NCBI RefSeq assembly: GCF_026421305.1
Contig: NZ_JAPJBQ010000001.1
Location: forward strand, 1 to 64,000
Direction of reading: 5' to 3'
DNA: 64,000 nt
DNA from: Dyella silvae
GTDB taxonomy: Bacteria; Pseudomonadota; Gammaproteobacteria; Xanthomonadales; Rhodanobacteraceae
Made by a program: the position numbers and the translations under genes. The number at the start of each line of letters is the position of its first letter. Position 1 is the first letter of the stretch. Positions 1 through 64,000 of this stretch are shown here, in pieces. The notes below the pieces were generated by a model. That model was given only the letters and a program-made list of their open reading frames with translations, was not told the origin of the DNA and searched no databases.

Positions 1-148
1 GACTAGCTCATCATGGCCCGGCACCGCCTAAGCGGTGCAGCAACGAGAGGCCGGATATACGTGTGCAGTCGACACGGACGCCAGAGCTAGGGGATGCTTG
101 GCAAAGGGGAGGAGTCCATATACGGACATGCAGAGATCAGGGAGATCT

Positions 149-646
149 ATGAATAGGAAGCTTCTTCTTGTCTACCTGGCGTGCTTCGCGGGCACGGCCT
201 TGGCCGATGCTCCCTTGCCGCCGCCGACTAAAACCGTTGTGTGCTCACACTCGGGCGAGTTTTGCGCAGCGTCCGACCCTGGCACTCAGATGACGAGCAT
301 TACGCGCCGGGGTGTGCCCGGCCCGCTGTGGGCAATCCCAGGTTGGCAGCGATGGCTAATCGTCACAGACGATGGACAGCGCGTCGTGATTGGCTATGGC
401 GGCCTAAATCTGGTTCCCAAAGAGGCGCCACTGAGCACGCCCGTTCCGCTGTTCTATGGACCGGCAGGCTTAATTAAATCCGTCACGCTGGGTGACCTTT
501 ATCGAAGTACAGCCGAGATGACGGAGACGGTCTCCCACTATCAGTGGGAGCAAGCAGTCTACTTGGATGCCGCAGGCCAGCTAGTCGTGGAGCGTGTTGA
601 CGGCAGCAGGGTGGCTTTCGATCCCAATAATGGGGCTCGCCTTTAA
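149..646 (+). CDS. Secreted protein of unknown function
   Basis: About 165 residues starting MNRKLLLVYLACFAGTALA, a clear Sec signal peptide with a probable cut after ALA-DA. The ATG at 149 is chosen over an in-frame start further upstream because an AGGGAG ribosome-binding site lies just before it and the signal peptide begins there. The mature part has two cysteines near its start and no motif I recognise. It is the first of four small envelope-type genes on the same strand, separated by non-coding repeats, so they need not form an operon. Function unknown; the call rests on signal peptide, codon pattern and ribosome-binding site. Confidence 0.6.
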   Translation: MNRKLLLVYLACFAGTALADAPLPPPTKTVVCSHSGEFCAASDPGTQMTSITRRGVPGPLWAIPGWQRWLIVTDDGQRVVIGYGGLNLVPKEAPLSTPVPLFYGPAGLIKSVTLGDLYRSTAEMTETVSHYQWEQAVYLDAAGQLVVERVDGSRVAFDPNNGARL

Positions 647-690
647 CTTCGGCGGGAGCGAAAAGTCGTTACCGCGTCCGGCAAGTTTAG

Positions 691-714
691 GTCCGCTTCC
701 GACCCAATGCAGAC
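691..714. repeat. Degenerate copy of dispersed 24-bp palindrome
   Basis: Starts GTCCGCTTCCGACCC like the other copies at 1309, 1623 and 8877, but the right arm (AATGCAGAC) has drifted from AAGCGGAC. It lies between two small secreted-protein genes. Confidence 0.6.
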
Positions 715-750
715 TTTGCGGCTTAGGGCTAATCGTCGCTAGGAACACGA

Positions 751-1275
751 ATGGATACACCATTGAAGATAGCCGGTTCCGTCCTTTCCATTGGCCTGGT
801 GTTGTCGGTCTTCGCCTCACCGGTGGTGGCAGCGGGAAGCAATGTGATCTGTACGCCCGGTGAGTCGCAGGTTGCGATCAGCGCTCTTGGTCAGAGGCAG
901 TTGAGCATTCAAGGGACGAGGCTTCTGTATGCGGAATTTGATCTGTCAAACAGGTCAGGTAAGGCTATCAAGGTGTTTGCAGACCATTACGCAACGAAGT
1001 TCTGGGTTGTTCATCCCCATTCTGTTGCGCTTGAACGGAAGGATGGCGGCACTTGGTCGAGGGACGTTCGTAGCTTGTCGGAATACGAGGGGCCAAACAG
1101 CAAGTACACCGTATCCCCCAATACGGCGTGGCATTTTTATTATTCTGTCCAGGATTTGATCATCAACGGAGCAAGCCGAACTCAGCAGTATCGGCTGGTC
1201 GTTACAGACGCTGATCGATGCCCTTATGCCTCGGAGGCGTTTACTCTGGAGTCGCTTGATAGGCTTGGGCACTGA
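751..1275 (+). CDS. Secreted protein of unknown function
   Basis: 174 residues with an N-terminal hydrophobic segment (about residues 8-27, ending VVAAGS) typical of a Sec signal peptide. The mature part begins with SNVICTPGE and contains a second cysteine near the C-terminus (DADRCPYAS), so one disulfide is possible. The middle reads like a small beta-sandwich (alternating hydrophobic strands), but no family is recognised. It is flanked by copies of the same dispersed palindrome at 691 and 1309. Probably periplasmic; function unknown. Confidence 0.6.
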   Translation: MDTPLKIAGSVLSIGLVLSVFASPVVAAGSNVICTPGESQVAISALGQRQLSIQGTRLLYAEFDLSNRSGKAIKVFADHYATKFWVVHPHSVALERKDGGTWSRDVRSLSEYEGPNSKYTVSPNTAWHFYYSVQDLIINGASRTQQYRLVVTDADRCPYASEAFTLESLDRLGH

Positions 1276-1308
1276 GGTAGGCGACGTGTTTGTGGCGTAA
1301 TGGCTAAG

Positions 1309-1332
1309 GTCCGCTTCCGACCCGAAGCGGGC
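1309..1332. repeat. Dispersed 24-bp palindrome, copy 2
   Basis: GTCCGCTTCCGACCC followed by GAAGCGGGC; the outer 8 bases are inverted repeats of each other (one mismatch). It lies in the gap between two unrelated small genes. Confidence 0.7.
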
Positions 1333-1353
1333 CTAATGAAAAGTGAGATGTGA

Positions 1354-1614
1354 ATGAAGAAATACACGTTGCCGGCTTTGGTTGTGCTGAATCTTGTTGC
1401 CCTGTCTGTCGTAGGAAGCCGCTTCTTCGTGACCTTTGCTGACGTGTCAGTTCAGGGCATTCCGGCATCGTGCTCCCATGCGTATCACCAGGGTATGGCG
1501 GACATGCAGAACTACTTGCTGCCATGCTTGCCTTGGTTCATTGGTGCCCTGGTTATAAATTTTGGCGTTGCGGTTGTTCTATCGGTCAGGCCGGGCAAGC
1601 CTGAATCGCAATAA
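1354..1614 (+). CDS. Small two-segment membrane protein, unknown function
   Basis: 86 residues with two hydrophobic segments, about residues 5-27 and 56-77, and a loop between them holding two cysteines (SCSHAYHQG and LLPCLPW). The loop is probably periplasmic. A GTGAG ribosome-binding site precedes the ATG. No family recognised. It lies between two copies of the 24-bp palindrome, as do its neighbours, suggesting an accessory region of small envelope genes. Confidence 0.55.
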   Translation: MKKYTLPALVVLNLVALSVVGSRFFVTFADVSVQGIPASCSHAYHQGMADMQNYLLPCLPWFIGALVINFGVAVVLSVRPGKPESQ

Positions 1615-1622
1615 TGCTAAAT

Positions 1623-1646
1623 GCCCGCTTCCGACCCAAAGCGGAC
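1623..1646. repeat. Dispersed 24-bp palindrome, copy 3
   Basis: GCCCGCTTCCGACCC followed by AAAGCGGAC, the best-preserved right arm of the set. It starts a few bases after the stop codon of the upstream gene. Confidence 0.7.
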
Positions 1647-1767
1647 ACGATCAAAACTGGGGTAAGAGTGCACTTTTCGAATTCCGGATCGGCCTAAAAA
1701 GTGCGCGCTTCCCCCGGCCTACTGAAGAAGTAACCGCATCGACAACCCAACAACTGGCAAGGACGCC

Positions 1768-2058
1768 ATGAAGATTAAAACCCTTCGTCTCGCCGCAGTG
1801 ATCATTGCCGCGGCTCTCACTGGTTGTGGTACCGCTTGGGACTTGCCGCTCGCAGAGATTGACCGGCCAGAAAACGCCAAGCAGCTGATCAAATCGCTGG
1901 CGCCTGCGGATCGGCGAGCCTTGGCCGAATACGTGGCCATGCACTCGAAGTGCGGTGACCTCAACTACAAGATGACCGTTTGGCAAGCGCTCAAGGCCCA
2001 ACAGAGAGAGGCTTCTAAGGGTGTCACAGCGAAGAACTCCGCCTGCGCGATCCAGTGA
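1768..2058 (+). CDS. Small lipoprotein, unknown function
   Basis: 96 residues beginning MKIKTLRLAAVIIAAALTGC; the LTGC lipobox predicts lipidation at Cys20 and anchoring in the membrane. The mature part is short, charged and probably helical (DRPENAKQLIKSLAPADRR), with two further cysteines (SKCGDLN and NSACAIQ). No domain recognised. The large palindromic repeat at 2078 begins about 20 bases after the stop and may act as its transcription terminator. Confidence 0.65.
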   Translation: MKIKTLRLAAVIIAAALTGCGTAWDLPLAEIDRPENAKQLIKSLAPADRRALAEYVAMHSKCGDLNYKMTVWQALKAQQREASKGVTAKNSACAIQ

Positions 2059-2077
2059 CCAAACAAAACTGGGGAGT

Positions 2078-2130
2078 AGGGGACGGAGGTAGTTAAGTCC
2101 ATCCTCGCGAATTAACTACCTCCGTCCCCT
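2078..2130. repeat. Long palindromic repeat, copy A (19-bp arms)
   Basis: Left arm aggggacggaggtagttaa and right arm 2112-2130 are exact reverse complements around a 15-base loop, and a run of T follows the right arm. Two more copies lie at 3861 and 5742, each at the 3' end of a gene. It could fold into a strong hairpin in RNA and serve as a terminator; it is probably a small mobile palindromic element of REP type. Confidence 0.85.
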
Positions 2131-2277
2131 TTTTCGCTTTGATCTTCGGGCCTATCAAGCAGGCACTAACTTCTGTAGTCAGCCAGGATACGGGCTGGTA
2201 ATGTTAAACGGATGGTGTAATCGGAGCATAAACGATCCACGAGCCGCGGACTGGCTGGCCCATTCGAGGGTGTAAGC

Positions 2278-3843
2278 ATGCGGACAGATCGCTGGATCGT
2301 CGTGTTTGCCTTCACGATCCTTTGCCTATTTCTTCAGGCGTGCTCGACACTCCCGCCCAGTGCCGAGAAAGTGGAGACTCGCCACTTGCCGGCAGCCGCC
2401 GATACGGCATCGGCGAAGTACGACCATTCGGAGGTGGCCAAGCATCCGAACCAATCAGGCTTTCGGTTGCTGACATTGAGCACGAACGCACTGCTCAGCC
2501 GGATAGCGCTTGCCGATCATGCCGCGCACTCGATCGACTTGCAGTACTACATCTTCGCCAATGACATGACCGGGCATCTGATGATGCAGCATCTCCTTGC
2601 CGCGGCCGATCGCGGCGTACGTGTCCGGATGCTCATCGACGACAACAATTTTGATGACAAAGATCATCTGTTTGAGGCACTGGACTCGCACCCGAACATT
2701 GACGTTCGGCTATTCAATCCGTTCCAGACGCGAAATCCGACCCTGCTGTCCCGTGCCGCTCAGCTCATGCTGGAGTGGCGACGCCTCAATCGGCGCATGC
2801 ATAACAAGTCATTCATCGTCGACAACAACGTGGCTGTCATCGGCGGTCGCAACATTGGCGACCCCTATTTCGATGCGAGCAGCGACACGCACTTCCGCGA
2901 TCTCGACGTCGTCGCCATCGGCCCCGTGGTCCAACAGGCATCCGAAGCGTTCGATGCTTACTGGAACTGCGATGCGGCCTATCCACTCAACCAGCTGAAG
3001 AAGACGGATAGCTCTGGCCAGCGCCTCGCTGCAGCACGGTTGATTCTTCAGAAGGAGGTGCGGGCATTCGCACAATCGGACTATGCGCAGGCCGTCCTGG
3101 AAGAGTTACCCAACGGGCCGACCGCCGATAAGCGAGGCACCTGGTTCTGGGGCGATGCTGAGCTCGTGGCCGATCAGCCTGAAAAGGTCGAGACGACTGG
3201 CGATGTGCCGACATTGCGCATCGGCCCCCGGCTCAAGACCATGCTGGACGGCGCCCAACACGAGATACTGGCGACGACGCCCTATTTCATCCCTGGTGAT
3301 GCCGGCACGAAGCATCTCGTATCGCGGGTACAGGGTGGTGTGTCCATCAAAATACTGACGAACTCACTCGCATCGACAGACGAGACGGCGGCGCACGCGG
3401 GCTATGTGCACTATCGCAAGGCGCTGGTCGAAGGCGGCGTGCAGCTGTACGAACTCAAACCCACGTCAGGCCAGAGTCAGCCATCCACATCCATCGGCAA
3501 ATCGTCAGGTATCAGCCTTCATGCCAAGACCATTGTCGTAGACAACCGCCAAGTCTTCATCGGCTCGCTCAACATGGATCAGCGATCCAAATTGCTCAAC
3601 ACGGAAATGGGCGTCATCGTGGATTCGCCTGGATTGGCCCGCGCCATCAGCGACTTTTTCCATACGGCGACGCAGCCTTCCAATGCGTACAAGGTGACGA
3701 TCGATCCGGCTTCTCACCACCTCATCTGGCAGGCAGCGGATGATGGCAGGCCGGTGACTTATGAGAGCGATCCCGGTGCAACTACCAAACGACGCGCGGA
3801 AGTGACGCTTCTTCGCCTGCTTCCCATCGATGGTTTGCTCTAG
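2278..3843 (+). CDS. Phospholipase D family lipoprotein, cardiolipin-synthase-like (ClsC type)
   Basis: 521 residues with two HKD phosphodiesterase motifs: HNKSFIVDNN around His175 and HAKTIVVDNR around His415. Each is followed by the conserved glycine/serine-asparagine turn (GGRNIGD and GSLNMDQRS). The N-terminus has a lipobox (FLQAC), so it is probably anchored in the envelope. Layout and length fit the ClsC/YmdC branch, whose E. coli member makes cardiolipin from phosphatidylglycerol and phosphatidylethanolamine; the ymdB partner found there is absent here. The gene stands alone between two palindromic repeats. PLD family membership is certain; the exact substrate is inferred. Confidence 0.85.
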   Translation: MRTDRWIVVFAFTILCLFLQACSTLPPSAEKVETRHLPAAADTASAKYDHSEVAKHPNQSGFRLLTLSTNALLSRIALADHAAHSIDLQYYIFANDMTGHLMMQHLLAAADRGVRVRMLIDDNNFDDKDHLFEALDSHPNIDVRLFNPFQTRNPTLLSRAAQLMLEWRRLNRRMHNKSFIVDNNVAVIGGRNIGDPYFDASSDTHFRDLDVVAIGPVVQQASEAFDAYWNCDAAYPLNQLKKTDSSGQRLAAARLILQKEVRAFAQSDYAQAVLEELPNGPTADKRGTWFWGDAELVADQPEKVETTGDVPTLRIGPRLKTMLDGAQHEILATTPYFIPGDAGTKHLVSRVQGGVSIKILTNSLASTDETAAHAGYVHYRKALVEGGVQLYELKPTSGQSQPSTSIGKSSGISLHAKTIVVDNRQVFIGSLNMDQRSKLLNTEMGVIVDSPGLARAISDFFHTATQPSNAYKVTIDPASHHLIWQAADDGRPVTYESDPGATTKRRAEVTLLRLLPIDGLL

Positions 3844-3860
3844 TCGTCGCGTTATCGAAT

Positions 3861-3913
3861 AGGGGACGGAGGTAGTTAAGTCCATCGTCGCGAATTAACT
3901 ACCTCCTTCCCCT
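3861..3913. repeat. Long palindromic repeat, copy B
   Basis: Same 19-bp arms and 15-base loop as the copy at 2078, with one mismatch in the right arm (ccttcccct instead of ccgtcccct) and one base change in the loop. It starts 17 bases after the stop codon of the phospholipase gene. Confidence 0.85.
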
Positions 3914-4020
3914 TTGTTTCGCTCGTTCTCTGGCACGTCTTTCACCTGAGCCAGACGGGAAAGTCTGGAATTGTCGTTCGTGATCGTGCTCCCAGGGAAT
4001 GGACCAGAAGGCAGTTGGCC

Positions 4021-4662
4021 TCAAGCGACCCAGGAGGAGCCGCGGATCACGCTGCAGAAGTTCCCGGCATGGAAGTGCACTTCCTTGTCTCTAAGCACGT
4101 CCGCTTTGACATTGCCAAAGGTGGTGTCGGGCTTGTGTTTGATGCCGTCATAGAACGTCTGGATGATCTCTTCCTTGAACTGATTTCCTCGCGGATGGGT
4201 GCGCACGACCGCGTCGCGCTCAGCATCGCCGTATTGGTCATAGGCGATTCCAAGCACGTCCATCTCCACGCCGGCAGTAACCAACGCAATCAGGGGATGC
4301 ATGTGCTTTGGTATCCCAGGTGTGGTGTGGAGCGCGATGGCCGTCCACACGGTGTCAACGTCCTGTTGCTCAATGCCGTGGTTCCTCAGAAAGTCGCGAG
4401 CGGCGTTGGCGCCGTCCACCTCGAACCGCTCATTCGGGCTGCTGTGTCGATGAGAAAGCCCCATGTCGTGGAACATGCAGCCGCAATAGAGTAGTTCCGG
4501 ATCGAATTTCAGACCGCGGCGCTTGCCGGCCAGTGCGGCGAAGTAATACACGCGGCTGGAATGGTGAAAGAGCAGCGGCGAGACGGTATCCCGGACTACA
4601 TCGGTGATTTCACGGGAAAGCTGGCTGTCGGGAATAGCAATGCCATTGATATTGAGGGACAT
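4021..4662 (-). CDS. HD-domain hydrolase, cyanamide-hydratase-like
   Basis: 213 residues. An HD doublet (CMFHDMGLS, His65-Asp66) follows an upstream histidine in FHHSSRVYYF, and further histidines occur in ALHTTPG; together they match the metal-binding HD superfamily. The spacing and the HSSRVYYF / HDMG motifs resemble fungal and bacterial cyanamide hydratase-like HD proteins, but the substrate cannot be deduced. The ATG at 4662 is chosen because GGAGAT precedes it; an upstream in-frame start would run into the promoter shared with the divergent regulator at 4785. It may be a target of that regulator. Confidence 0.75.
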   Translation of the reverse strand: MSLNINGIAIPDSQLSREITDVVRDTVSPLLFHHSSRVYYFAALAGKRRGLKFDPELLYCGCMFHDMGLSHRHSSPNERFEVDGANAARDFLRNHGIEQQDVDTVWTAIALHTTPGIPKHMHPLIALVTAGVEMDVLGIAYDQYGDAERDAVVRTHPRGNQFKEEIIQTFYDGIKHKPDTTFGNVKADVLRDKEVHFHAGNFCSVIRGSSWVA

Positions 4663-4784
4663 GGTTGATCTCCATTGGCTGGGCACACTCATTGTCAGAA
4701 TGGCCAGCGATGGCCTCAATAGGCGCGATACGTCATATACTGCCATTTAGCGCGAAATGCGGACGCGTAGGAGGCTGTAGCCCA

Positions 4785-5756
4785 ATGGCCAAAATTGTTG
4801 CCGTCGTCGCCATACCAGGGGTGCAGTTGCTTGATGTCTCCGGACCGCTAGACGTGTTTGCACAGGCGAATGTCGAAGCAGGCAGGGAGTTCTATGCGCT
4901 TAAGGTCATCGCATGTCAGCGGGGCCCCATCGTCACCTCGTCCGGCGCACGCCTGCTGCCGGATGAGGTCGCGGGCGAATGCGCTGAGCGCATCGATACC
5001 CTGTTGGTGGCCGGAGCCCCGAACGCCGGAAAAATGGCCCTGCCGGCCCATCTGCTGAAGTGGCTGCGAACGACCGCCAAGCGCAGTAGACGCTATGGCT
5101 CGATATGCACAGGCGCCTTTTTGCTTGCGGAGACGGGATTGCTGGATGGGCGTCGCGTCACTACCCACTGGGCAGTTGCGGCGGACCTGGCGCGTACTTA
5201 TCCCACGCTGCAGATCGACGAAGATGCGCTATATGTCCGCGACGGGAAACTGCGCACTGCTGCGGGCGTTACTGCGGGCCTGGATCTGGCGTTGGCGCTC
5301 GTGGAGGAAGACCTGGGCCGCCCTATTGCAAAGCGAGTCGCCGGCCAGTTGGTCATGTACTTCAAGCGGCCAGGAGGGCAATTGCAGTTCAGTCGAAAGG
5401 GCGAAACGCGCCCCCTGGGGCGCGCGGCGCTACAGGAGGCGCAGCGCTGGGTGGCTGCGAGTCCGGATTTGGACCACAGCATTGCCAGCTTGGCGAAGCG
5501 TGCAGGTCTAAGTCCCCGCCACTTCGCGCGTCTCTTCCATGCCGAGGTGGGTATTACACCTGCGGCGTGGGTTGAGACCGCCCGTGTATCGGCAGCTCGC
5601 ACGCTTCTCGAAAGTGGGCACGATACGCCCAAGCTCGTTGCTTCCAAGTGCGGCTTTGCTAATGCCGACATGCTGCGGCGGTCCTTCAAGAAGCACGTTG
5701 GCGTCACCCCGGCGGAGTACCGAAAGCAACATGTGCCGAATAGCGGACGGAGGTAG
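4785..5756 (+). CDS. GlxA-type transcription regulator (DJ-1/PfpI-like domain plus AraC HTH)
   Basis: About 323 residues. Residues 1-190 form a DJ-1/PfpI-like domain with the nucleophile-elbow motif GSICTGAFLLAE and the following THWA. The last 100 residues are an AraC-type double helix-turn-helix, ending with the typical CGFANADMLRRSFKKHVG and TPAEYRK. Such proteins usually activate neighbouring genes in response to nitrogen-containing metabolites; the divergent HD hydrolase 120 bases away is the obvious candidate. A TAGGAGG ribosome-binding site supports the ATG at 4785. The last few codons and the stop lie inside the palindromic repeat at 5742, so the repeat seems to have set the C-terminus. 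Confidence 0.85.
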   Translation: MAKIVAVVAIPGVQLLDVSGPLDVFAQANVEAGREFYALKVIACQRGPIVTSSGARLLPDEVAGECAERIDTLLVAGAPNAGKMALPAHLLKWLRTTAKRSRRYGSICTGAFLLAETGLLDGRRVTTHWAVAADLARTYPTLQIDEDALYVRDGKLRTAAGVTAGLDLALALVEEDLGRPIAKRVAGQLVMYFKRPGGQLQFSRKGETRPLGRAALQEAQRWVAASPDLDHSIASLAKRAGLSPRHFARLFHAEVGITPAAWVETARVSAARTLLESGHDTPKLVASKCGFANADMLRRSFKKHVGVTPAEYRKQHVPNSGRR

Positions 5757-5794
5757 TTAAGTCCATCGTCGCGAATTAACTACCTCCGTCCCCT
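5742..5794. repeat. Long palindromic repeat, copy C, overlapping a gene end
   Basis: Same family as 2078 and 3861; the left arm reads agcggacggaggtagttaa with one change. The TAG inside the arm is the stop codon of the GlxA-type gene, so 15 bases of that gene are repeat-derived. Confidence 0.85.
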
Positions 5795-5840
5795 TTGTTT
5801 CGCGATGTCCATATCGATGCCGCGAAGATGCGATGTCGTA

Positions 5841-6791
5841 TCAGTCGAAGCGGACGACGCCGAAGTGCGTAGGCAGGTTGATGGTGAAGCAGTTGTTCCT
5901 GCCGAGTGCGTTTTCGATGTTCGTGAAGTGCCGCTGCCTGAAGGCTTCGCGGCGATCCGGTGGGATGCGGTCGATAAAGCCCCGCAGGCCCGAGTTGTTG
6001 GCCAGTAGCCACCACTGTTCGAGGCTGGCCACGCGGTATGGCGGTGCCTCGCTGATGAGCGACGCGCGTCCGCCGAAGCTGCTGAGAAGGTCCATCAGCA
6101 CGACAGGGTTGGCGAAACGGTGACGAAAATCCGCGATCTCGTCTGGCAACGTGGGGATCTCGGTGGCGAGGTCCTTCAGGAGGATTTCGCCCAGCGGCGG
6201 AAAGCCCCGTTCGGCCCAGAACGAAAACGCCCACCTTCCGCGCGGCGCCATCCACTGGCGGAATCTCCACAGGGCGTCTTCCATGTTCGGGAGGAAGAAT
6301 AGCGAGAAGCCGCCAAGGATGGCGTCGAATCGGCGGTCCGGTATGAAGGTCGCTGCGTCGGCTTCGAGGTAGCGCAAGCCCGGAATACCTGCTTCGCGGG
6401 CACGCTGCTGTGCCGTCGTGACCATCGTCGGTGCCATGTCGATGCCCAACACTGACCCTTCGGGATACGCCGCGGCAGCCGCGGCCATCGCGACAGCGCC
6501 CGTGCCAGAGCCAACATCGAGCACATGCTGCCCGGGCGAAATATCCGCAAGCGTTACCAGACGTTTGCCGAGTAGCGACCAGAAGTCCAGCGGCGGCCGG
6601 TCGAACTGGTTGGCGATGCGACCGAAGAGGATTCGAGTCGTGTCGTTTGCTGATGAATCGATCGGGGATGTTGGATCGAGTGGATTACGTGGTCCGTTCA
6701 CAGGTTGATACTCAAGGGCGTTCGCTCTTTCAAGATGGGCGCGTGTCGGCTCGTGATGAATCGAGGCGATGTCGCAATGACGCGCATGCAT
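5841..6791 (-). CDS. Class I SAM-dependent methyltransferase, paralogue 1
   Basis: About 316 residues (start uncertain; GTG starts at 6860 and 6701 are also possible). The SAM-binding motif I reads VLDVGSGTGAVAMA, followed by LGIDMAPTMV and LRYLEADA, as in the UbiE/Coq5-type fold. The C-terminal half, with GGFSLFFLPNMEDAL and the repeated Trp-rich stretch EQWWLL, is shared with the next gene upstream, so the two are tandem paralogues. Both are divergent from a LysR-type regulator. Small-molecule O- or N-methylation is likely; the substrate is unknown. Confidence 0.75.
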   Translation of the reverse strand: MHARHCDIASIHHEPTRAHLERANALEYQPVNGPRNPLDPTSPIDSSANDTTRILFGRIANQFDRPPLDFWSLLGKRLVTLADISPGQHVLDVGSGTGAVAMAAAAAAYPEGSVLGIDMAPTMVTTAQQRAREAGIPGLRYLEADAATFIPDRRFDAILGGFSLFFLPNMEDALWRFRQWMAPRGRWAFSFWAERGFPPLGEILLKDLATEIPTLPDEIADFRHRFANPVVLMDLLSSFGGRASLISEAPPYRVASLEQWWLLANNSGLRGFIDRIPPDRREAFRQRHFTNIENALGRNNCFTINLPTHFGVVRFD

Positions 6792-6902
6792 GGCGCGGCC
6801 GGTGATGCGGTACCAGCCATCCAGGCTGGCGCCGCTGGGATCGCAAAAAAAAGAGAGCACGTCAGTTGATGAGTCGGGCTCGCGCTATGAAGATCCGTAT
6901 CT

Positions 6903-7844
6903 TTAAAGTAGAAAAAAGGGTTCCACACGACGCGAGAACCTGACGATGGCGAACTGCACCGGAAGTTCTACGGTCAAGAACGTATTCTTGCCAAACCATT
7001 CCTCAATGCGATGGAAGTGACGTCGCTTGAATCCTGCAAGCTGCTGGGGATCGATGTGTTCGATGAGGAGGCGCATGTCGCTGTGCATGACTAAGTTCCA
7101 CCACAGGTCGGTGGTTCCGACGGGAAAATGGTGTAGCTCAGATACAACCGAAACGCGGCCACCAAAATCCGAGAACAAGCTCGCCAGCGTCGATTGGTCG
7201 GCCGCCCTGTGACGAAATGCCTCGACGTCGGCGGACAGGTGGGGAAACAAAGTGCCAAGATCCTCCAGCAACATATCTCCAAGAGGCGCAAAGGGCAGTC
7301 GCGACCAGAACGAGAACGACCAGCTACTGGTGGGCTTCATCCAGTCTTGAAATCGTTTGAGGGTCGCGCGCATGTCCTCGATGAAATACAGCGAAAAGCC
7401 CCCCAGAATGGCGTCCAACCGCCGGTGACTGGCAAACGTGTGGGCATCCGCATGATGGAAGCTCAAGCGAGGCGCGCCAGCCTCGCGGGCCCTGCGCCCG
7501 GCGACATCGACCATGCGTTGCGCAATGTCGATGCCAAGTACCGATCCGCCCGGATGGACAGCTTGCGCGGCTGGAATCGACACGGCTCCTGTGCCAGAAC
7601 CGATGTCCAGTACCTGCTGTCCTGGTTTCAGCTCCGTCAATTCGACCAGGCGTTGACCCATGAGCGACCAGAAGCTGAGCGGGTGACGATCAAAGTGATC
7701 CGCCATCCGGCTGAAAAGCTCACCGGCACCCTCTGGAATCATGCAGGAAAGGTGGCTGGTGGGTTTGATATGCACGTTCAAGCGAGTGTGTCCTCCGGTG
7801 TCTCGCCGGTAACCGAGCATGCCTCGAGGGCTGATAGACGACAT
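6903..7844 (-). CDS. Class I SAM-dependent methyltransferase, paralogue 2
   Basis: 313 residues. Motif I is VLDIGSGTGAVSIP, then LGIDIAQRMVDVA and LSFHHADA; the block FDRHPLSFWSLMGQRLVEL before it aligns with FDRPPLDFWSLLGKRLVTL in the neighbour at 5841. The two proteins match along most of their length, so one arose from the other by duplication and has diverged well. It is the first gene after the divergent promoter with the LysR gene at 7948, which carries a perfect inverted repeat at 7877. Probably co-transcribed with paralogue 1, although about 110 bases separate them. Confidence 0.8.
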   Translation of the reverse strand: MSSISPRGMLGYRRDTGGHTRLNVHIKPTSHLSCMIPEGAGELFSRMADHFDRHPLSFWSLMGQRLVELTELKPGQQVLDIGSGTGAVSIPAAQAVHPGGSVLGIDIAQRMVDVAGRRAREAGAPRLSFHHADAHTFASHRRLDAILGGFSLYFIEDMRATLKRFQDWMKPTSSWSFSFWSRLPFAPLGDMLLEDLGTLFPHLSADVEAFRHRAADQSTLASLFSDFGGRVSVVSELHHFPVGTTDLWWNLVMHSDMRLLIEHIDPQQLAGFKRRHFHRIEEWFGKNTFLTVELPVQFAIVRFSRRVEPFFLL

Positions 7845-7876
7845 CCCCGGGCTGCCGCGGTCCAGCTTGGCTGCAG

Positions 7877-7896
7877 TGAGAATCTAGTGGTTCTCA
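7877..7896. promoter_or_regulatory. Candidate LysR-type operator
   Basis: Perfect inverted repeat tgagaa-N8-ttctca between the divergent methyltransferase and LysR genes. LysR regulators usually bind an interrupted dyad of the T-N11-A type in just this position and control both their own gene and the divergent one. Confidence 0.55.
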
Positions 7897-7947
7897 ACGC
7901 GCCGAAAAATCGGACTAAGATGGATTGACTGTGCCACTGCTGAGACA

Positions 7948-8856
7948 ATGGCCATGCTCGATCTGAACGATCTCTACTACTTCTCAGTACTGGCCGAGAA
8001 GCGAAGCTTCTCCGCCGCTGCCGAAGCAACCGGCGTGCCGAAAGCTACCTTGAGCCGGCGTCTCCAGGTGCTGGAACAGGAGCTTGGGTTGCGACTGGCC
8101 AACCGGACCACGCGCAAGTTCTCGCTGACAGAAGCCGGCGAGGAGTTTCAAGCACACTGTGAACGCGTGATGCAGGAAGTGCGCGCAGCCAGACAAACGG
8201 CGCAATTGCGCGTGCGGGAGCCGGCCGGGAGGATTCGCATGACCTGCGCTGCTGGAGTTGTCCGCATGGTGATGGCGGACATCATGCCCATCTTTCTCAA
8301 AACGTATCCAAAGATCGATGTGGAGCTGGTGACGACCAGTCGCTATGTGGACATCATCGAGGAAGGCTTCGACATCGCGCTTCGAAGTCACACCGCGCCG
8401 TTGCAAAGTTCAACACTCGTCGCGCGTGCTGTCGCCGACACGAGGATGATCCTCGTCGCAAGCCCCAAACTCTTCCCCAAGGGGTTGCCCAATGAGCCGA
8501 AGGATATCGAGGGAATGAGCGGCCTGCAGCTGCAACGGCGGGACACTCTGGATGTATGGAAACTAAGCAGAGAGGACGGTCTCTTGGCGAGCGTTCCATT
8601 TCATCGTCGCGTTCGTTGTGATGATGCGATGCTTATTCACGCCGCCGTGCTCGCGGGAGTTGGCGTCGCCGCATTGCCTACACCGCTATGCCGCGCCGAG
8701 CTTGCGGCTGGACTACTCGTACATGTATTGCCTCGCTGGCATGTGCCGCAAGGCACGTTAAGCCTTGTGCGTCCCTCGAAATCCGGCACGTCACCAGCCG
8801 TGCGGGCTATGGTCGACTTCTTGGTGGAGGTGCTACCGAAATACCTCAACGTTTGA
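7948..8856 (+). CDS. LysR-family transcription regulator
   Basis: 302 residues. The N-terminal winged helix-turn-helix is standard (LYYFSVLAEKRSFSAAAEA, then PKATLSRRLQVLEQELGLRL), followed by a LysR substrate-binding domain of the subgroup that reads GRIRMTCAAGVVR after the linker helix. The position next to two divergent methyltransferase genes suggests it controls them. An ATG six bases downstream (7954) is an equally good start. The effector cannot be read from the sequence. Confidence 0.9.
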   Translation: MAMLDLNDLYYFSVLAEKRSFSAAAEATGVPKATLSRRLQVLEQELGLRLANRTTRKFSLTEAGEEFQAHCERVMQEVRAARQTAQLRVREPAGRIRMTCAAGVVRMVMADIMPIFLKTYPKIDVELVTTSRYVDIIEEGFDIALRSHTAPLQSSTLVARAVADTRMILVASPKLFPKGLPNEPKDIEGMSGLQLQRRDTLDVWKLSREDGLLASVPFHRRVRCDDAMLIHAAVLAGVGVAALPTPLCRAELAAGLLVHVLPRWHVPQGTLSLVRPSKSGTSPAVRAMVDFLVEVLPKYLNV

Positions 8857-8876
8857 ATGCTGCGCGTCCAGCACTT

Positions 8877-8901
8877 GTCCGACTTCCGACCCGAAGCGGA
8901 C
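8877..8901. repeat. Dispersed palindrome, copy 4 with one inserted base
   Basis: GTCCGACTTCCGACCC followed by GAAGCGGAC; the extra A in the left arm distinguishes it from the copies at 691, 1309 and 1623. It follows the LysR gene by about 20 bases. Confidence 0.65.
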
Positions 8902-9016
8902 GCCGTAATAGACATGTGCGCCCTTGGCACGCCACCGGCGTAAGCTGTTCTTGCACGTCGGCCAGCCCAGGGGGCGGTGGCGTGGCGATAGCGTGTTGTC
9001 AGAGGAGGATCAGGCC

Positions 9017-9526
9017 ATGCGTCCTTGGGTGGTAGGCGGTTTCCTTTGCTGCATGGTGTTGTCCGCGTATGCGGGGGAGCCCGCCTCGGGGTTACTGGAT
9101 CCTCCCGTCATCAAGTTGTCTTTGGATGGCAAACCGGCGTATTCGCTGGATCGTGCGGCGTTGGCGGCGTTTCCACGAACGACGGTAAAGACCGCTGCCA
9201 ATGGCGAGCCACAGAGCGCGTGGCAGGGCGTGGCGCTTGAAGATATCGTCGAGCGCGTGTGCGTGGCTTCGGGTGATTCGTTATATGGGCGCGCGCTTGC
9301 CAGGTTTGTGCGCGTCACCGCGGCCAATGGTGCTCAGGTCGTTTTCAGTGCAGCCGAACTTGCGCCTGACTATGGGAAAACCGAGGTGATCCTCGCCGAT
9401 ACCAAGGATGGCAAGCCGCTGGAGCAGGGCGCACCCTTCAGGCTGGTCGTGCCTGGGGATAAGCGCACCGATCGCTGGATAAGTCATGTCACGGCGATCG
9501 AGGTGGTGGACGCATCCACACCGTAA
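9017..9526 (+). CDS. Periplasmic protein with oxidoreductase molybdopterin-binding fold
   Basis: 169 residues: signal peptide (VVGGFLCCMVLSAYA) then a single domain with LSLDGKPAYSLDRAALAAFP, WQGVALEDIVERV, and the ending RWISHVTAIEVVD, which resembles the sulfite-oxidase-type molybdopterin-binding domain (PF00174-like). The usual conserved cysteine that binds molybdenum is not evident (the only cysteine after the signal peptide is in RVCVASG), so it may not bind cofactor. It sits just before the formate dehydrogenase operon. AGGAGG precedes the ATG at 9017, which is why this start is preferred over upstream ones. Confidence 0.65.
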   Translation: MRPWVVGGFLCCMVLSAYAGEPASGLLDPPVIKLSLDGKPAYSLDRAALAAFPRTTVKTAANGEPQSAWQGVALEDIVERVCVASGDSLYGRALARFVRVTAANGAQVVFSAAELAPDYGKTEVILADTKDGKPLEQGAPFRLVVPGDKRTDRWISHVTAIEVVDASTP

Positions 9527-9700
9527 TGACGTTCGCGTACTTTGGGCACGCGCCGGCCCATGCCGAATACGGCGGCTTTCCATAAGAGGGGGCGGCGCGC
9601 GCTTCCTGGCCATTCGGCTGCCACCGGGATTCGCGAAGATGGCGTGAAACCGTGGGAATCCGGCCGCCGCTCCCGGCAATTTGTGCTACCTTTTTGACCA

Positions 9701-9724
9701 CGTGGCGGTGTCATTTCCGCCACG
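9701..9724. promoter_or_regulatory. Perfect inverted repeat upstream of formate dehydrogenase
   Basis: cgtggcgg-N8-ccgccacg, about 80 bases before the fdoG start codon, in a 276-base gap with no gene. It may be an operator or a hairpin in the 5' leader. The rest of the gap shows no other feature I can support. Confidence 0.4.
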
Positions 9725-9802
9725 GCCACGGAGATTTTCGAGCCACGTCCGCCGCCTAACCACCGGGCGGTATGTCCAGCCAGATTTCCCGGGAGCACGT
9801 CG

Positions 9803-12800
9803 ATGGCACTCACGCGCCGCGAGTTCATCAAACTCACCGGCCTGGGCTTGGCAGCATCAAGTCTGGGCATGCTCGGCTTTGGGGCTTCCGGGGTGGCGCA
9901 AGCCGCCGCCGTTCGGCCCTTCAAACTCTCCCGAGCCACAGAGACGCGCAACACCTGCACTTATTGCTCGGTCGCCTGCGGCATTCTGATCTACAGCATG
10001 GGTGACGGCGCCAAGAATGCGCGCTCCAACATCATTCATATCGAGGGCGACCCGGACCATCCGGTGAATCGCGGCACGCTGTGCCCCAAGGGCTCGGCGC
10101 TGCTCGATGTGGTGCATGCGCCCACGCGCCTTAAGGTGCCACGCTATCGGCCGCCGGGCGGAACGGAGTTCAAGGATGTTTCCTGGGACTTCGCGCTCGA
10201 CCGCATCGCACGGCTGATGAAGGACGATCGCGACAAAAACTTCATCGCCAAGAACGCTGCCGGCACCACCGTCAACCGCTGGACCAGCGTGGGTATGTTG
10301 GCGGCGTCGGCATCGTCCAGCGAAACCTCGTACCTCACGTGGAAGGTGGTGCGCTCTCTCGGCATGGTGGTGTTCGACAACCAGGCGCGTGTCTGACACG
10401 GACCGACGGTGGCCAGTCTGGCCCCATCATTCGGTCGCGGTGCGATGACCAACACCTGGCAGGACATCAAGAACGCCAATGTCGTGATTGTGATGGGTGG
10501 CAACGCCGCCGAAGCACATCCGTGCGGTTTCAAATGGGTGATCGAGGCAAAGATCGAGAACGGCGCCAAGCTCGTCGTGGTCGATCCGCGCTTTACGCGC
10601 ACGGCGTCGGTGGCCGATTACTACGCGCCCATCCGTCCGGGCACAGACATCGCGTTCCTTAGTGGCGTGATGCGCTACCTGCTGGAGAAGGATGCCATCC
10701 AGCACGAATACGTACGCGCATACACCAATGCGAGCCTGATCGTGAAGGATGGATTCACGTTCACGGACGGCCTTTTCAGCGGCTACAACGAGGACACACA
10801 AACCTACGACAGGTCGAGCTGGGACTATGAGCTGGACAAGGACGGCTTCGCCAAGGCCGACGACACCTGGCAGGACCCGCGCTGCGTCATCAACCTGCTC
10901 AAGCAGCACGTGTCCCGCTACACGCCGGAGATGGTGTCGCGTATCTGCGGCACGCCACAGGACAAGTTCCTGCACGTGTGCGAGCTGATCGCCAGCACGG
11001 CCGCGCCAGACAAGGCGATGACGAGCCTGTTTGCGCTGGGTTGGACGCAACACTCGGTGGGCGCGCAGAACATCCGCAGCATGGCGATGGTGCAGTTGCT
11101 GCTTGGCAACATCGGCGTCGCGGGCGGTGGCATGAACGCCTTGCGCGGGCACTCCAACATCCAGGGGTTGACCGACGTCGGTTTGCTGTCCAACCAGATG
11201 CCGGGCTACATGAACCTGCCCACCGACAAGGAAACCGACTTCGACGTTTACATGTCGACGCGGCAGTTCAAGCCGTTGCGCCCTGGTCAGATCAGCTACT
11301 ACCAGAACACCCGCAAGCTGTTCGTGAGCTTCATGAAGGCGCTGTATGGCGACGCCGCCACGCAGGAGAGCAACTGGGCTTACGACTGGCTGCCGAAGCT
11401 CGACATACCGCTGTACGACATCATCAAGGCGTTCGAGATGATGAACAACGGGCAGATGACCGGTTACATCTGTCAGGGCTTCAATCCGCTGCAGGCGTTT
11501 CCTGATCGCGGCAAGATCCGCCGCGGCCTGAGCAAGCTGAAATTCCTGGTCACCATGGATCCGCTGGACACGGAGACTTCGCGCTTCTGGCAGGACTTCG
11601 GCCCGCAGAACCCGGCCAACTCCGCTGAAATTCAAACCGAAGTGTTCCAGTTGCCGGTGACGTGTTTTGCCGAGGAAAACGGCTCGCTGGTCAATTCCGC
11701 GCGCTGGCTGCAGTGGCACTGGAAGGCGGCCGATGGCCCGGGCAAGTCCATGTCGGACATCTGGATCATGAGCGGCATCTTCCATCGCCTGCGCGAGCTG
11801 TATCGCAAGGAAGGTGGTGCATTCCCCGATCCGCTGCTCAACCTGACATGGAAGTACACCGATCCCATCAGTCCCGATCCGGAAGAACTGGCCAAGGAAA
11901 TGAATGGCCGCGCGCTGGCCGATCTCACCGACCCGGCCAGCGGTGCAGTGACCAAGGCTGGCACGTTGCTGGATGGCTTCGGGCAATTGCGTGACGACGG
12001 CACCACGTCGTCCGGCTGCTGGATCTTCTCCGGTTGCTTCACCGAGAAGGGCAACCAGATGGCCAGACGCGACGCCACCGATCCGCGCGAGCAGGGCATT
12101 GCGCCGAACTGGGCGTGGGCCTGGCCGGCCAACCGGCGCATTCTCTACAACCGCGCCAGCGCCGATCCGTCAGGTAAGCCGTGGAACCCGGCCAAGCCGG
12201 TCATTTCCTGGAACGGCACGCGCTGGGTGGGCATCGACGTGCCCGACTACACACCCACGCTGGATCCATCGAAGGGTGTCAGTCCGTTCATCATGAACGA
12301 CGAAGGCCTGGGCCGCCTGTTTGCGCGCAAGCTGATGGCGGAAGGGCCGTTCCCCGAGCATTACGAGCCGCTGGAATCGCCGGTGGAAAACCTGCTGCAT
12401 CCCAAGGTGAAGAACAACCCGGCGGCCCGTGTGTTCCCCGGCGACCGCGCGGCGTTTGGCAGTCCGGACAAGTTCCCGTATGTGGCCACCACCTATCGCC
12501 TCACCGAGCACTTCCACTACTGGACCAAGCATGGGCTGATGAACGCGATCCTCCAGCCGGAGGAGTTCATCGAGATCGGCGAGGTGCTGGCCAAGGAGAA
12601 GGGCATCGAGCAGGGCGGCTGGGTGAAGGTGACGTCCAAGCGTGGCGTGGTGGTGTGCAAGGCGTATGTGACCAAGCGCATCAAGCCGCTCTCGGTGGAT
12701 GGCAAGCCCACGCACGTGATCGGCGTGCCGATCCACTGGGGCTTCACCGGACAGGCAAGAAAGGGATACGGCGCCAACACGCTGACGCCGTCGGTAGGTG

Positions 12801-12877
12801 ACGCGAACACGCAGACGCCGGAGTTCAAGGCGTTCCTCGTCAACGTCGAAAAGACCAGCGCACCGGTCGCGGCCTGA
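9803..12877 (+). CDS. fdoG: Formate dehydrogenase alpha subunit, selenoprotein
   Basis: 1024 residues read through an in-frame TGA at 10394-10396, residue 198, which encodes selenocysteine. The context [15 protein letters not shown] is the active-site signature of FdnG/FdoG, the SECIS hairpin follows at once, and selA, selB, selC and selD are all nearby. The N-terminus has a Tat signal ([14 protein letters not shown]) and the [4Fe-4S] motif C52-x2-C55-x3-C59 with a fourth Cys in TLCPKG. The protein oxidises formate at a bis-MGD molybdenum centre in the periplasm and passes electrons to the beta subunit. FdnG (nitrate-linked) and FdoG cannot be told apart by eye; the symbol is the closest choice. 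A pipeline ignoring Sec would split it at 10396. Confidence 0.95.
10401..10436 (+). promoter_or_regulatory. Bacterial SECIS element for UGA decoding
   Basis: Begins four bases after the Sec codon. Outer stem gaccga (10401-10406) pairs with tcggtc (10431-10436). The inner stem 10408-10414 pairs with 10420-10425, leaves T10410 bulged, and closes on the loop AGTCT. The bulged U and the G-U in the apical loop are the SelB contacts known from E. coli fdhF and fdnG; the loop is one base shorter than theirs. Confidence 0.9.
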
Positions 12878-12887
12878 GGACATAGCC

Positions 12888-13805
12888 ATGTCAGATCTGC
12901 AATCGCAAGACTATGTCCGCCGCTCCGCATCGACGATGACGCCTCCGTCGGCGCGGAGTCACGAGGAGCAGGTGGCCAAGCTGATCGATGTCAGCCGCTG
13001 CATTGGCTGCAAGGCGTGCCAGACGGCGTGCATGGAGTGGAATGATCTGCGGCCGGAAATCGGTCACTTCGAAGGGACCTATCAAAACCCTGCGGATCTT
13101 GGGCCCAGCGTGTGGACCCTGATGAAGTTCGCCGAGTACGAGAACGAGCAGGGCAACCTTGAGTGGCTGATCCGCAAGGACGGTTGCATGCACTGCGAGG
13201 ATCCAGGCTGCCTCAAAGCCTGCCCGGCACCCGGTGCCATCGTGCAGTACGCCAATGGCATCGTGGATTTCATCAGCGACAAATGCATCGGCTGCGGCTA
13301 CTGCGTGAAAGGCTGCCCGTTCGATATTCCGCGCATCAGCAAGACCGACCACAAGTCGTACAAGTGCACCCTTTGCTCAGATCGCGTTACGGTCGGGCTG
13401 GAGCCGGCTTGCGTTAAAGCATGCCCCACCGGCGCCATCATGTTCGGCTCCAAGGCCGACATGACGCATCAGGCCGAGGAACGCATCATCGATCTGAAAT
13501 CGCGCGGCTTTGAAAAAGCTGGCCTGTATGACCCGGCGGAAGTCGGCGGCACGCACGTCATGTACGTGCTGCATCACGCGGACAAACCATCGTTGTACTC
13601 AGGGCTGCCCGACAAACCGCAGATCAGCCCGATGGTGACGGTGTGGAAAGGCATCGTGAAGCCACTTGCTATGGTGGGTGTAGCGATGGCCGCGTTGGCG
13701 GGCTTGTTCCACTGGGTGGCCGAAGGCCCGAACGAGGTAACCGAAGCAGACGAGGCGGAAGGCGAGCGCGTTCTGCGCGAATCGGAAACGGAGAAGTCAT
13801 CATGA
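12888..13805 (+). CDS. fdoH: Formate dehydrogenase beta subunit, iron-sulfur
   Basis: 305 residues with four groups of cysteines for [4Fe-4S] clusters: [35 protein letters not shown] and CTLCSDRV with a later CVKAC. A single membrane helix near the C-terminus (about residues 258-277, [17 protein letters not shown]) anchors it. It carries electrons from fdoG to the cytochrome b subunit. It starts 10 bases after fdoG and overlaps fdoI by four bases (ATGA), so the three are one operon. The start at 12888 fits the FdnH/FdoH N-terminus. Confidence 0.95.
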
Positions 13806-14461
13806 GCGCGTCGAAGACCGTGATCACCCGGTACACCACGCTCAACCGGGTCAACCACTGGATCAATGCCATCTGCTTTGTGGTGATGGTGCTGTCGGGC
13901 TTGTCGATGTTCCATCCGATGTTGTTCTTCCTGTCCGGCCTGTTCGGCGGCGGGCAATGGACGCGGGCGATGCATCCGTGGGTGGGTATCGCGCTGTTGA
14001 TCAGTTACTCCGGTCTGGTCGTGCAGTTCTGGCGTGAGAATATCTGGCGCAAAGAGGACTTCGCCTGGTTGAAAGCGGCGCAGTTTGTGATGGTCAATGA
14101 AGAAGAACATGCGCCGCCGGTCGGTTGTAACAATGCGGGTCAGAAGCTGGTGTTCTGGTCGATGACCTTGCTGATCCCGGTGCTGTTTCTCACCGGCCTG
14201 GTGATCTGGGAGGTGTATTTCGGCGAATCCACGCCGATTCCTGTGCAACGCGCCGCCGTGCTGATCCACAGCTTCGCGGCGATCGCGGCGATCATTGTGT
14301 GGATCGTCCATGTGTATGCGGCGATCTGGGTGCGCGATTCCATGCGTGCCATGACGCAGGGCTATGTGACGCCGGGATGGGCGTGGCGTCACCATCGCAA
14401 ATGGCTGGAGGAGCTGGCGTCTGGTCAGCATGGCAAAAACATCATCAGGAAGCGTCCGTGA
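13802..14461 (+). CDS. fdoI: Formate dehydrogenase gamma subunit, cytochrome b556
   Basis: 219 residues with four hydrophobic segments and histidines suited to haem b ligation ([44 protein letters not shown]). The RVNHW opening is typical of FdnI/FdoI. It hands electrons to the quinone pool in the inner membrane. ATGA overlap with fdoH at its start and GTGA overlap with fdhE at its end show tight translational coupling. Confidence 0.95.
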
Positions 14462-15408
14462 GGCAGGCCGAAGCTCCACCCGACAGCAAATGGACCGGGC
14501 CGTCGCACGCGGGCGTCAAATCACCCGATCCGATTCTTCTCGCCGATCCTGCCAAACGCTTTGCGGCGACCGCGCAACGGCTGGAACAACTGGCTGCCGG
14601 GCATCCGCTGGAACCCTGGTTGCGCTTTATGGCCACGTTGGCCTGGGCGCAGCATGCGACGGCCACTACGCTCGCTCCCGCCACGGCGCTCAGTGCAGAG
14701 GCGGTAGCGCAAGCCGTCGATGCGCGTTTGCCGCCGCTGGCGGCGGATGGTCATCGCCGCGACGCGTCGTGGCGCGAAGGACTCGCCTTGCTGCTCGAAC
14801 GCATCGACAGCCACGCGCTACCCCTTGCTGCGCAGGAGGCCGTGGAGCAATTGCGGCGCAGCGATGCTGCGACGCTTGACCAGCTGGCCGATCAGTTTCT
14901 GCGTGGAAGCGTGGCGACGCTGGATGCGGGTGCGGCCGTCTTCGTGGCCGCGGCTCTGCAGGTCTATTTCACCTGCGCCGCGGCGCAGTTCAGGGCCGAC
15001 GACTTGCGGTTGCTCGAAGAGCGCGGGCTCTGCCCTTGTTGTGGCTCGCCTTCTGTAACCGGCGTCATCACGGCCACTGGTGTCACCCCGGGTACCCGCT
15101 ATCTGTATTGCTCGCTGTGCTCGACGGCGTGGAACCATGTGCGCGCCGTGTGCATCACCTGCGGCGGTACGCGCCAGCTGCTTCTGCAAGGCATCGAAGG
15201 CGATGCTGGCCTGATCAAGGCTGAGACCTGCGGCGACTGCCACACCTACGCCAAGCTGCTTTACCCGCTTCGCGACATGCAGGCCGATCCCTATGCGGAC
15301 GATCTCGCCTCGCTGGGCCTCGACCTGCTGGTTGCCGAGGAGGGTTTCGCTCGCCACGCGCCGAATCCGCTGCTGCTGATGGGTGATAGCGAAGCCGTGG
15401 CGGAATAA
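14458..15408 (+). CDS. fdhE: Formate dehydrogenase accessory protein FdhE
   Basis: 316 residues from a GTG start that overlaps the fdoI stop (GTGA). The C-terminal half has the four rubredoxin-like cysteine pairs of FdhE: CPCCGSP, CSLCSTAW, CITCGG and CGDCH. FdhE is needed for activity of respiratory formate dehydrogenases and interacts with the alpha subunit in the cytoplasm. The N-terminal half is helical and Ala-rich, as in the family. An upstream in-frame ATG would overlap fdoI heavily and is rejected. Confidence 0.9.
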   Translation: MRQAEAPPDSKWTGPSHAGVKSPDPILLADPAKRFAATAQRLEQLAAGHPLEPWLRFMATLAWAQHATATTLAPATALSAEAVAQAVDARLPPLAADGHRRDASWREGLALLLERIDSHALPLAAQEAVEQLRRSDAATLDQLADQFLRGSVATLDAGAAVFVAAALQVYFTCAAAQFRADDLRLLEERGLCPCCGSPSVTGVITATGVTPGTRYLYCSLCSTAWNHVRAVCITCGGTRQLLLQGIEGDAGLIKAETCGDCHTYAKLLYPLRDMQADPYADDLASLGLDLLVAEEGFARHAPNPLLLMGDSEAVAE

Positions 15409-15527
15409 GACCCGCCAAAACCGGCGCTTGCCTTGACCTTGCGCCGTACACCCAGCAGCATAAGGGCCATCAAGTTTCCATCGCCGAACTCCCAAATTGC
15501 CGTCTGGGCGTCCAGCGGTGTCAGTGG

Positions 15528-16961
15528 ATGAGCGCCATGGCCGAACCCGAGGTCAACGTCCTTCGCCATCTGCCTGCGGTTGCTGCCGTGCTGGCGACCC
15601 GTGAGGGGGCGTTGCTGGTGGAGCGCTACGGCCACGTCATGGTCACCCACGCCATTCGCCAGGTCATAGACGATGCGCGTGATGTGTTGCGCACGGCGCC
15701 TTCTGCCGTACCTGACGTCACCGAGCTGGCGCAACAAGCCCAGCGCCTGCTCGATGCGCAGATGCCGGGCCTGCGTCCGCTGTTCAATCTCACCGGTGTG
15801 GTGCTGCATACTAATCTCGGCCGCGCCGTGCTGGCCGAAGCGGCGGTCGACGCCGCGGTGCAGGCGATGCGCCACGCCGTAGCGCTGGAATACGACCTTG
15901 CCAACGGCACGCGCGGTGAACGCGACGACCATCTGCGGGCGCTGCTCTGTGAATTGACCGGTGCCGAAGACGCCACCGTGGTCAACAACAACGCCGCGGC
16001 CGTGCTGCTCTGCCTCAACACCTTCGCGCTGGGCCGCGAGGCGGTGGTGTCGCGTGGCGAACTGATCGAGATCGGTGGCGCCTTTCGCATGCCGGACATC
16101 ATGGCGCGGGCTGGCGCACGCATGGTCGAGGTAGGCACCACCAATCGCACGCATGCCGCCGACTACCGCAACGCCTTCAACGAGCACACGGGTCTCGTGC
16201 TCAAGGTGCATACGTCGAACTACCGCATCCAGGGATTCACGGCGGACGTCGCCGCGAGCGAGTTGGCGCACATGGCCAGAGCCGCTGGCGTGCCACTGTT
16301 GAACGATCTGGGCTCCGGCAGCCTCGTGGATCTCTCCCGCTACGGGCTTGCCAGGGAACCTACGGTGCGAGAGGCCGTGGCCGAAGGCGCGCAGCTGGTC
16401 ACCTTTTCCGGCGACAAGTTGCTGGGCGGTCCGCAGACAGGATTCATCGTGGGCGATCACGCGTTGATCGAGCAGATCAACCGCAATCCACTGAAACGTG
16501 CGCTGCGCGTGGACAAGCTTCGGTTGGCCGCCGTGGAGGCAACGCTCAAACTCTATCGTGACCCTGACCGTCTTGCCGAACGCCTGCCCACGTTGCGTTT
16601 TCTGGCGCGCAGCAAGGCCGATATCGAAGCGCAGGCTCGCCGCCTGCAAGCGGGCGTGGCCGAAGCGCTTGGCAGTGCATTCGTGGTTGAGGTGGGGGAT
16701 TGCCTCAGTCAGATCGGGTCCGGCTCACTGCCGACGGATACACTCGCCAGTACCGCGTTGCTCATCCATCCGCGTGGCAGCCAGCGCAGGCTGGAAGCGT
16801 TGGCTGCGTCGTTGCGCACGCTGCCACGACCCATCATCGGACGTATCGCCGATGGCGCCCTGCATCTGGATCTTCGCTGTCTGGCCGAAGCGGACGAGGC
16901 TCTCTTTTTGACCACATGGACGCAGCTCGACATCAGTGATCTGGCTGCGCGTCATCCATGA
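15528..16961 (+). CDS. selA: L-seryl-tRNA(Sec) selenium transferase
   Basis: 477 residues, close to the usual 460. It converts Ser-tRNA(Sec) to Sec-tRNA(Sec) using selenophosphate. The PLP lysine lies in TFSGDKLLGGPQTG at about residue 297; LTGVVLHTNLGRA and VNNNAAAVLLCLN are family signatures. A 119-base gap separates it from fdhE. The stop overlaps the selB start by four bases (ATGA), so the two are co-translated. ATG 15537 (MAEPEV) is an alternative start with little effect. Confidence 0.95.
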   Translation: MSAMAEPEVNVLRHLPAVAAVLATREGALLVERYGHVMVTHAIRQVIDDARDVLRTAPSAVPDVTELAQQAQRLLDAQMPGLRPLFNLTGVVLHTNLGRAVLAEAAVDAAVQAMRHAVALEYDLANGTRGERDDHLRALLCELTGAEDATVVNNNAAAVLLCLNTFALGREAVVSRGELIEIGGAFRMPDIMARAGARMVEVGTTNRTHAADYRNAFNEHTGLVLKVHTSNYRIQGFTADVAASELAHMARAAGVPLLNDLGSGSLVDLSRYGLAREPTVREAVAEGAQLVTFSGDKLLGGPQTGFIVGDHALIEQINRNPLKRALRVDKLRLAAVEATLKLYRDPDRLAERLPTLRFLARSKADIEAQARRLQAGVAEALGSAFVVEVGDCLSQIGSGSLPTDTLASTALLIHPRGSQRRLEALAASLRTLPRPIIGRIADGALHLDLRCLAEADEALFLTTWTQLDISDLAARHP

Positions 16962-18952
16962 TTGTCGGCACCGCGGGCCATATCGATCATGGCAAGACCG
17001 CGCTGGTCAAAGCGTTGACCGGCGTTGATGCCGATCGCCTGAAGGAAGAAAAGGCGCGTGGCATCACCATCGATCTGGGGTTCGCGTATCTGCCATTGGA
17101 CGATGGCTCCGTGCTCGGCTTCGTCGATGTGCCCGGACATGAGCGATTTGTACACACCATGGTGGCCGGTGCCAGTGGCATCGATGTGGCCTTGCTGGTG
17201 GTGGCAGCGGACGACGGCGTCATGCCGCAAACGCTCGAACATGTGGCGATTCTGGATCTGTTGCGGATCAGGCGCGGCCTGATCGCGCTGACCAAGGCCG
17301 ATCTGGCGACACCGTCACGATTGACCGAAGTAACAACGGAGATTCGTCAAGCAATAGCGGGCACCGTGCTCGAGGGCGCCGATATCCTGCCGGTGTCGTC
17401 AACCACGGGCTCCGGTATTGACGCATTGCGCGATCGGCTCGCCCGCGAAGCGCATGCATTGGGCGAGCGCGCTGCCGATGGCCGCTTTCGTCTTGCCGTG
17501 GATCGCGTGTTCACCCTGACCGGTATTGGCGTGGTGGTGACCGGCACCGTGCTATCCGGCGAAGTGCGCGTGAAGGATGCCGTGCGGCTGAGCCCGTCCG
17601 GGCTCACGGCGCGTGTGCGTTCGCTGCATGCACAGAACCGTCCGGTCGAGCGTGGACGGGCAGGGGACCGTTGCGCGCTCAACCTCACCGGCGAAGGCAT
17701 AGCAAAAGATACGATTCGTCGCGGCGACATGGTGGTCGATGCGCTCCTGCATGCGCCCACTGACCGGATCGATGCTCGTCTGCGCCTTCTTCCGGGTGAA
17801 TCCCGATCGGTGGGGCAATGGTTTCCGGCCCGGCTGCATCATGGCGCCGCCGAAACCGGTGCTCGTGTCGTCGTGCTCGATGGTGACAAGCTGCTACCGG
17901 GCCACACTGCAGATGTGCAACTGGTACTGGATCGGCCGATTGCCACCGCTGCGCTGGATCCTTTCGTATTGCGTGATGTCTCCGCGCGACGCACCATCGG
18001 TGGTGGTCAGTTCATCGATCTGCATCCGCCGGCGCGTCAACGCCGTACCGCCGAACGCAAGGCTCAACGTGCCGCACTGGCTATCGCTGATCCGCAAGAG
18101 GCGTTTGCCGCCTTACTCGACACGCCGCCATTCGCCTGGAATCTTTCTGCCTTCGCCCGGGATCGCGCGTTGTCCGCAACGAGTAGCGATGACCTGGTAT
18201 CAGCCCTTGCACCGGTGACCTTCGATCTCGACGAAGGGCGCATGGCTGTCAGCCCAGTGCATTGGCGAAGCTTTGTTGCGGATGTACTTCAGCGCCTCCA
18301 GAACTTCCACGCCATCTGCCCCGACCTGCAGGGCATGGGGCGGGAACGATTGCGGCTTGCGTTGTCGCTCCGGCTTCCTTCCGTGGCCTTTGCGTTGGCG
18401 CTGCAGCATGCGGACCTTGCGGGCCAGGTGGTACGCGATGGTGCCTTTGTGCGGCTCGCCAGCCATTCGTTGCAACTGAGTCCGGAGCGCGAGGCGTTGT
18501 GGCAGACGGTCGCGCCGTTACTAGGTGACGATGTTCGATTCCGCCCGCCACGCGTGCGCGACATCGCCGGGACACTGGCGCGTTCGGAGCAGGACATCAG
18601 ACAGTTGCTGAAATTCGCGGCTCGTCTGGGGCTGGTCGATGAAGTGGCACACGATCATTACTTTCTTCGCACAACCACGCATGAGATGGTGCTGATTGCT
18701 GCGGATATCGCAGTCCATGCCCCCGATGGCCGCTTTACCGCCGCGCAGTTTCGCGACCGTCTCGACAATGGCCGAAAAGTAGCCATCCAGATCCTTGAAT
18801 TTTTTGATCGGCAGGGTGTTACGCTCAACCGCGGTACCTTGCGCAGCATTCAGGCGCGTTATCTCGATTTGTTCGGTGCTGCTTCCGCTGCATCTGCAGT
18901 ACATGGAAGAGAATCGTCTCCGGTGGGGCGTCCGGACTTCAAATCCGGGTGA
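16958..18952 (+). CDS. selB: Selenocysteine-specific elongation factor
   Basis: 664 residues. G-domain motifs: [14 protein letters not shown] (P-loop), the switch region [20 protein letters not shown] and TKAD. Domains II and III follow and then the C-terminal winged-helix repeats that bind SECIS RNA; the last reads ARYLDLFG. SelB brings Sec-tRNA(Sec) to the ribosome at UGA codons such as the one in fdoG. The stop codon lies 48 bases inside the tRNA-Sec gene, so the last 15 or so residues ([15 protein letters not shown]) are encoded by tRNA sequence and are unlikely to be structurally important. Confidence 0.95.
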
Positions 18953-19001
18953 GGCAGATAAGACTGTCTCGGGTGGGTTCGACTCCCATTCTCTTCCGCC
19001 A
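18905..19001 (+). tRNA. selC: tRNA-Sec (anticodon TCA)
   Basis: 97 bases including the encoded CCA. The long acceptor arm ggaagagaat pairs with attctcttcc, followed by discriminator G and CCA. The anticodon loop is ctTCAaa within a ccgga/tccgg stem; a long extra arm and the T-arm gggttcgactccc follow. It overlaps the selB 3' end by 48 bases on the same strand and was read by eye from the fold. Confidence 0.95.
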
Positions 19002-19010
19002 CTTTCGCTT

Positions 19011-19190
19011 GTCATTCCGGCGTAGGCCGGAAGCGCTTCACAACAGCGAAGCTGGTCATCCAGTGGCGGCCACGAGAGATTTTCGCGACGGGACGACACT
19101 CTTTAGGTGTGGCCGCGAAAACCAAGCGACACCGCTACTGGATGACCAGCTCCGCTGTTGTGAAGCACCTCCGGCCTACGCCGGAATGAC
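19011..19190. repeat. Large inverted repeat with 54-bp arms between selC and selD
   Basis: Left arm 19011-19064 (starts gtcattccggcgtaggccgg) and right arm 19137-19190 are reverse complements with three mismatches, around a 72-base centre that contains further inverted pieces (ggccac/gtggcc, ttttcgcg/cgcgaaaa). It could be a non-autonomous palindromic element or a bidirectional terminator for selC and selD, which converge here. Confidence 0.8.
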
Positions 19191-19211
19191 GAGAAAACGG
19201 GGGCGCTCTGG

Positions 19212-20252
19212 TCACACCACTTCAATGCCCGGCGCACCTGTCACCGCTGCACCAATCACACGCGACTGCGGATAGCCCTCATCTTCGATCATCGAGCAGA
19301 TCGCCTCAGCGCGATCCGCTTTGCACGCAATCAACAGGCCGCCCGAGGTCTGCGGATCGGTCAACAAGGCGCGTCGCCATTCCGGCAGGTCAGAGGGCAG
19401 GGCGACGTCATCGCCGTAGCTGAGCCAGTTGCGCCTGGACGCACCCGTCACATAGCCCGCTTCGGCCAACGCTTCGGCCTGAGCAAAAAAAGGAATGCGG
19501 GCTTGTTCGATCCTGAGCCGCACACCGCTGCCGCGGGCCATTTCCATGCCGTGACCGAGCAAGCCGAAACCCGTGACATCGGTGATCGCATGCACGTCTT
19601 CGCCCTTGGCGAGCGCATGGCCAACGCGGTTGAGCAGCGTGGTTGAAGCCAGCATCTCCGCATAGGCCTCGGCGGAAAGCGCCTGCTTCTTGAAGGCCGC
19701 CGAATAGATGCCGACGCCGATGCCCTTGGTCAGTATCAGGGCATCGCCTGCTCGCGCACCCGAGTTGCGGCGCACGTTGTCCGGCGCACATAAACCAATG
19801 GCGGCGAGACCGTAAATCGGTTCGGCCGAATCGATGGAGTGGCCCCCCGCAATCGGAATGCCCGCCTGTGCGCAGACGGCCTCGCCGCCGGCAAGAATGG
19901 CGCGGACTGTCTCTATCTCCAGTTTGCCCAACGGCATGCCAAGGATGGCTAACGCCATGATCGGCTTGCCGCCCATGGCATACACATCGGACAGCGCGTT
20001 GGCAGCAGCGATGCGGCCGAAATCAAAAGGATCATCGACCACCGGCATGAAGAAGTCGGTGGTAGCTATGACGCAAGTGTGCTCATCCACCTGCCATACG
20101 GCCGCATCGTCGCTGGATTCGGTACCCACCAGCAGCTGTGCAAACGGCATCGCCCCCGGTTTGTCGGCAAGCAACTGCTGAAGCACGGAAGGCGCGAGCT
20201 TGCAGCCGCAGCCGCCACCGTGAGCCAGATCGGTCAAGCGAACGGAGGTCAT
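19212..20252 (-). CDS. selD: Selenide, water dikinase (selenophosphate synthase)
   Basis: 346 residues, the family length. It makes selenophosphate from selenide and ATP for SelA. The active-site loop [10 protein letters not shown] places Cys15 and Lys18 where E. coli has Cys17 and Lys20, so this SelD uses cysteine, not selenocysteine. [15 protein letters not shown] and [15 protein letters not shown] are further signatures. The ATG at 20252 gives the standard N-terminus ([12 protein letters not shown]); longer in-frame starts are rejected. It converges on selA-selB-selC and completes the Sec pathway. Confidence 0.95.
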
Positions 20253-20415
20253 GGTGATCCTTCGAAAGTCCCGACAGCGTGGCGGCCAGTCTACCCTTGT
20301 CTTTGTCGATCGTGCCCGATCCCATGGGACGTCCATACGGCGTCGCAAAATCTTACTTGTGACGAAACTCCGTGACGTTCTTCTGTGCTCCGCAGGCTGA
20401 GTTGGCTGCAACGCA

Positions 20416-21267
20416 CTACTCTGATTCCACGTATTGGCCGGGGGAGCAACCGACCGTCTTTCGGAAGTCGTTATTGAAATGCGCTTGATCGAAGTAGCCC
20501 ATGTTCTGCGCGAGTGTTGCAGCCCCCACGAGCTCGCCCGCCGTGAGCTGAGTGAGTACGTCATACACGCGATAGCGCTTGATGACCCAGCGCGGGGGCG
20601 CGCCTACATACCGATGAAACAGCCGCTGGAGTTTGCGTTCTGACAGGCCAAAACGGGCAGTGAGATGCTCCACGCGTGTGATCGATCCATCATTCACTAC
20701 GGCCTCAACGATACGGCTAGCGATCTCCACGTTTGGGTCACGCACGGGCAGGTGAGTGATCAAGAACTCGGCGGCAGCTGCCACCATGGCGTGATCATCG
20801 CCGCATGCCAGCACGCGCTGCTCAGCGGATTTGGCATCAGGGAAGACGTGTTCTGCGATGACGGACGAATTGGCGATCAGGCTGACCGGCTTGCCGAAAA
20901 AGGGATAGAACGCGCCCGGCCGGAATTTGATGCCAAGAATGCTGTCCTGATCGCTCAGCTCCCTCGAAAAGCGACGCAACTGAACGCCGTAAACCTTCGA
21001 GCGGCCGGGCGCGAACACGAGATGCACGCACGGATGCGGAAGCACGACCCGCGTCTGAGGCGAGCACCCCCGAAGATCCCACTTCTCCAGCCAGAAATGC
21101 TCGACCCATCCGGCCAGTTCTTCCGGTGGCGCATGGCGCGTGTGCTGGTAAGTGCCTGGCGTTGGCGAATGGTGCAGTACACCGCAGCCCTGGCCGAACG
21201 CCCCCCGATCAGGCGGGCTTTCCGGGGCGCCCTGCTGCGCATTCACATGTCGGGTTTTTCCAATCAT
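20416..21267 (-). CDS. AraC-family transcription regulator
   Basis: About 283 residues. The C-terminal third is an AraC-type helix-turn-helix pair ([18 protein letters not shown], then [21 protein letters not shown] ending SPGQY). The N-terminal part, with [33 protein letters not shown] and [14 protein letters not shown], resembles the cupin-like sensor of the DUF6597 type. The next gene is divergent (NTF2-like, 21388), separated by about 120 bases, and could be a target. A start at 21324 is possible; 21267 is preferred because gcgaag precedes it. Confidence 0.8.
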
Positions 21268-21387
21268 CTTCGCGTGACCCGCGATGCAATTAGAGGGTGG
21301 AATGCCGAGGGAGGGCGAAAGCATGAGGTTGTTCAGCGAGGCACCCTTCCGTGGTGTTCATCCTACTACCACGCAAACCGAGAGCTC

Positions 21388-21861
21388 ATGCTTATGAAAA
21401 TAGTCACGAAGAACTTTCTCGCTTGCCTTGTATGCAGTGTCCTGGCGCCAACATGGTCCATGGCCGCAAGTCCGGTTGTGTCAGGCCCCGGCACATCACA
21501 GCTTGAGCCAGTAAAGACGGTTCAGTTGAAATTTGAGGCATTCAACCGGCATGACGCCGCCGCTATCGAAACGCTCTATGCCAGCGACGCCATCTTGCGT
21601 AGCCCAGACTACCCGGAACTTGTTGGCAACTCGAAAATCGCCGATACCTACCGATGGATTTTCGACGCGATACCTGACGCCAAAGACAGCATCGTTTCCA
21701 TCGACAGTACGGAAAACCGCGTCTACGTTCAGTTTGTCCTGTCCGGTCATATGAAAGATCCGGGGCATAAACCCATCAGCGTTCGGATCATGTCGGTTTA
21801 CACGATCAAGGATCACCGGGTAGTGAGTGACTCCACCTACTACGATCGAAAGGCGTCATAG
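21388..21861 (+). CDS. Secreted NTF2/SnoaL-like protein
   Basis: 157 residues: signal peptide (FLACLVCSVLAPTWSMA) and an NTF2-like domain with FEAFNRHDAAAIETLYASDAIL, the characteristic start of SnoaL-like folds, ending RIMSVYTIKDHRVVSDSTYYD. These small alpha+beta cones bind or turn over small molecules, but no catalytic set can be named. ATG 21394 is an alternative start two codons later. Divergent from the AraC-type regulator. Confidence 0.7.
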   Translation: MLMKIVTKNFLACLVCSVLAPTWSMAASPVVSGPGTSQLEPVKTVQLKFEAFNRHDAAAIETLYASDAILRSPDYPELVGNSKIADTYRWIFDAIPDAKDSIVSIDSTENRVYVQFVLSGHMKDPGHKPISVRIMSVYTIKDHRVVSDSTYYDRKAS

Positions 21862-22261
21862 CAATGGCGGCTCCCCACCCCAGCGCAAACAGAAGCGCTG
21901 GGGCTGCAGGGCCGAATAGGGAGCGGAGTTAGTTAGCGTGATAGCTTCAGCTATCCCGGCTGCCCGTTTGCCCTGACGGCGGCAGCACCACCGCGGGATC
22001 TCCTGCGCCTGTGCATCATTCAGCACCGCCTGACCCTCGCTTCCTGCAAACCGCGTCCTCGGGGTGTTTTGAATGACCCTGTGGGTAGCCTGGATCCCTG
22101 CACGGCGCCCTTGACGACCTTCCCCCACGATGAGGGCGTGCTGCCCGCACCGGAGATCGCCCCCTCCTGTAGACATGAGCCTCCAGCGCCGCAGGCGCGC
22201 CTTTCACATGGGTGTTGGTAAATGGACCCGGGCGTGACACCGCCTACCGTAAGGGGTGGCT
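21862..22261. other. 400-base gap without a supported gene
   Basis: The part around 21915-21936 (aatagggagcggagttagttag) looks like a decayed left arm of the 19-bp palindromic repeat family. A minus-strand frame of 106 codons is open over 21856-22176, but it has no recognisable domain and no clear ribosome-binding site, so it is not called. The promoter of the Crp/Fnr-type gene must lie near the right end. Confidence 0.4.
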
Positions 22262-22993
22262 ATGGACAATCGTGAGGCGACGGGCAATGGTGGTCAAAAG
22301 CGTCTTTTGCAGATTCGTAACGCCATTCAACAGGCGGAGTGGTGTGCGGGCTGCCTCCCGGATACGTTGGAAGCCATCCTGGACCAGTCGACCGTTCGCG
22401 AGCTAAAGCGAGGCGAAACGCTTTCCCGCGTTGGCGAACATATCGATCAGCTGACTCTTGTCGTCCATGGTGTCCTTGAAGTCAGTTACACGGCTGGCTC
22501 AGGCAGGCGGCATATTGCGGGGTACGTAACGACGGGTGACTTGTACAATCTTGTACCCCTCATGGATAACGTGCCTGCCACGCACGACACGGTCGCTGTG
22601 TGCGACTCGTCGACCCTTCAGCTGAGCAAATCCCTTGTCACCACGTTGATCGGTCGCGATGCCGCCTTCAATTCGGCCGTCATCGTATTGCTTTCGCAAC
22701 GTTCCCGGCGCGTCTACCTCAGCCTGGCAGACAGTCACTTGCTGCCGCTTCGCCAACGCCTGGCCCGCATCCTGCTCCATCTGGTGAATCAATTCGGTGT
22801 GCCACGCGATGATGGCATTCATCTGGCCATGAAAATGGCCCAGGACCAACTCGCGGACTATGTGGGGTGCTCACGTCCTGTCCTCAATCGCGAGTTGAAG
22901 CTACTGGAGCATGACCGGATCATTCTGATCCGCTACTCCCAGATCATTGTCATGGATGAGCCTTTGCTTACGTCCATTGCGATGGATGGCTAA
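22262..22993 (+). CDS. Crp/Fnr-family transcription regulator
   Basis: 243 residues. The N-terminal cyclic-nucleotide-binding-like beta barrel (RGETLSRVGEHIDQLTLVVHG, then GYVTTGDLYNLVPLMDN) and the C-terminal helix-turn-helix (AQDQLADYVGCSRPVLNRELKLLEHD) are both clear. The cAMP-binding arginine/serine pattern of true Crp is not evident. The ATG at 22262 has AAGGGG in place; a GTG six bases earlier is less likely. It converges on a second regulator of the same family at 23101 that shares the motifs LVP, VGCSRP and a C-terminal Ile-rich strand, so the two look like paralogues. Confidence 0.85.
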   Translation: MDNREATGNGGQKRLLQIRNAIQQAEWCAGCLPDTLEAILDQSTVRELKRGETLSRVGEHIDQLTLVVHGVLEVSYTAGSGRRHIAGYVTTGDLYNLVPLMDNVPATHDTVAVCDSSTLQLSKSLVTTLIGRDAAFNSAVIVLLSQRSRRVYLSLADSHLLPLRQRLARILLHLVNQFGVPRDDGIHLAMKMAQDQLADYVGCSRPVLNRELKLLEHDRIILIRYSQIIVMDEPLLTSIAMDG

Positions 22994-23070
22994 GGGCACG
23001 CGATGGCTTGTGAGCACGATCCACAACGATGGCGCCTTTGACGTTGCGCCATACCGCCGATGTGCCGTAG

Positions 23071-23100
23071 CCAGGTCCCGGGACGAGACCTGGTTCCTTC
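23071..23100 (+). terminator. Terminator hairpin between convergent Crp/Fnr genes
   Basis: Stem ccaggtc (23071-23077) pairs with gacctgg (23087-23093), followed by ttccttctta. It would end transcription of the gene at 22262 just before the 3' end of the opposing gene. Confidence 0.6.
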
Positions 23101-23970
23101 TTATTCCATGGCCAGCGCTAGCAGCCGGGGGTGATCGAGAATGCGGATGCGCGAGTAGAAGATCTCGATGAGTCCTTCGCGCTCCAATTCCTTGATTTCC
23201 AGATTGAGCTTGGGTCTTGAGCATCCGACGACGTCAGCAAGCTCGCCCTGGGAAACTTTCAGCCCGATAAACTTTCCCTTGCCCGTATCCAGGCCAAACG
23301 TGTCGGCGAGGTACAGCAGGGTCATCATGCAGCGCTTTCTCAGTGAAAGCAGCGAATGATCTGGGAGCAGCTGGTAAACCTTTCTGGCCCTGTAGCAAAG
23401 CTTGTCGATCAAAAGACGCGTCAGGCCGGGGTCGGTCGCGCGCGCCGTCTCGGCGGTATTGCGCGTTACCGCAAGCAGCAGGCCATCTGTTCTTGCGATT
23501 GCGTCATAAGCAACCACGCCTCCGTCCAGATAGGGTACGAGGTTGATGAATTCGCCATGGCTGATGAAGCTGGCAATCTGCTTACGGGCTTCTGGCGAAA
23601 CAATGCTGACTTCGATCGCTCCACTCAGGACGATCCAGAGGTAATCGAACTTGTCGCCTCGGCGCGTGATCACTTGATCGCGCTCGACAAATTGCAGCTT
23701 TCCTTCCCTCAGGAAGAGTTCGATAGTCGATGGGTCTAGGGCGTCAATCCATTCAAAGCGACGAAAGGCTGCTGCAGCCAATTCAAGTTGTTTGGCGCGG
23801 CTGGCATTCGGAATACACCTCGGGGTCTCGATCGCCATGCACTCCGACGCCACAGCGCATGATTCGCCACCCGCCAATTCGCATGGGGTCCTGGACTGAT
23901 GCGTTGGCCTTGCAGTCGGGATCGTCAGGATCGAATTTTCAAAGTAGGTCATGATGGGATTCTTTGCCAT
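23101..23970 (-). CDS. Crp/Fnr-family transcription regulator
   Basis: Up to 289 residues; the first 50 or so are not typical and the real start may be later (for example Met45). The core has the effector-domain barrel (ERDQVITRRGDKFDYLWIVLSG, FISHGEFINLVPYLDG) and the helix-turn-helix VSQGELADVVGCSRPKLNLEIKEL. Four cysteines occur in the N-terminal part but not with Fnr cluster spacing that I can defend. Similar to the convergent regulator at 22262. Targets unknown. Confidence 0.8.
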   Translation of the reverse strand: MAKNPIMTYFENSILTIPTARPTHQSRTPCELAGGESCAVASECMAIETPRCIPNASRAKQLELAAAAFRRFEWIDALDPSTIELFLREGKLQFVERDQVITRRGDKFDYLWIVLSGAIEVSIVSPEARKQIASFISHGEFINLVPYLDGGVVAYDAIARTDGLLLAVTRNTAETARATDPGLTRLLIDKLCYRARKVYQLLPDHSLLSLRKRCMMTLLYLADTFGLDTGKGKFIGLKVSQGELADVVGCSRPKLNLEIKELEREGLIEIFYSRIRILDHPRLLALAME

Positions 23971-24337
23971 GGAGGCACCGTGCCTACGGTGCGGTATCCG
24001 TCAAGGCTTCATCCAGGTCCGGTCAAAGACGTGACCGGACAGCGTGACGTAGGCATAGCGTAGGAAATCGCCCCGGCAAACACTGTCATGGTGATGACAG
24101 TTCCCTTGCCAAACATGACGTCATCGACGTAAGCGTGCTTGTGATTTGTCACGCAGGAAACAGAATGCCGACAACAGCCCTGCGGTTGGCAATCGCTTAA
24201 AGCGCAGATTTTCGATGCAGGAGGCACGTGACTCGATCGTTCGTTCGATGAGATCTTTCCATACGTCCGCGTTTTCACATGGGCTCATGGTGAATGAGCC
24301 CATGCTCTACGGCAGCACGCGAGGTGACACTTCGGAG
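23971..24337. other. Stretch without a supported gene
   Basis: Several short minus-strand frames are open (for example 24009-24278), rich in Cys, Ser and Met, but none has a recognisable domain, and two adjacent frames appear to share a broken reading. It may be the decayed upstream part of the mobile-element region that follows. Nothing further can be supported. Confidence 0.35.
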
Positions 24338-24690
24338 TTATGCCAGTTCTCTATCCAGGTCCTGTCGATGGACACGCTGTGTCCCGTAGTGACGTCTGTG
24401 GTGATGCTCAATCGCCTCGCGATCCGGCCAATGCATCGGCCGTTCTGGCAGAAGGATCCTATGGCCCTGCAGCGCAGCGCCGACGAACGTGTCAGCTTGC
24501 ACGTTGCCATCAGTACGTCCGGAAGGTGGCCGGAATACCACTTCGTGGCCGGTGGTAATGGTCATCCGGCCCTCGGTGAACAGCCGGTGGTGCGTGGCGC
24601 ATAACAGCAGGCCATTGGCGGGGTTCAGACGCTGTGTCGGTGATGCCTCATCCCAGGGAATCACGTGGGTCGCGCAGCGTTCTTTCAGAC
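24338..24690 (-). pseudogene. HNH endonuclease fragment, 5' end missing
   Basis: The minus strand encodes ATHVIPWDEASPTQRLNPANG followed by LLLCATHHRLFTEG, the core of restriction-type HNH nucleases (the H-x-x-PW, R-L-x-x-x-NG and H-x-x-L-F signatures). The reading frame goes on upstream of 24690, but there it is antisense to a different coding fragment and lacks the N-terminal domain such enzymes have. The copy is therefore truncated, probably by the rearrangement that brought in the fragment at 24695. Not expected to be active. Confidence 0.6.
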
Positions 24691-24694
24691 GGGC

Positions 24695-25119
24695 GAGCTT
24701 CGCCTCACCGTGCTCGAGGGGCATGTTGGAGCCGTCACGCTCAATAACAGCTCCCGCGTGAATGATGATCGCCTGGCGCGCCTGGCTACGGAGGCACTTT
24801 GCCCGGACGGCGTGGGCGATGCATGCCCGCTGACCGCGAAGCATCTGGAACGTGCCCAGTTGTTGCTGCAGGACGAACCTGGCGTTTCGGTGGCGCCTAC
24901 CGCCCTGAGTCCGGAGGGTGTTGCGGTGGGGCAGACGTCGGTGAATCTGACGACCACCTCCAGCATTCCGTTGGTGTCCGGCTATGCCGGTATCGACAAC
25001 TACGGCATCCCTGCCAGTGGCATGAATCGCCTGGGTGCAGGCGTCGTACTCACTGACCTGTTGCACGCGGGTGCCACCGGCAATAATCAGATTCTTGTGC
25101 CCGTTTGGTCGTTAGCGTA
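24695..25119 (+). pseudogene. Two-partner secretion transporter (ShlB/FhaC-type) fragment
   Basis: About 140 residues resemble the POTRA-to-barrel junction of TpsB transporters: LTVLEGHVGAVTLNNSSR, then LERAQLLLQDEPGVSV, and SGYAGIDNYGIPASGMNRLG, matching the family pattern LERALLLLNDLPGV and LDNYGxxxTGxxRLG. Both ends are missing: the N-terminal plug and first POTRA part, and nearly the whole barrel. The frame stops at 25119 just before a different fragment. A full-length protein would be 550 residues or so. This is a relic. Confidence 0.55.
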
Positions 25120-25404
25120 GCTAGAGGCTATCAATTCTCGCGTGCAGATCTCTTGTTGAAAAATTTGGACCTGGCTTACGCCGCTTCAGCCGGGGTTTGT
25201 GGAGAGCTGAAGGGGTATCTTATTCGAGCAGACGATCTACGGGCAGCTGAGGGAGCGAGCGTAATTCACAAGCACCATTTGGAAGAGGCCATCTATGGAG
25301 CGAAAGAGCTCGATACTCTTCATCGCGATGCGGAAGCCTTTGATGCTTTAAGGGCCTCGGCAGCACCTTCAGCCATAAGGGAGGTGCTGGCCATTGGCGC
25401 CTGA
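25120..25404 (+). pseudogene. TniB/TnsC-like AAA ATPase, C-terminal fragment
   Basis: About 95 residues ending four codons into tniQ. The stretch AYAASAGVCGELKGYLIRAD and the following ASVIHKHHLEEAIYGA resemble the C-terminal helical lid of TniB-type transposition ATPases, where YxASxGxxxxxxxYLxxA is followed by a xIxxxxLxxA helix. No Walker A or B motif is present, so the ATPase core is lost. The overlap with the TniQ gene supports the identity, since tniB and tniQ are normally adjacent. Confidence 0.5.
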
Positions 25405-26788
25405 ATTCTCCTCTGGAATTGATCGAGCGCGCGAGCGATGGACGGTGTTGCCTCCTCTGAAGTTGCGTGGCATAGGCACACCTCTGGTCGAATCATTGCC
25501 TAGCTACGTCAGCCGGGTGTTGGCTACCACCGGAATGGGCACCACTCATTTGGCGAATGGCCTCGGTCTTCCATTGCCCGCACAGCTGAAGCGAATTGGA
25601 TCATTCCTCACCGCAACGGACTTGCCTCAAGCGGAGAGTGCCATGGACCGGCTCGAGCGCCTAACCGGTAGTCGAAACCTTCGCTTGGGAACATTCTGGG
25701 CGCTGTCCGGAATCCTTACTTCTGACAATCAATGTGTTCACAAAAGATCTCACCGGAGATGGTGTCCCATGTGCTACGGAGAGTGGGAGAGGAATTCCTA
25801 CGAGCCGCTTGCCTGGACCGTTGATTTGATGCGGACATGCTCGATTCACGGATGCGTGTTGAGCAGTGCCTGCCCCTCTTGCAGGAGACCTCAGCGATAT
25901 CATCTAAGTGAAAGACGTCGACGCGTTTGCACTACTTGCGGAGCCGATCTGAGCGGGGCAGTCAAATGGATCAAACTCCACCCATTCCTTCAGTGGGTCG
26001 AAGGTCAGGTGCTCAATCTTATCGAGTTCTGCGCTACTCCTCGCGATCAGCCAGTGTCACATGAGGTGTTCAGGGAGTTTATCCATGGATTGCACCGCAC
26101 CGCAGGTGGTCGTCGTGGGGACGTTTTAGCGAAGCAGATCAAGCAGTGCGCATTCAGTGCGAGGTTGAGGGGGCGTCGAGTGTCTATGCGCTCTCTCATC
26201 AACCTCTGTGCGGTTCAAGGCGTAGCAGTAAATGAATTCCTCGCAGCTCCTCGCGAAACCTCAGGTTCCTTTCTATTCGAACGCTGGGGCGGGCTGAACT
26301 ACATGCCTCTCCCCACTCCCCGACAGGCACAGAAGATCTATGTGGCTCGCCAATGTTTGAAAGAGTTCTTGCGATTGCGGCCTACCTATCTGCCGCCAAT
26401 ATCCTTGTTTCTCCGTCCATTCAACGTTCAGCTGCTCGCAATTCGGGACGTTGATGATGAAGCCTATGATTTCTATGAGGCGGCTCACTTCATACAAGGT
26501 GATTCGATCATCCAGAAGAGGTTGCAAGCCGCCTTTCTAAGTGCCAAGAGCTTGATGTCGACAGAAGCATCGGGTTCATTGCCAGCCCTCGATTGGATTG
26601 CAGCGAGGGTGGCGGGTCGAGCAGAAGTTGCCTTGGCTCTGGCTGAGCACGCCACTAGGAGTGCAGCTCTCGTACGGCAGGCTCAGGCTGAAGAGATAGT
26701 CGAGCGATACGAGAAGGAGATGCCAGCCGACATGGCTGTCGATTGGTTTGTCCAGAACAGGAGGTGCTCCTGGAGTGGAACGAGCTAA
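25394..26788 (+). CDS. tniQ: TniQ-family transposition protein
   Basis: 464 residues. The N-terminal TniQ domain is seen in PLVESLPSYVSRVLATTGM and the later WCPMCYGEWERNSYEPLAW; zinc-ligand pairs are CPMC, CSIHGC, CPSC and CTTC. TniQ helps target-site choice in Tn5053- and Tn7-like transposons. The start is a TTG that overlaps the preceding fragment by 11 bases. No TniA/TnsB transposase and no complete TniB are in the window, so the element is probably immobile. The gene itself seems intact. Confidence 0.8.
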   Translation: MAPEFSSGIDRARERWTVLPPLKLRGIGTPLVESLPSYVSRVLATTGMGTTHLANGLGLPLPAQLKRIGSFLTATDLPQAESAMDRLERLTGSRNLRLGTFWALSGILTSDNQCVHKRSHRRWCPMCYGEWERNSYEPLAWTVDLMRTCSIHGCVLSSACPSCRRPQRYHLSERRRRVCTTCGADLSGAVKWIKLHPFLQWVEGQVLNLIEFCATPRDQPVSHEVFREFIHGLHRTAGGRRGDVLAKQIKQCAFSARLRGRRVSMRSLINLCAVQGVAVNEFLAAPRETSGSFLFERWGGLNYMPLPTPRQAQKIYVARQCLKEFLRLRPTYLPPISLFLRPFNVQLLAIRDVDDEAYDFYEAAHFIQGDSIIQKRLQAAFLSAKSLMSTEASGSLPALDWIAARVAGRAEVALALAEHATRSAALVRQAQAEEIVERYEKEMPADMAVDWFVQNRRCSWSGTS

Positions 26789-27002
26789 CTCTTGAACGCC
26801 CTGAATGCGCCTTATGCGGCGGTCATTGAGCGAGCAGTTCATTGCTGCGTCCGTGGTGGCCAGGGACACGTCCGCTTCCGGTACATGGCAGCCTTGTCTT
26901 GGGCCGCTAGAACGAGGCCAAGCCGGGGCCTTGGACCGGCGTTCGCCAATCAGTCCCTTATGTAGCCAGCTGTCGCCTGTCTCTTAGCTGGCTGAGCCCG
27001 GT

Positions 27003-27067
27003 GACACCAATGTTTGTACATGCCCTTTGGCACCAATGTTTGTACAACGTGCACAAACATTGGTGTC
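27003..27067. repeat. Cluster of three caccaatgtttgtaca repeats, possible transposon end
   Basis: Two direct copies (27003-27020 and 27029-27046) and one inverted copy (27051-27067, with one base change) of an 18-base unit; the second and third make a near-perfect palindrome. The cluster follows tniQ by 215 bases, the position expected for the transposase-binding sites at the end of a Tn7/Tn5053-like element. It might instead be an operator for the PadR gene 106 bases downstream. The gap from 26789 to 27172 holds nothing else I can support. Confidence 0.6.
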
Positions 27068-27172
27068 ATGCCCAGGGGTGCCTTTTGGCACGGGTATGAC
27101 TTCAGGCCCAGGTCACTACTACTAACTTCGCACTACGCTTCACTTCAAGGTATGTAGCAGTGCGGGTGGGAT

Positions 27173-27535
27173 GTGGAAGACAACGCCGTCCATCTGAAGA
27201 AATTCCAGAAAGAGCTGTCAGCGGGCACGGTGTCACTGGTGCTGCTGGCGGTGCTGGGGCAGTCGCGGCAGCCGATGTACGGCTACCAGATTGCCAAGCG
27301 CCTGGAGGAAGTGGGAGAAGGCGTGCTCGCTGGCAAGCAGAGTGCGCTGTATCCCGTGCTGCGCAATCTCGAGGGGGCGGGGCTGTTGGCCAGCGAAGTG
27401 GAGCCTTCCATCAGCGGGCCACCGCGGCGCTACTACCGCATCACGAAGCCGGGGCGTGAGGTGTTGCGTGACTGGGTGCAAGCCTGGAGCGACACACGCG
27501 ATTCCGTCGATGCCGTTTTGCAAGGAGGGGTGTAA
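27173..27535 (+). CDS. PadR-family transcription regulator
   Basis: 120 residues from a GTG start preceded by gggtggg. The winged helix is typical of PadR: LVLLAVLGQSRQPMYGYQIA, then GKQSALYPVLRNLEGAGLL and GPPRRYYRITKPGREVL. The stop overlaps the start of the next gene (TAATG), so it is co-transcribed with a membrane sensor protein. This pairing of PadR with a DUF1700/sensor-domain protein is common and usually self-regulating. Confidence 0.85.
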   Translation: MEDNAVHLKKFQKELSAGTVSLVLLAVLGQSRQPMYGYQIAKRLEEVGEGVLAGKQSALYPVLRNLEGAGLLASEVEPSISGPPRRYYRITKPGREVLRDWVQAWSDTRDSVDAVLQGGV

Positions 27536-28452
27536 TGAACGCACCACGCACGATCGCCGAGTATCTGAAGCAGCTGCGAGCCGCGCTGAAGGGGGCCGAC
27601 CCGGCGCTTGTTCAGGATGCGCTGTACGACGCGGAGGAACACCTGCGCGCCGAGCTCGCTGACAACCCGCAACGCAGCGAAGCGGAGATGCTGGCACATG
27701 TCGTCGGCACGTATGGCGCGCCGGAAGAAGTGGCGGACATCTATCGCGACCAGGAAATCAAGATTCAGCGCGCTCTGCGTCCGCCGCCGATGCCCAAGCG
27801 GCGCTCGCTGCTGGGCCGGTTCTTCGGCGTGGCGGCCGACTCGCATACATGGGGTGCGTTGTTCTACATGCTGCTGTCGCTGGCGACGGGCATCTTTTAT
27901 TTCACCTGGGCGGTGACGGGCGTTTCGCTCTCCGTCGGGCTGTCGGTGCTGATCATCGGCATCCCGTTCACCATCTTGTTCCTGGGCACGGTGCGTGCGC
28001 TGTCGCTGCTGGAAGGGCGCATTGTGGAGTCCATGCTGGGTGTACGCATGCCGCGCCGCCCGCCGTATCCCTCCAATGCGGGGAAATCGCTAGGCCAGCG
28101 CATTGGCGCGATCTTTACCGACGGGCGTACCTGGACCACGTTGTTCTACATGGTGCTGATGCTGCCATTGGGCGTCGTTTACTTCACGGTGACGATCACA
28201 TTGCTGGTCCTCTCGCTCGCTTTCATCGCCACGCCGCTACTGAAGGCGTTGAGTGTTGCCGACGTGATCTCTCTTCAGTGCGACACCCCACAGTGGCTAT
28301 GCGATAACAACTACTGGCCGCTGGCCGTACTGACCTGCATCGGTGGCGTGATCCTGCTGTTCGCTACGCTGCACCTGGTGCGCGGCATGGGCAAGTTCCA
28401 CGGCGCCATTGCAAAAGGCCTGCTGGTGCGCAGCGCCGGCGAGGGGCATTGA
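27535..28452 (+). CDS. DUF1700/sensor-domain integral membrane protein
   Basis: 305 residues. Residues 1-80 form a soluble helical domain (TIAEYLKQLRAALKGADPAL, AEEHLRAELADN, VVGTYGAPEEVADIYRDQE) like DUF1700/HAAS domains. Six or so membrane segments follow in two similar halves, each starting with a TW(G/T)(A/T)LFYM motif, the pattern of the bacterial Sensor domain. Overlaps the padR stop codon. Probably forms a sensing module with PadR; the signal is unknown. Confidence 0.8.
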   Translation: MNAPRTIAEYLKQLRAALKGADPALVQDALYDAEEHLRAELADNPQRSEAEMLAHVVGTYGAPEEVADIYRDQEIKIQRALRPPPMPKRRSLLGRFFGVAADSHTWGALFYMLLSLATGIFYFTWAVTGVSLSVGLSVLIIGIPFTILFLGTVRALSLLEGRIVESMLGVRMPRRPPYPSNAGKSLGQRIGAIFTDGRTWTTLFYMVLMLPLGVVYFTVTITLLVLSLAFIATPLLKALSVADVISLQCDTPQWLCDNNYWPLAVLTCIGGVILLFATLHLVRGMGKFHGAIAKGLLVRSAGEGH

Positions 28453-28455
28453 GCC

Positions 28456-28902
28456 GTGTCCGCCAACATGCTGGCCCGACTCGCGGGCGAATGGCAGGGC
28501 GAGGAAACCATTGCGACGACGCGATGGGGGCAGGGTGGTCCGGCAACCGGTCATGTCACGGCGTCATTGCAGCTCAATGGCCGGATTCTTGTGCAGGACT
28601 ATCGCGAAGAACGTGACGGCAAGACATCGTTGCAAGCGCACGCGGTATTCGTCGCGGAGCCTGACCACGACCAGTACAGCCTGTACTGGTTCGACAGTTA
28701 TGGCTTTGTGCCTGGCACCCCGGCACCCGGCGTATGGGATGGTGAACGTCTGACGTTCGTGCGTAGTTCGCCGCGCGGGCAGACGCGGCATGTCTATATG
28801 TTCGAGGGCGACGACGCGTTTGCCTTGAAGCTGGAAAGCTCTTTTGACGGTGGAGTAAGTTGGGAACCGGTGTTGAGCGGTTCTTATCGTCGTCTGGTTT
28901 GA
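28456..28902 (+). CDS. DUF1579-type small protein
   Basis: 148 residues from a GTG start three bases after the previous stop, with GAGGGG as ribosome-binding site. It begins MLARLAGEWQGEETI, and LYWFDSYGFVPGTPAPG and WEPVLSGSYRRL follow, which fits the lipocalin-like DUF1579 fold (the L-x-G-x-W start). No signal peptide, so cytoplasmic. Third gene of the padR operon by spacing. Biochemical role unknown. Confidence 0.65.
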   Translation: MSANMLARLAGEWQGEETIATTRWGQGGPATGHVTASLQLNGRILVQDYREERDGKTSLQAHAVFVAEPDHDQYSLYWFDSYGFVPGTPAPGVWDGERLTFVRSSPRGQTRHVYMFEGDDAFALKLESSFDGGVSWEPVLSGSYRRLV

Positions 28903-28913
28903 GTGACGAAGTG

Positions 28914-28975
28914 CGTCGCGCACATGGTGCGCTCCCACGACAGGCCTGACGGTGGGAGCGCACCCAGTGCGCGAC
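28914..28975. repeat. Paired inverted REP units (BIME-like)
   Basis: Nested palindrome: outer arms gtcgcgcac / gtgcgcgac and inner arms gtgcgctcccac (28927-28938) / gtgggagcgcac (28952-28963). Each half is a GTGGGAGCGCAC...GTGCGCGAC unit of the kind repeated in many Pseudomonas and Xanthomonad genomes; a single unit lies at 32924. It sits between two convergent genes and can act as a bidirectional terminator. Confidence 0.75.
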
Positions 28976-28982
28976 GGCTCGT

Positions 28983-30185
28983 TCAAACCAGCTGCAAATC
29001 CCGCGGGTGCGCCCCGGGAAACACCGACTGCAACTGGCTGCCCGACAGCCCCCACATGCGCCCCAGCAGCCCACCCAGCACGTCACGATAGTTGTTGAGC
29101 ACGGGATAGTCGCGGTTCTGGAACAGGTTCTGCGCATTCACGGCCACCTGCTGGCCGGCCACCCGGCCACCATTGACCTTGCCACCGAGTACCCAATACA
29201 CCGTGCCGTGTCCGTGGTCGGTGCCCTTGTTGCCGTTCTCGTGGAAGGTGCGGCCGAACTCGGAAACCACCACCACGACGGTGTTGTTCCACTCGTCCCC
29301 GAGCGCATCGGCATACGCGGCCAATCCCTTGCCAAGATTGGTGAGGTTGTTGGCCAGCTGACCGGTGGTGCTGCCCTGATTGACGTGCGTATCCCAGCCG
29401 CCCACATCCACGAAGCCCAGGCGGTACTGGTCGCGCATCATGGTGGCGATGCGCTGGGTTTCGTCGGCAAAATTCTTGGCGTTGGGAGCACCACGGTTGG
29501 CCTTCATCATTTCGTCTTGCAGCTCTTTGGAGACGGTCTGGCGTAGTTCCAGACCGTCCGCCGCCGCCGAGGCCAGCGAGGTGTCGCGATACATGCCGGC
29601 CAAAATGCCCGACTGCCGGTCATCGAACACCGGCTTGGGATTGCCGCGCAGCGAGATGTTGGGAATGTCGCGCTTACCGCCCTGGAAGCTGAGCGGCAGC
29701 GCATCCGTGAAGGCGATGGGCGGTACGTCGGCCATCTGTCCCGAGAGGCGCGCCATGAAGCCGGAGCGGAAATCGCTGCGGGTGCTGCTCGGTTCGCCCG
29801 ACTCGATGTTGTCCTGCGTTTCGAAGTGGCTGCGGGTCAGATCGTCGGTACCGGCGAATGGCACGAATGCGATCTGCCGCTTCTGCCAAAGCGGATAGAT
29901 GGAATCGCGCAGTACCGGATTGAGTGCCCATTCGCCATCGAGTCCGATGGCGCTGTTGGTGTTGTACGGGTCGGGCCTGGCAATGGAAAGTGTAGGGCGC
30001 GATTCGTAATAGAAGTCGCTGCTATAGGGCACCAGCAGGTTGTTGCAGTCGTAGCCGCCGCGCAAGAACACCAGCAGGAAGCGCGGACTGGTGGCCGGGG
30101 CGGCAAACAATTTGCCGGAGAAGGAGAGGGCAGGTGCGGCGACAGCAGCGGTAGCGGCGGCGAGCAAGAATTCGCGGCGGTTCAT
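28983..30185 (-). CDS. DUF1501-family exported protein
   Basis: 400 residues. The N-terminus MNRREFLLAAATAAVAA is a Tat-type signal; the body has LLVFLRGGYDCNNLLVPY, VDVGGWDTHVNQ, VVVSEFGRTFHENGNKGTDHG and HGTVYWVLGG, signatures of DUF1501 (alkaline-phosphatase-like sulfatase fold). The start at 30185 is fixed by the Tat motif. It follows the DUF1800 gene by 11 bases. The pair is conserved across many bacteria, but the substrate and reaction are unknown. Confidence 0.85.
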   Translation of the reverse strand: MNRREFLLAAATAAVAAPALSFSGKLFAAPATSPRFLLVFLRGGYDCNNLLVPYSSDFYYESRPTLSIARPDPYNTNSAIGLDGEWALNPVLRDSIYPLWQKRQIAFVPFAGTDDLTRSHFETQDNIESGEPSSTRSDFRSGFMARLSGQMADVPPIAFTDALPLSFQGGKRDIPNISLRGNPKPVFDDRQSGILAGMYRDTSLASAAADGLELRQTVSKELQDEMMKANRGAPNAKNFADETQRIATMMRDQYRLGFVDVGGWDTHVNQGSTTGQLANNLTNLGKGLAAYADALGDEWNNTVVVVVSEFGRTFHENGNKGTDHGHGTVYWVLGGKVNGGRVAGQQVAVNAQNLFQNRDYPVLNNYRDVLGGLLGRMWGLSGSQLQSVFPGAHPRDLQLV

Positions 30186-30196
30186 GGCAGTCTGCC

Positions 30197-31753
30197 TCAG
30201 CGGTAGTTGAAGTCGGGCGAGGAGAGCAGGAAGGTGTTCCATTCCTGCTGCGAAGTGGCCTTGGCCAGTGCGTCGCGCGTGGGCGCGCTCAGCTTGGTAT
30301 CGAAGGTGTCGTAGTACAGGCGGGTGGTGAGCATGGGGAAATCGCCGCCCGTTTTCGGCTGTCCTTCCGGCGTAAGCAGGCGGTTGTTGCCGGTGCCGAT
30401 GGCGCCCGCGATCTCGAAGCGTTTGGCCATCTGTCCGGAGCTGGACCAGCCGCTGCTATCCAGCGGCCAGCCGTCGGGCGTAAGACGGCCAAACACCGGT
30501 TCGCCCAGCTGGTTGAGCCAGTTGAGCAGCGGCTTGGCGTTGGCGATGGGTTTGCCGTCGTAGGCCATGCGAACCGAGGAGACCACAAACTGCATGGGAT
30601 CCTTGAACTTCTTGCCGTAGCTGGCGGCCAGCTCCTTCGAATCGAACATGGTGCGAAGCACTTCGGCGATGTCGCCGTCGGTACGCTGGAAGGTGTGGGC
30701 CATCTTTGCCACCAGTTCGGGCGGCGGGTTATCGGAGACGAAGTACTCGGCGAGTTTCTTCGAGATGAACTGGGCGCAAGCCGGCTGTTTGGTAATCAGG
30801 TCGACGGCTTCAGTGATTTCGTCAAAGCCGCTGCCCTTGATCTTGTGGCCAAGCAATACCTTGTCGCTGTAATCGTGGCGCGCCGGGTTGAACTCGAACA
30901 TGCCGTTGCGCACGAACATGGCGGCGAAGCGCGGATGCTGTTGCAGGCCTGGGCGGTCACGCAACGGTGCCACGCCGGCACCGGTGAGGATGAGTGCAAG
31001 CTGCTGCACGTCCTGCTGCGTGTAGCCGGAACCCACACCCAGCGTATGCAGCTCCATCAGCTCGCGGGCGTAGTTCTCGTTGACGTGATCCTTGGCGTTT
31101 TGTGCGTTGTCCAGGAACTCCATCATCGCCGGACTTTCCAGCGTCGCCATCACCAGATCGCGAAACTTGCCCAATGCGTGGGGGCGAATGGCGTTCTGCG
31201 CATAGTCGGCGGCCACCCAGCGCACGCGGCCCTTGGCGCCGTACACACTGAAATGATTGAGCCAGAACCACACCATCTGTTCTTTGAGCTGGTTGGGCCC
31301 ATAGATGGCGTGCAGCATTTCGATCTGTTGCGCCTGCTGCAGCAGATCATTGGCATGTTGTTGCTGCGCTTTTTTGGCGGCGTTTTTGTCGTCGCCGTCG
31401 GGCATGTTCTTGATCTTCTCCTGCTCGTCGCGCAGGTTGGTCAGCAACTGCTCGGTGGGCGTATTGGCTACTTCGTACGACTGGATGAGGGCGGTGATCG
31501 GTGCCGGCAGGTCGTCGTTGATGCGTCCGTCCAGCTGCCGGTCGAACAGGCGCGAGCGGCCGATGTCGCGGTACATGGCGACGGTGGAGCTGTCGAGTTC
31601 GAAGCTGTCCCGGCGCAGCCAGTCCACATCGTCCTGCGAAAGTGCACGGGCGTCGCGTGCCGCTGCCGTGCCGGTGCCGAGCACGAGCAGCATGCCCAAG
31701 ACGGTCAGCCAGGGGCGGACGTAGCATGAGGGGTGTTTCCGGGTATCGCGCAT
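30197..31753 (-). CDS. DUF1800-family exported protein
   Basis: 518 residues with an N-terminal signal peptide (LTVLGMLLVLGTGTAAA). Family signatures: MVWFWLNHFSVYG, YARELMELHTLGV, YTQQDVQQLALILTG and DKVLLGHKIKG. DUF1800 proteins travel with DUF1501 partners, as here (11-base gap, same strand). The role is unknown; a cell-surface or polysaccharide function is often guessed. The gene starts the two-gene operon. Confidence 0.85.
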   Translation of the reverse strand: MRDTRKHPSCYVRPWLTVLGMLLVLGTGTAAARDARALSQDDVDWLRRDSFELDSSTVAMYRDIGRSRLFDRQLDGRINDDLPAPITALIQSYEVANTPTEQLLTNLRDEQEKIKNMPDGDDKNAAKKAQQQHANDLLQQAQQIEMLHAIYGPNQLKEQMVWFWLNHFSVYGAKGRVRWVAADYAQNAIRPHALGKFRDLVMATLESPAMMEFLDNAQNAKDHVNENYARELMELHTLGVGSGYTQQDVQQLALILTGAGVAPLRDRPGLQQHPRFAAMFVRNGMFEFNPARHDYSDKVLLGHKIKGSGFDEITEAVDLITKQPACAQFISKKLAEYFVSDNPPPELVAKMAHTFQRTDGDIAEVLRTMFDSKELAASYGKKFKDPMQFVVSSVRMAYDGKPIANAKPLLNWLNQLGEPVFGRLTPDGWPLDSSGWSSSGQMAKRFEIAGAIGTGNNRLLTPEGQPKTGGDFPMLTTRLYYDTFDTKLSAPTRDALAKATSQQEWNTFLLSSPDFNYR

Positions 31754-31914
31754 GCGTCGGGGTTCCAGTCGGCAAGGTTGAACGACGGCGTTGGCTAGGC
31801 AGTGTCAACGCGGCAGTTGACGTCCGGCTTACCGGATGGCGGGCGGGATGTGCAAATTTGTTCGGCGCGGATTCATACGATGGCGCCTTGCCGCTCGCCC
31901 GGCCGGGCGGAGCG

Positions 31915-32202
31915 CTAAAACTCGTCGACGAACTCCACCACCGCCCCCAGCAGCGAGGCCTCGACCTCTGTCACCGCACGCACGGCGTCGGCGTGCAGGG
32001 TGTCCGAGGCCTGTACTTCGATCAGGAATAGCTCGCCGCCGTTGTCGTCCACCAGGTCAGTGGAGCTGGAGTCGTCGCGCAGATGGCCCGTCTCGTCATC
32101 GAGCTCTTCGACGTGCTCGATGCCATCGATGCCGTGCAGGATGCTCAGCATCGTGTCCGCGTCGTCGCGGCTTCCGGTCATGCGGATGTGGATCGTGGGC
32201 AT
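31915..32202 (-). CDS. Small acidic cytoplasmic protein, unknown
   Basis: 95 residues, strongly acidic (DDADTMLSILHGIDGIEHVE, ELDDETGHLRDDSSSTD). The opening PTIHIRMTGSRDDADTMLSI and a later beta-alpha pattern suggest an ACT- or ferredoxin-like fold, but no family is recognised. The ATG at 32202 is preferred because the coding-like pattern begins there. Divergent from the methyltransferase at 32309, with about 106 bases between. Confidence 0.6.
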   Translation of the reverse strand: MPTIHIRMTGSRDDADTMLSILHGIDGIEHVEELDDETGHLRDDSSSTDLVDDNGGELFLIEVQASDTLHADAVRAVTEVEASLLGAVVEFVDEF

Positions 32203-32308
32203 GTTGGGCGGCTCCCAGATTCCAGCATCGCTATGCTGAGACAACCCATGTTCAAAACAGGTGATTGCCGCCAGTAGGCTAGACTTATGGCGTCACTGGA
32301 GAGTCTTT

Positions 32309-32914
32309 GTGTCCAAGATTTACGACCGCGCCTATTTCGACAAGTGGTACCGCCACCCCGATCACTCTGTCGCTTCCACGGCAGAGCTGAAGCGCAAAGT
32401 GGCCATGGTGGTGGCACAAGCCGAGTACTACCTGGGCCGGCCCATACGCAACGTGCTCGATGTGGGGTGTGGCGAAGCCGTATGGCGGGCGCCGCTGCGC
32501 GCGCTGCGGCCCGGCATTCACTACCAGGGACTGGATGCCAGTGAATATGCCGTCGCGCGCTACGGCCGCAGCCGCAACATCGGACTGGCACGATTCGGAC
32601 AGCTGGAATATCTGCGCTTCGATCACCTGTTCGATCTGATCGTCTGCACGGACGTGCTGCATTACCTCAAGCCTGCGGAAATCCGCGCGGGTCTTGCGGG
32701 CATCAGCGACATGCTCGAAGGCGTGGCGTTCCTCGAAGTGTTCACCAGCAAGGATGGTGTGGACGGCGACATGGAAGGCTTTCATTCGCGCGCGCCGTCC
32801 TGGTACCTGAAGACGTTCAACGATGCCGGCCTGATGCCGTGCGGTTCGCATTGCTACCTTGGGCCGAGGCTCGAGCGCCGGGTAGCTGCGTTGGAGCGTG
32901 CTCAGAGCATCTGA
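32309..32914 (+). CDS. Class I SAM-dependent methyltransferase
   Basis: 201 residues from a GTG preceded by GGAGAG. Motif I reads VLDVGCGEAVWRAPL, then YQGLDASEYAV, the middle motif FDLIVCTDVLHYL and a final YLGPRLERRVAALE. It is small and lacks a substrate domain, as in free-standing methyltransferases of unknown specificity. An upstream ATG (32261) has no ribosome-binding site. It converges with the porin gene across a REP unit. Confidence 0.75.
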   Translation: MSKIYDRAYFDKWYRHPDHSVASTAELKRKVAMVVAQAEYYLGRPIRNVLDVGCGEAVWRAPLRALRPGIHYQGLDASEYAVARYGRSRNIGLARFGQLEYLRFDHLFDLIVCTDVLHYLKPAEIRAGLAGISDMLEGVAFLEVFTSKDGVDGDMEGFHSRAPSWYLKTFNDAGLMPCGSHCYLGPRLERRVAALERAQSI

Positions 32915-32923
32915 TGTTTTTAT

Positions 32924-32946
32924 GCAGGAGCGCACTTGTGCGCGAC
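32924..32946. repeat. Single REP unit
   Basis: gcaggagcgcacttgtgcgcgac, the same family as the paired units at 28914. It lies between convergent genes and contains the gcgcac/gtgcgc hairpin. Confidence 0.7.
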
Positions 32947-32975
32947 TGTAGCGTCGTCGCGCATGCAGGGTGATC

Positions 32976-34301
32976 TCAGAACTCCACGTGTGCCCGCAGG
33001 CCCACGAAGCGCGCCGGGCCGCGGTCGCGGTTGTAGCCCGGGTTGTGGATCAGCTGCAGATCCGGGCTCAGCGTGAGGTGGGCGATCGGCGTGAAGCTGT
33101 AGTACGCCTCGAGAATCTGCTCGTGCCCGTAGTTGAGCGCGCCATCACCCAGCACGAAGCCGTCGCCACCCAGCGCGAGGTAGTTGCGATGGTCGCGTGA
33201 CAGGCCGTTGATATCCAAGGCGACGGCGAAATGATCCGTGGGGCGGCCCCAATGCACGCCGGAAAGCTGAAAGCCTCCGCTTAGTGTGCGATCGACCTCG
33301 GTGAATACGAACGATTCGGTACGGCCGTTGTTCCATCCCGCACGCATGAACAGACCGGTGTCGCCCTGATCGGCAAGAGGGAGTTCGCCATTGATGGCGA
33401 AACCGTATTTGAGCCTGCCCGGCTGGTCATTGGCGCGGATGTCGGGGCGCTGGCCCGTGGCAAGCGCGATCGCGATGGCATCGCTGTAGATGCCCATGCG
33501 CGCCGTATTGCGGAAGGCCAGAAAGCGTAACGCCCAGCCATCGGGTGAAGGTTGTACGGTGAGTTCGATCTGCTGACCTTGCGAGTCGCTGAGCGAACTG
33601 ACCAGCCGCTGGCCGTTGGCCTCATAAGGCATGCGATAGATGCCGTAGCGCAGGCTCCAGCCGTTATCGAGCCACGCCATCATCAGGCCTTCGGTGTAGC
33701 CGCGTGTGTCGGCCGCGAAATCCCACGCGGTGTTGTTGAACAGCGACCAGTTCATGAACTGCGTGCGTGTGCTGCCGGCGTAGCGGTTCTTGTCGAAGTC
33801 ATCGTTGACGGCCATCTTGCCGAGCTTCACTTCGAAGCGCCGCGTGGATTCTTCTCCGGGCAGTTGATCCTGCGCGCGTTCCAGCGTGGTGGTGTCGCCG
33901 CCCAATGGCCAGGTCCAGCGCAGATAAGCGCGCGCAAGATAGGGCGTCTTGCCAAGCGATACCGTGCCCGAACGGATCACGTCGCCGTTGGTGAGGCCGC
34001 CGAGGCCGGTGGCCCCGGACACCCCTTCGCCTTTGAACATTTCCACGTCGGCATAAAGTTGCAGACGAGCAGGTAATGCCACGCCGAAATACAGGCCAAA
34101 GGTATGCGAGCGCGCCGTGTCGCCATCGGGATGCAGGCTCATGTCGCCTGCATAAGGCGAGTGCAGCCAATCCTGATGCTGATCGACAAAGGTGTACTGC
34201 GCGCCCAGCCATTGCGGTATGAACAACGGCGCCTCATCCGCGTGCAGGGCGCACACAGTGAGCAAGAGCGACAACGCAACGGGTACGGTCTTCGGTCGCA
34301 T
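32976..34301 (-). CDS. OprB-type carbohydrate-selective porin
   Basis: 441 residues: signal peptide (ALSLLLTVCALHA), then alternating beta-strand pattern and a terminal VGLRAHVEF that ends in Phe, as outer-membrane barrels do. Family hints are FGLYFGVALPARLQLYADVEMF, KTPYLARAYLRWTW and the C-terminal AYYSFTPIAHLTLSPDLQLI, matching OprB-like porins. The ATG at 34301 starts the signal peptide. No sugar-uptake genes lie next to it. Confidence 0.75.
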   Translation of the reverse strand: MRPKTVPVALSLLLTVCALHADEAPLFIPQWLGAQYTFVDQHQDWLHSPYAGDMSLHPDGDTARSHTFGLYFGVALPARLQLYADVEMFKGEGVSGATGLGGLTNGDVIRSGTVSLGKTPYLARAYLRWTWPLGGDTTTLERAQDQLPGEESTRRFEVKLGKMAVNDDFDKNRYAGSTRTQFMNWSLFNNTAWDFAADTRGYTEGLMMAWLDNGWSLRYGIYRMPYEANGQRLVSSLSDSQGQQIELTVQPSPDGWALRFLAFRNTARMGIYSDAIAIALATGQRPDIRANDQPGRLKYGFAINGELPLADQGDTGLFMRAGWNNGRTESFVFTEVDRTLSGGFQLSGVHWGRPTDHFAVALDINGLSRDHRNYLALGGDGFVLGDGALNYGHEQILEAYYSFTPIAHLTLSPDLQLIHNPGYNRDRGPARFVGLRAHVEF

Positions 34302-34370
34302 CAGACGGGGCTGGGTGGCGGAAGAGGGTGGGTGAATTACCTTATCGCAGGTGGACGGCATCACCCATGC

Positions 34371-34396
34371 AAAAGGGCCACCTTGCGGTGGCCCTT
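34371..34396 (-). terminator. Terminator of typA
   Basis: Hairpin with arms aagggccacc / ggtggccctt, followed on the minus strand by TTTT. It starts 20 bases after the typA stop codon. Confidence 0.8.
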
Positions 34397-34415
34397 CTGT
34401 GACGCATCGAATGGA

Positions 34416-36266
34416 TCAGGCCACGCCGCGAGAGGCTTTCTTGCGGTCGTTTTCCGTCAGGTGCTTCTTGCGCATGCGGATTTCCTTCGGGGTGACTTCG
34501 ACCAGCTCGTCGTCGTCGATGAAGTCCAGCGCCTGCTCCAGCGAGAACTTGGTCGCCGGGGTGAGCTGGATCGCATCATCCTTGCCGGAGGCGCGCATGT
34601 TGGTCAGCGGCTTGGGCTTGATGGCGTTGACGGTGAGGTCGTTGTCCTTGGCGTGGATGCCGATGAGCTGGCCTTCGTACACCGAGTCGCCTTCCGCAGC
34701 GAACAGCTTGCCGCGATCCTGCAGCGGGCCAAGCGAGTAGGCCGGGGTGGTGCCGCCGGCGTTGGCGATCATCACGCCGTTGAGGCGCTTGGCGATGGCC
34801 ACCGGCGTGTACGGACCGTAGTGGTCGAACACGTGGAACAGCAGGCCCGAACCCTGGGTGAGGGTCTTGAACTGGTTCTGGAAGCCGATCAGGCCACGGG
34901 CCGGGATCAGGTACTCAAGGCGCACGCGGCCCTTGCCGTCCGACACCATGTTCTTCAGGTCACCCTTGCGGATGCCCAGGCGCTCCATCACGCCGCCCTG
35001 GTGCTGCTCTTCGATGTCGACCACCAGCTGCTCGATCGGCTCCATCTTCTGGCCGTCGATTTCCTTGATGATCACTTCCGGACGCGACACGGCCAGCTCG
35101 TAGCCTTCGCGGCGCATGTTTTCGATCAGCACCGAGAGGTGCAGTTCGCCACGGCCCGAGACCAGGAACTTGTCGGCGTCGGAACCATCTTCCACGCGCA
35201 GTGCCACGTTGTGCACCTTCTCGCGGTCGAGGCGCTCACGCAGCTGACGGCTGGTGAGGAACTTGCCGCCCGACAGGTCCTTGTTGCCGACGAACGGCGA
35301 GTTGTTGACCTGGAAGGTCATGCTGATCATCGGCTCGTCGACGCTCAGCGCCGGCAGCGCTTCGGGATTGTCGATCGAGGTGACGGTGTCGGAAATGGTC
35401 AGCTCGGGGATGCCCGAGATGGCGACGATGTCGCCGGCCTCGGCCGTATCCTGCTCGATGCGCTCGAGACCGAGGAAGCCGAGCACCTGGCCGATCTTGC
35501 CCTGGCGCTTCTTGCCTTCGCGGTCGATCACGGCGACCGGCATGCCCTTCTTCAGGGTGCCGCGCTGGATGCGGCCGATGCCGATGACGCCGACGAAGTT
35601 GTTGTAGTCCAGCTGGCTGATGCGCATCTGGAAGGCGCCTTCCGGATCCACGTCCGGCTTCGGCGCGTGCTGCATGATCGCTTCGTACAGCGGGGTCATG
35701 TCGCCTTCGCGGGCGTTTTCGTCCAGCGAGGCGTAACCGTTCAGCGCCGAGGCGTAAACGATCGGGAATTCCATCTGCTCGTCGGTGGCGCCGAGCTTCT
35801 CGAAGAGATCCCACACCTGCTCGACCACCCACTCCGGACGGGCGCCCGGGCGGTCAACCTTGTTGACCACGACGATGGGCTTGAAGCCCATGGCGAACGC
35901 CTTCTGGGTCACGAAGCGCGTCTGCGGCATCGGGCCGTCCATCGCGTCGACCAGGATAAGCACGGTGTCCACCATCGACAGCACGCGCTCCACCTCGCCG
36001 CCGAAGTCGGCATGGCCTGGGGTGTCGACGATGTTGATGCGGTTCTTGGCGCCGGTCTTCTTGTTTTCCCAGGTGATGGCCGTGTTCTTGGCCAGGATCG
36101 TGATGCCACGCTCCTTTTCCTGGTCATTGCTGTCCATCACGCGCTCGGCGAGCACGGTGCGCTCGTTGAGGGTGCCGGACTGCTTGAGCAGCTGGTCGAC
36201 GAGCGTGGTCTTGCCATGGTCAACGTGGGCGACGATGGCGATATTGCGCAGATTTTCGATGGACAT
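34416..36266 (-). CDS. typA: Ribosome-associated GTPase TypA/BipA
   Basis: 616 residues, the usual family length. G-motifs: [40 protein letters not shown] and [12 protein letters not shown]-like domains III and V and the unique C-terminal domain follow, with [12 protein letters not shown] and [10 protein letters not shown]. It acts on 50S assembly and stress or cold adaptation. Monocistronic, with its own terminator at 34371 and a divergent neighbour at 36499. Confidence 0.95.
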
Positions 36267-36498
36267 GAGGTCGGCTCGGGCGGCTCGGGGCCGTCACGTG
36301 AGGTTTCAGTAGGGATAACCCGACGATTATACGTACTTATGTGACAGCTTGCCTGAAGGCCGTGCGCGACCCCCTTTTGGGGCCGTCCGGTCACCGGCCG
36401 TGCGGTGCCGGGGGAGGGGTCATCACCGCATGGCGACCGTACCTGTGCTGGACTTTGGCGCAGTTGTGGGCGCGCTGACGCGCGCAAGGGTGGACGGC

Positions 36499-38361
36499 AT
36501 GGCCAATCGCCTTCCCCAATGGATATGGTTGCTTGCCCCGGTACTGGCGTCGTGCGCCGCGGGGCCTGCACCCATGACCAAGGAGACCGGCATGCAAGCC
36601 CCTGCGTTTGTGCACGGTGAGGTACGTCTCACCGAGCACCGGGAAGGTGACGACTTATTGAGCGCGGGCCTGGGGTTGGAGGGGCTGGCGGGCCCACCGG
36701 TGTCGTTCGCGCATCCTTCGCATCCGACCCCGGCGGAGTTGCGCCGCCGTGCCGTTCAGTCGAGCTGGAAGGGCATTGCCGATCTGGGGCCCCTGGGCGG
36801 TTATGGCCGGGTGTATGGCGCGGTGCCCAATGTGCCGGGGCGCGAGTACCAGGCTTTTGCATGGATTCCCGGTGCCCACGCGCCGCATCGCGTGCTGGTG
36901 CAGGTGCCGGACCAGTTCGATCGATCGCGCCGCTGCCTGGTGGTGACTGCGTCATCGGGCTCGCGCGGCATTTACGGTGGCATCGCATTGGCGGGTGCCT
37001 GGGGTCTTCCTCGCGGTTGTGCCGTGGCCTATACCGATAAGGGTGCAGGCACGGGCTATTTCGATCTGGCCGACGATAGTGGTGTGGTGCTGGATGGCAC
37101 GCGCGCCCGGCGCGGCACGACGACGCTGGAGTTTGAGCCCGAAGAAACGGGCGGGCGCACGGGTATCGCCTTCAAGCATGCGCATTCCGGGGACAACCCC
37201 GAAGCCGACTGGGGCCGGCACGTGTTGCAGGCAGCTCGCTTCGGGCTGTCCATGCTTGATCGCGCGTTCCCCGACCAGGCCCCCTTCACCGAGCAGAACA
37301 CACGCATCATTGCGACGGGTCTCTCCAATGGCGGTGGCGCGGTGCTGCAGGCGGCTGGTCTGGATGACGACTATCTGCTTTCCGGTGTCGTTGCGCTGGA
37401 GCCGAATGTGCATGTGCCTGATCAGGGGCGGGCGCTGTTCGACTACGCGAGCGAGGCTTCTATCTGGCTTCCGTGCGCCTTGGCCGGCACCCGCTTCGAT
37501 GCGGCGCCCATGGCGCGTACGCCGAAGGGTGAAGTGCCACCGGCGTGGGCACAGCGCTGCCATCTGCTGCATCAACATGGCCTGGTAAGCGGCACGCGCG
37601 TGAACGCGCAGGCATCGCAGGCGTATGAGCATTTGCGTGCCAGCGGATGGTCCGATGAAACGATGATCACGGCGGCATCCACCACGGCTTTTGATATGTG
37701 GCGTGCCGTTACGGCGGCTTACGCGTCCGCGTATATGCGTCGTGGCCCGCACGATATGCCGTGCGGGTTCCGTTACCAGGCAGCGGGTGCACACGGCGTA
37801 GCTGATGCGGCGGTTCGCGCCGGCTGGTGGGCCGATGCATCAGGCATTCCTCCGGGTAATGGCGTGGATTTGTTGGGAGGCACGGATCATTCGGCGGACC
37901 CCACGCTGCCGGGCGCGCTTTGTTTGCGCGCCGTATGGGAGGACACCGATGCCAGCACTCAGCCATTGCGGGACGGCGTCGCGGCAACCGCCGTCAAGTT
38001 GCCGCGTGGCAGCCTGGCGGTGTGGGTGGTGCATGGCGCGTCCGACGGATTGCTGCCTCCGTCCTTCACCTCCGAACCCTATGTGGCGTGGGTCCATGCC
38101 AAGGGTGGGCATTTGTTGTACTGGAAGGTGCCGTACGCCCAGCACTTCGACGCCTTCCTGGCGCTGCCGGGGTTCGGCGAACAGCATGTGCCGCTGCTGC
38201 CGTATGGCTACGCGGCGTTGGATCGCCTGTGGGCACATCTTTATGAAGGGGCGCCCTGGCCTGCGGTGGTGCCGACACCCGCGCCGCGGCCGCGTGGTAC
38301 CGGCGAACTGACCAGAGAAGCCCTCGACCTGCCGGCCGCCTGGACCCAGGGTCCGAAGTAA
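36499..38361 (+). CDS. D-(-)-3-hydroxybutyrate oligomer hydrolase
   Basis: 620 residues. The N-terminus has a lipobox (APVLASC), so it is probably a lipoprotein or exported. The lipase-type elbow in IIATGLSNGGGAVLQAA matches the catalytic serine region of 3HB-oligomer hydrolases; YTDKGAGTGYFDL and GRVYGAVPNVPGREYQAFAW are further family matches. The family cleaves 3-hydroxybutyrate oligomers released from PHB. No phaC or PHB depolymerase gene is in the window. The start at 36499 is selected for the lipobox; longer upstream frames (36349, 36430) lack a signal. Confidence 0.8.
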   Translation: MANRLPQWIWLLAPVLASCAAGPAPMTKETGMQAPAFVHGEVRLTEHREGDDLLSAGLGLEGLAGPPVSFAHPSHPTPAELRRRAVQSSWKGIADLGPLGGYGRVYGAVPNVPGREYQAFAWIPGAHAPHRVLVQVPDQFDRSRRCLVVTASSGSRGIYGGIALAGAWGLPRGCAVAYTDKGAGTGYFDLADDSGVVLDGTRARRGTTTLEFEPEETGGRTGIAFKHAHSGDNPEADWGRHVLQAARFGLSMLDRAFPDQAPFTEQNTRIIATGLSNGGGAVLQAAGLDDDYLLSGVVALEPNVHVPDQGRALFDYASEASIWLPCALAGTRFDAAPMARTPKGEVPPAWAQRCHLLHQHGLVSGTRVNAQASQAYEHLRASGWSDETMITAASTTAFDMWRAVTAAYASAYMRRGPHDMPCGFRYQAAGAHGVADAAVRAGWWADASGIPPGNGVDLLGGTDHSADPTLPGALCLRAVWEDTDASTQPLRDGVAATAVKLPRGSLAVWVVHGASDGLLPPSFTSEPYVAWVHAKGGHLLYWKVPYAQHFDAFLALPGFGEQHVPLLPYGYAALDRLWAHLYEGAPWPAVVPTPAPRPRGTGELTREALDLPAAWTQGPK

Positions 38362-38474
38362 GGGCGATCCTTGGACGTGACAACAAACGCCTGCCAATGA
38401 CGCCAGCTGGAGTATCCTTGCCGGCCCGCAGGGCGCCTGTGGTTGCGCCCTGTTTTTGAAAACAAGGATTTCCG

Positions 38475-38984
38475 ATGACCATCAACGTCACCATGAACAC
38501 CAACCGCGGCCCGATCCACTTGCGTCTGCACGACGACAAGACCCCGGTGACCGTGGCCAGCTTCGTCAACCTGGCTCGTCGTGGCTACTACGATGGCCTG
38601 TCGTTCCACCGCGTGATTGCCGACTTCATGGTGCAGGGCGGCTGCCCGGAAGGCAGTGGCCGCGGTGGTCCGGGCTACCGTTTCGAGGACGAGTTCAATC
38701 CGTCGCTGCGCCACGACAAGCCGGGCGTGTTGTCGATGGCCAATGCCGGTCCGCGCACCAACGGCAGCCAGTTCTTCATCACCCACGGTGCTACCCCGTG
38801 GCTGGACGGCAAGCACAGCGTGTTCGGCGAAGTGCTGAGTGCGGAAGATCAGGCGGTGGTCGACGCCATCCGCCAGGGTGACGTGATCGAGAAGGTCATC
38901 GTGGAAGGCGACGTCGATGCGCTGCTGGCCGCCCAGGCTGACCGCGTGAAGGAATGGAACACGGTGCTCGACGAGCGCGGCTGA
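38475..38984 (+). CDS. ppiB: Peptidyl-prolyl cis-trans isomerase, cyclophilin type
   Basis: 169 residues, cytoplasmic (no signal). Signatures: [31 protein letters not shown] and [11 protein letters not shown], with the catalytic arginine in FHRV. A close match to E. coli PpiB in length and layout. Stands alone and ends in a strong terminator at 39010. Confidence 0.95.
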
Positions 38985-39009
38985 GCGCAAACGTGCAGCT
39001 GATGTGAAG

Positions 39010-39044
39010 AAGCCGCCGATTCTCTGGAATCGGCGGCTTTTTTT
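39010..39044 (+). terminator. Rho-independent terminator of ppiB
   Basis: Arms aagccgccgatt (39010-39021) and aatcggcggctt (39028-39039) with a six-base loop, followed by TTTTT. Confidence 0.9.
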
Positions 39045-39144
39045 GTGCATTGCTGTCATGGCGGCAGAGGCATCGGCGGCCTAGAATCGATGGGCTCCAC
39101 ACGACACACGATGTGCGCCATCCCATTCCCAAGGAGATGTAGTC

Positions 39145-39573
39145 ATGTCATTTCTCAATGATTTGCTCGGTGCAGTTCAGGGCAATCAGGCCGGCGGTTC
39201 CACGCTGGTTTCGGTGGCAGGTCAGTTGATTGAAAAAGCCGGCGGCGTGCAGGGCCTGGTGGCCATGCTGCAGCAACATGGGTTGGGCGACGCCGCGCAA
39301 TCCTGGGTGGGCACCGGTGCCAACCAGGCGGTTTCAGGCGAGCAACTGGGTCAGGCGCTGCAGAACGGCGGCCTGGGTTCGCTGGTGCAGGAAGCGGCAG
39401 GCAAGCTGGGTGTCGATCAGAACCAGTTGCTGGGTCAGCTTTCGCAAGTGCTGCCGCACGCTGTCGATCACCTTACGCCCGATGGTCAGGTGCCGGCACA
39501 GGGTGGGCTGGATCTGGGGTCGCTTGCCTCATTGGCGGGCAAGTTGTTTGGCGGCGGCAATAACGCTGCCTGA
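39145..39573 (+). CDS. YidB-like DUF937 protein
   Basis: 142 residues, rich in Gln, Gly and Ala. It starts SFLNDLLGAVQGN, and the core QLIEKAGGVQGLVAMLQQHG plus GLGDAAQSWVGTGANQAVS and GEQLGQAL match the YidB family (DUF937). Cytoplasmic; function unknown, helical. AAGGAG precedes the ATG. Converges with the GlsB-like gene across a shared terminator. Confidence 0.85.
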   Translation: MSFLNDLLGAVQGNQAGGSTLVSVAGQLIEKAGGVQGLVAMLQQHGLGDAAQSWVGTGANQAVSGEQLGQALQNGGLGSLVQEAAGKLGVDQNQLLGQLSQVLPHAVDHLTPDGQVPAQGGLDLGSLASLAGKLFGGGNNAA

Positions 39574-39582
39574 TGCAAGTTG

Positions 39583-39623
39583 GACATGACCCCGACGATG
39601 CGCCATGCATCGTCGGGGATGTC
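39583..39623. terminator. Bidirectional terminator hairpin
   Basis: Arms ccccgacgatg (39590-39600) and catcgtcgggg (39608-39618), extended by gacat/atgtc; lies between two convergent stop codons. Confidence 0.75.
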
Positions 39624-39627
39624 TGCG

Positions 39628-39885
39628 TCAGGAGCTAGCGCCGCGACGGAACAGCGCGTGATAGATCACGAGCAACACGACCGCGCCGATGATCGATCCG
39701 ACGAAGTGCATGAAACCGGCTTCCGGCCACCATCCCAGCTTCTCGCCGACGTAGGTGGAAATGAACGAACCGGCAATGCCGAGGAGGGCGGTGATAATCC
39801 ACCCCATGGCCTCTTTGCCCGGGGTTACCGCCTTGGCGATGATGCCTACGACCAGACCGACAATGATTACCCATAACCAATGCAT
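39628..39885 (-). CDS. GlsB/YeaQ/YmgE-type small membrane protein
   Basis: 85 residues with three hydrophobic segments and the glycine-rich pattern of the family: GLVVGIIAKAVTPG, GWIITALLGIAGSFIS and FVGSIIGAVVLLVIYH. The family is annotated as transglycosylase-associated or stress-induced, but its activity is not established. The 256 bases upstream, before the aminotransferase gene, hold only promoter-like sequence. Confidence 0.9.
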   Translation of the reverse strand: MHWLWVIIVGLVVGIIAKAVTPGKEAMGWIITALLGIAGSFISTYVGEKLGWWPEAGFMHFVGSIIGAVVLLVIYHALFRRGASS

Positions 39886-40141
39886 ACTCGTATGTCCTTG
39901 GTGAGTGTTGGAAAGGTCTCCTGTTCGAAACGGCTGGCCCGCATCCCGCGGGCCCCTGCCATGCGCCCAGTCCCTTCCGGGTGGGACGGTTCTGGCGCGC
40001 CCATGATGCCCTCAGCGCGGCGCTCGCGCACGCCCCTCATGCGGGGTTCGACCATCCGATGACGCCGGGGGCGGCAGATGACGCGCCGCCGCATGCTAAA
40101 ATTGCCGGGTTTGATGTCTTTCCCCCGCACAAGAGGAAGTC

Positions 40142-41341
40142 ATGCCCCAGCTCGCCCAGCGTGTCGGTCGCGCCAAACCCAGCGCGATCATGGTCATCGC
40201 CGAAAAGGCCAAGCAGCTCAAGGCTGCCGGTCGCGACATCATCAGCTTCTCCATCGGTGTCCCCAATTTCCTTCCTGGCGAGCATGTGTATGCCGCCGCA
40301 CGCGAAGCGCTCCAGCACGACACCGGTCAGTACGGTAGCAACCGCGGTGCGGATGCGTTGCTCGACGCGTTTCTGGTGCACATCGAAAAGCTTGGCTTCA
40401 AGGGCTACGGCCGCAACAACCTGTCGATCGGCATCGGTGCCAAGCAGGTGCTGTACAACCTCGGCGAAGCGCTGCTGAACGAGGGCGATGAAATCGCCTT
40501 TGCCGCGCCGTTCTGGACCACCTATCGCGATATCGCGGACATCCTGGGCGCCAAGGCCAACATCCTGCATTGCGGCCCGGAGCAGAACTACAAGCTCACG
40601 CCTGCGCAGCTCGATGCTGCCCTCGTGCGCAAGCCCAAGGTGTTCCTGTTCAACAATCCGTCCAACCCGACGGGCATGGTCTATACGCGCGATGAAATCG
40701 CCGCGTTGGCCGAGGTGCTGGCGAAGTATCCGGACACCTGGATCATCACTGACGACATCTACAACTCGATGGTGTTCGACGGCATCGGCTATCACAACTT
40801 CGTGCACGTGAAGCCGGAGCTGAAGGATCGCCTGATCTTCGTCGATTCCGTGTCCAAGACCTATGGCATGCCGGGTTGGCGTGTGGGCCTCATCGCCGGC
40901 CCCGAGAACGTGGCCAAGGCCATCACCACGCTCAATTCCAATCACATCACCAGCGTGCCTGAGGTCGTCACGGCGGCTGCCGTCGCCGCATTCAGCGGCC
41001 CGCAGGATGTGCCCGAGGCCAAGTGCAAGGAATTCGCCGGCAAGCGTGACGTTGTCGTCAATGCGCTGCGCGCGATTCCCGGCGTCGTGTGCCCCTATCC
41101 GCAGGGCGCGTTCTACGCGTTCCCCGATATTTCGGTGGCGTTCGGCAAGAGCCACAACGGCGTGCGCATCAACAACGACGTTGAGTTCTGCGCTGCGCTG
41201 CTCGAAGCCAAGGGCGTGGCCTGCGTGCCGGGCTCGGCCTTCGGTGAAGAGCGCGCCATGCGCATTTCCTACACCTGTCCCACGGCACAATTGCAGCCTG
41301 GGCTGGAACGTATCCAGGCGTTCTTTGCTGAACTGACCTGA
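40142..41341 (+). CDS. PLP-dependent class I aminotransferase (aspartate-type)
   Basis: 399 residues. The PLP lysine is in FVDSVSKTYGMPGWRVG, the Asn-Pro motif in FLFNNPSNPTGMVY and the Asp/Tyr pair in IITDDIYNSMVF. The final RISYTCP carries the substrate-binding arginine. The fold-type I, Ib-like pattern fits a broad aspartate/prephenate aminotransferase, but substrate range cannot be read. A terminator (41351) separates it from mdh. Confidence 0.9.
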   Translation: MPQLAQRVGRAKPSAIMVIAEKAKQLKAAGRDIISFSIGVPNFLPGEHVYAAAREALQHDTGQYGSNRGADALLDAFLVHIEKLGFKGYGRNNLSIGIGAKQVLYNLGEALLNEGDEIAFAAPFWTTYRDIADILGAKANILHCGPEQNYKLTPAQLDAALVRKPKVFLFNNPSNPTGMVYTRDEIAALAEVLAKYPDTWIITDDIYNSMVFDGIGYHNFVHVKPELKDRLIFVDSVSKTYGMPGWRVGLIAGPENVAKAITTLNSNHITSVPEVVTAAAVAAFSGPQDVPEAKCKEFAGKRDVVVNALRAIPGVVCPYPQGAFYAFPDISVAFGKSHNGVRINNDVEFCAALLEAKGVACVPGSAFGEERAMRISYTCPTAQLQPGLERIQAFFAELT

Positions 41342-41350
41342 TGATCTTGG

Positions 41351-41384
41351 GGCCCATGCCGCGTGGCATGGGCCTTGTCTTTTG
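41351..41384 (+). terminator. Terminator between aminotransferase and mdh
   Basis: ggcccatgcc (41351-41360) pairs with ggcatgggcc (41365-41374) across a four-base loop; ttgtctttt follows. Confidence 0.85.
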
Positions 41385-41416
41385 TAAGCACTAGCCAAGT
41401 TGAAGGAGTTTCTCCG

Positions 41417-42403
41417 ATGAAAGCCCCCGTTCGTGTTGCCGTTACCGGCGCTGCCGGCCAGATCGGTTACGCCCTGCTGTTCCGCATTGCCGCGGGCGAC
41501 ATGCTGGGTCCGGACCAGCCGGTGATCCTGCATCTGCTGGAAATCACCCCGGCGCTGCCCGCCCTGCAGGGCGTGGTGATGGAACTCAACGACTGCGCGT
41601 TCCCGACGCTGGCCGGTGTCGTGGCCACCGACGACCTCAACGTCGCGTTCAAGGATGTGGATTACGCGCTGCTGGTCGGTGCGCGTCCGCGCGGCCCGGG
41701 CATGGAGCGCAAGGATCTGCTCGAAGCCAATGGCGCCATCTTCGGCCCGCAGGGCAAGGCCCTGAACGATCACGCCAAGCGCGACGTGCGCGTGCTGGTG
41801 GTCGGTAACCCGGCCAACACCAACGCGCTGATCGCTCAGCAGAACGCTCCGGATCTGGATCCGAAGTGCTTCACCGCGATGGTGCGCCTGGACCACAACC
41901 GTGCGCTGTCGCAGCTGGCCGAGAAGACTGGCAAGCACAACACCGACATCAAGAAGATGACCATCTGGGGCAACCACAGCTCCACCCAGTACCCGGACCT
42001 GCACCACGCCACCGTGGGCGGCAAGCCGGCGCTGTCGTTGGTCGATCAGGCCTGGTACGAAAGCGACTTCATCCCGACCGTGCAGCAGCGCGGCGCGGCC
42101 ATCATCAAGGCGCGTGGCGCATCGTCGGCCGCATCGGCCGCGTCGGCCGCGGTCGACCACATGCGTACCTGGGCACTGGGCACCGCAGAAGGTGACTGGG
42201 CTTCGATGGGTATCCCGTCCGACGGTTCGTACGGCATCGCGCCGGGCGTGATCTACGGCTACCCGGTGACCGTGAAGAACGGCAAGTACGAGATCGTGCA
42301 GGGTCTGGACATCAATGCCTTCTCGCGCGCCCGCATGGACGCCACCGACAAGGAACTGCGCGAAGAGCGCGCTGGCGTCGAGCACCTGTTCGCCAAGAAG
42401 TAA
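41417..42403 (+). CDS. mdh: Malate dehydrogenase
   Basis: 328 residues. The NAD-binding start [19 protein letters not shown], the catalytic pair RLDHNRA and [11 protein letters not shown], and [15 protein letters not shown] match the cytosolic-type bacterial MDH. It interconverts malate and oxaloacetate in the TCA cycle and links to the methylcitrate genes that start 1.7 kb downstream only through metabolism. AAGGAG lies 7 bases before the ATG at 41417; an upstream in-frame start is rejected. Confidence 0.95.
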
Positions 42404-42425
42404 GCGAACAGTTGTTGATGCTGAG

Positions 42426-42457
42426 ACAAGGGCGGCCATGTGCCGCCCTTGTTGTTT
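42426..42457 (+). terminator. Terminator of mdh
   Basis: acaagggcggc (42426-42436) pairs with gccgcccttgt (42442-42452), followed by tgttt; between convergent mdh and MerR genes. Confidence 0.85.
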
Positions 42458-42466
42458 CGGAACCCC

Positions 42467-43501
42467 TTAGTGGGTGCGCGGCGCGGCTTGTAGCGTGGCA
42501 AGGATGCTCCTCACGTAACCGATCAGCGCCTCGTCTGCCCACGAACTCTCGGTGAGGTCCGGCTCTTTTGCGTGGGCTTCGCGGATGCGTTCGTGCGTGC
42601 CCGGATCGGTGCCCGCGTAACTGCAGAACAGCGTCATCCAGTGTTTGCCGAGTGCGCGGGCTTCGGTGTCATGTGGCTGCACGCCATGGGTCATCGCCTT
42701 GCGCAATGCGACCAGCAACGGCGGCCATTCGTTGAACGTCGCGCCGTAGTGTTCGCGCATGAAGGCGAACTCCGCGGGCTTCAGATAGCGCTGGTAGATC
42801 GCCAGCCGGCCCTCCACGAACGCTTGCTCCACGAAGCGCCGCATGGCTGTCGTGACCCCCATGGCATCCCATGAACCCGGTTCGTTGTCGTGCATGGTGT
42901 TGAGGCGCACCAGAAAATCCGGATTGCCACCGGTGTCCCGATACAGCGTGCGCATCCAGCGCATAGCGAGGACCTGTGCTTCGGGCGCCTCCGGCGAAAC
43001 GCCACGATTCAACGCTGCCTGCACCGCGCTGACCATGGCGCTCCATTCGGCGCGGGTGTCTGCGTCGTGAAGCAGTGGCAGTTGCTTGATTTCCTCGGCG
43101 GAAAAATAGTTCTCGTACATCGTCATCAGCTCCAGGGTGTCCAGCCATTCGGCCAGATCAGGGGGCTGTCCGGAGGTCAGCTGCGCACGCAACTGAATGA
43201 GCCTGCCGCGTAACCGTGCGGCACGTGCCAACTCGCGATCAATCTGTGCCAGCTGACGGTCGATCAGTTCGGCCAGCGGCAGCTCAGGCCCGGACAGGGC
43301 TTTTCCGATGTCAGCCAACGACAGGCCCAGCTGGCGCAAGGCCTGGATACGATGCAGGCGTTCGATATTCGCCCGGTCGTAGAGTCGATAGCCGGCAGCG
43401 GAGCGCAGCGAGGGCACCAGCAGGCCGATGGCGTCGTAATGGTGCAGCGTGCGGACGGTGAGTCCGCTGCGCCGCGCAAGTTCGCCTACTGTCAGTTCCA
43501 T
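42467..43501 (-). CDS. MerR-family regulator with TipAS-like domain
   Basis: 344 residues. Residues 1-75 form the MerR winged helix (TVGELARRSGLTVRTLHHYD, GYRLYDRANIERL), then a coiled coil (QIDRELARAARLRGRLIQLR). The C-terminal 220 residues are helical and start with the TipAS-like opening MYENYFSAEEIKQLPL; a second similar half follows. Proteins of this type recognise drugs or lipophilic compounds and control efflux genes. No obvious target is adjacent. ATG 43501 gives the standard start (MELTVGEL). Confidence 0.85.
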   Translation of the reverse strand: MELTVGELARRSGLTVRTLHHYDAIGLLVPSLRSAAGYRLYDRANIERLHRIQALRQLGLSLADIGKALSGPELPLAELIDRQLAQIDRELARAARLRGRLIQLRAQLTSGQPPDLAEWLDTLELMTMYENYFSAEEIKQLPLLHDADTRAEWSAMVSAVQAALNRGVSPEAPEAQVLAMRWMRTLYRDTGGNPDFLVRLNTMHDNEPGSWDAMGVTTAMRRFVEQAFVEGRLAIYQRYLKPAEFAFMREHYGATFNEWPPLLVALRKAMTHGVQPHDTEARALGKHWMTLFCSYAGTDPGTHERIREAHAKEPDLTESSWADEALIGYVRSILATLQAAPRTH

Positions 43502-43612
43502 GGGGTGTCCTCGTTGCGTGCCGGGCACTCTGGGGGCTCACGTTACGTGAGGGTCAAGCCTCTCCGTGTGACACCGCATCTATGGTTAAATCAGCGAATC
43601 GTCGACTGGAAT

Positions 43613-43960
43613 ATGGATATGAAGCAACTTATTGCGATCACCACCTGCTGTGTGCTCCTGGCTGCCTGCGGCGGCGTTCATGGCGTGCGCGACACCACGC
43701 CCAAGATGAGCAGCCGCACTCACAAGGATATTCCGACCTATCTGGAGTGCGTGCAGACGAAGTGGTCCGCGACGGCTCAGGTCAGCACCTCCTCCAAGAA
43801 GGAAGAGGGCACCTTGTCGGCGACCGACAAATCCGGCGCCAAGGAGCTGATCAGCGTGACGCCGGATGGCACGGGCGCGCAGGTGATGATGTACGAGACG
43901 CAGGATACGAAGAAGGAATACAACCCCGCCTATCGCGACGCGGCGGTATCCTGCCTCTGA
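43613..43960 (+). CDS. Small lipoprotein, unknown function
   Basis: 115 residues with a lipobox (TCCVLLAACGG, Cys19 lipidated). The mature part is charged and includes a second pair of cysteines (YLECVQ and VSCL at the very end), which could form a disulfide. ATG 43619 (MKQLIAITTC) is an equally good start. No domain recognised. It stands alone between the MerR gene and prpE. Confidence 0.65.
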   Translation: MDMKQLIAITTCCVLLAACGGVHGVRDTTPKMSSRTHKDIPTYLECVQTKWSATAQVSTSSKKEEGTLSATDKSGAKELISVTPDGTGAQVMMYETQDTKKEYNPAYRDAAVSCL

Positions 43961-43968
43961 TGGCTCGG

Positions 43969-44001
43969 CATGGGTGATGGCCGTCGCCGCCATCACCCAT
44001 G
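43969..44001. terminator. Hairpin between lipoprotein gene and prpE
   Basis: catgggtgatggc (43969-43981) pairs perfectly with gccatcacccatg (43989-44001). No T-run follows, so it may be a Rho-type or repeat-derived hairpin rather than a classical terminator. Confidence 0.5.
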
Positions 44002-44083
44002 ACAATGCTCGACCAAGGTCGCAAGGCCCGTTTCCCGCTGCTGATCTAGGCTAGATCGATAGCATGAGGCGAAGGTGTCAGCG

Positions 44084-45979
44084 ATGCGTTATGAGGCGTT
44101 TTATCAGCGTTCGGTGGAGCAGCCGGAGGCGTTCTGGGCCGAGCAGGCGCAGCGCATCTATTGGCATGTACCACCCCGGCAGATTCTCGACGTGTCCAAC
44201 CCGCCATTCCGGCGCTGGTTTGTCGGTGGCACCACCAATCTTTGCTACAACGCTGTCGATCGTCACCTAGAAGAACGTGGCGGTCAGCTGGCGCTGGTGG
44301 CCATCTCTACCGAGACCGGACTGACGCGCGAGCTCACCTATCGCGAGCTTTATCGCGAGGTGAATACCTTTGCCGCGGTGCTGGCATCGCTGGGCGTGGG
44401 CAAGGGCGACCGCGTCGTCATCTATATGCCCAATATCGCCGAAGCGGTATTCGCGATGTTGGCGTGCGCGCGCATCGGCGCGATCCATTCCGTCGTGTTC
44501 GGGGGTTTTGCGGCCCACAACCTCGCACTGCGCATCGATGACGCACAACCCAAACTATTGATTGCGGCCGATGCCGGCATGCGCGGCGGCAAGGTCATTC
44601 CCTACAAGCCATTGGTAGATGCCGCGCTGGAAGAGGCCCGGCACCAGCCGCCAAACGTGTTGATCGTCGATCGCGGTCTTGATCCGCAGATGACGCGTGT
44701 CGCCGGGCGCGATCTCGACTACGCGAGCTTGCGTGCCTCCTACGAGGGCGCGGAGGTGCCGGTGACGTGGCTCGAATCCAACGAGCCGAGCTATTTGCTT
44801 TACACCTCGGGTACCACGGGCAAACCCAAAGGCATTCAGCGCGATGTGGGCGGCTACGCGGTAGCGATGGCGTTGTCGATCACTACGGTGTTCGATATTT
44901 CGCCGGGGCAGGTGATGTTCTCCACGTCCGACGTGGGCTGGGCCGTGGGGCATTCGTATAACGTCTATGCGCCGTTGATTGGTGGCGCAACATCGTTGTT
45001 GTACGAAGGGTTGCCGACGAATCCCGATCCGGGTATCTGGTGGCAGTTGTGCGAGCGCTATGGCGTACGCACGATGTTTTCCTCGCCCACCGGCATTCGC
45101 GTGCTGAAGAAACAGGATGCCAGTTGGCTGAAAAAGTACGACCTGTCACGGCTGAAATGGCTGTTCCTCGCCGGTGAGCCGCTGGATGAACCTACCGCGC
45201 ACTGGATTACCGACGGCCTGGGCGTGCCGGTGATCGACAACTACTGGCAAACCGAAACGGGGTGGCCTGCGATCACGCTGATGCCGGGGCTCGACCTCAA
45301 GCCTGTGAAGTTCGGATCGCCGGGTTTGCCCAGCCCTGGTTATCGCATGAAGGTGATCGACGAAAATACCGGCGAAGAACTGCCACCTCACCAGAAAGGC
45401 GTGCTGGTATTCGTGCCGCCCTTGCCGCCTGGCTGCCTCACCACGGTGTGGGGTGACGATCAGCGCTACATCAACAGCTACTTCAGTCACTTTAAAGAGC
45501 TGTTGTACAGCTCGCTGGACTGGGCCATCCGCGACGAGAACGGCTACACCACCATCCTCGGCCGCACCGATGACGTCATCAATGTGGCGGGCCATCGCCT
45601 GGGGACGCGCGAGATCGAGGAGTCGGTATCCACGCACCCCGCTTGTGCGGAAGCGGCAGTGGTTGGCGTGCACGATGAGCTGAAAGGCCAGGTGCCGGTG
45701 GTGTTCGCCACGCTCAGACAAGGCGTGACCGAGATGCCGGCGGAGGTGGCCAAGGGCATGCAGCAACGCGTGGTGGAGCAGCTGGGCGGTGTCGCCAAAC
45801 CGGCACGCATCTATGTGGTCAATGCGCTGCCAAAAACTCGCTCCGGCAAACTGTTGCGTCGCTCGCTACAGGCGCTGGTGCAGCACACCGATCCGGGCGA
45901 TCTGTCCACGCTCGATGATCCGAATGCGCTGGAGGAAGTGCGGCGTGCGCTGGAGCGCGGGCCGGAGCAGGGCACCTGA
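44084..45979 (+). CDS. prpE: Propionyl-CoA synthetase
   Basis: 631 residues. Acyl-CoA synthetase motifs: LLYTSGTTGKPKGIQRD (ATP binding), DNYWQTETGWP, and the final PKTRSGKLLRR with the acylatable lysine. Residues such as YQRSVEQPEAFWAEQA at the N-terminus and GIQRDVGGYAV match the PrpE branch rather than acetyl-CoA synthetase. It activates propionate, feeding the methylcitrate cycle encoded downstream. The ATG at 44084 has GAAGG at proper spacing; a GTG at 44075 is possible. Confidence 0.9.
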   Translation: MRYEAFYQRSVEQPEAFWAEQAQRIYWHVPPRQILDVSNPPFRRWFVGGTTNLCYNAVDRHLEERGGQLALVAISTETGLTRELTYRELYREVNTFAAVLASLGVGKGDRVVIYMPNIAEAVFAMLACARIGAIHSVVFGGFAAHNLALRIDDAQPKLLIAADAGMRGGKVIPYKPLVDAALEEARHQPPNVLIVDRGLDPQMTRVAGRDLDYASLRASYEGAEVPVTWLESNEPSYLLYTSGTTGKPKGIQRDVGGYAVAMALSITTVFDISPGQVMFSTSDVGWAVGHSYNVYAPLIGGATSLLYEGLPTNPDPGIWWQLCERYGVRTMFSSPTGIRVLKKQDASWLKKYDLSRLKWLFLAGEPLDEPTAHWITDGLGVPVIDNYWQTETGWPAITLMPGLDLKPVKFGSPGLPSPGYRMKVIDENTGEELPPHQKGVLVFVPPLPPGCLTTVWGDDQRYINSYFSHFKELLYSSLDWAIRDENGYTTILGRTDDVINVAGHRLGTREIEESVSTHPACAEAAVVGVHDELKGQVPVVFATLRQGVTEMPAEVAKGMQQRVVEQLGGVAKPARIYVVNALPKTRSGKLLRRSLQALVQHTDPGDLSTLDDPNALEEVRRALERGPEQGT

Positions 45980-46352
45980 TATTGCGCATGGGTTTTTCGC
46001 TCTCCCCTTTGAAAGAGGGGGCCGCGGCACGCTTGCCTCGCCATTCCATAAAAGGCGTCGCCCCGGCGTAGGCGGGGGCCGGTGGCTCCGGTCTTTGGGT
46101 TTGGCGCTGCCTGGGATGTGGTGCGATGACGGGCGGGTAGTCCCCATGGGACGGACGTGCCTCGCCGCAAGCATGGCGCCTCATCCTGGCCCTTTCCCCT
46201 CCGGAGAGAGGGGGGCCGTCGTCCGTGATGCCGTGGGACGATCGCGGCCCTCCACTTTCATCACACGCAGCGTTCGAAACCATGCATGTTGCCGCGCAAC
46301 AGCCCTTGAACACGCCCTGCGCTAAAATCGCCCCTTTATGAGCGGAGGTTTC
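45980..46352. promoter_or_regulatory. 373-base gap between prpE and prpB, probable promoter region
   Basis: No gene seen. It holds palindromic C/G-rich pieces (ctctcccc...gagggggcc types) and a stretch starting aagagggggc that resembles the one near 9585. Separate transcription of prpB from prpE is likely. A GGCAC-GC-TTGC string near 46027 is not a sigma-54 promoter because the spacing is too short. No prpR regulator gene lies in the window. Confidence 0.4.
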
Positions 46353-47243
46353 ATGGCCCAGATTGCATCCCCCGGCGCAAGGTTCCGCGCCGCCGTCGCC
46401 GCCGAAAGTCCCCTTCAGGTGATGGGTGCCATCACCGCCTACGCCGGCCTGATGGCCAAGCGTGTGGGTTACAAGGCGCTTTACCTCTCTGGTGGCGGTG
46501 TTGCCGCCAACTCGCTGGGCATCCCTGACCTCGGCATTTCGACCATGGAAGACGTGCTCACCGACGCACGCCGCATCGTCGACGCCACGCAGATGCCGCT
46601 GCTGGTTGATATCGATACGGGCTGGGGCGGCGCGTTCAACATTGCGCGCACCATCCGTTCGTTCATCAACGTCGGCGTCGCTGCCGTGCATATCGAAGAC
46701 CAGGTGGGCCAGAAGCGCTGCGGCCATCGTCCGGGCAAGGAAGTAGTGCCCAAGGAAGAAATGGTCGATCGTGTGAAGGCCGCGGTGGACGCGCGCACCG
46801 ATGACGGCTTCGTCATCATGGCACGCACCGATGCCGCCGCCGCGGAAGGGATCGACGCCGCCATCGACCGCGCCTGCGCCTATGTCGAGGCCGGCGCGGA
46901 CATGATCTTCCCCGAGGCCATGAAGACGCTGGACGACTACCGCCGCTTCAAGGCCGCGGTGAAGGTGCCGATCCTGGCCAACCTCACCGAGTTTGGTTCC
47001 ACGCCGTTCTTCACCACCGACGAACTGCGCGATGCCAACGTGGATATTGCGTTGTACTGCTGCGGCGCCTATCGCGCCATGAACAAGGCTGCGCTGAACT
47101 TCTACGAGACGGTGCGCCGCGAAGGCACGCAGAAGAACATCATCGACACCTTGCAGACCCGCGCGGACCTGTACGACTTCCTCGGCTACAACGCCTACGA
47201 GGACAAGCTCGACGCGCTGTTCGCCAGCCAGAAGAAGGCCTGA
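46353..47243 (+). CDS. prpB: 2-methylisocitrate lyase
   Basis: 296 residues. The active-site loop [12 protein letters not shown] is the family signature (KKCGHR), and [16 protein letters not shown] and HIEDQVGQ are the metal-binding strands. It splits 2-methylisocitrate to pyruvate and succinate. The ATG at 46353 is preceded by GGAGG at ideal spacing; an ATG 15 bases upstream lacks one. prpC follows after 69 bases, so both are in one transcript. Confidence 0.95.
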
Positions 47244-47312
47244 CCGGCCGCCCCATTCGTCGGCCGTGGTGCGCCACGGCTGGCAAAGTCGCATGTTGAG
47301 GAGACGTATCCG

Positions 47313-48458
47313 ATGAGCGAACAAACCCTTCCCAAGCCCAAGAAATCCGTCGCGCTGTCAGGCGTGGCTGCAGGCAACACCGCGCTGTGCACGGTGGGCC
47401 GTAGCGGCAATGACCTGCATTACCGTGGCTATGACATCCACGATCTGGCGGCCAAGGGCTGCTTCGAGGAAGTGGCTTACCTGCTGGTGCACGGCGTGTT
47501 GCCGAACTGGGCGGAGCTGAATGCCTACCGCGCCAAGCTCAAGCGCCTGCGCGGCCTGCCTGCGCCGGTGAAGAGCGCGCTGGAATTGCTGCCGGCCGCT
47601 ACCCACCCGATGGACGTCATGCGCACGGGTTGCTCGGTGCTCGGCACCGTGCTGCCGGAGAAGGATGACCACAACGTCACCGGCGCGCGCGACATCGCCG
47701 ACCGCCTGATGGCCAGCTTCGGTTCGATGCTGCTGTACTGGTTCCACTACAGCCACAACGGCAAGCGCATCGAAACGGAGACCGACGACGAGTCCATCGC
47801 CGGGCATTTCCTGCACCTGCTGCACGGCAAAAAGCCGAGCGAGCTGCATGCGCACTCGCTGGACAAGTCGCTGATCCTTTACGCCGAGCACGAGTTCAAC
47901 GCGTCCACGTTTACCGCGCGCGTTATCGCCGGTACGGGGTCGGACATGTACTCGGCGATCACCGGCGCCATCGGCGCGCTGCGCGGTCCCAAGCACGGCG
48001 GTGCGAACGAAGTGGCGATGGAAATCATTGCCCGCTACCGCAATGCGGCTGAGGCGGAAGCCGATATTCGTGCCCGCGTGGAGCGCAAGGAGATCATCAT
48101 CGGTTTCGGTCACCCGGTGTACACCGTGTCCGATCCGCGCAACGAGATCATCAAAGAGGTCTCGCGCAAGCTCTGCACGGAGGGTGGCAATGAAACCCTG
48201 TTCGACGTGTCGGAGAAGATCGAGAAGCTCATGTGGGAACAGAAGAAGATGTTCCCCAACCTCGACTGGTTCTCGGCCAGCGCGTACCACATGATGGGCG
48301 TGCCGACCGCCATGTTCACCCCGCTGTTCGTGATTGCCCGTACCTCGGGCTGGAGCGCGCACGTGATCGAGCAGCGTGAAGACGGCAAGATCATCCGCCC
48401 GAGCGCGAACTACACCGGCCCGGAAGACCAGACTTACGTGCCGATTGAGAAGCGCTGA
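47313..48458 (+). CDS. prpC: 2-methylcitrate synthase
   Basis: 381 residues. Citrate-synthase fold motifs: [13 protein letters not shown]-like region here reading [30 protein letters not shown] and [13 protein letters not shown]. The shorter length and SALSGVAAG-type N-terminus ([17 protein letters not shown]) mark the PrpC group. It condenses propionyl-CoA with oxaloacetate. In Pseudomonas the next gene is acnD, but here a strong terminator and a 6.5-kb insert follow. Confidence 0.95.
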
Positions 48459-48481
48459 GCCGAATTACAGCGTGGCGTAAG

Positions 48482-48509
48482 AAAAAAGGGGGCTTTAGCC
48501 CCCTTTTTT
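48482..48509 (+). terminator. Strong terminator after prpC
   Basis: aaaaaagggggct pairs with agccccctttttt around a tiny loop. It closes the prpBC transcript before the inserted cluster and implies that acnD needs its own promoter. Confidence 0.9.
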
Positions 48510-48822
48510 GCGCGCATCTTTCGTTACGGTTCAGGACCCTGTACGACATTGCTATCCTTTCGTATGCACCGGTGTAACGCATCCGATACAGCCGTTCCAC
48601 AGCGGAATTCAAGCTGCGAAATGCGCCGTAACGCATTGATCCATCGTCTTATGACTCCGCGTTTATGTCCGGGGCGCCGCACTCGCGGATAGATGGGGTG
48701 TAACAGGCATGAATCACCCAGGGCCTTTATGTGACTGACTGAAGCCAGACTCACCGGCCATGATTCCGTTCAAACACCTGATTTCATGGCTGTCGCACTG
48801 GAGCTTGCGCCGATTCGCGACG

Positions 48823-48838
48823 TGGCATGCATGTTGCG
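48823..48838 (+). promoter_or_regulatory. Sigma-54 (RpoN) promoter of the Fap-like cluster
   Basis: TGGCATGCATGTTGCG, with GG and GC exactly 12 bases apart, differs from the consensus TGGCACGN4TTGCW at one core base and the last base. Transcription would start near 48850, about 50 bases before the first gene. The 310 bases upstream hold no gene and contain three GTAAC-type repeats that could be activator sites. Confidence 0.65.
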
Positions 48839-48901
48839 ACTAATCCGTGCTGGACTTGCAAGACCAGCAACACAGGGGGTCACCGCATCGTTCCAGGAGT
48901 A

Positions 48902-49864
48902 ATGACTATGCGTAAGACTCTAATAGCGACTGCGATTGTTCTGGGATTGGGGCTGGCACTCCCGGCATTCGCGGACAATACGGATAACTCAGGCAACTCA
49001 GGTGCCATCACTAGTAGCAGTACCAACTCGAGCACCCACAGCAACTCGAGCACGCACACTAAGACCTTCACGGATGCTTTCAATTCAGGCGATGCGGCCG
49101 CTTCTGGCGAGGGCACCGCCGCAGCTAATAACGGCGGAACGGCAAACGCTTCGTTCACCGATTCGTTCAACACCAATATTGCGGTAGCCAACAGCGATCT
49201 GTCGGGCTCCGTCAGTAATGTTGGCGTGAGCGGCATTGGCAACTGGGCGCAGAACAACGGCGACGCCAGTGGCGGCGACGGCGGCCGTGGCGGTAAAGGC
49301 ATCGGCGGCAAGGCCATCGGCGGTAACGGTGGTGACGGCGGCGATGGCGGCAACGCTCATTCGCGTAGCGGTCATGCCGGCGGCAGCGGCGCATCCAGTG
49401 GTGATTCGGGTGCATTCGCAAGTGCCTTTGGCGGCGATAGCGAAGGCGACAACTACGCCAATGCTCATTCGCGTAACCATGGCAGCGGCAGCAGCGGCAA
49501 TGCGACCGGTGGCAACGGCAGTTGGACAGGTGGCGCAGCAACCGGAGGTACTTCGACCTCAGCTAGCGGCGCTGCTTCCTCCACTGGCGGTACCAGCGGT
49601 TCATCGACCGCTTCGGCGGGTAGCGGCGGTGCCGGCGGTGCTGGCTCTGGCGGTACCGGTGGTGCTGGTTCGGGCGGTTCGGGCGGTGCTGGCGGCGCAG
49701 GCGGAACGGCCTATGCCGATGCTGGCACTTTCGACATGTCCAACCAGATGAACAACGCGGCAGCAGCGGCTGCGGGCGTCACGATCATTGCTCAGAACAG
49801 CGGTGCGGCATCGCTGCTCCAGCAGAGCGTGAATGTCCAGGCCAACCTGAACTTCAGTCACTAA
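48902..49864 (+). CDS. Gly/Ser/Asn-rich secreted protein, candidate amyloid subunit
   Basis: 320 residues: signal peptide (TLIATAIVLGLGLALPAFA), then low-complexity sequence. Repeats include FTDAFN / FTDSFN, NAHSRSG / NAHSRNH and long Gly-Ser-Ala runs (GGAGGAGSGGTGGAGSGGSG). The last 40 residues change to MNNAAAAAAGVTIIAQNSGA then ASLLQQSVNVQANLNF, an Asn/Gln-rich beta-like motif. It is first in a cluster with a C39 peptidase and an outer-membrane barrel, the arrangement of Pseudomonas fap operons, so it is the likely fibre subunit (FapB/FapC role). Composition alone would also fit an adhesin or silk-like matrix protein. AGGAG lies before the ATG at 48902. Confidence 0.7.
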   Translation: MTMRKTLIATAIVLGLGLALPAFADNTDNSGNSGAITSSSTNSSTHSNSSTHTKTFTDAFNSGDAAASGEGTAAANNGGTANASFTDSFNTNIAVANSDLSGSVSNVGVSGIGNWAQNNGDASGGDGGRGGKGIGGKAIGGNGGDGGDGGNAHSRSGHAGGSGASSGDSGAFASAFGGDSEGDNYANAHSRNHGSGSSGNATGGNGSWTGGAATGGTSTSASGAASSTGGTSGSSTASAGSGGAGGAGSGGTGGAGSGGSGGAGGAGGTAYADAGTFDMSNQMNNAAAAAAGVTIIAQNSGAASLLQQSVNVQANLNFSH

Positions 49865-49879
49865 CAGGTAATAGCCCGG

Positions 49880-49907
49880 CACGGTGGAGCGTTCGCGCTC
49901 CACCGTG
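49880..49907 (+). promoter_or_regulatory. Perfect 12-bp hairpin with TTCG tetraloop after the fibre gene
   Basis: cacggtggagcg-ttcg-cgctccaccgtg, starting 16 bases after the stop codon. No T-run follows, so it is more likely an mRNA 3'-end stabiliser or partial terminator that lets the first gene be expressed more than those downstream. Confidence 0.6.
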
Positions 49908-49972
49908 TTCGGTCACGTCATCAAACGCCTGAGCTCGAGCGGTCGGGGCGTCGTTGCCCGAACGCCCACGTC

Positions 49973-50413
49973 ATGAAGTCGGGGAGGTTTGCCGTGCGAT
50001 CCTTCAAGTGGATGCTAGGTTTTACCGTCGCCTGCGTAGCTATAGCGCCAGCGGCGCTTTACGCGGAAGACGCGCAGATTCCCGCGGCCTATCTCGCGAC
50101 TGGATCCGATTCGCCGGTTGCCGTGTACACGGCAGCGGTTCGTGTGACTGGCGACACCACGCCCGGCGCGCTGGGCGAGAGCGTGGACAACACTGCGCTT
50201 GCCGGCATGAGCGGCGGCACCATGGTGATCCAGGACACCACGATTACGGGCAGCGTCACCAGCGATACGGCGGATCACGTCATTTCCGGAGACAACCTGA
50301 TCAGCGGCGGCTCTTTTGCCGGCGCCGCGGGTGTTCCCGTGGTGATCCAGAATTCCGGCAGCAATGTATTGATCCAGAACGCAACTGTGCTCAACGTACA
50401 GTTCAAACCATGA
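49973..50413 (+). CDS. Small secreted protein of the Fap-like cluster, LxxMxGG motif
   Basis: 146 residues with a signal peptide (MLGFTVACVAIAPAALYA). The mature part has TALAGMSGGTMVIQDT, where L76-x-x-M-x-G81-G82 resembles a double-glycine cleavage site, and ends VVIQNSGSNVLIQNATVLN, closely related to the C-termini of the other two secreted proteins (48902, 51101). No family name is known to me. The stop overlaps the start of the peptidase gene (ATGA), so the two are coupled and probably act together. Confidence 0.65.
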   Translation: MKSGRFAVRSFKWMLGFTVACVAIAPAALYAEDAQIPAAYLATGSDSPVAVYTAAVRVTGDTTPGALGESVDNTALAGMSGGTMVIQDTTITGSVTSDTADHVISGDNLISGGSFAGAAGVPVVIQNSGSNVLIQNATVLNVQFKP

Positions 50414-51096
50414 ATAAGCGGGCGGCGCTGCTGATCATCATCGCGGCGCTGCCGCTGGGAAGCCATGCCTCAACGCCCGTGGGAGTGGTCAGCGGGCAGG
50501 GCGGCAACTATACGGTGCATCTGACGAGCCTCAAGGAAGCCCGCTACAAGAGCACCCTCCATCAGAAATACGACTTCAGCTGCGGCTCCGCTGCGGTAGC
50601 GACCTTGCTGACCTATCAGTACGGCTACCCGATGAATGAGCAGGTGGCTTTCGAGCAGATGTACATGCATGGCGATCAGGCAAAGATCTCCAAGGAAGGT
50701 TTCTCACTGCTCGATATCAAGCGTTTCCTGGGGGCGAACGGATTTGACGCGGATGGCTTTCGCGTGCCGCTGGATAAGCTCCAGCAGGAGAATTTGCCTG
50801 CCATCGTCTTGATCGACGAAAAGGGCTATCACCATTTCGTGGTGATCAAAGGCATGCAGAATGATCGTGTGCTTGTGGGCGACCCCGCACGCGGTACGCG
50901 CGTCATCTCACGCACCAAGTTCATGACGCTGTGGCAGAACGGGATCGTCTTCGTCATCCACAACCGTCGCAACCTCGCGGTATTCAACAGCCCGACCGAC
51001 TGGAAAGTGGCGCCACCGTCGCCGCTCAGTGAGGGCATTGACCACAATGGTCTGTTCAACACCGTCATGCCCAAAAAAGGGCCGGGTGACCTCTGA
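50410..51096 (+). CDS. C39-family cysteine peptidase, FapD-like
   Basis: 228 residues with a signal peptide, so periplasmic and free of the ABC transporter that usually carries C39 domains. Catalytic set: Gln52 and Cys58 in HQKYDFSCGSAAVATLL, His142 in GYHHFVVIKG and Asp158 in VGDPARG. Pseudomonas FapD has the same architecture and sits at the same place, after the fibre genes and before the pore. C39 enzymes cut after double glycine; both neighbours carry L-x-x-M-x-G-G. Translationally coupled to the gene before it. Confidence 0.85.
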   Translation: MNKRAALLIIIAALPLGSHASTPVGVVSGQGGNYTVHLTSLKEARYKSTLHQKYDFSCGSAAVATLLTYQYGYPMNEQVAFEQMYMHGDQAKISKEGFSLLDIKRFLGANGFDADGFRVPLDKLQQENLPAIVLIDEKGYHHFVVIKGMQNDRVLVGDPARGTRVISRTKFMTLWQNGIVFVIHNRRNLAVFNSPTDWKVAPPSPLSEGIDHNGLFNTVMPKKGPGDL

Positions 51097-51100
51097 GGAC

Positions 51101-51673
51101 ATGACGATGAGATCGACGATACGCTTGATCTGCCTCGGTGCCATCTTCCTTGCGTGCGGCTATGGCGCAAAGGCGCAAGATGCCATCACGCCGCCTGCGT
51201 CTTCTGCAGTTGTTGCGGCGGGTGATACAGCCGTGCTCGCAGGGGGGGACGACGTAACCCAGTGGGTGCCGGTGAGCCAGGACACCCTGGACGATATGCG
51301 TGGCGGTTACGACATGGGCAATGGCCTGGTCGCATCGTTTGGCATCGACCGCGCCGTTTACGTCAACGGTGAGCTCGTCACCTCCACCAGTTTCTACGTG
51401 CCAGACATCGCGCACATGACAGCCGCGCAGGCGACGACCATGGCTACGGCGCTCAACTCGGTGTCGTTGACGCAAGTGGGCCCCAACAACACCTTCAATC
51501 CGTCGGCGCTGGGTGGCATGTCCGCTGGCACGGTGATCCAGAACACGCTGAACAACCAGAGAATCCAGAGCATCACCACGCTCAATACCACGGTTAACAC
51601 GCTCAACGCGTTCCGCGAAGCGAATTTCCAAGAGGGATTACAGCAAGCGCAACTGCAGTCGCTGGGACATTGA
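51101..51673 (+). CDS. Secreted protein of the Fap-like cluster, FapE-position, LxxMxGG motif
   Basis: 190 residues with a signal peptide (LICLGAIFLACGYGAKA). SQDTLDDMRGGYDMGNGL holds L63-x-x-M-x-G68-G69, the same spacing as in the gene at 49973. SFGIDRAVYVNGELVTSTS is beta-rich, and GTVIQNTLNNQRIQSITTLN repeats the C-terminal VIQN motif. It starts five bases after the peptidase stop, in the order of fapE after fapD. Role suggested: minor fibre component or nucleator; not proven. Confidence 0.65.
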   Translation: MTMRSTIRLICLGAIFLACGYGAKAQDAITPPASSAVVAAGDTAVLAGGDDVTQWVPVSQDTLDDMRGGYDMGNGLVASFGIDRAVYVNGELVTSTSFYVPDIAHMTAAQATTMATALNSVSLTQVGPNNTFNPSALGGMSAGTVIQNTLNNQRIQSITTLNTTVNTLNAFREANFQEGLQQAQLQSLGH

Positions 51674-51785
51674 TCGCTATGGAACGCCCGCAGACAGGAG
51701 TCGTTGCCCACCATCAATACGCAGCGGTTCATCGCTGCAGCGTGTTGGTTGACGCCGGACATAGAACCGTGAGCCATGAGGAAGC

Positions 51786-53267
51786 ATGATGCGATACGCA
51801 ACGAGGAGAACTCTCTGGTCAGCGGTGTGTGCAGGGCTGGTGACGCTCGGCGTGCCGGTGGCCGCGCAACAGACCCAGGCGCCTGCGTCTGCATCGACGA
51901 ATTGGACCAGACCGGCCGCCGCCTTGATTCCCGCAGCCGCCAGCACGGTTGCCGCTCGTCCAGATGCATCCACGCCAGCAACGCCGCCGGCGGATATTCG
52001 TAAGCAGGTAACAGAGCAGGGCGAACGCATCGATGCGATGCGGAGCCAGATCAGTGCGCAGATGGAACAACTCGATGCCATGAAGCGCGCACTGGCGGAG
52101 CAGGAGGCGGACTACAAGGCGTTGCGTCACGCCGTGGGTATGGACGAGCTGGATAAACAGCGCGCTGGCAGTATTTCGGCCGGTGGGCCTGGCGCGTCGG
52201 CGCTACCCATGCCTGCAGCGCAAGCAGTGGCAGCCAACGCGCCCTCGGGTCCACAGACGGTGGGTGAGGCGCCTAAGCCGGACACGCGACCTCCGGAAGT
52301 CGCGCCTATTTTCCAGCAGCCCGGCGTGCTCACGCCCAAGGGCAGGATCATCATCGAACCCGCCTATCAGTTCGGGTACTCGTCGCTCGACCGCGTGGCG
52401 CTGGTGGGCTATACGGTGATTCCCGCCATTCTCATTGGCCTGATCGATGCGCGACAGGTCAAGACGACGACGCAAATTGGTTGGCTGACGGGCCGTTACG
52501 GCATCACCAATCGGCTCGAAGTCGAAATTCGTGTGCCCTATGTCTACGCGCATACCGATACGGTCAGCCGCGAAATTTTCACCGGCACCGCGACGAATGT
52601 CGCGTTTGGTTCCAGTGGTCACGGTCTGGGTGACATTGAAGGAACCGTGCGCTATCAGCTCAATGTGGGCGGACCAGATAAGGCGTTTTATGTCGGGTGG
52701 CTGCGCGTGAAGTCGAACACGGGCAAGGATCCATTCCAGGTCGTTACCGACTGTATCAACCGCTGTGTCGAAAGCGTGATCAACGAAGTGGACCTGCAGG
52801 CAACCGGTACGGGGTTGCCGCTGCAGCAACCGACCGGTTCGGGTTTCTGGTCGATACAGCCGGGCGTCACCTGGTTGTATCCCACCGACCCGGTCGTGTT
52901 CTTCGGCAATGTGAGTTATCTCTACAACGTGCCGCGCTATGGCGTTAGCCGCAAGATTCTTCTAGGTGGTACGGAGGAGCTGGGCAAGGTGAAGGTCGGT
53001 GACGTTACCGACCTCAGCATAGGCCTGGGTTTGTCGCTCAATGAACGAGCGTCCATCAGTATTGGCTACGACCAGAGCTTCGTAGGTATCACCAAGCAGA
53101 ACAATCACACCGTGCCAGGCTCGGTCAAAACCGTGCTTGGCACGCTGCTGCTGGGTGGCTCGTGGCGAATGAACGACAAGCGCACGCTCAACTTCACCCT
53201 TGGTGTAGGTGTGACGCGCGATACACCAGACGCCACGGTCACCGTGCGCGTGCCGATGATGTACTAG
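51786..53267 (+). CDS. Outer-membrane barrel with N-terminal coiled coil, FapF-like
   Basis: 493 residues: signal peptide (ending VPVAAQ), a Pro/Ala-rich linker, a coiled coil at about 71-118 (RKQVTEQGERIDAMRSQISA onward), a second linker, and a C-terminal barrel of alternating strands ending VRVPMMY. FapF of Pseudomonas has this very plan: trimerising coiled coil, flexible linker and 12-stranded pore that exports amyloid subunits. It is the last gene of the set, as fapF is. The barrel part also resembles generic transporter barrels. Cysteines in DCINRCVES are odd for such a protein. Confidence 0.7.
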   Translation: MMRYATRRTLWSAVCAGLVTLGVPVAAQQTQAPASASTNWTRPAAALIPAAASTVAARPDASTPATPPADIRKQVTEQGERIDAMRSQISAQMEQLDAMKRALAEQEADYKALRHAVGMDELDKQRAGSISAGGPGASALPMPAAQAVAANAPSGPQTVGEAPKPDTRPPEVAPIFQQPGVLTPKGRIIIEPAYQFGYSSLDRVALVGYTVIPAILIGLIDARQVKTTTQIGWLTGRYGITNRLEVEIRVPYVYAHTDTVSREIFTGTATNVAFGSSGHGLGDIEGTVRYQLNVGGPDKAFYVGWLRVKSNTGKDPFQVVTDCINRCVESVINEVDLQATGTGLPLQQPTGSGFWSIQPGVTWLYPTDPVVFFGNVSYLYNVPRYGVSRKILLGGTEELGKVKVGDVTDLSIGLGLSLNERASISIGYDQSFVGITKQNNHTVPGSVKTVLGTLLLGGSWRMNDKRTLNFTLGVGVTRDTPDATVTVRVPMMY

Positions 53268-53307
53268 CGTTTTGAGCGTGCGTGCCTCCGGGCGGAAGCC
53301 TTGCCGC

Positions 53308-53919
53308 TCAGAGCCCTTCTTGCTGCATGGCCGCCTTGACGCCGGCATCTTCCAGCATGCGCTGATGGAAGCGGGCGAGGTTGTCGAGCCCGCTCAGATC
53401 CACGCCCTTGGCCATGGCCCAGCGCACCACCACGAACAGATAAGGGTCGGCGATGGAGCGCGTGCCGGCCAGCCAGTTGCGGCCCTGCAGCTGAGAATCG
53501 AGGCGCTCGTAATAGCGGCGCAACCGCTCGAGGGCTTTGCGGCGCACCGCATCCTGAGCCGCCTCGTCGTCGATGAAGCGCTCCGGACGAAACACCGGGC
53601 GGAAGGCGGGGTGCAGGTCTGAGTTGATGTAGGCGAGCCAGCGGTTCACTTCCGCGCGGCTACGCAGACTGCCATCGCCACCAAGGCCGGCTTGCGGATA
53701 TTTGTCCACGAGATAGTTGAGGATCGCGCCGTTCTCGGTGAGGACCCAGCCATCCGCTTCCTGCAAAGCGGGCACCACTCCAGCCGGATTGACCTGCAGG
53801 TACTCGGGCGTTCCCAGCTCATGGCGTTCCACGCGGTGCGCCTCGTAGGGCTGGCCGATCCATTCGAGCACGATGTGATCGGCCAGCGAGCAGGCCCCCG
53901 GCAGGTAGTACAGCTTCAT
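53308..53919 (-). CDS. Glutathione S-transferase, beta class
   Basis: 203 residues. The N-terminal thioredoxin fold starts MKLYYLPGACSLADHIVLEW with Cys9 at the position of the beta-class active cysteine, and VPALQEADGWVLTENGAIL is the cis-Pro and GSH-binding segment. The all-helical C-domain contains TRSIADPYLFVVVRWA, the N-capping-box region. E. coli GstA is the nearest well-known relative. It converges with the Fap-like cluster, only 40 bases apart. Confidence 0.9.
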   Translation of the reverse strand: MKLYYLPGACSLADHIVLEWIGQPYEAHRVERHELGTPEYLQVNPAGVVPALQEADGWVLTENGAILNYLVDKYPQAGLGGDGSLRSRAEVNRWLAYINSDLHPAFRPVFRPERFIDDEAAQDAVRRKALERLRRYYERLDSQLQGRNWLAGTRSIADPYLFVVVRWAMAKGVDLSGLDNLARFHQRMLEDAGVKAAMQQEGL

Positions 53920-53976
53920 GCATGTGTTCCTTGTTCGATGAAAGCTTTGCAGTGTCGCCTGCCCGGTGCGCGTGCC

Positions 53977-54663
53977 TCAAGCCTCTGCCTGAGGGCGCAG
54001 GCGGCGACGCTGCATGACCCAGCCTCCCGCACACACGCCCACCACCAGCAGCGCGTCGAGGGCATACGCCGCCCATGCGTTGGCTTCAAACCAGGGGGCG
54101 AGCCAGATGTCGTGGGCGATCATGCGCCCGGCAGTCCACGCGATAGCTGCGGCACCGAGGGTAACGATGATCGGGAAGCGTTCGAGCAAGCGAAGAATCA
54201 GCGACGAACCCCACACCACCAGCGGCACGCTGATCGCCAGGCCAATAATCACCAGCAGCATATGTCCCTTGGCAGCGCCGGCGATGGCCAGCACGTTGTC
54301 CAGGCCCATCAGCGCGTCGGCTACCACAATGGTGCGTATGGCAGCCCAGAAGCTGCCCGCTGCGCTGGCCTCATGGGCTGGCTTGGCGTCGGATCGGAGT
54401 AATTTCCAGGCAATCGGCAGCAGCAACAGGCCGCCCACCAGCATCAGGCCCGGCAGGTTCAGCAGGTAGACCACCACGCAGGTGAGTACCAGGCGCACGG
54501 CGATGGCGCCGACCGTACCCCACAGCACGGCCTTCTTCTGCAGCTGGCGGGGGAGGTTGCGTGCGGCAAGTGCAATCACGATGGCGTTGTCGCCCGCGAG
54601 CACCAGATCGAGCAGCACGATGGCCAGCAGGCCGGAGAGGAATTCGGTAGCGGCAATATCCAT
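53977..54663 (-). CDS. TerC/YjbE-family membrane protein, probable Mn2+ exporter
   Basis: 228 residues with seven or so hydrophobic helices. The signature LDLVLAGDNAIVIALAARNL and the internal repeat VVADALMGLDNVLAIAGAA hold the paired Asp-Asn motifs of the TerC family. A yybP-ykoY-type riboswitch lies just upstream (54728-54840), which strongly suggests manganese export. The ATG at 54663 has AGAGGT; the longer frame above it is leader RNA. Divergent from acnD. Confidence 0.85.
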   Translation of the reverse strand: MDIAATEFLSGLLAIVLLDLVLAGDNAIVIALAARNLPRQLQKKAVLWGTVGAIAVRLVLTCVVVYLLNLPGLMLVGGLLLLPIAWKLLRSDAKPAHEASAAGSFWAAIRTIVVADALMGLDNVLAIAGAAKGHMLLVIIGLAISVPLVVWGSSLILRLLERFPIIVTLGAAAIAWTAGRMIAHDIWLAPWFEANAWAAYALDALLVVGVCAGGWVMQRRRLRPQAEA

Positions 54664-54727
54664 GAGCGTACCTCTGCGCGTAAGACAAATGCAGCCATGA
54701 CGGACACGCGCGGCCCGCCATGACTGC

Positions 54728-54840
54728 AAAAGTCTCGTTCACGGCAGAGCCGCTGCAGTGACCGGAGCGTGGTTTCGCTCGTGATGACGGCCATTGCAAG
54801 AACGCCTGATGAAACGGCGCCCGGAACTACTCCCTTTTGG
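54728..54840 (-). ncRNA. yybP-ykoY-type manganese riboswitch
   Basis: On the minus strand the leader starts aaaagggagtagttccggg (the conserved GGGGAGUAG-like block), continues with ggccgtcatcacgagcg (the GUCAUCACG-like loop) and closes with gaacgagacttttgc (the GAGACUUU-like block). The three conserved blocks occur in the right order and spacing, followed about 65 bases later by a TerC-family gene, a standard target of this riboswitch class. Identified by eye. Confidence 0.8.
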
Positions 54841-54972
54841 GATCAGTATCCGCTCATTGTCGATGCCGCCGTGCATACCAGTCAAGCCAAACCCCTTAAG
54901 GAAAAGGCTTTCTACCGCTAAAATGGCCGGACCACGTCAGCCCGGCGTTTTTCTCCAGGGTTCCCGATATTT

Positions 54973-57567
54973 ATGAATACCGTCTACCGCCAATCCCTTC
55001 CCGGCACTTCGCTGGATTATTTCGATGCGCGTGCCGCCGTGGACGCGATCCAGCCGGGCGCCTATGACACGCTGCCCTACACCTCGCGTGTGCTCGCCGA
55101 GAATCTGGTGCGCCGTTGCGATCCGGCGATTCTCACCGAGTCGCTCAAGCAAATCATCGAGCGCAAGCGTGAGCGCGATTTCCCGTGGTTCCCGGCGCGC
55201 GTGGTATGCCATGACATTCTCGGGCAGACCGCTCTGGTCGATCTGGCTGGCCTGCGCGATGCGATTGCCGAACGCGGTGGTGATCCTGCCAAGGTGAACC
55301 CGGTGGTGCCGGTGCAGTTGATCGTCGATCACTCGCTGGCAGTGGAGTGCGGTGGCTTTGATCCGAACGCGTTCGCGAAGAACCGCGCCATCGAAGATCG
55401 CCGCAACGAAGACCGCTTCCACTTCATCAACTGGACCAAGAAGGCGTTTGAGAACGTCGACGTGATCCCGCCGGGCAACGGCATCATGCACCAGATCAAT
55501 CTGGAGAAGATGTCGCCGGTGATCCAGGTGCAGGACGGTGTGGCCTATCCCGACACCTGCGTAGGTACCGACAGCCACACGCCGCACGTCGATGCGCTGG
55601 GCGTTATCGCCATCGGCGTCGGTGGCCTGGAAGCAGAGAACGTGATGCTCGGCCGTGCCTCGTGGATGCGCCTGCCCGACATCGTGGGCGTGGAGCTCAC
55701 TGGCAAGCGTCAGCCCGGTATCACCGCCACCGACATTGTGCTGGCACTCACCGAGTTCCTGCGCAAGGAAAAAGTAGTCGGTGCGTACCTGGAATTCCGT
55801 GGTGAAGGTGCAGCCAGCCTCACGCTGGGTGATCGCGCGACCATCTCCAACATGGCGCCCGAATACGGTGCCACCGCTGCGATGTTCTTCATCGACGGTC
55901 AGACCATCGACTACCTGCGCCTCACCGGCCGCAGCGACGAGCAGGTCAAGCTGGTGGAAACCTATGCCAAGGCCGCGGGACTGTGGGCCGACACGCTGGC
56001 GCACGCGCAGTACGAGCGCACGCTGACGTTCGACCTGTCTTCGGTCGTGCGCAACATGGCTGGCCCGTCCAACCCGCACAAGCGTCTGCCGACGTCTGAT
56101 CTTGCCGCGCGTGGCATTGCGGGCGAGTGGACGGAGCAGCCGGGCCAGATGCCCGATGGCGCGGTGATCATCGCCGCCATCACCAGCTGCACCAACACCA
56201 GCAACCCGCGCAACGTGATCGCAGCCGCACTGCTCGCGCGCAACGCGAACGCATGTGGCCTCACACGCAAGCCGTGGGTGAAGAGTTCGCTCGCGCCTGG
56301 TTCCAAGGCGGTGGAGCTGTACCTGAAGGAGGCGAACCTGCTGCCGGATCTGGAGAAGCTCGGCTTCGGCATCGTCGCGTTCGCATGCACCACCTGCAAT
56401 GGCATGTCCGGCGCGCTCGATCCGGCGATCCAGCAGGAGATCATCGACCGCGACTTGTATGCCACTGCCGTACTGTCCGGTAATCGCAATTTCGACGGCC
56501 GCATCCATCCGTATGCCAAGCAGGCTTTCCTGGCCTCGCCGCCGCTGGTGGTGGCTTACGCCATCGCCGGCACCATCCGGTTCGACATCGAGAAGGACGT
56601 GCTTGGCGTTGACGCCAACGGCCAGCCGGTGACGCTCAAGGACATCTGGCCCAGCGACGAAGAGATCGACGCGATCGTGTCCTCCAGCGTGAAGCCGGAG
56701 CAGTTCCGCAAGGTCTATGAGCCGATGTTCGCGCGTACCGGCCACGTCGGCACGAGTGCTGCGCCGCTGTACGACTGGCGCGCGCAGAGCACCTACATTC
56801 GCCGTCCGCCGTATTGGGAAGGCGCACTTGCGGGCGAGCGCACGCTCAAGGGCATGCGTCCGCTGGCAGTGCTCGGCGACAACATCACCACCGACCATCT
56901 GTCGCCGTCGAACGCGATCCTGCTCGATAGTGCCGCGGGCGAGTACCTCGCCAAGATGGGCCTGCCGGAAGAGGACTTCAATTCGTACGCAACGCACCGC
57001 GGCGATCACCTCACCGCGCAGCGTGCCACCTTCGCCAATCCCACGCTGCTCAATGAGATGGCGGTGGTCAATGGCGAAGTGAAGAAGGGTTCGCTGGCGC
57101 GCGTGGAGCCGGAAGGCAACGTCATGCGCATGTGGGAAGCGATCGAGACCTACATGGATCGCAAGCAGCCGCTGATCGTGATCGCCGGTGCCGACTACGG
57201 CCAGGGCTCGTCGCGTGACTGGGCGGCGAAGGGCGTGCGTCTGGCAGGCGTGGAAGCCATCGCAGCCGAAGGCTTCGAGCGCATCCATCGCACCAACCTG
57301 ATCGGCATGGGCGTGCTGCCGCTGGAGTTCAAGCCAGGCACCAACCGCAAGACGCTCGGCATCGACGGCACCGAAACCTTCGATGTGGTCGGCGCTCGCA
57401 CACCGCGTGCGGATCTCACGCTGGTCATCCATCGCAAGAATGGCGAGCGGGTGGATGTTCCGGTGACGTGCCGTCTCGATACCGCTGAAGAAGTGTCGAT
57501 CTACGAAGCGGGCGGCGTGCTGCAACGCTTCGCACAGGACTTCATCGAAGCTTCCCAGGCGGCCTGA
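54973..57567 (+). CDS. acnD: Fe/S-dependent 2-methylisocitrate dehydratase (2-methylcitrate to 2-methylaconitate)
   Basis: 864 residues, aconitase-type. Cluster cysteines occur in AITSCTNTSNPRN and ACTTCNGMSGALD; DTCVGTDSHTPHVDALG and GADYGQGSSRDWAAKG are active-site segments. Length and the prpF neighbour mark it as AcnD, which dehydrates 2-methylcitrate; PrpF then isomerises the product. Its promoter must lie in the region shared with the divergent TerC gene. prpF follows after 64 bases. Confidence 0.95.
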   Translation: MNTVYRQSLPGTSLDYFDARAAVDAIQPGAYDTLPYTSRVLAENLVRRCDPAILTESLKQIIERKRERDFPWFPARVVCHDILGQTALVDLAGLRDAIAERGGDPAKVNPVVPVQLIVDHSLAVECGGFDPNAFAKNRAIEDRRNEDRFHFINWTKKAFENVDVIPPGNGIMHQINLEKMSPVIQVQDGVAYPDTCVGTDSHTPHVDALGVIAIGVGGLEAENVMLGRASWMRLPDIVGVELTGKRQPGITATDIVLALTEFLRKEKVVGAYLEFRGEGAASLTLGDRATISNMAPEYGATAAMFFIDGQTIDYLRLTGRSDEQVKLVETYAKAAGLWADTLAHAQYERTLTFDLSSVVRNMAGPSNPHKRLPTSDLAARGIAGEWTEQPGQMPDGAVIIAAITSCTNTSNPRNVIAAALLARNANACGLTRKPWVKSSLAPGSKAVELYLKEANLLPDLEKLGFGIVAFACTTCNGMSGALDPAIQQEIIDRDLYATAVLSGNRNFDGRIHPYAKQAFLASPPLVVAYAIAGTIRFDIEKDVLGVDANGQPVTLKDIWPSDEEIDAIVSSSVKPEQFRKVYEPMFARTGHVGTSAAPLYDWRAQSTYIRRPPYWEGALAGERTLKGMRPLAVLGDNITTDHLSPSNAILLDSAAGEYLAKMGLPEEDFNSYATHRGDHLTAQRATFANPTLLNEMAVVNGEVKKGSLARVEPEGNVMRMWEAIETYMDRKQPLIVIAGADYGQGSSRDWAAKGVRLAGVEAIAAEGFERIHRTNLIGMGVLPLEFKPGTNRKTLGIDGTETFDVVGARTPRADLTLVIHRKNGERVDVPVTCRLDTAEEVSIYEAGGVLQRFAQDFIEASQAA

Positions 57568-57574
57568 CTAGAAG

Positions 57575-57599
57575 CCCCTCTCCGAGAAAAGGAGAGGGG
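57575..57599 (+). promoter_or_regulatory. Hairpin between acnD and prpF
   Basis: cccctctcc pairs with ggagagggg around a seven-base loop. No T-run, so read-through into prpF is expected; possibly an mRNA-processing or repeat-derived hairpin. Confidence 0.5.
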
Positions 57600-57631
57600 A
57601 GGCGACAGCGTTGCACCGATACAGGATTCCC

Positions 57632-58816
57632 ATGAGTCATAAACCCCAGATTCGCATTCCCGCCACTTACATGCGCGGCGGTACCAGCAAGGGCGTGTTT
57701 TTCCGCCTTGAGGATCTGCCTGCCGCAGCTCAGGCGCCGGGTGCGGCGCGTGATGCGCTGCTGCTGCGCGTGATCGGCAGCCCCGATCCCTACGCCAAGC
57801 AGATCGACGGCATGGGCGGCGCCACCTCCAGCACCAGCAAGACGGTGATCGTGTCCAAGAGCACGCGTCCGGACCACGACGTGGATTACCTGTTCGGTCA
57901 AGTGGCCATCGACAAGGCCTTCGTCGACTGGAGCGGCAACTGCGGAAACCTCTCGGCAGCCGTCGGTCCGTTCGCCATCACGGGTGGCCTGATGGATCCC
58001 GCGCGGGTGCCTCGCGATGGCATCGCCACCGTGCGCATCTGGCAGGCCAACATCGGCAAGACGATCATCGCCCATGTACCGGTGACTGACGGCGCAGTGC
58101 AGGAAACCGGTGATTTCGAACTGGATGGCGTGACGTTTCCTGCGGCCGAAGTGCAGCTGGAGTTCATGGATCCGGCCGCCGAAGAAGAGGGCGCGGGTGG
58201 GGCGATGTTCCCGACCGGGAACCTGGTCGACGATCTGGAGGTGCCGGGAGTCGGCACGCTCAAGGCGACCATGATCAATGCCGGCATTCCCACGATCTTT
58301 GTCGAGGCTTCCGCCATCGGTTACAACGGCACGGAGCTGCAGGACGCCATCAATAGCGATGCCAAGGCGCTGGCAAAGTTCGAGACCATTCGCGCGCACG
58401 GCGCACTGCGGATGGGCCTGATCCGTTCGCTCGACGAAATCGCCACGCGCCAGCACACGCCCAAGGTGGCCTTTGTCGCCAAACCTGCCGATTACCTCGC
58501 GTCGAGCGGCAAGCTGGTTGCGGCAGGCGATATCGACTTGCTGGTGCGCGCGATGTCGATGGGCAAGCTGCATCACGCGATGATGGGTACGGCGGCGGTG
58601 GCCATCGGCACCGCTGCAGCCATTCCAGGCACGCTGGTGAACATGGCTGCAGGTGGCGGTGAACGTCAGGCCGTGCGCTTTGGCCATCCATCGGGGACGT
58701 TGCGGGTGGGGGCCGAGGCGTCGCTTGTTGACGGTACGTGGAGTGTCACCAAGGCGATCATGAGCCGAAGCGCGCGCGTGCTGATGGAAGGCTGGGTGCG
58801 TGTGCCTGTGGCGTGA
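57632..58816 (+). CDS. prpF: 2-methylaconitate isomerase PrpF
   Basis: 394 residues. Signatures: PATYMRGGTSKGVFFRLEDLP, DGMGGATSSTSKTVIV, and the middle WSGNCGNLSAAVGPFAI with the conserved cysteine. It works with AcnD to make cis-2-methylaconitate. The ATG at 57632 gives the standard start (MSHKPQIRIPATYMR). prpD follows after 140 bases that hold no other feature. Confidence 0.95.
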   Translation: MSHKPQIRIPATYMRGGTSKGVFFRLEDLPAAAQAPGAARDALLLRVIGSPDPYAKQIDGMGGATSSTSKTVIVSKSTRPDHDVDYLFGQVAIDKAFVDWSGNCGNLSAAVGPFAITGGLMDPARVPRDGIATVRIWQANIGKTIIAHVPVTDGAVQETGDFELDGVTFPAAEVQLEFMDPAAEEEGAGGAMFPTGNLVDDLEVPGVGTLKATMINAGIPTIFVEASAIGYNGTELQDAINSDAKALAKFETIRAHGALRMGLIRSLDEIATRQHTPKVAFVAKPADYLASSGKLVAAGDIDLLVRAMSMGKLHHAMMGTAAVAIGTAAAIPGTLVNMAAGGGERQAVRFGHPSGTLRVGAEASLVDGTWSVTKAIMSRSARVLMEGWVRVPVA

Positions 58817-58956
58817 GCCCGCAGAGGAGGGCGCTGACTCTCTTCTGTCGCAGCAGCGTGGTTAGGTAGGTAGCGTCGACAAGGTTTGCGTCATACGACG
58901 GGGTTGAGCCATCGCGATGCCATGGCGATTCCCCGTGCCGCCAGGAGACAAGCCTC

Positions 58957-60408
58957 ATGAGTGCGCATGACATCCGCTCCGCCAGGCGCCCTGATCCCGA
59001 TCAGCCGATGGTCGACGTCGCCAACTACGTCGTCGACTACACCATCAATTCCACCGAGGCGTACGACACCGCGCGCTACATGCTGCTGGACTCGTTGGCC
59101 ACGGCGATGATGGCCATGAAGTTCCCCGAGTGCGTCAAGCATCTCGGCCCGGTCGTGCCCGGCGCCAACCTGCCGGGTGGCGCCCGCGTGCCGGGCACCA
59201 GCCACGAACTGGATCCGGTGCAGGCGGCGTTCGCCATTGGCACCCAGATCCGCTGGCTCGACTTCAACGACACATGGCTGGCTGCCGAGTGGGGTCATCC
59301 CTCGGACAATCTCGGCAGCATTTTGGCGGTGGCCGACTACCTGAGCCGCAAGGCGGAGCGCGAGGGCGGCACGCCCCTGACGGTCCGCGACGTGCTGACC
59401 TGGGCCATCAAGGCTCATGAGATCCAGGGCTGCTACGCCCTCAAGAACAGCTTTAATCGCGCCGGCCAGGACCACGTGATCCTGGTGCGCCTGGCCTCTA
59501 CGGCGGTCGCCACGGCCATGCTGGGCGGCACCAAGGAGCAGATCATCACTGCGGTGTCGCACAGCTGGATCGACAACGGCGCCCTGCGTACCTACCGTCA
59601 TGCCCCGAACACGGGCCCGCGCAAGAGCTGGGCCGCCGGTGACGCCTGCCGCCGCGCCGTCACCCACGCTATTAATGCCGTATACCGGGGCGTCGTCGGG
59701 TACCCGTCGGCCCTCAGTGCCCGGACCTGGGGCTATTACGACGCCGCATTCCAGGGCAATGCTTTCCAGTTCGAGCGCCCGTTTGGCAGCTATGTCATGG
59801 AAAATGTGCTATTCAAGATCAGTTTCCCGGCCGAATTCCACGCCCAGACGGCGGTGGAGTGCGCCATGACGCTGCACGGCGCCGTGGCTGGCAAGATCGA
59901 CCAGATCGATAAGGTGGTGATCGAGACCCAGGAAGCGGGCAGGCGCATCATCGACAAGACCGGCCCGCTGGCCAACTACGCCGACCGCGACCACTGCATT
60001 CAGTACATGGTGGCCGTACCGCTGATTTTCGGCCGTCTCACCGCCGATGATTACAACGACGAAGTCGCCGCCGACCTCCGTATCGACGCCCTGAGGGAAA
60101 AAATGGTGGTCAGCGAGAACCCGCAGTTCACCAAGGACTATTTCGACCCCGAGAAGCGCTACATCGGCAATTCGGTCCAGGTGTTCTTCAGGGATGGCAC
60201 CCGCACGGAAAAGGTCTCCGTGGACTACCCGATCGGCCACCGCAAGCGCCGCGCCGAGGGTATCCCATTGCTTCTGAAGAAGTTCGAGGGCGCATTGCGC
60301 GGCCACTTGCCAGCGCACCGTGTGAAGGCCATTCTCATGGCCACGGCAGACCCGGCTAAGCTGGATGCCACGCCCGTTCAGGATTTTCTGGGTCTCTTCA
60401 CGCTGTAA
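58957..60408 (+). CDS. prpD: 2-methylcitrate dehydratase PrpD
   Basis: 483 residues, MmgE/PrpD fold. Signatures: YMLLDSLATAMMAMKFPECV, DFNDTWLAAEWGHPSDNLG, NTGPRKSWAAGDACRRAV and GTRTEKVSVDYPIGHRKRR. It is cofactor-free and does the same overall step as AcnD/PrpF. Both systems occurring together (prpB-C-acnD-prpF-prpD) is also the Pseudomonas arrangement. Last gene of the prp set. Confidence 0.95.
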   Translation: MSAHDIRSARRPDPDQPMVDVANYVVDYTINSTEAYDTARYMLLDSLATAMMAMKFPECVKHLGPVVPGANLPGGARVPGTSHELDPVQAAFAIGTQIRWLDFNDTWLAAEWGHPSDNLGSILAVADYLSRKAEREGGTPLTVRDVLTWAIKAHEIQGCYALKNSFNRAGQDHVILVRLASTAVATAMLGGTKEQIITAVSHSWIDNGALRTYRHAPNTGPRKSWAAGDACRRAVTHAINAVYRGVVGYPSALSARTWGYYDAAFQGNAFQFERPFGSYVMENVLFKISFPAEFHAQTAVECAMTLHGAVAGKIDQIDKVVIETQEAGRRIIDKTGPLANYADRDHCIQYMVAVPLIFGRLTADDYNDEVAADLRIDALREKMVVSENPQFTKDYFDPEKRYIGNSVQVFFRDGTRTEKVSVDYPIGHRKRRAEGIPLLLKKFEGALRGHLPAHRVKAILMATADPAKLDATPVQDFLGLFTL

Positions 60409-60458
60409 AGACGGCGTGAGCAGAAAATGAACGGGCGTTTGGGGTCGATTTGCAATTG

Positions 60459-60476
60459 CTTAACTTTTGCTAAACT
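60459..60476 (+). promoter_or_regulatory. Promoter box of first ompA-like gene, shared with the second
   Basis: cttaacttttgctaaact, matched by cttaacggttttgctacact at 62116. It lies about 140 bases before the start codon and ends in a -10-like taaact. The two leaders also share the block cgtctggggt...gaggagacacctgatgaa just before each ATG. Confidence 0.5.
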
Positions 60477-60615
60477 ACTCCGCGCCCGTTTCGGGTAAAA
60501 AGTTGTTAGGTTCTAAGTCATGTTAGGGGGTTCGTAAGGAGTTGGAGCCCCTGGCTGATTGCTTTTCCCGTCTGGGGTGAACGGACGCGTACACCAATAA
60601 ACGAGGAGACACCTG

Positions 60616-61746
60616 ATGAAACGTAAGGGCCTGTACATTCTTATTGCCCTCGCCCTGGGCGGCGCCGGCGCCGTTCACGCGCAGGACAACACTGCTTCTG
60701 GCAGCTCTGCACCGACCACAACGTCCACGACCACCTTCGACGATCGCTGGTATATCGCACCGACCGTCGGTGGCTACTACAACGACACCGACCGAAACAC
60801 CAACAGCCGTCAGTTCTACTACGGCCTGGGCTTCGGTAAGTTCTGGACGCCCAACTTCTCGGTGGATGCCTTTGGTGATCGCACCAAGCGCACGGTCGAC
60901 ACCGCCGTCGGCCATGGCCGCTGGTCGAACAACGTCTACGGTCTTGCTGCTCGCTACTACTTCCTTGATTGGAACGCATGGCGTCCGTACATCCTGGGCG
61001 GTGTGATGGGAAGCCAGCACATCAGCAGCTATGGAAATAATGGCTGGTCGCCTGCCGCTGAAATCGGCGTGGGTGTATCCAAGACTGTCACCGACAGTGC
61101 GGACATCCGCATTGAAGGCGGCTACCGTTACGACTGGGACGACAGCACGCAGCCGGCCCCGGCCAAGAACAACGGTTACGGCGACTGGTTCCTGGGCTTC
61201 AGCATCGTGCAGCGCTTCGGTGCACCGCCGGCTGCGCCGGTTGCAGCGGTGGCACCGCCGCCGCCGGACTGCTCCAAGCAGTTCCGCAATGGCGTGAACC
61301 TGTGTGACAACAAGTGCCCGGATCTGCCGGAAGGCACGATCGTTGGTCCGGATGGCTGCCCGCAGAAGGTTGTGATCGACCTGCGCGGCGTCAACTTCAA
61401 GTTCGATCGTCCGAAGAAGGGCGAGAAGGACATCAAGAAGGCGCTGGCTGAGCCGACCGCTGACTCCTTGGCCGTTCTCGACCAGGCTGTCGACACCCTG
61501 CAGCGTTATCCGCAGGTCAAGGTTACCGTCGCTGGCTACACCGACTCGGTGGGTAAGGACGCGTACAACCAGGATCTGTCGGAGCGTCGCGCGAAGATCG
61601 TGTACGACTACCTCACCGCGCACGGCATCACCGCCGACCGTCTGGTTGGTCCGATCGGTCACGGCAAGAACGATCCGATCGACTCCAACGACACGGAATC
61701 CGGTCGCGCTCGCAACCGTCGTACGGAACTGCAAGTTCAGCAGTAA
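60616..61746 (+). CDS. OmpA-family outer-membrane protein, copy 1
   Basis: 376 residues: signal peptide (ILIALALGGAGAVHAQ), an eight-strand-type barrel domain up to about 205 (RWYIAPTVGGYYNDTDRNTN, GYGDWFLGFSIVQRFG), a Pro/Ala hinge, then a short Cys-containing linker (DCSKQFRNGVNLCDNKCPD) and the OmpA C-terminal peptidoglycan-binding domain (VTVAGYTDSVGKDAYNQDLS and RNRRTEL). The next gene is a tandem paralogue with an almost identical C-terminal half. Own terminator at 61770. Confidence 0.9.
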   Translation: MKRKGLYILIALALGGAGAVHAQDNTASGSSAPTTTSTTTFDDRWYIAPTVGGYYNDTDRNTNSRQFYYGLGFGKFWTPNFSVDAFGDRTKRTVDTAVGHGRWSNNVYGLAARYYFLDWNAWRPYILGGVMGSQHISSYGNNGWSPAAEIGVGVSKTVTDSADIRIEGGYRYDWDDSTQPAPAKNNGYGDWFLGFSIVQRFGAPPAAPVAAVAPPPPDCSKQFRNGVNLCDNKCPDLPEGTIVGPDGCPQKVVIDLRGVNFKFDRPKKGEKDIKKALAEPTADSLAVLDQAVDTLQRYPQVKVTVAGYTDSVGKDAYNQDLSERRAKIVYDYLTAHGITADRLVGPIGHGKNDPIDSNDTESGRARNRRTELQVQQ

Positions 61747-61769
61747 TCGAACTTTGTCAGGTAACACTG

Positions 61770-61802
61770 AAAAGCCCGGCGTATGCCGGGCTTTTCTTTT
61801 TA
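61770..61802 (+). terminator. Terminator of ompA copy 1
   Basis: aaaagcccggc pairs with gccgggctttt around gtat, followed by ctttttat. A nearly identical second copy follows at 61930-61961 as part of the tandem duplication. Confidence 0.9.
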
Positions 61803-61849
61803 TAAGTGATCACACACAGACAACCTGAGAAACGTGTACGTCGATGCGC

Positions 61850-62020
61850 GACACGGAATCCGGTCGCGCGCGCAACCGTCGTACGGAACTACAAGTTCAG
61901 CAGTAATCGAACTTTGTCAGGTAACACTGAAAAGCCCAGCGTATGCCGGGCTTTCTTTTTGTAAGTGATCACACACAGGCAACCTAAGATTTCAACTGCT
62001 AATCGTGTACGTCGATGCGC
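61850..62020 (+). repeat. Tandem duplication of the ompA copy 1 tail and terminator
   Basis: This stretch repeats 61690-61849: the last 18 codons of the gene (TESGRARNRRTELQVQQ), stop, terminator and trailing spacer, with a few base changes and an 11-base insertion. Both units begin at gacac, and gacac recurs at 62021, suggesting duplication between short direct repeats. The copied codons are not attached to a start and form a non-functional relic. Confidence 0.9.
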
Positions 62021-62115
62021 GACACGTTGCCGCATCTCAAGTGATTGCGTGCAACACACGCATGGTCTGCCTGAACCTTCGTTCACCAAGCTCGTCTCTT
62101 AATGCGTGCGATGAA

Positions 62116-62135
62116 CTTAACGGTTTTGCTACACT
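62116..62135 (+). promoter_or_regulatory. Promoter box of second ompA-like gene
   Basis: cttaacggttttgctacact, similar to 60459-60476, with a -10-like tacact. It is about 150 bases before the start codon. Together with the shared leader, it shows that the duplication included the promoter. Confidence 0.5.
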
Positions 62136-62284
62136 TCGCGGCGCTTTGGATCTTGTGACACTTTTTAGATCGGGACGCAAAGCAAGGGACGGCAATTGTC
62201 CCTGGACGTAGAAGCAGTTTTTATGCGCGTTTTCCGTCTGGGGTGGAACGGACGCGAATACCAATAAAAGTGAGGAGACACCTG

Positions 62285-63385
62285 ATGAATCGTAAGGGCC
62301 TGTATTTTGTTATCGCCCTAGCCCTGGGCGGCGTTGGTGCCGCACACGCGCAAGACAACGCTGCCGGTGCGACCACACCGAGCTATGACGGCCGTTGGTA
62401 CATCGCTCCGACGGTGGGCGGCTACTACAACGACTCCGATCGCAACACCAACAGCCGCCAGGTCTACTACGGTCTGGGCGTTGGTCGTTTCATTAACTCG
62501 TACACCTCGATCGACCTGTTCTTCGACCGCACCAAGCGTGACGTCGACAACGCCGTCGGCGGTGGTCGCTGGTCCAACAACAATGCTGGCGTGACCGCTC
62601 GCTTCTACTACGGCGACTGGAATGCATGGCGTCCGTACGCCCTCGTTGGCGTGATGGGCAGCTACCACCAGAACCCGGGTGACCACGGCTGGTCGCCGGC
62701 TGCTCAGCTGGGCGCTGGTATCTCCAAGACCATCACCGATAGCACCGACTTCCGCGCTGAAGCCGGCTACCGCTACGACTGGGACGACAAGAGCCAGCCG
62801 AGCAAGAACGGTTACGGCGACTGGTTCCTGGGCTTCAGCATCGTTGCCCGCTTCGGCGAGCCGGCTGCTGCTCCGGCCCCGGCTCCGGTGGCTCCGGCCG
62901 CTCCGGACTGCTCCAAGCAGATCCGCAACGGCGTGAACCTGTGCGACAACAAGTGCCCGGATCTGCCGGAAGGCACGATCGTTGGTCCGGACGGCTGCCC
63001 GCAGAAGGTCGTGATCGACCTGCGTGGCGTCAACTTCAAGTTCGACCGTCCGAAGAAGGGCGAGAAGGACATCAAGAAGGCGCTGGCTGAGCCGACCGCT
63101 GACTCCGTGGCCATCCTCGACCAGGCTGTCGACACCCTGCAGCGTTACCCGCAGGTCAAGGTCACGGTTGCCGGTTACTCCGACGCTGTCGGTAAGGACC
63201 AGTACAACCAGGATCTGTCGGAGCGTCGCGCGAAGATCGTGTACGACTACCTGACCGCTCATGGCATCACCGCCGACCGTCTGGCGGGTCCGTTCGGTCA
63301 TGGCAAGAACGATCCGATCGGCAGCAACGACACGGAAGCTGGCCGCGCCCAGAACCGTCGTACGGAACTGCAGGTCCAGCAGTAA
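62285..63385 (+). CDS. OmpA-family outer-membrane protein, copy 2
   Basis: 366 residues with the same domain order as copy 1: signal peptide (FVIALALGGVGAAHAQ), barrel (RWYIAPTVGGYYNDSDRNTN), hinge of Pro-Ala repeats (APAPAPVAPAAP), Cys linker and OmpA-like domain. The C-terminal half is almost the same as in copy 1, even at DNA level, while the barrel has diverged, mainly in exposed loops (HQNPGDHG versus SQHISSYGNNG). This pattern suggests gene conversion or selection on the anchor domain. GAGGAG precedes the ATG. Confidence 0.9.
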   Translation: MNRKGLYFVIALALGGVGAAHAQDNAAGATTPSYDGRWYIAPTVGGYYNDSDRNTNSRQVYYGLGVGRFINSYTSIDLFFDRTKRDVDNAVGGGRWSNNNAGVTARFYYGDWNAWRPYALVGVMGSYHQNPGDHGWSPAAQLGAGISKTITDSTDFRAEAGYRYDWDDKSQPSKNGYGDWFLGFSIVARFGEPAAAPAPAPVAPAAPDCSKQIRNGVNLCDNKCPDLPEGTIVGPDGCPQKVVIDLRGVNFKFDRPKKGEKDIKKALAEPTADSVAILDQAVDTLQRYPQVKVTVAGYSDAVGKDQYNQDLSERRAKIVYDYLTAHGITADRLAGPFGHGKNDPIGSNDTEAGRAQNRRTELQVQQ

Positions 63386-63406
63386 TCGGATCTGTTCGCA
63401 GTACCG

Positions 63407-63438
63407 AAAAGCCCGGCGCAAGCCGGGCTTTTCTTTTT
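63407..63438 (+). terminator. Terminator of ompA copy 2
   Basis: aaaagcccggc pairs with gccgggctttt around gcaa-type loop, followed by cttttt. Same stem as the terminator of copy 1. Confidence 0.9.
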
Positions 63439-63480
63439 GGCGTGGCGTATGGCGCACGCCGATCATCTACCATCAATCGC

Positions 63481-64000
63481 ATGCGTCCCTCCCGACCTTA
63501 TCCTCCCAAGCGTCCTGTTGCTGGCGTACCGAAGCACGGCTTGGCTCGCGTGCTTAGCAAGGCGGGCGTGTGCTCACGCAGCCAGGCGGAGAAAGCGATA
63601 CGCGAAGGGCGCGTGACCGTGGATGGCAAGGTCGTGCTCGATCCTGAGCGGCCGGCCGATGCGCAGCGTCAACGCATTGCACTGGATGGCGTCCCCGTGG
63701 CGGAGGCATCGCGTGTCTACATTGTGCTCAACAAACCTCGCGGCATCGTTGTCAGTGCAGCTGACGAGCGTGGACGCGATACGGTGTACGACCTGCTGAA
63801 AGACGCGGGCCTGCCGTGGTTGGGGCCAGTGGGCCGCCTCGACAAGGCCAGCGAAGGCTTATTGCTGTTGAGCAATGACAGCGTGTGGGCAGCGCATCTG
63901 ACCGAACCGAAACACCACGTGGACAAGACGTATCACGTGCAGGTGGACAGTGTGCCCGATCAGACATTGCTCGACGCACTGCTCGGTGGCGTAGTGGAGC
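63481..64000 (+). CDS. RsuA/RluE-family pseudouridine synthase, 3' end outside window
   Basis: The first 173 codons are in the window. An S4 RNA-binding domain (LARVLSKAGVCSRSQAEKAI, VTVDGKVVLDPERP) is followed by the catalytic domain with VYIVLNKPRGIVVSA and the catalytic Asp in GPVGRLDKASEGLLLLSND. It modifies uridine in rRNA; whether it is RsuA (16S) or RluB/E/F (23S) cannot be decided from this part. The frame is open to the last base. The ATG at 63481 has only a weak ribosome-binding site. Confidence 0.9.
   Translation, partial: MRPSRPYPPKRPVAGVPKHGLARVLSKAGVCSRSQAEKAIREGRVTVDGKVVLDPERPADAQRQRIALDGVPVAEASRVYIVLNKPRGIVVSAADERGRDTVYDLLKDAGLPWLGPVGRLDKASEGLLLLSNDSVWAAHLTEPKHHVDKTYHVQVDSVPDQTLLDALLGGVVE

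Follow-up and report, generated by a model that had tools for sequence, protein, structure and literature searches.

A run of five genes, P1 to P5, on the forward strand of Dyella silvae probably specifies a fibre export system of the Fap type with fibre subunits unlike those of Fap, though no experiment stands behind this. What seems most likely is a widespread new variant that works like Fap and fails the test for Fap repeats, with amyloid formation, cleavage and trimer formation all unsupported by experiment. With Pseudomonas fapABCDEF the cluster shares a FapD-type exported peptidase and a FapF-type pore, a protein with a FapE-type N-terminal module encoded between the two, a similar gene order, an RpoN-type promoter and a hairpin after the presumed major subunit. 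It differs in having no FapA, in having a glycine-rich P1 and a short P2 in place of FapB and FapC with their repeats, in the true double-glycine site of P2 and P4 where FapE has RG[R/K], and in scoring far below the NCBIfam equivalog cut-offs.

The cluster and its relatives

The Dyella-group host is a soil bacterium. All five genes are present in the window, the 64,000-nucleotide stretch that was analysed as a whole, and the open frames that an earlier sequence-only reading had placed on this strand were all found again. Each product opens with a stretch that, judged by eye, resembles a signal peptide, and P2 and P3 overlap in the sequence ATGA. The cluster had also been described as lacking an ABC transporter, and none adjoins it as far as the neighbours, all of other kinds, can be judged by eye: without family search, we take those upstream to be prpE/prpB/prpC-like and those downstream to be GST-like, TerC-like and acnD/prpF-like.

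The five genes recur together beyond chance. Of 20 close loci that were fetched, 19 keep the order from P1 to P5 and one is cut by a contig end, and all five are present in 78 of the 80 best named relatives, where the remaining two loci run into contig ends; 76 of the 78 complete loci are co-oriented and two have the barrel gene on the opposite strand. P1 is found in every one of the 80 named loci that is not cut by a contig end, and one genome scan yielded 456 relatives of the P5 barrel. Homologous clusters without the peptidase or the pore would have told against the original proposal of a Fap relative, and on both of these counts peptidase and pore are kept. Start sites of the group A proteins were picked by a home-made signal-peptide score, and the alignments leave out P2 of L033 (a run of N) and P4 of L044 (wrong frame picked), with 19 rows in each.

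Peptidase and pore

P3 (50410..51096, + strand) is a FapD-type C39 peptidase with a signal peptide. It matches Pfam Peptidase_C39 with 79.8 bits (cut-off 22), and Gln52, Cys58, His142 and Asp158 are identical in 20/20 aligned rows, which bears out the expectation of a secreted C39 peptidase with complete catalytic residues and meets the Fap criterion of a FapD-type exported enzyme of this kind. Against NCBIfam FapD it reaches 139 bits, far below the equivalog cut-off of 330; profile comparison with FapD gives E 5e-47.

P5 (51786..53267, + strand) is a FapF-type pore by family, solved structure, profile and fold. The NCBIfam FapF model gives 139.5 bits, far under its equivalog cut-off of 700, solved FapF is matched with E 1.2e-24 across residues 164-491, profile comparison with FapF reaches E 2.6e-41, and the top 18 Foldseek matches are all FapF chains. 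The structure model, of only fair confidence (59.9), has a predicted periplasmic helix at residues 68-116 (51987..52133, + strand), a coiled-coil candidate, followed by 14 strand segments, and so the Fap criterion of a FapF-type barrel with an N-terminal periplasmic helix is met; the putative coiled coil and trimer themselves have no supporting data. That P5 might be a small-molecule channel of the COG4313 kind in a coincidental neighbourhood is scarcely credible: 4rl8 is indeed the next best fold, at rank 19, but FapF stands far above it (1e-16 versus 1e-10), on which ground a plain uptake channel was ruled out, and the five genes keep together in the 78 of 80 loci. The match to an unrelated transporter family that would have refuted the FapF relationship was thus not seen.

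What has replaced the Fap subunits

Profile comparison of the five proteins with FapB to FapF, which the sequence-only reading had proposed, pairs P3 with FapD, P5 with FapF and, in its N-terminal part only, P4 with FapE, and leaves P1 and P2 with no clear counterpart in FapB or FapC. The FapA model has no match in the window and 80 loci, as that reading had anticipated, and the same model finds FapA in 10/33 other loci; FapA is often missing from Fap systems too. Whole FapB and FapC models likewise have no matches in the window and 80 loci, and a model of the FapB/FapC repeat finds 0/78 P1, 0/79 P2 and 0/80 P4. In controls it recovers 17/17 and 18/18 training rows, and 11/12 and 27/27 non-training rows; the latter two sets overlap, and the 27 had been picked by FapB/FapC profiles. 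The Fap criterion of FapB and FapC with imperfect repeats is not met. The idea of a divergent Fap relative holds for peptidase, pore and gene order, with the refinement that other proteins have taken the place of FapB and FapC, which goes beyond mere divergence.

An ordinary Fap system, with FapB and FapC merely diverged past recognition, would account for the homologous pore, peptidase and FapE module in fap order, and mature P2 is faintly like one Fap repeat (23%, 1/150 shuffles), with 49% against FapB in profile comparison and a best E of 0.005 among P2 proteins with the repeat model. We consider it improbable nevertheless, given the failure of a repeat model that finds all 27 controls, the C39 site that P2 has and that in FapB and FapC is not above chance, and the six genomes of the family in which the cluster occurs alongside another, distant FapF relative. 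In a C39 tree the peptidases of these two kinds of locus fall on either side of a branch (92/95, not starred); the tree, built from alternate rows of two alignments and 32 further sequences, was midpoint-rooted and comes with a warning of long branches that meet.

P2 (49973..50413, + strand), a small exported double-glycine precursor with a predicted mature form of 64 aa, has no clear Fap counterpart: it gives 13.2% against FapE and 1.2% against FapC. P4 (51101..51673, + strand), a small exported protein with a predicted mature form of 121 aa, occupies the FapE slot, and the whole FapE model finds 5/80 loci and not the window. Its profile matches that of FapE at 95.7% (E 9.3e-9, 33 columns), a match that 0/150 column shuffles equal, and that with FapB is 1.8%. 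P4 can accordingly be taken, as far as its residues tell, for a FapE relative in the N-terminal module alone.

Double-glycine sites behind signal peptides

In both P2 and P4 a double-glycine C39 leader site sits behind a Sec-type signal peptide, at residues 71-82 of P2 (50183..50218, + strand), with a predicted cut after Gly82, and at residues 58-69 of P4 (VSQDTLDDMRGG, 51272..51307, + strand), with a predicted cut after Gly69. In P2, L at -7 and G at -2 are conserved in 80/80 rows and G at -1 in 79/80; in P4 all three are present in 80/81, the sole exception being a contig-end fragment. L(-7) and GG occur together in 79/80 P2 and 80/81 P4 rows in a stretch where conservation is otherwise low (mean top-residue fraction 0.39 and 0.29), and so both proteins meet the C39 substrate criterion of L at -7 and GG at -2/-1. 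The known C39 consensus is LSxxELxxIxGG, and most of these sites lack its E at -8. Shuffling of single proteins gives no significance for the site (p<0.05 in 4/80 P4 and 13/79 P2), and the case for it rests on conservation in register instead. The single-protein table rests on patterns that admit only L or M (V) at -7 and only G at -2; the counts over 80 P2 and 81 P4 rows were made without such patterns. That the linked P3 would cut both proteins at GG is inferred from the sites, with no cleavage data.

The P4 site has a homologue in the N-terminal part of FapE, ELxxMRG[R/K]. The canonical leader form is found in 0/32 FapE proteins and in 15/32 once position -1 is left free; because FapE has R or K, and not G, at -1, the two peptidases may differ in the substrate they cut.

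P2 and P4 could also be bacteriocin-like or autolysis peptides leaving through a FapF-like channel, with P1 a matrix or shield protein. The nap island of Neisseria (NapP, NapF, NapA-C), compared here without alignment of sequences, combines a C39 peptidase, a FapF homologue and double-glycine peptides according to an extract of PMC11798529, and since that pairing is already published it is not new in itself. The nap peptides, by the same extract, are cationic, under 10 kDa and autolysis-promoting, whereas predicted mature P2 and P4 are acidic (pI 4.13 and 4.92, P4 being of 12.8 kDa) and do not meet the nap criterion of small cationic peptides. With the FapE module of P4, this led to nap-like export being set aside, and the presence of P1 in every locus that is not truncated by a contig end adds to a verdict of very improbable. 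Bacteriocin leader models were discarded too: NCBIfam searches with P4 and P2 members return no C39-leader family up to E 10.

The presumed fibre subunit and its expression

P1 (48908..49864, + strand), inferred to be the major subunit of the Fap-type system favoured here, is an exported protein whose mature form is 25% G, 17% S, 17% A and 10% N, and no family of Pfam or NCBIfam matches it above cut-off. Its start, MRKT, is conserved in 19/19 aligned rows; translation could also begin slightly upstream, with the ATG at 48902, and the start formerly given at 48823-48827 is a mere upstream extension of the frame. An ARAGORN call of tRNA-Ile inside the gene (49097-49186) is taken as false. The AlphaFold model is uninformative (pLDDT 34), profile alignment with FapC is limited to the signal peptide, and the C-terminus gives no signal against the Fap repeat (93/150 shuffles score as high). 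That C-terminus does contain a Gln/Asn motif, AAAAAGVTIIAQNSGAASLLQQSVNVQANL (49751..49849, + strand), in common with P2; 0/150 column shuffles reach the score of the P1-P2 match or of the match between the C-termini of P4 and P2, and 36/150 reach that of P4 with P1.

Amyloid formation by P1 has no experimental support, and P1 might be a non-amyloid gel or a silk-like coat of polyglycine type, in place of a cross-beta fibre, put out by the same machine. It is GGxGG-rich and of low complexity and has no Fap repeats, and its length in the loci read runs from 55 aa, in a fragment at a contig end, to 807 aa. The conservation of the Gln/Asn motif amid so variable a sequence speaks against a coat, which stays a possibility, if an unlikely one.

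A sigma-54 (-24/-12) promoter-like site, TGGCATGCATGTTGCG, lies at 48823..48838 (+ strand). Such sites score at least 9.5 of 11.5 within 260 bases before P1 in 62/79 loci, and in 4/79 before P2, 0/80 before P4, 0/80 before P5 and 15/800 random pieces. For fap of P. fluorescens PF07 a -24/-12 RpoN promoter has been mapped (PMC9207406, in extract). Directly 3' of P1 the mRNA can form a hairpin of 14 pairs, two of them G-U (49878..49909, + strand); stems of at least 10 pairs follow P1 in 67/78 loci versus 9/77 for P4, and a weaker counterpart follows FapC in 6/18 (Pseudomonas 3/6) and FapB in 1/18. Hairpin, promoter and double-glycine sites had all gone unnoticed in the sequence-only reading.

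A possible route to the surface

The Fap-type export system that we prefer would work as follows. All five proteins, to judge from their signal peptides, would leave the cytoplasm by Sec. In the periplasm P3 would cut the minor subunits P2 and P4 after the double-glycine site, releasing mature forms of 64 and 121 residues, and these, together with uncut P1, would cross the outer membrane via the P5 pore. Outside the cell, most of the fibre may be polymerised P1. P2 and P4 may serve to initiate or anchor it and be attached through the Gln/Asn motif, which would be related to that of P1, P4 being linked by way of P2. The sigma-54 promoter hints at a regulated, probably biofilm-linked fibre product, and the hairpin may keep P1 mRNA in excess.

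Among other systems, the Fil cluster (NCBIfam FilA-FilD) also has a C39 peptidase and a FapF-related barrel beside an exported protein, which in locus L111 has, by eye, a leader-like motif, MDDAALSGITGQ. It differs in that P5 scores only 34.8 bits with the FilC model, and in that L111 encodes a FilD of FadL type and a DUF6160/FilA-like protein; none of the genes listed for L111-L114 matches P1, P2 or P4. In the literature on Acinetobacter Fil, FilA is mentioned as a pilus subunit in the accessible part of PMC11784438. Curli (csg) likewise use secreted Gln/Asn-motif proteins for surface fibres, but 0/5 of the proteins match a curli family in Pfam.

Wider meaning

Machines of FapD/FapF type may form a broad fibre-secretion class. 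Canonical Fap and this cluster, whose fibre proteins are repeat-free and Gly- or Asn-rich, would be separate branches of it, and in both a Sec-exported FapE-type initiator would be the target of the C39 peptidase, at a homologous LxxxRG[G/R/K] site; we put the chances of this at about even. The catalytic cysteine of FapD is essential for Fap secretion and its target is called unclear, the Fap proteins being said to lack canonical C39 sequences, in the portion of PMC5557850 available. P2 and P4 do carry a C39 site, and that of P4 lines up with a precise position in FapE, so that the question of the FapD target is open to a single cleavage assay; if the proposal is true, the shared site would settle what FapD cuts. 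An excerpt of a 2025 review (PMC12822426) presents the Fap amyloid system as fixed in evolution, a view based on screens for FapB/FapC repeats. A branch with 456 barrel relatives falls outside such screens and would be missed by them, and with the cluster comes an exporter that is already adapted to carrying a silk-like protein rich in glycine.

Gene content and recurrence

On the + strand at 48908-53267 of the window, five genes encode P1, a Gly/Ser-rich exported protein presumed to be the major fibre subunit, the small exported protein P2, P3, a FapD-type C39 peptidase, a further small exported protein, P4, and P5, a FapF-type outer-membrane barrel. The cluster is genuine, conserved and widely distributed, and represents a variant of the Fap machine. 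Relatives of P5 occur in 65 of the 117 genomes sampled from the same family: by our own count, close ones (at least 57% identity) in 46, distant ones (at most 30%) in 25 and both kinds in 6; all nine genomes of the genus have a close relative. Twenty loci with a close and twenty with a distant relative were fetched. P1-P5 stand in order in 19 of the former, the remaining one being cut by the contig start, and the latter are canonical fap clusters, from which FapB could be obtained for alignment in 17 cases and FapC in 18. A scan of named genomes yielded 456 P5 relatives, and among the best 80 of these, whose loci were studied, all five genes are present in 78; the other two (L187 and L191) reach contig ends. 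The hosts of these best 80 include Dyella, Rhodanobacter, Luteibacter, Lysobacter, Luteimonas, Pseudoxanthomonas, Burkholderia, Pandoraea and Cupriavidus, relatives from which the window's own genus is inferred to be Dyella. Median intergenic gaps in the 80 are 118 bases for P1-P2, -4 for P2-P3, 8 for P3-P4 and 61 for P4-P5.

Elsewhere the window has a tRNA-Sec gene (18905-19001) and, at 61689-61989, a 160-base unit in tandem repeat (1.9 copies, 95% matches) that runs from the tail of an ORF at 60616-61746 into the gap following it.

Machine and fibre proteins

The peptidase and the pore are homologous to those of the FapD/FapF machine. P3 scores 79.8 bits against Pfam Peptidase_C39, and 139 and 122 bits against the NCBIfam FapD and FilB models, the latter two scores falling short of the NCBIfam cut-offs. 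All 20 aligned rows share its residues Gln52, Cys58, His142 and Asp158. P5 reaches 139.5 bits with NCBIfam FapF, again below cut-off, and solved FapF matches it with an E of 1.2e-24. Its structural model, of fair confidence (59.9), places a helix over residues 68-116 and contains 14 strand segments, and the top 18 Foldseek matches are FapF chains, followed by the COG4313 channel 4rl8.

A search of P1 and P2 for Fap repeats revealed none, and neither the window nor any of the 80 loci gave a match to the FapA, FapB or FapC model. Because this repeat test fails, the cluster cannot be classified as Fap. P2 bears a faint likeness to a Fap repeat (1 of 150 shuffles). In the part of Dueholm 2013 (PMC3792158) available, fapA is frequently missing, and FapD and FapF belong to larger families. 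C-terminal Gln/Asn motifs are common to P1 and P2 and to P4 and P2 (0 of 150 shuffles each); direct comparison of P1 with P4 did not find one shared (36 of 150). AlphaFold modelling of P1 was uninformative.

Leader site and its link to FapE

P2 and P4 have a conserved double-glycine C39 site, counted from alignments on which no pattern was imposed. In P4, Leu at -7 and Gly-Gly at -2/-1 are present in 80 of 81 rows, the exception being a contig-end fragment, with Arg at -3 in 79; in P2, Leu at -7 and Gly at -2 are found in 80 of 80 and Gly at -1 in 79. Conservation is weak in the columns that separate the signal peptide from the site (mean top-residue fraction 0.29 for P4 and 0.39 for P2). FapE of the canonical clusters has an invariant R-G-R (18 of 18 rows), and when Pseudomonas and others are included a pattern-based count gives Arg or Lys at -1 in 32 of 32. 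The FapE site is homologous: profile comparison of P4 with FapE matches over the leader-site region alone (95.7%, E 9.3e-9), a score reached by 0 of 150 shuffles, the FapB control giving 1.8%. Against this, the site is weak in single-protein shuffles, none of the NCBIfam leader models gave a match, and only 5 of the 80 loci are picked up by the FapE model. An additional 100-residue exported protein upstream in one canonical fap cluster (L088, 2341-2643) bears PISDKNLQKVTGR, a leader-like site outside FapE.

Passages of Rouse 2017 (PMC5557850) report that the FapD cysteine is required, its target being unclear, and that the FapE N-terminus is absent from mass spectra. A 2025 review (PMC12822426), as far as its accessible text goes, terms Fap fixed and gives FapE and FapF as the presumed processing targets of FapD. 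Among published double-glycine cases the Neisseria nap island (PMC11798529) comes closest, from the portion of the source at hand.

Export from the cytoplasm would be by Sec, with the C39 peptidase trimming P2 and P4, P5 providing the route of passage and P1 assembling outside, joined by P2 and P4 as minor components. This overall working is likely. The sequences themselves show the gene content and its conservation, the homology of the peptidase, the pore and the FapE site, the conserved leader sites, the promoter and the hairpin; the cutting, secretion, fibre and amyloid formation and the roles of P2 and P4 are inferred.

Promoter and hairpin

In the window a sigma-54-type site lies 5′ of P1 and a 14-pair hairpin 3′ of it. 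A site scoring at least 9.5 of 11.5 is upstream of P1 in 62 of 79 loci, the controls being 4 of 79 upstream of P2 and 0 of 80 for each of P4 and P5; among 800 random pieces, 15 reach this score. Stems of at least 10 follow P1 in 67 of 78 loci and P4 in 9 of 77; the hairpin after FapC is a weaker parallel (6 of 18, and 3 of 6 for Pseudomonas), with 1 of 18 for FapB. L094, L099, L100 and L101 have sigma-54 activators close to the cluster, the L100 one carrying a VpsR domain; the genome from which the window comes has five strong ones, all of them outside the window. For fap of P. fluorescens PF07, the available part of PMC9207406 describes a mapped RpoN promoter with the activator BrfA adjacent.

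Wider relatives

The FapF model (E 1e-15) matches in 34 of 398 genomes of the phylum and in 0 of 14 controls, and 33 of the 41 places were fetched as loci. Fourteen of the 33 (L091, L094, L098-L108 and L110) combine a C39 peptidase, a P5-like barrel, frequently on the opposite strand, and a pair of small exported proteins that each bear an LxxxRG-type site. As judged by eye, this site is RGG in all 14 P4-like proteins, and RGG in 9, RGR in 3 and SGR in 2 of the P2-like ones. L109 has the barrel, with the C39 gene absent from its stretch. Canonical Fap and this cluster's kind co-occur in two genomes, G147 (L090, L091) and G202 (L093, L094). A phylogeny built from 52 C39 domains separates the two kinds by a branch with support 92/95, below the 95 mark, and carries a long-branch warning.

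L103 has a tandem duplicate of the P1-P2-C39-P4 unit (2554-6970), P2, C39 and P4 having equal lengths and scores in both copies. The canonical fap of L093, whose genome also carries this cluster's kind (L094), is preceded by an additional FapC fragment, fapD and fapE copy ahead of fapABCDEF.

L111-L114 are of a third, Fil-like kind, one of the four having been scanned; models for FilA/DUF6160, FilB, FilC and FilD match in L111. The FilA-like protein, as read by eye in L111, has a leader-like MDDAALSGITGQ following the signal peptide, a hint of a third type of C39 substrate.

Place of the finding

Judged by titles, the openings of abstracts and text passages, literature searches that did not cover preprints or subscription papers found no published description of the P1-P5 cluster. 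Pairs of fapD and fapF exist in five further phyla, according to the part of Rouse 2018 (PMC6173800) available, and because of such known pairs and the Neisseria precedent the cluster falls short of being categorically new. Its interest is twofold: it provides a predicted FapD-type cutting site that is exact and testable, and it represents a branch overlooked by repeat-based screens.
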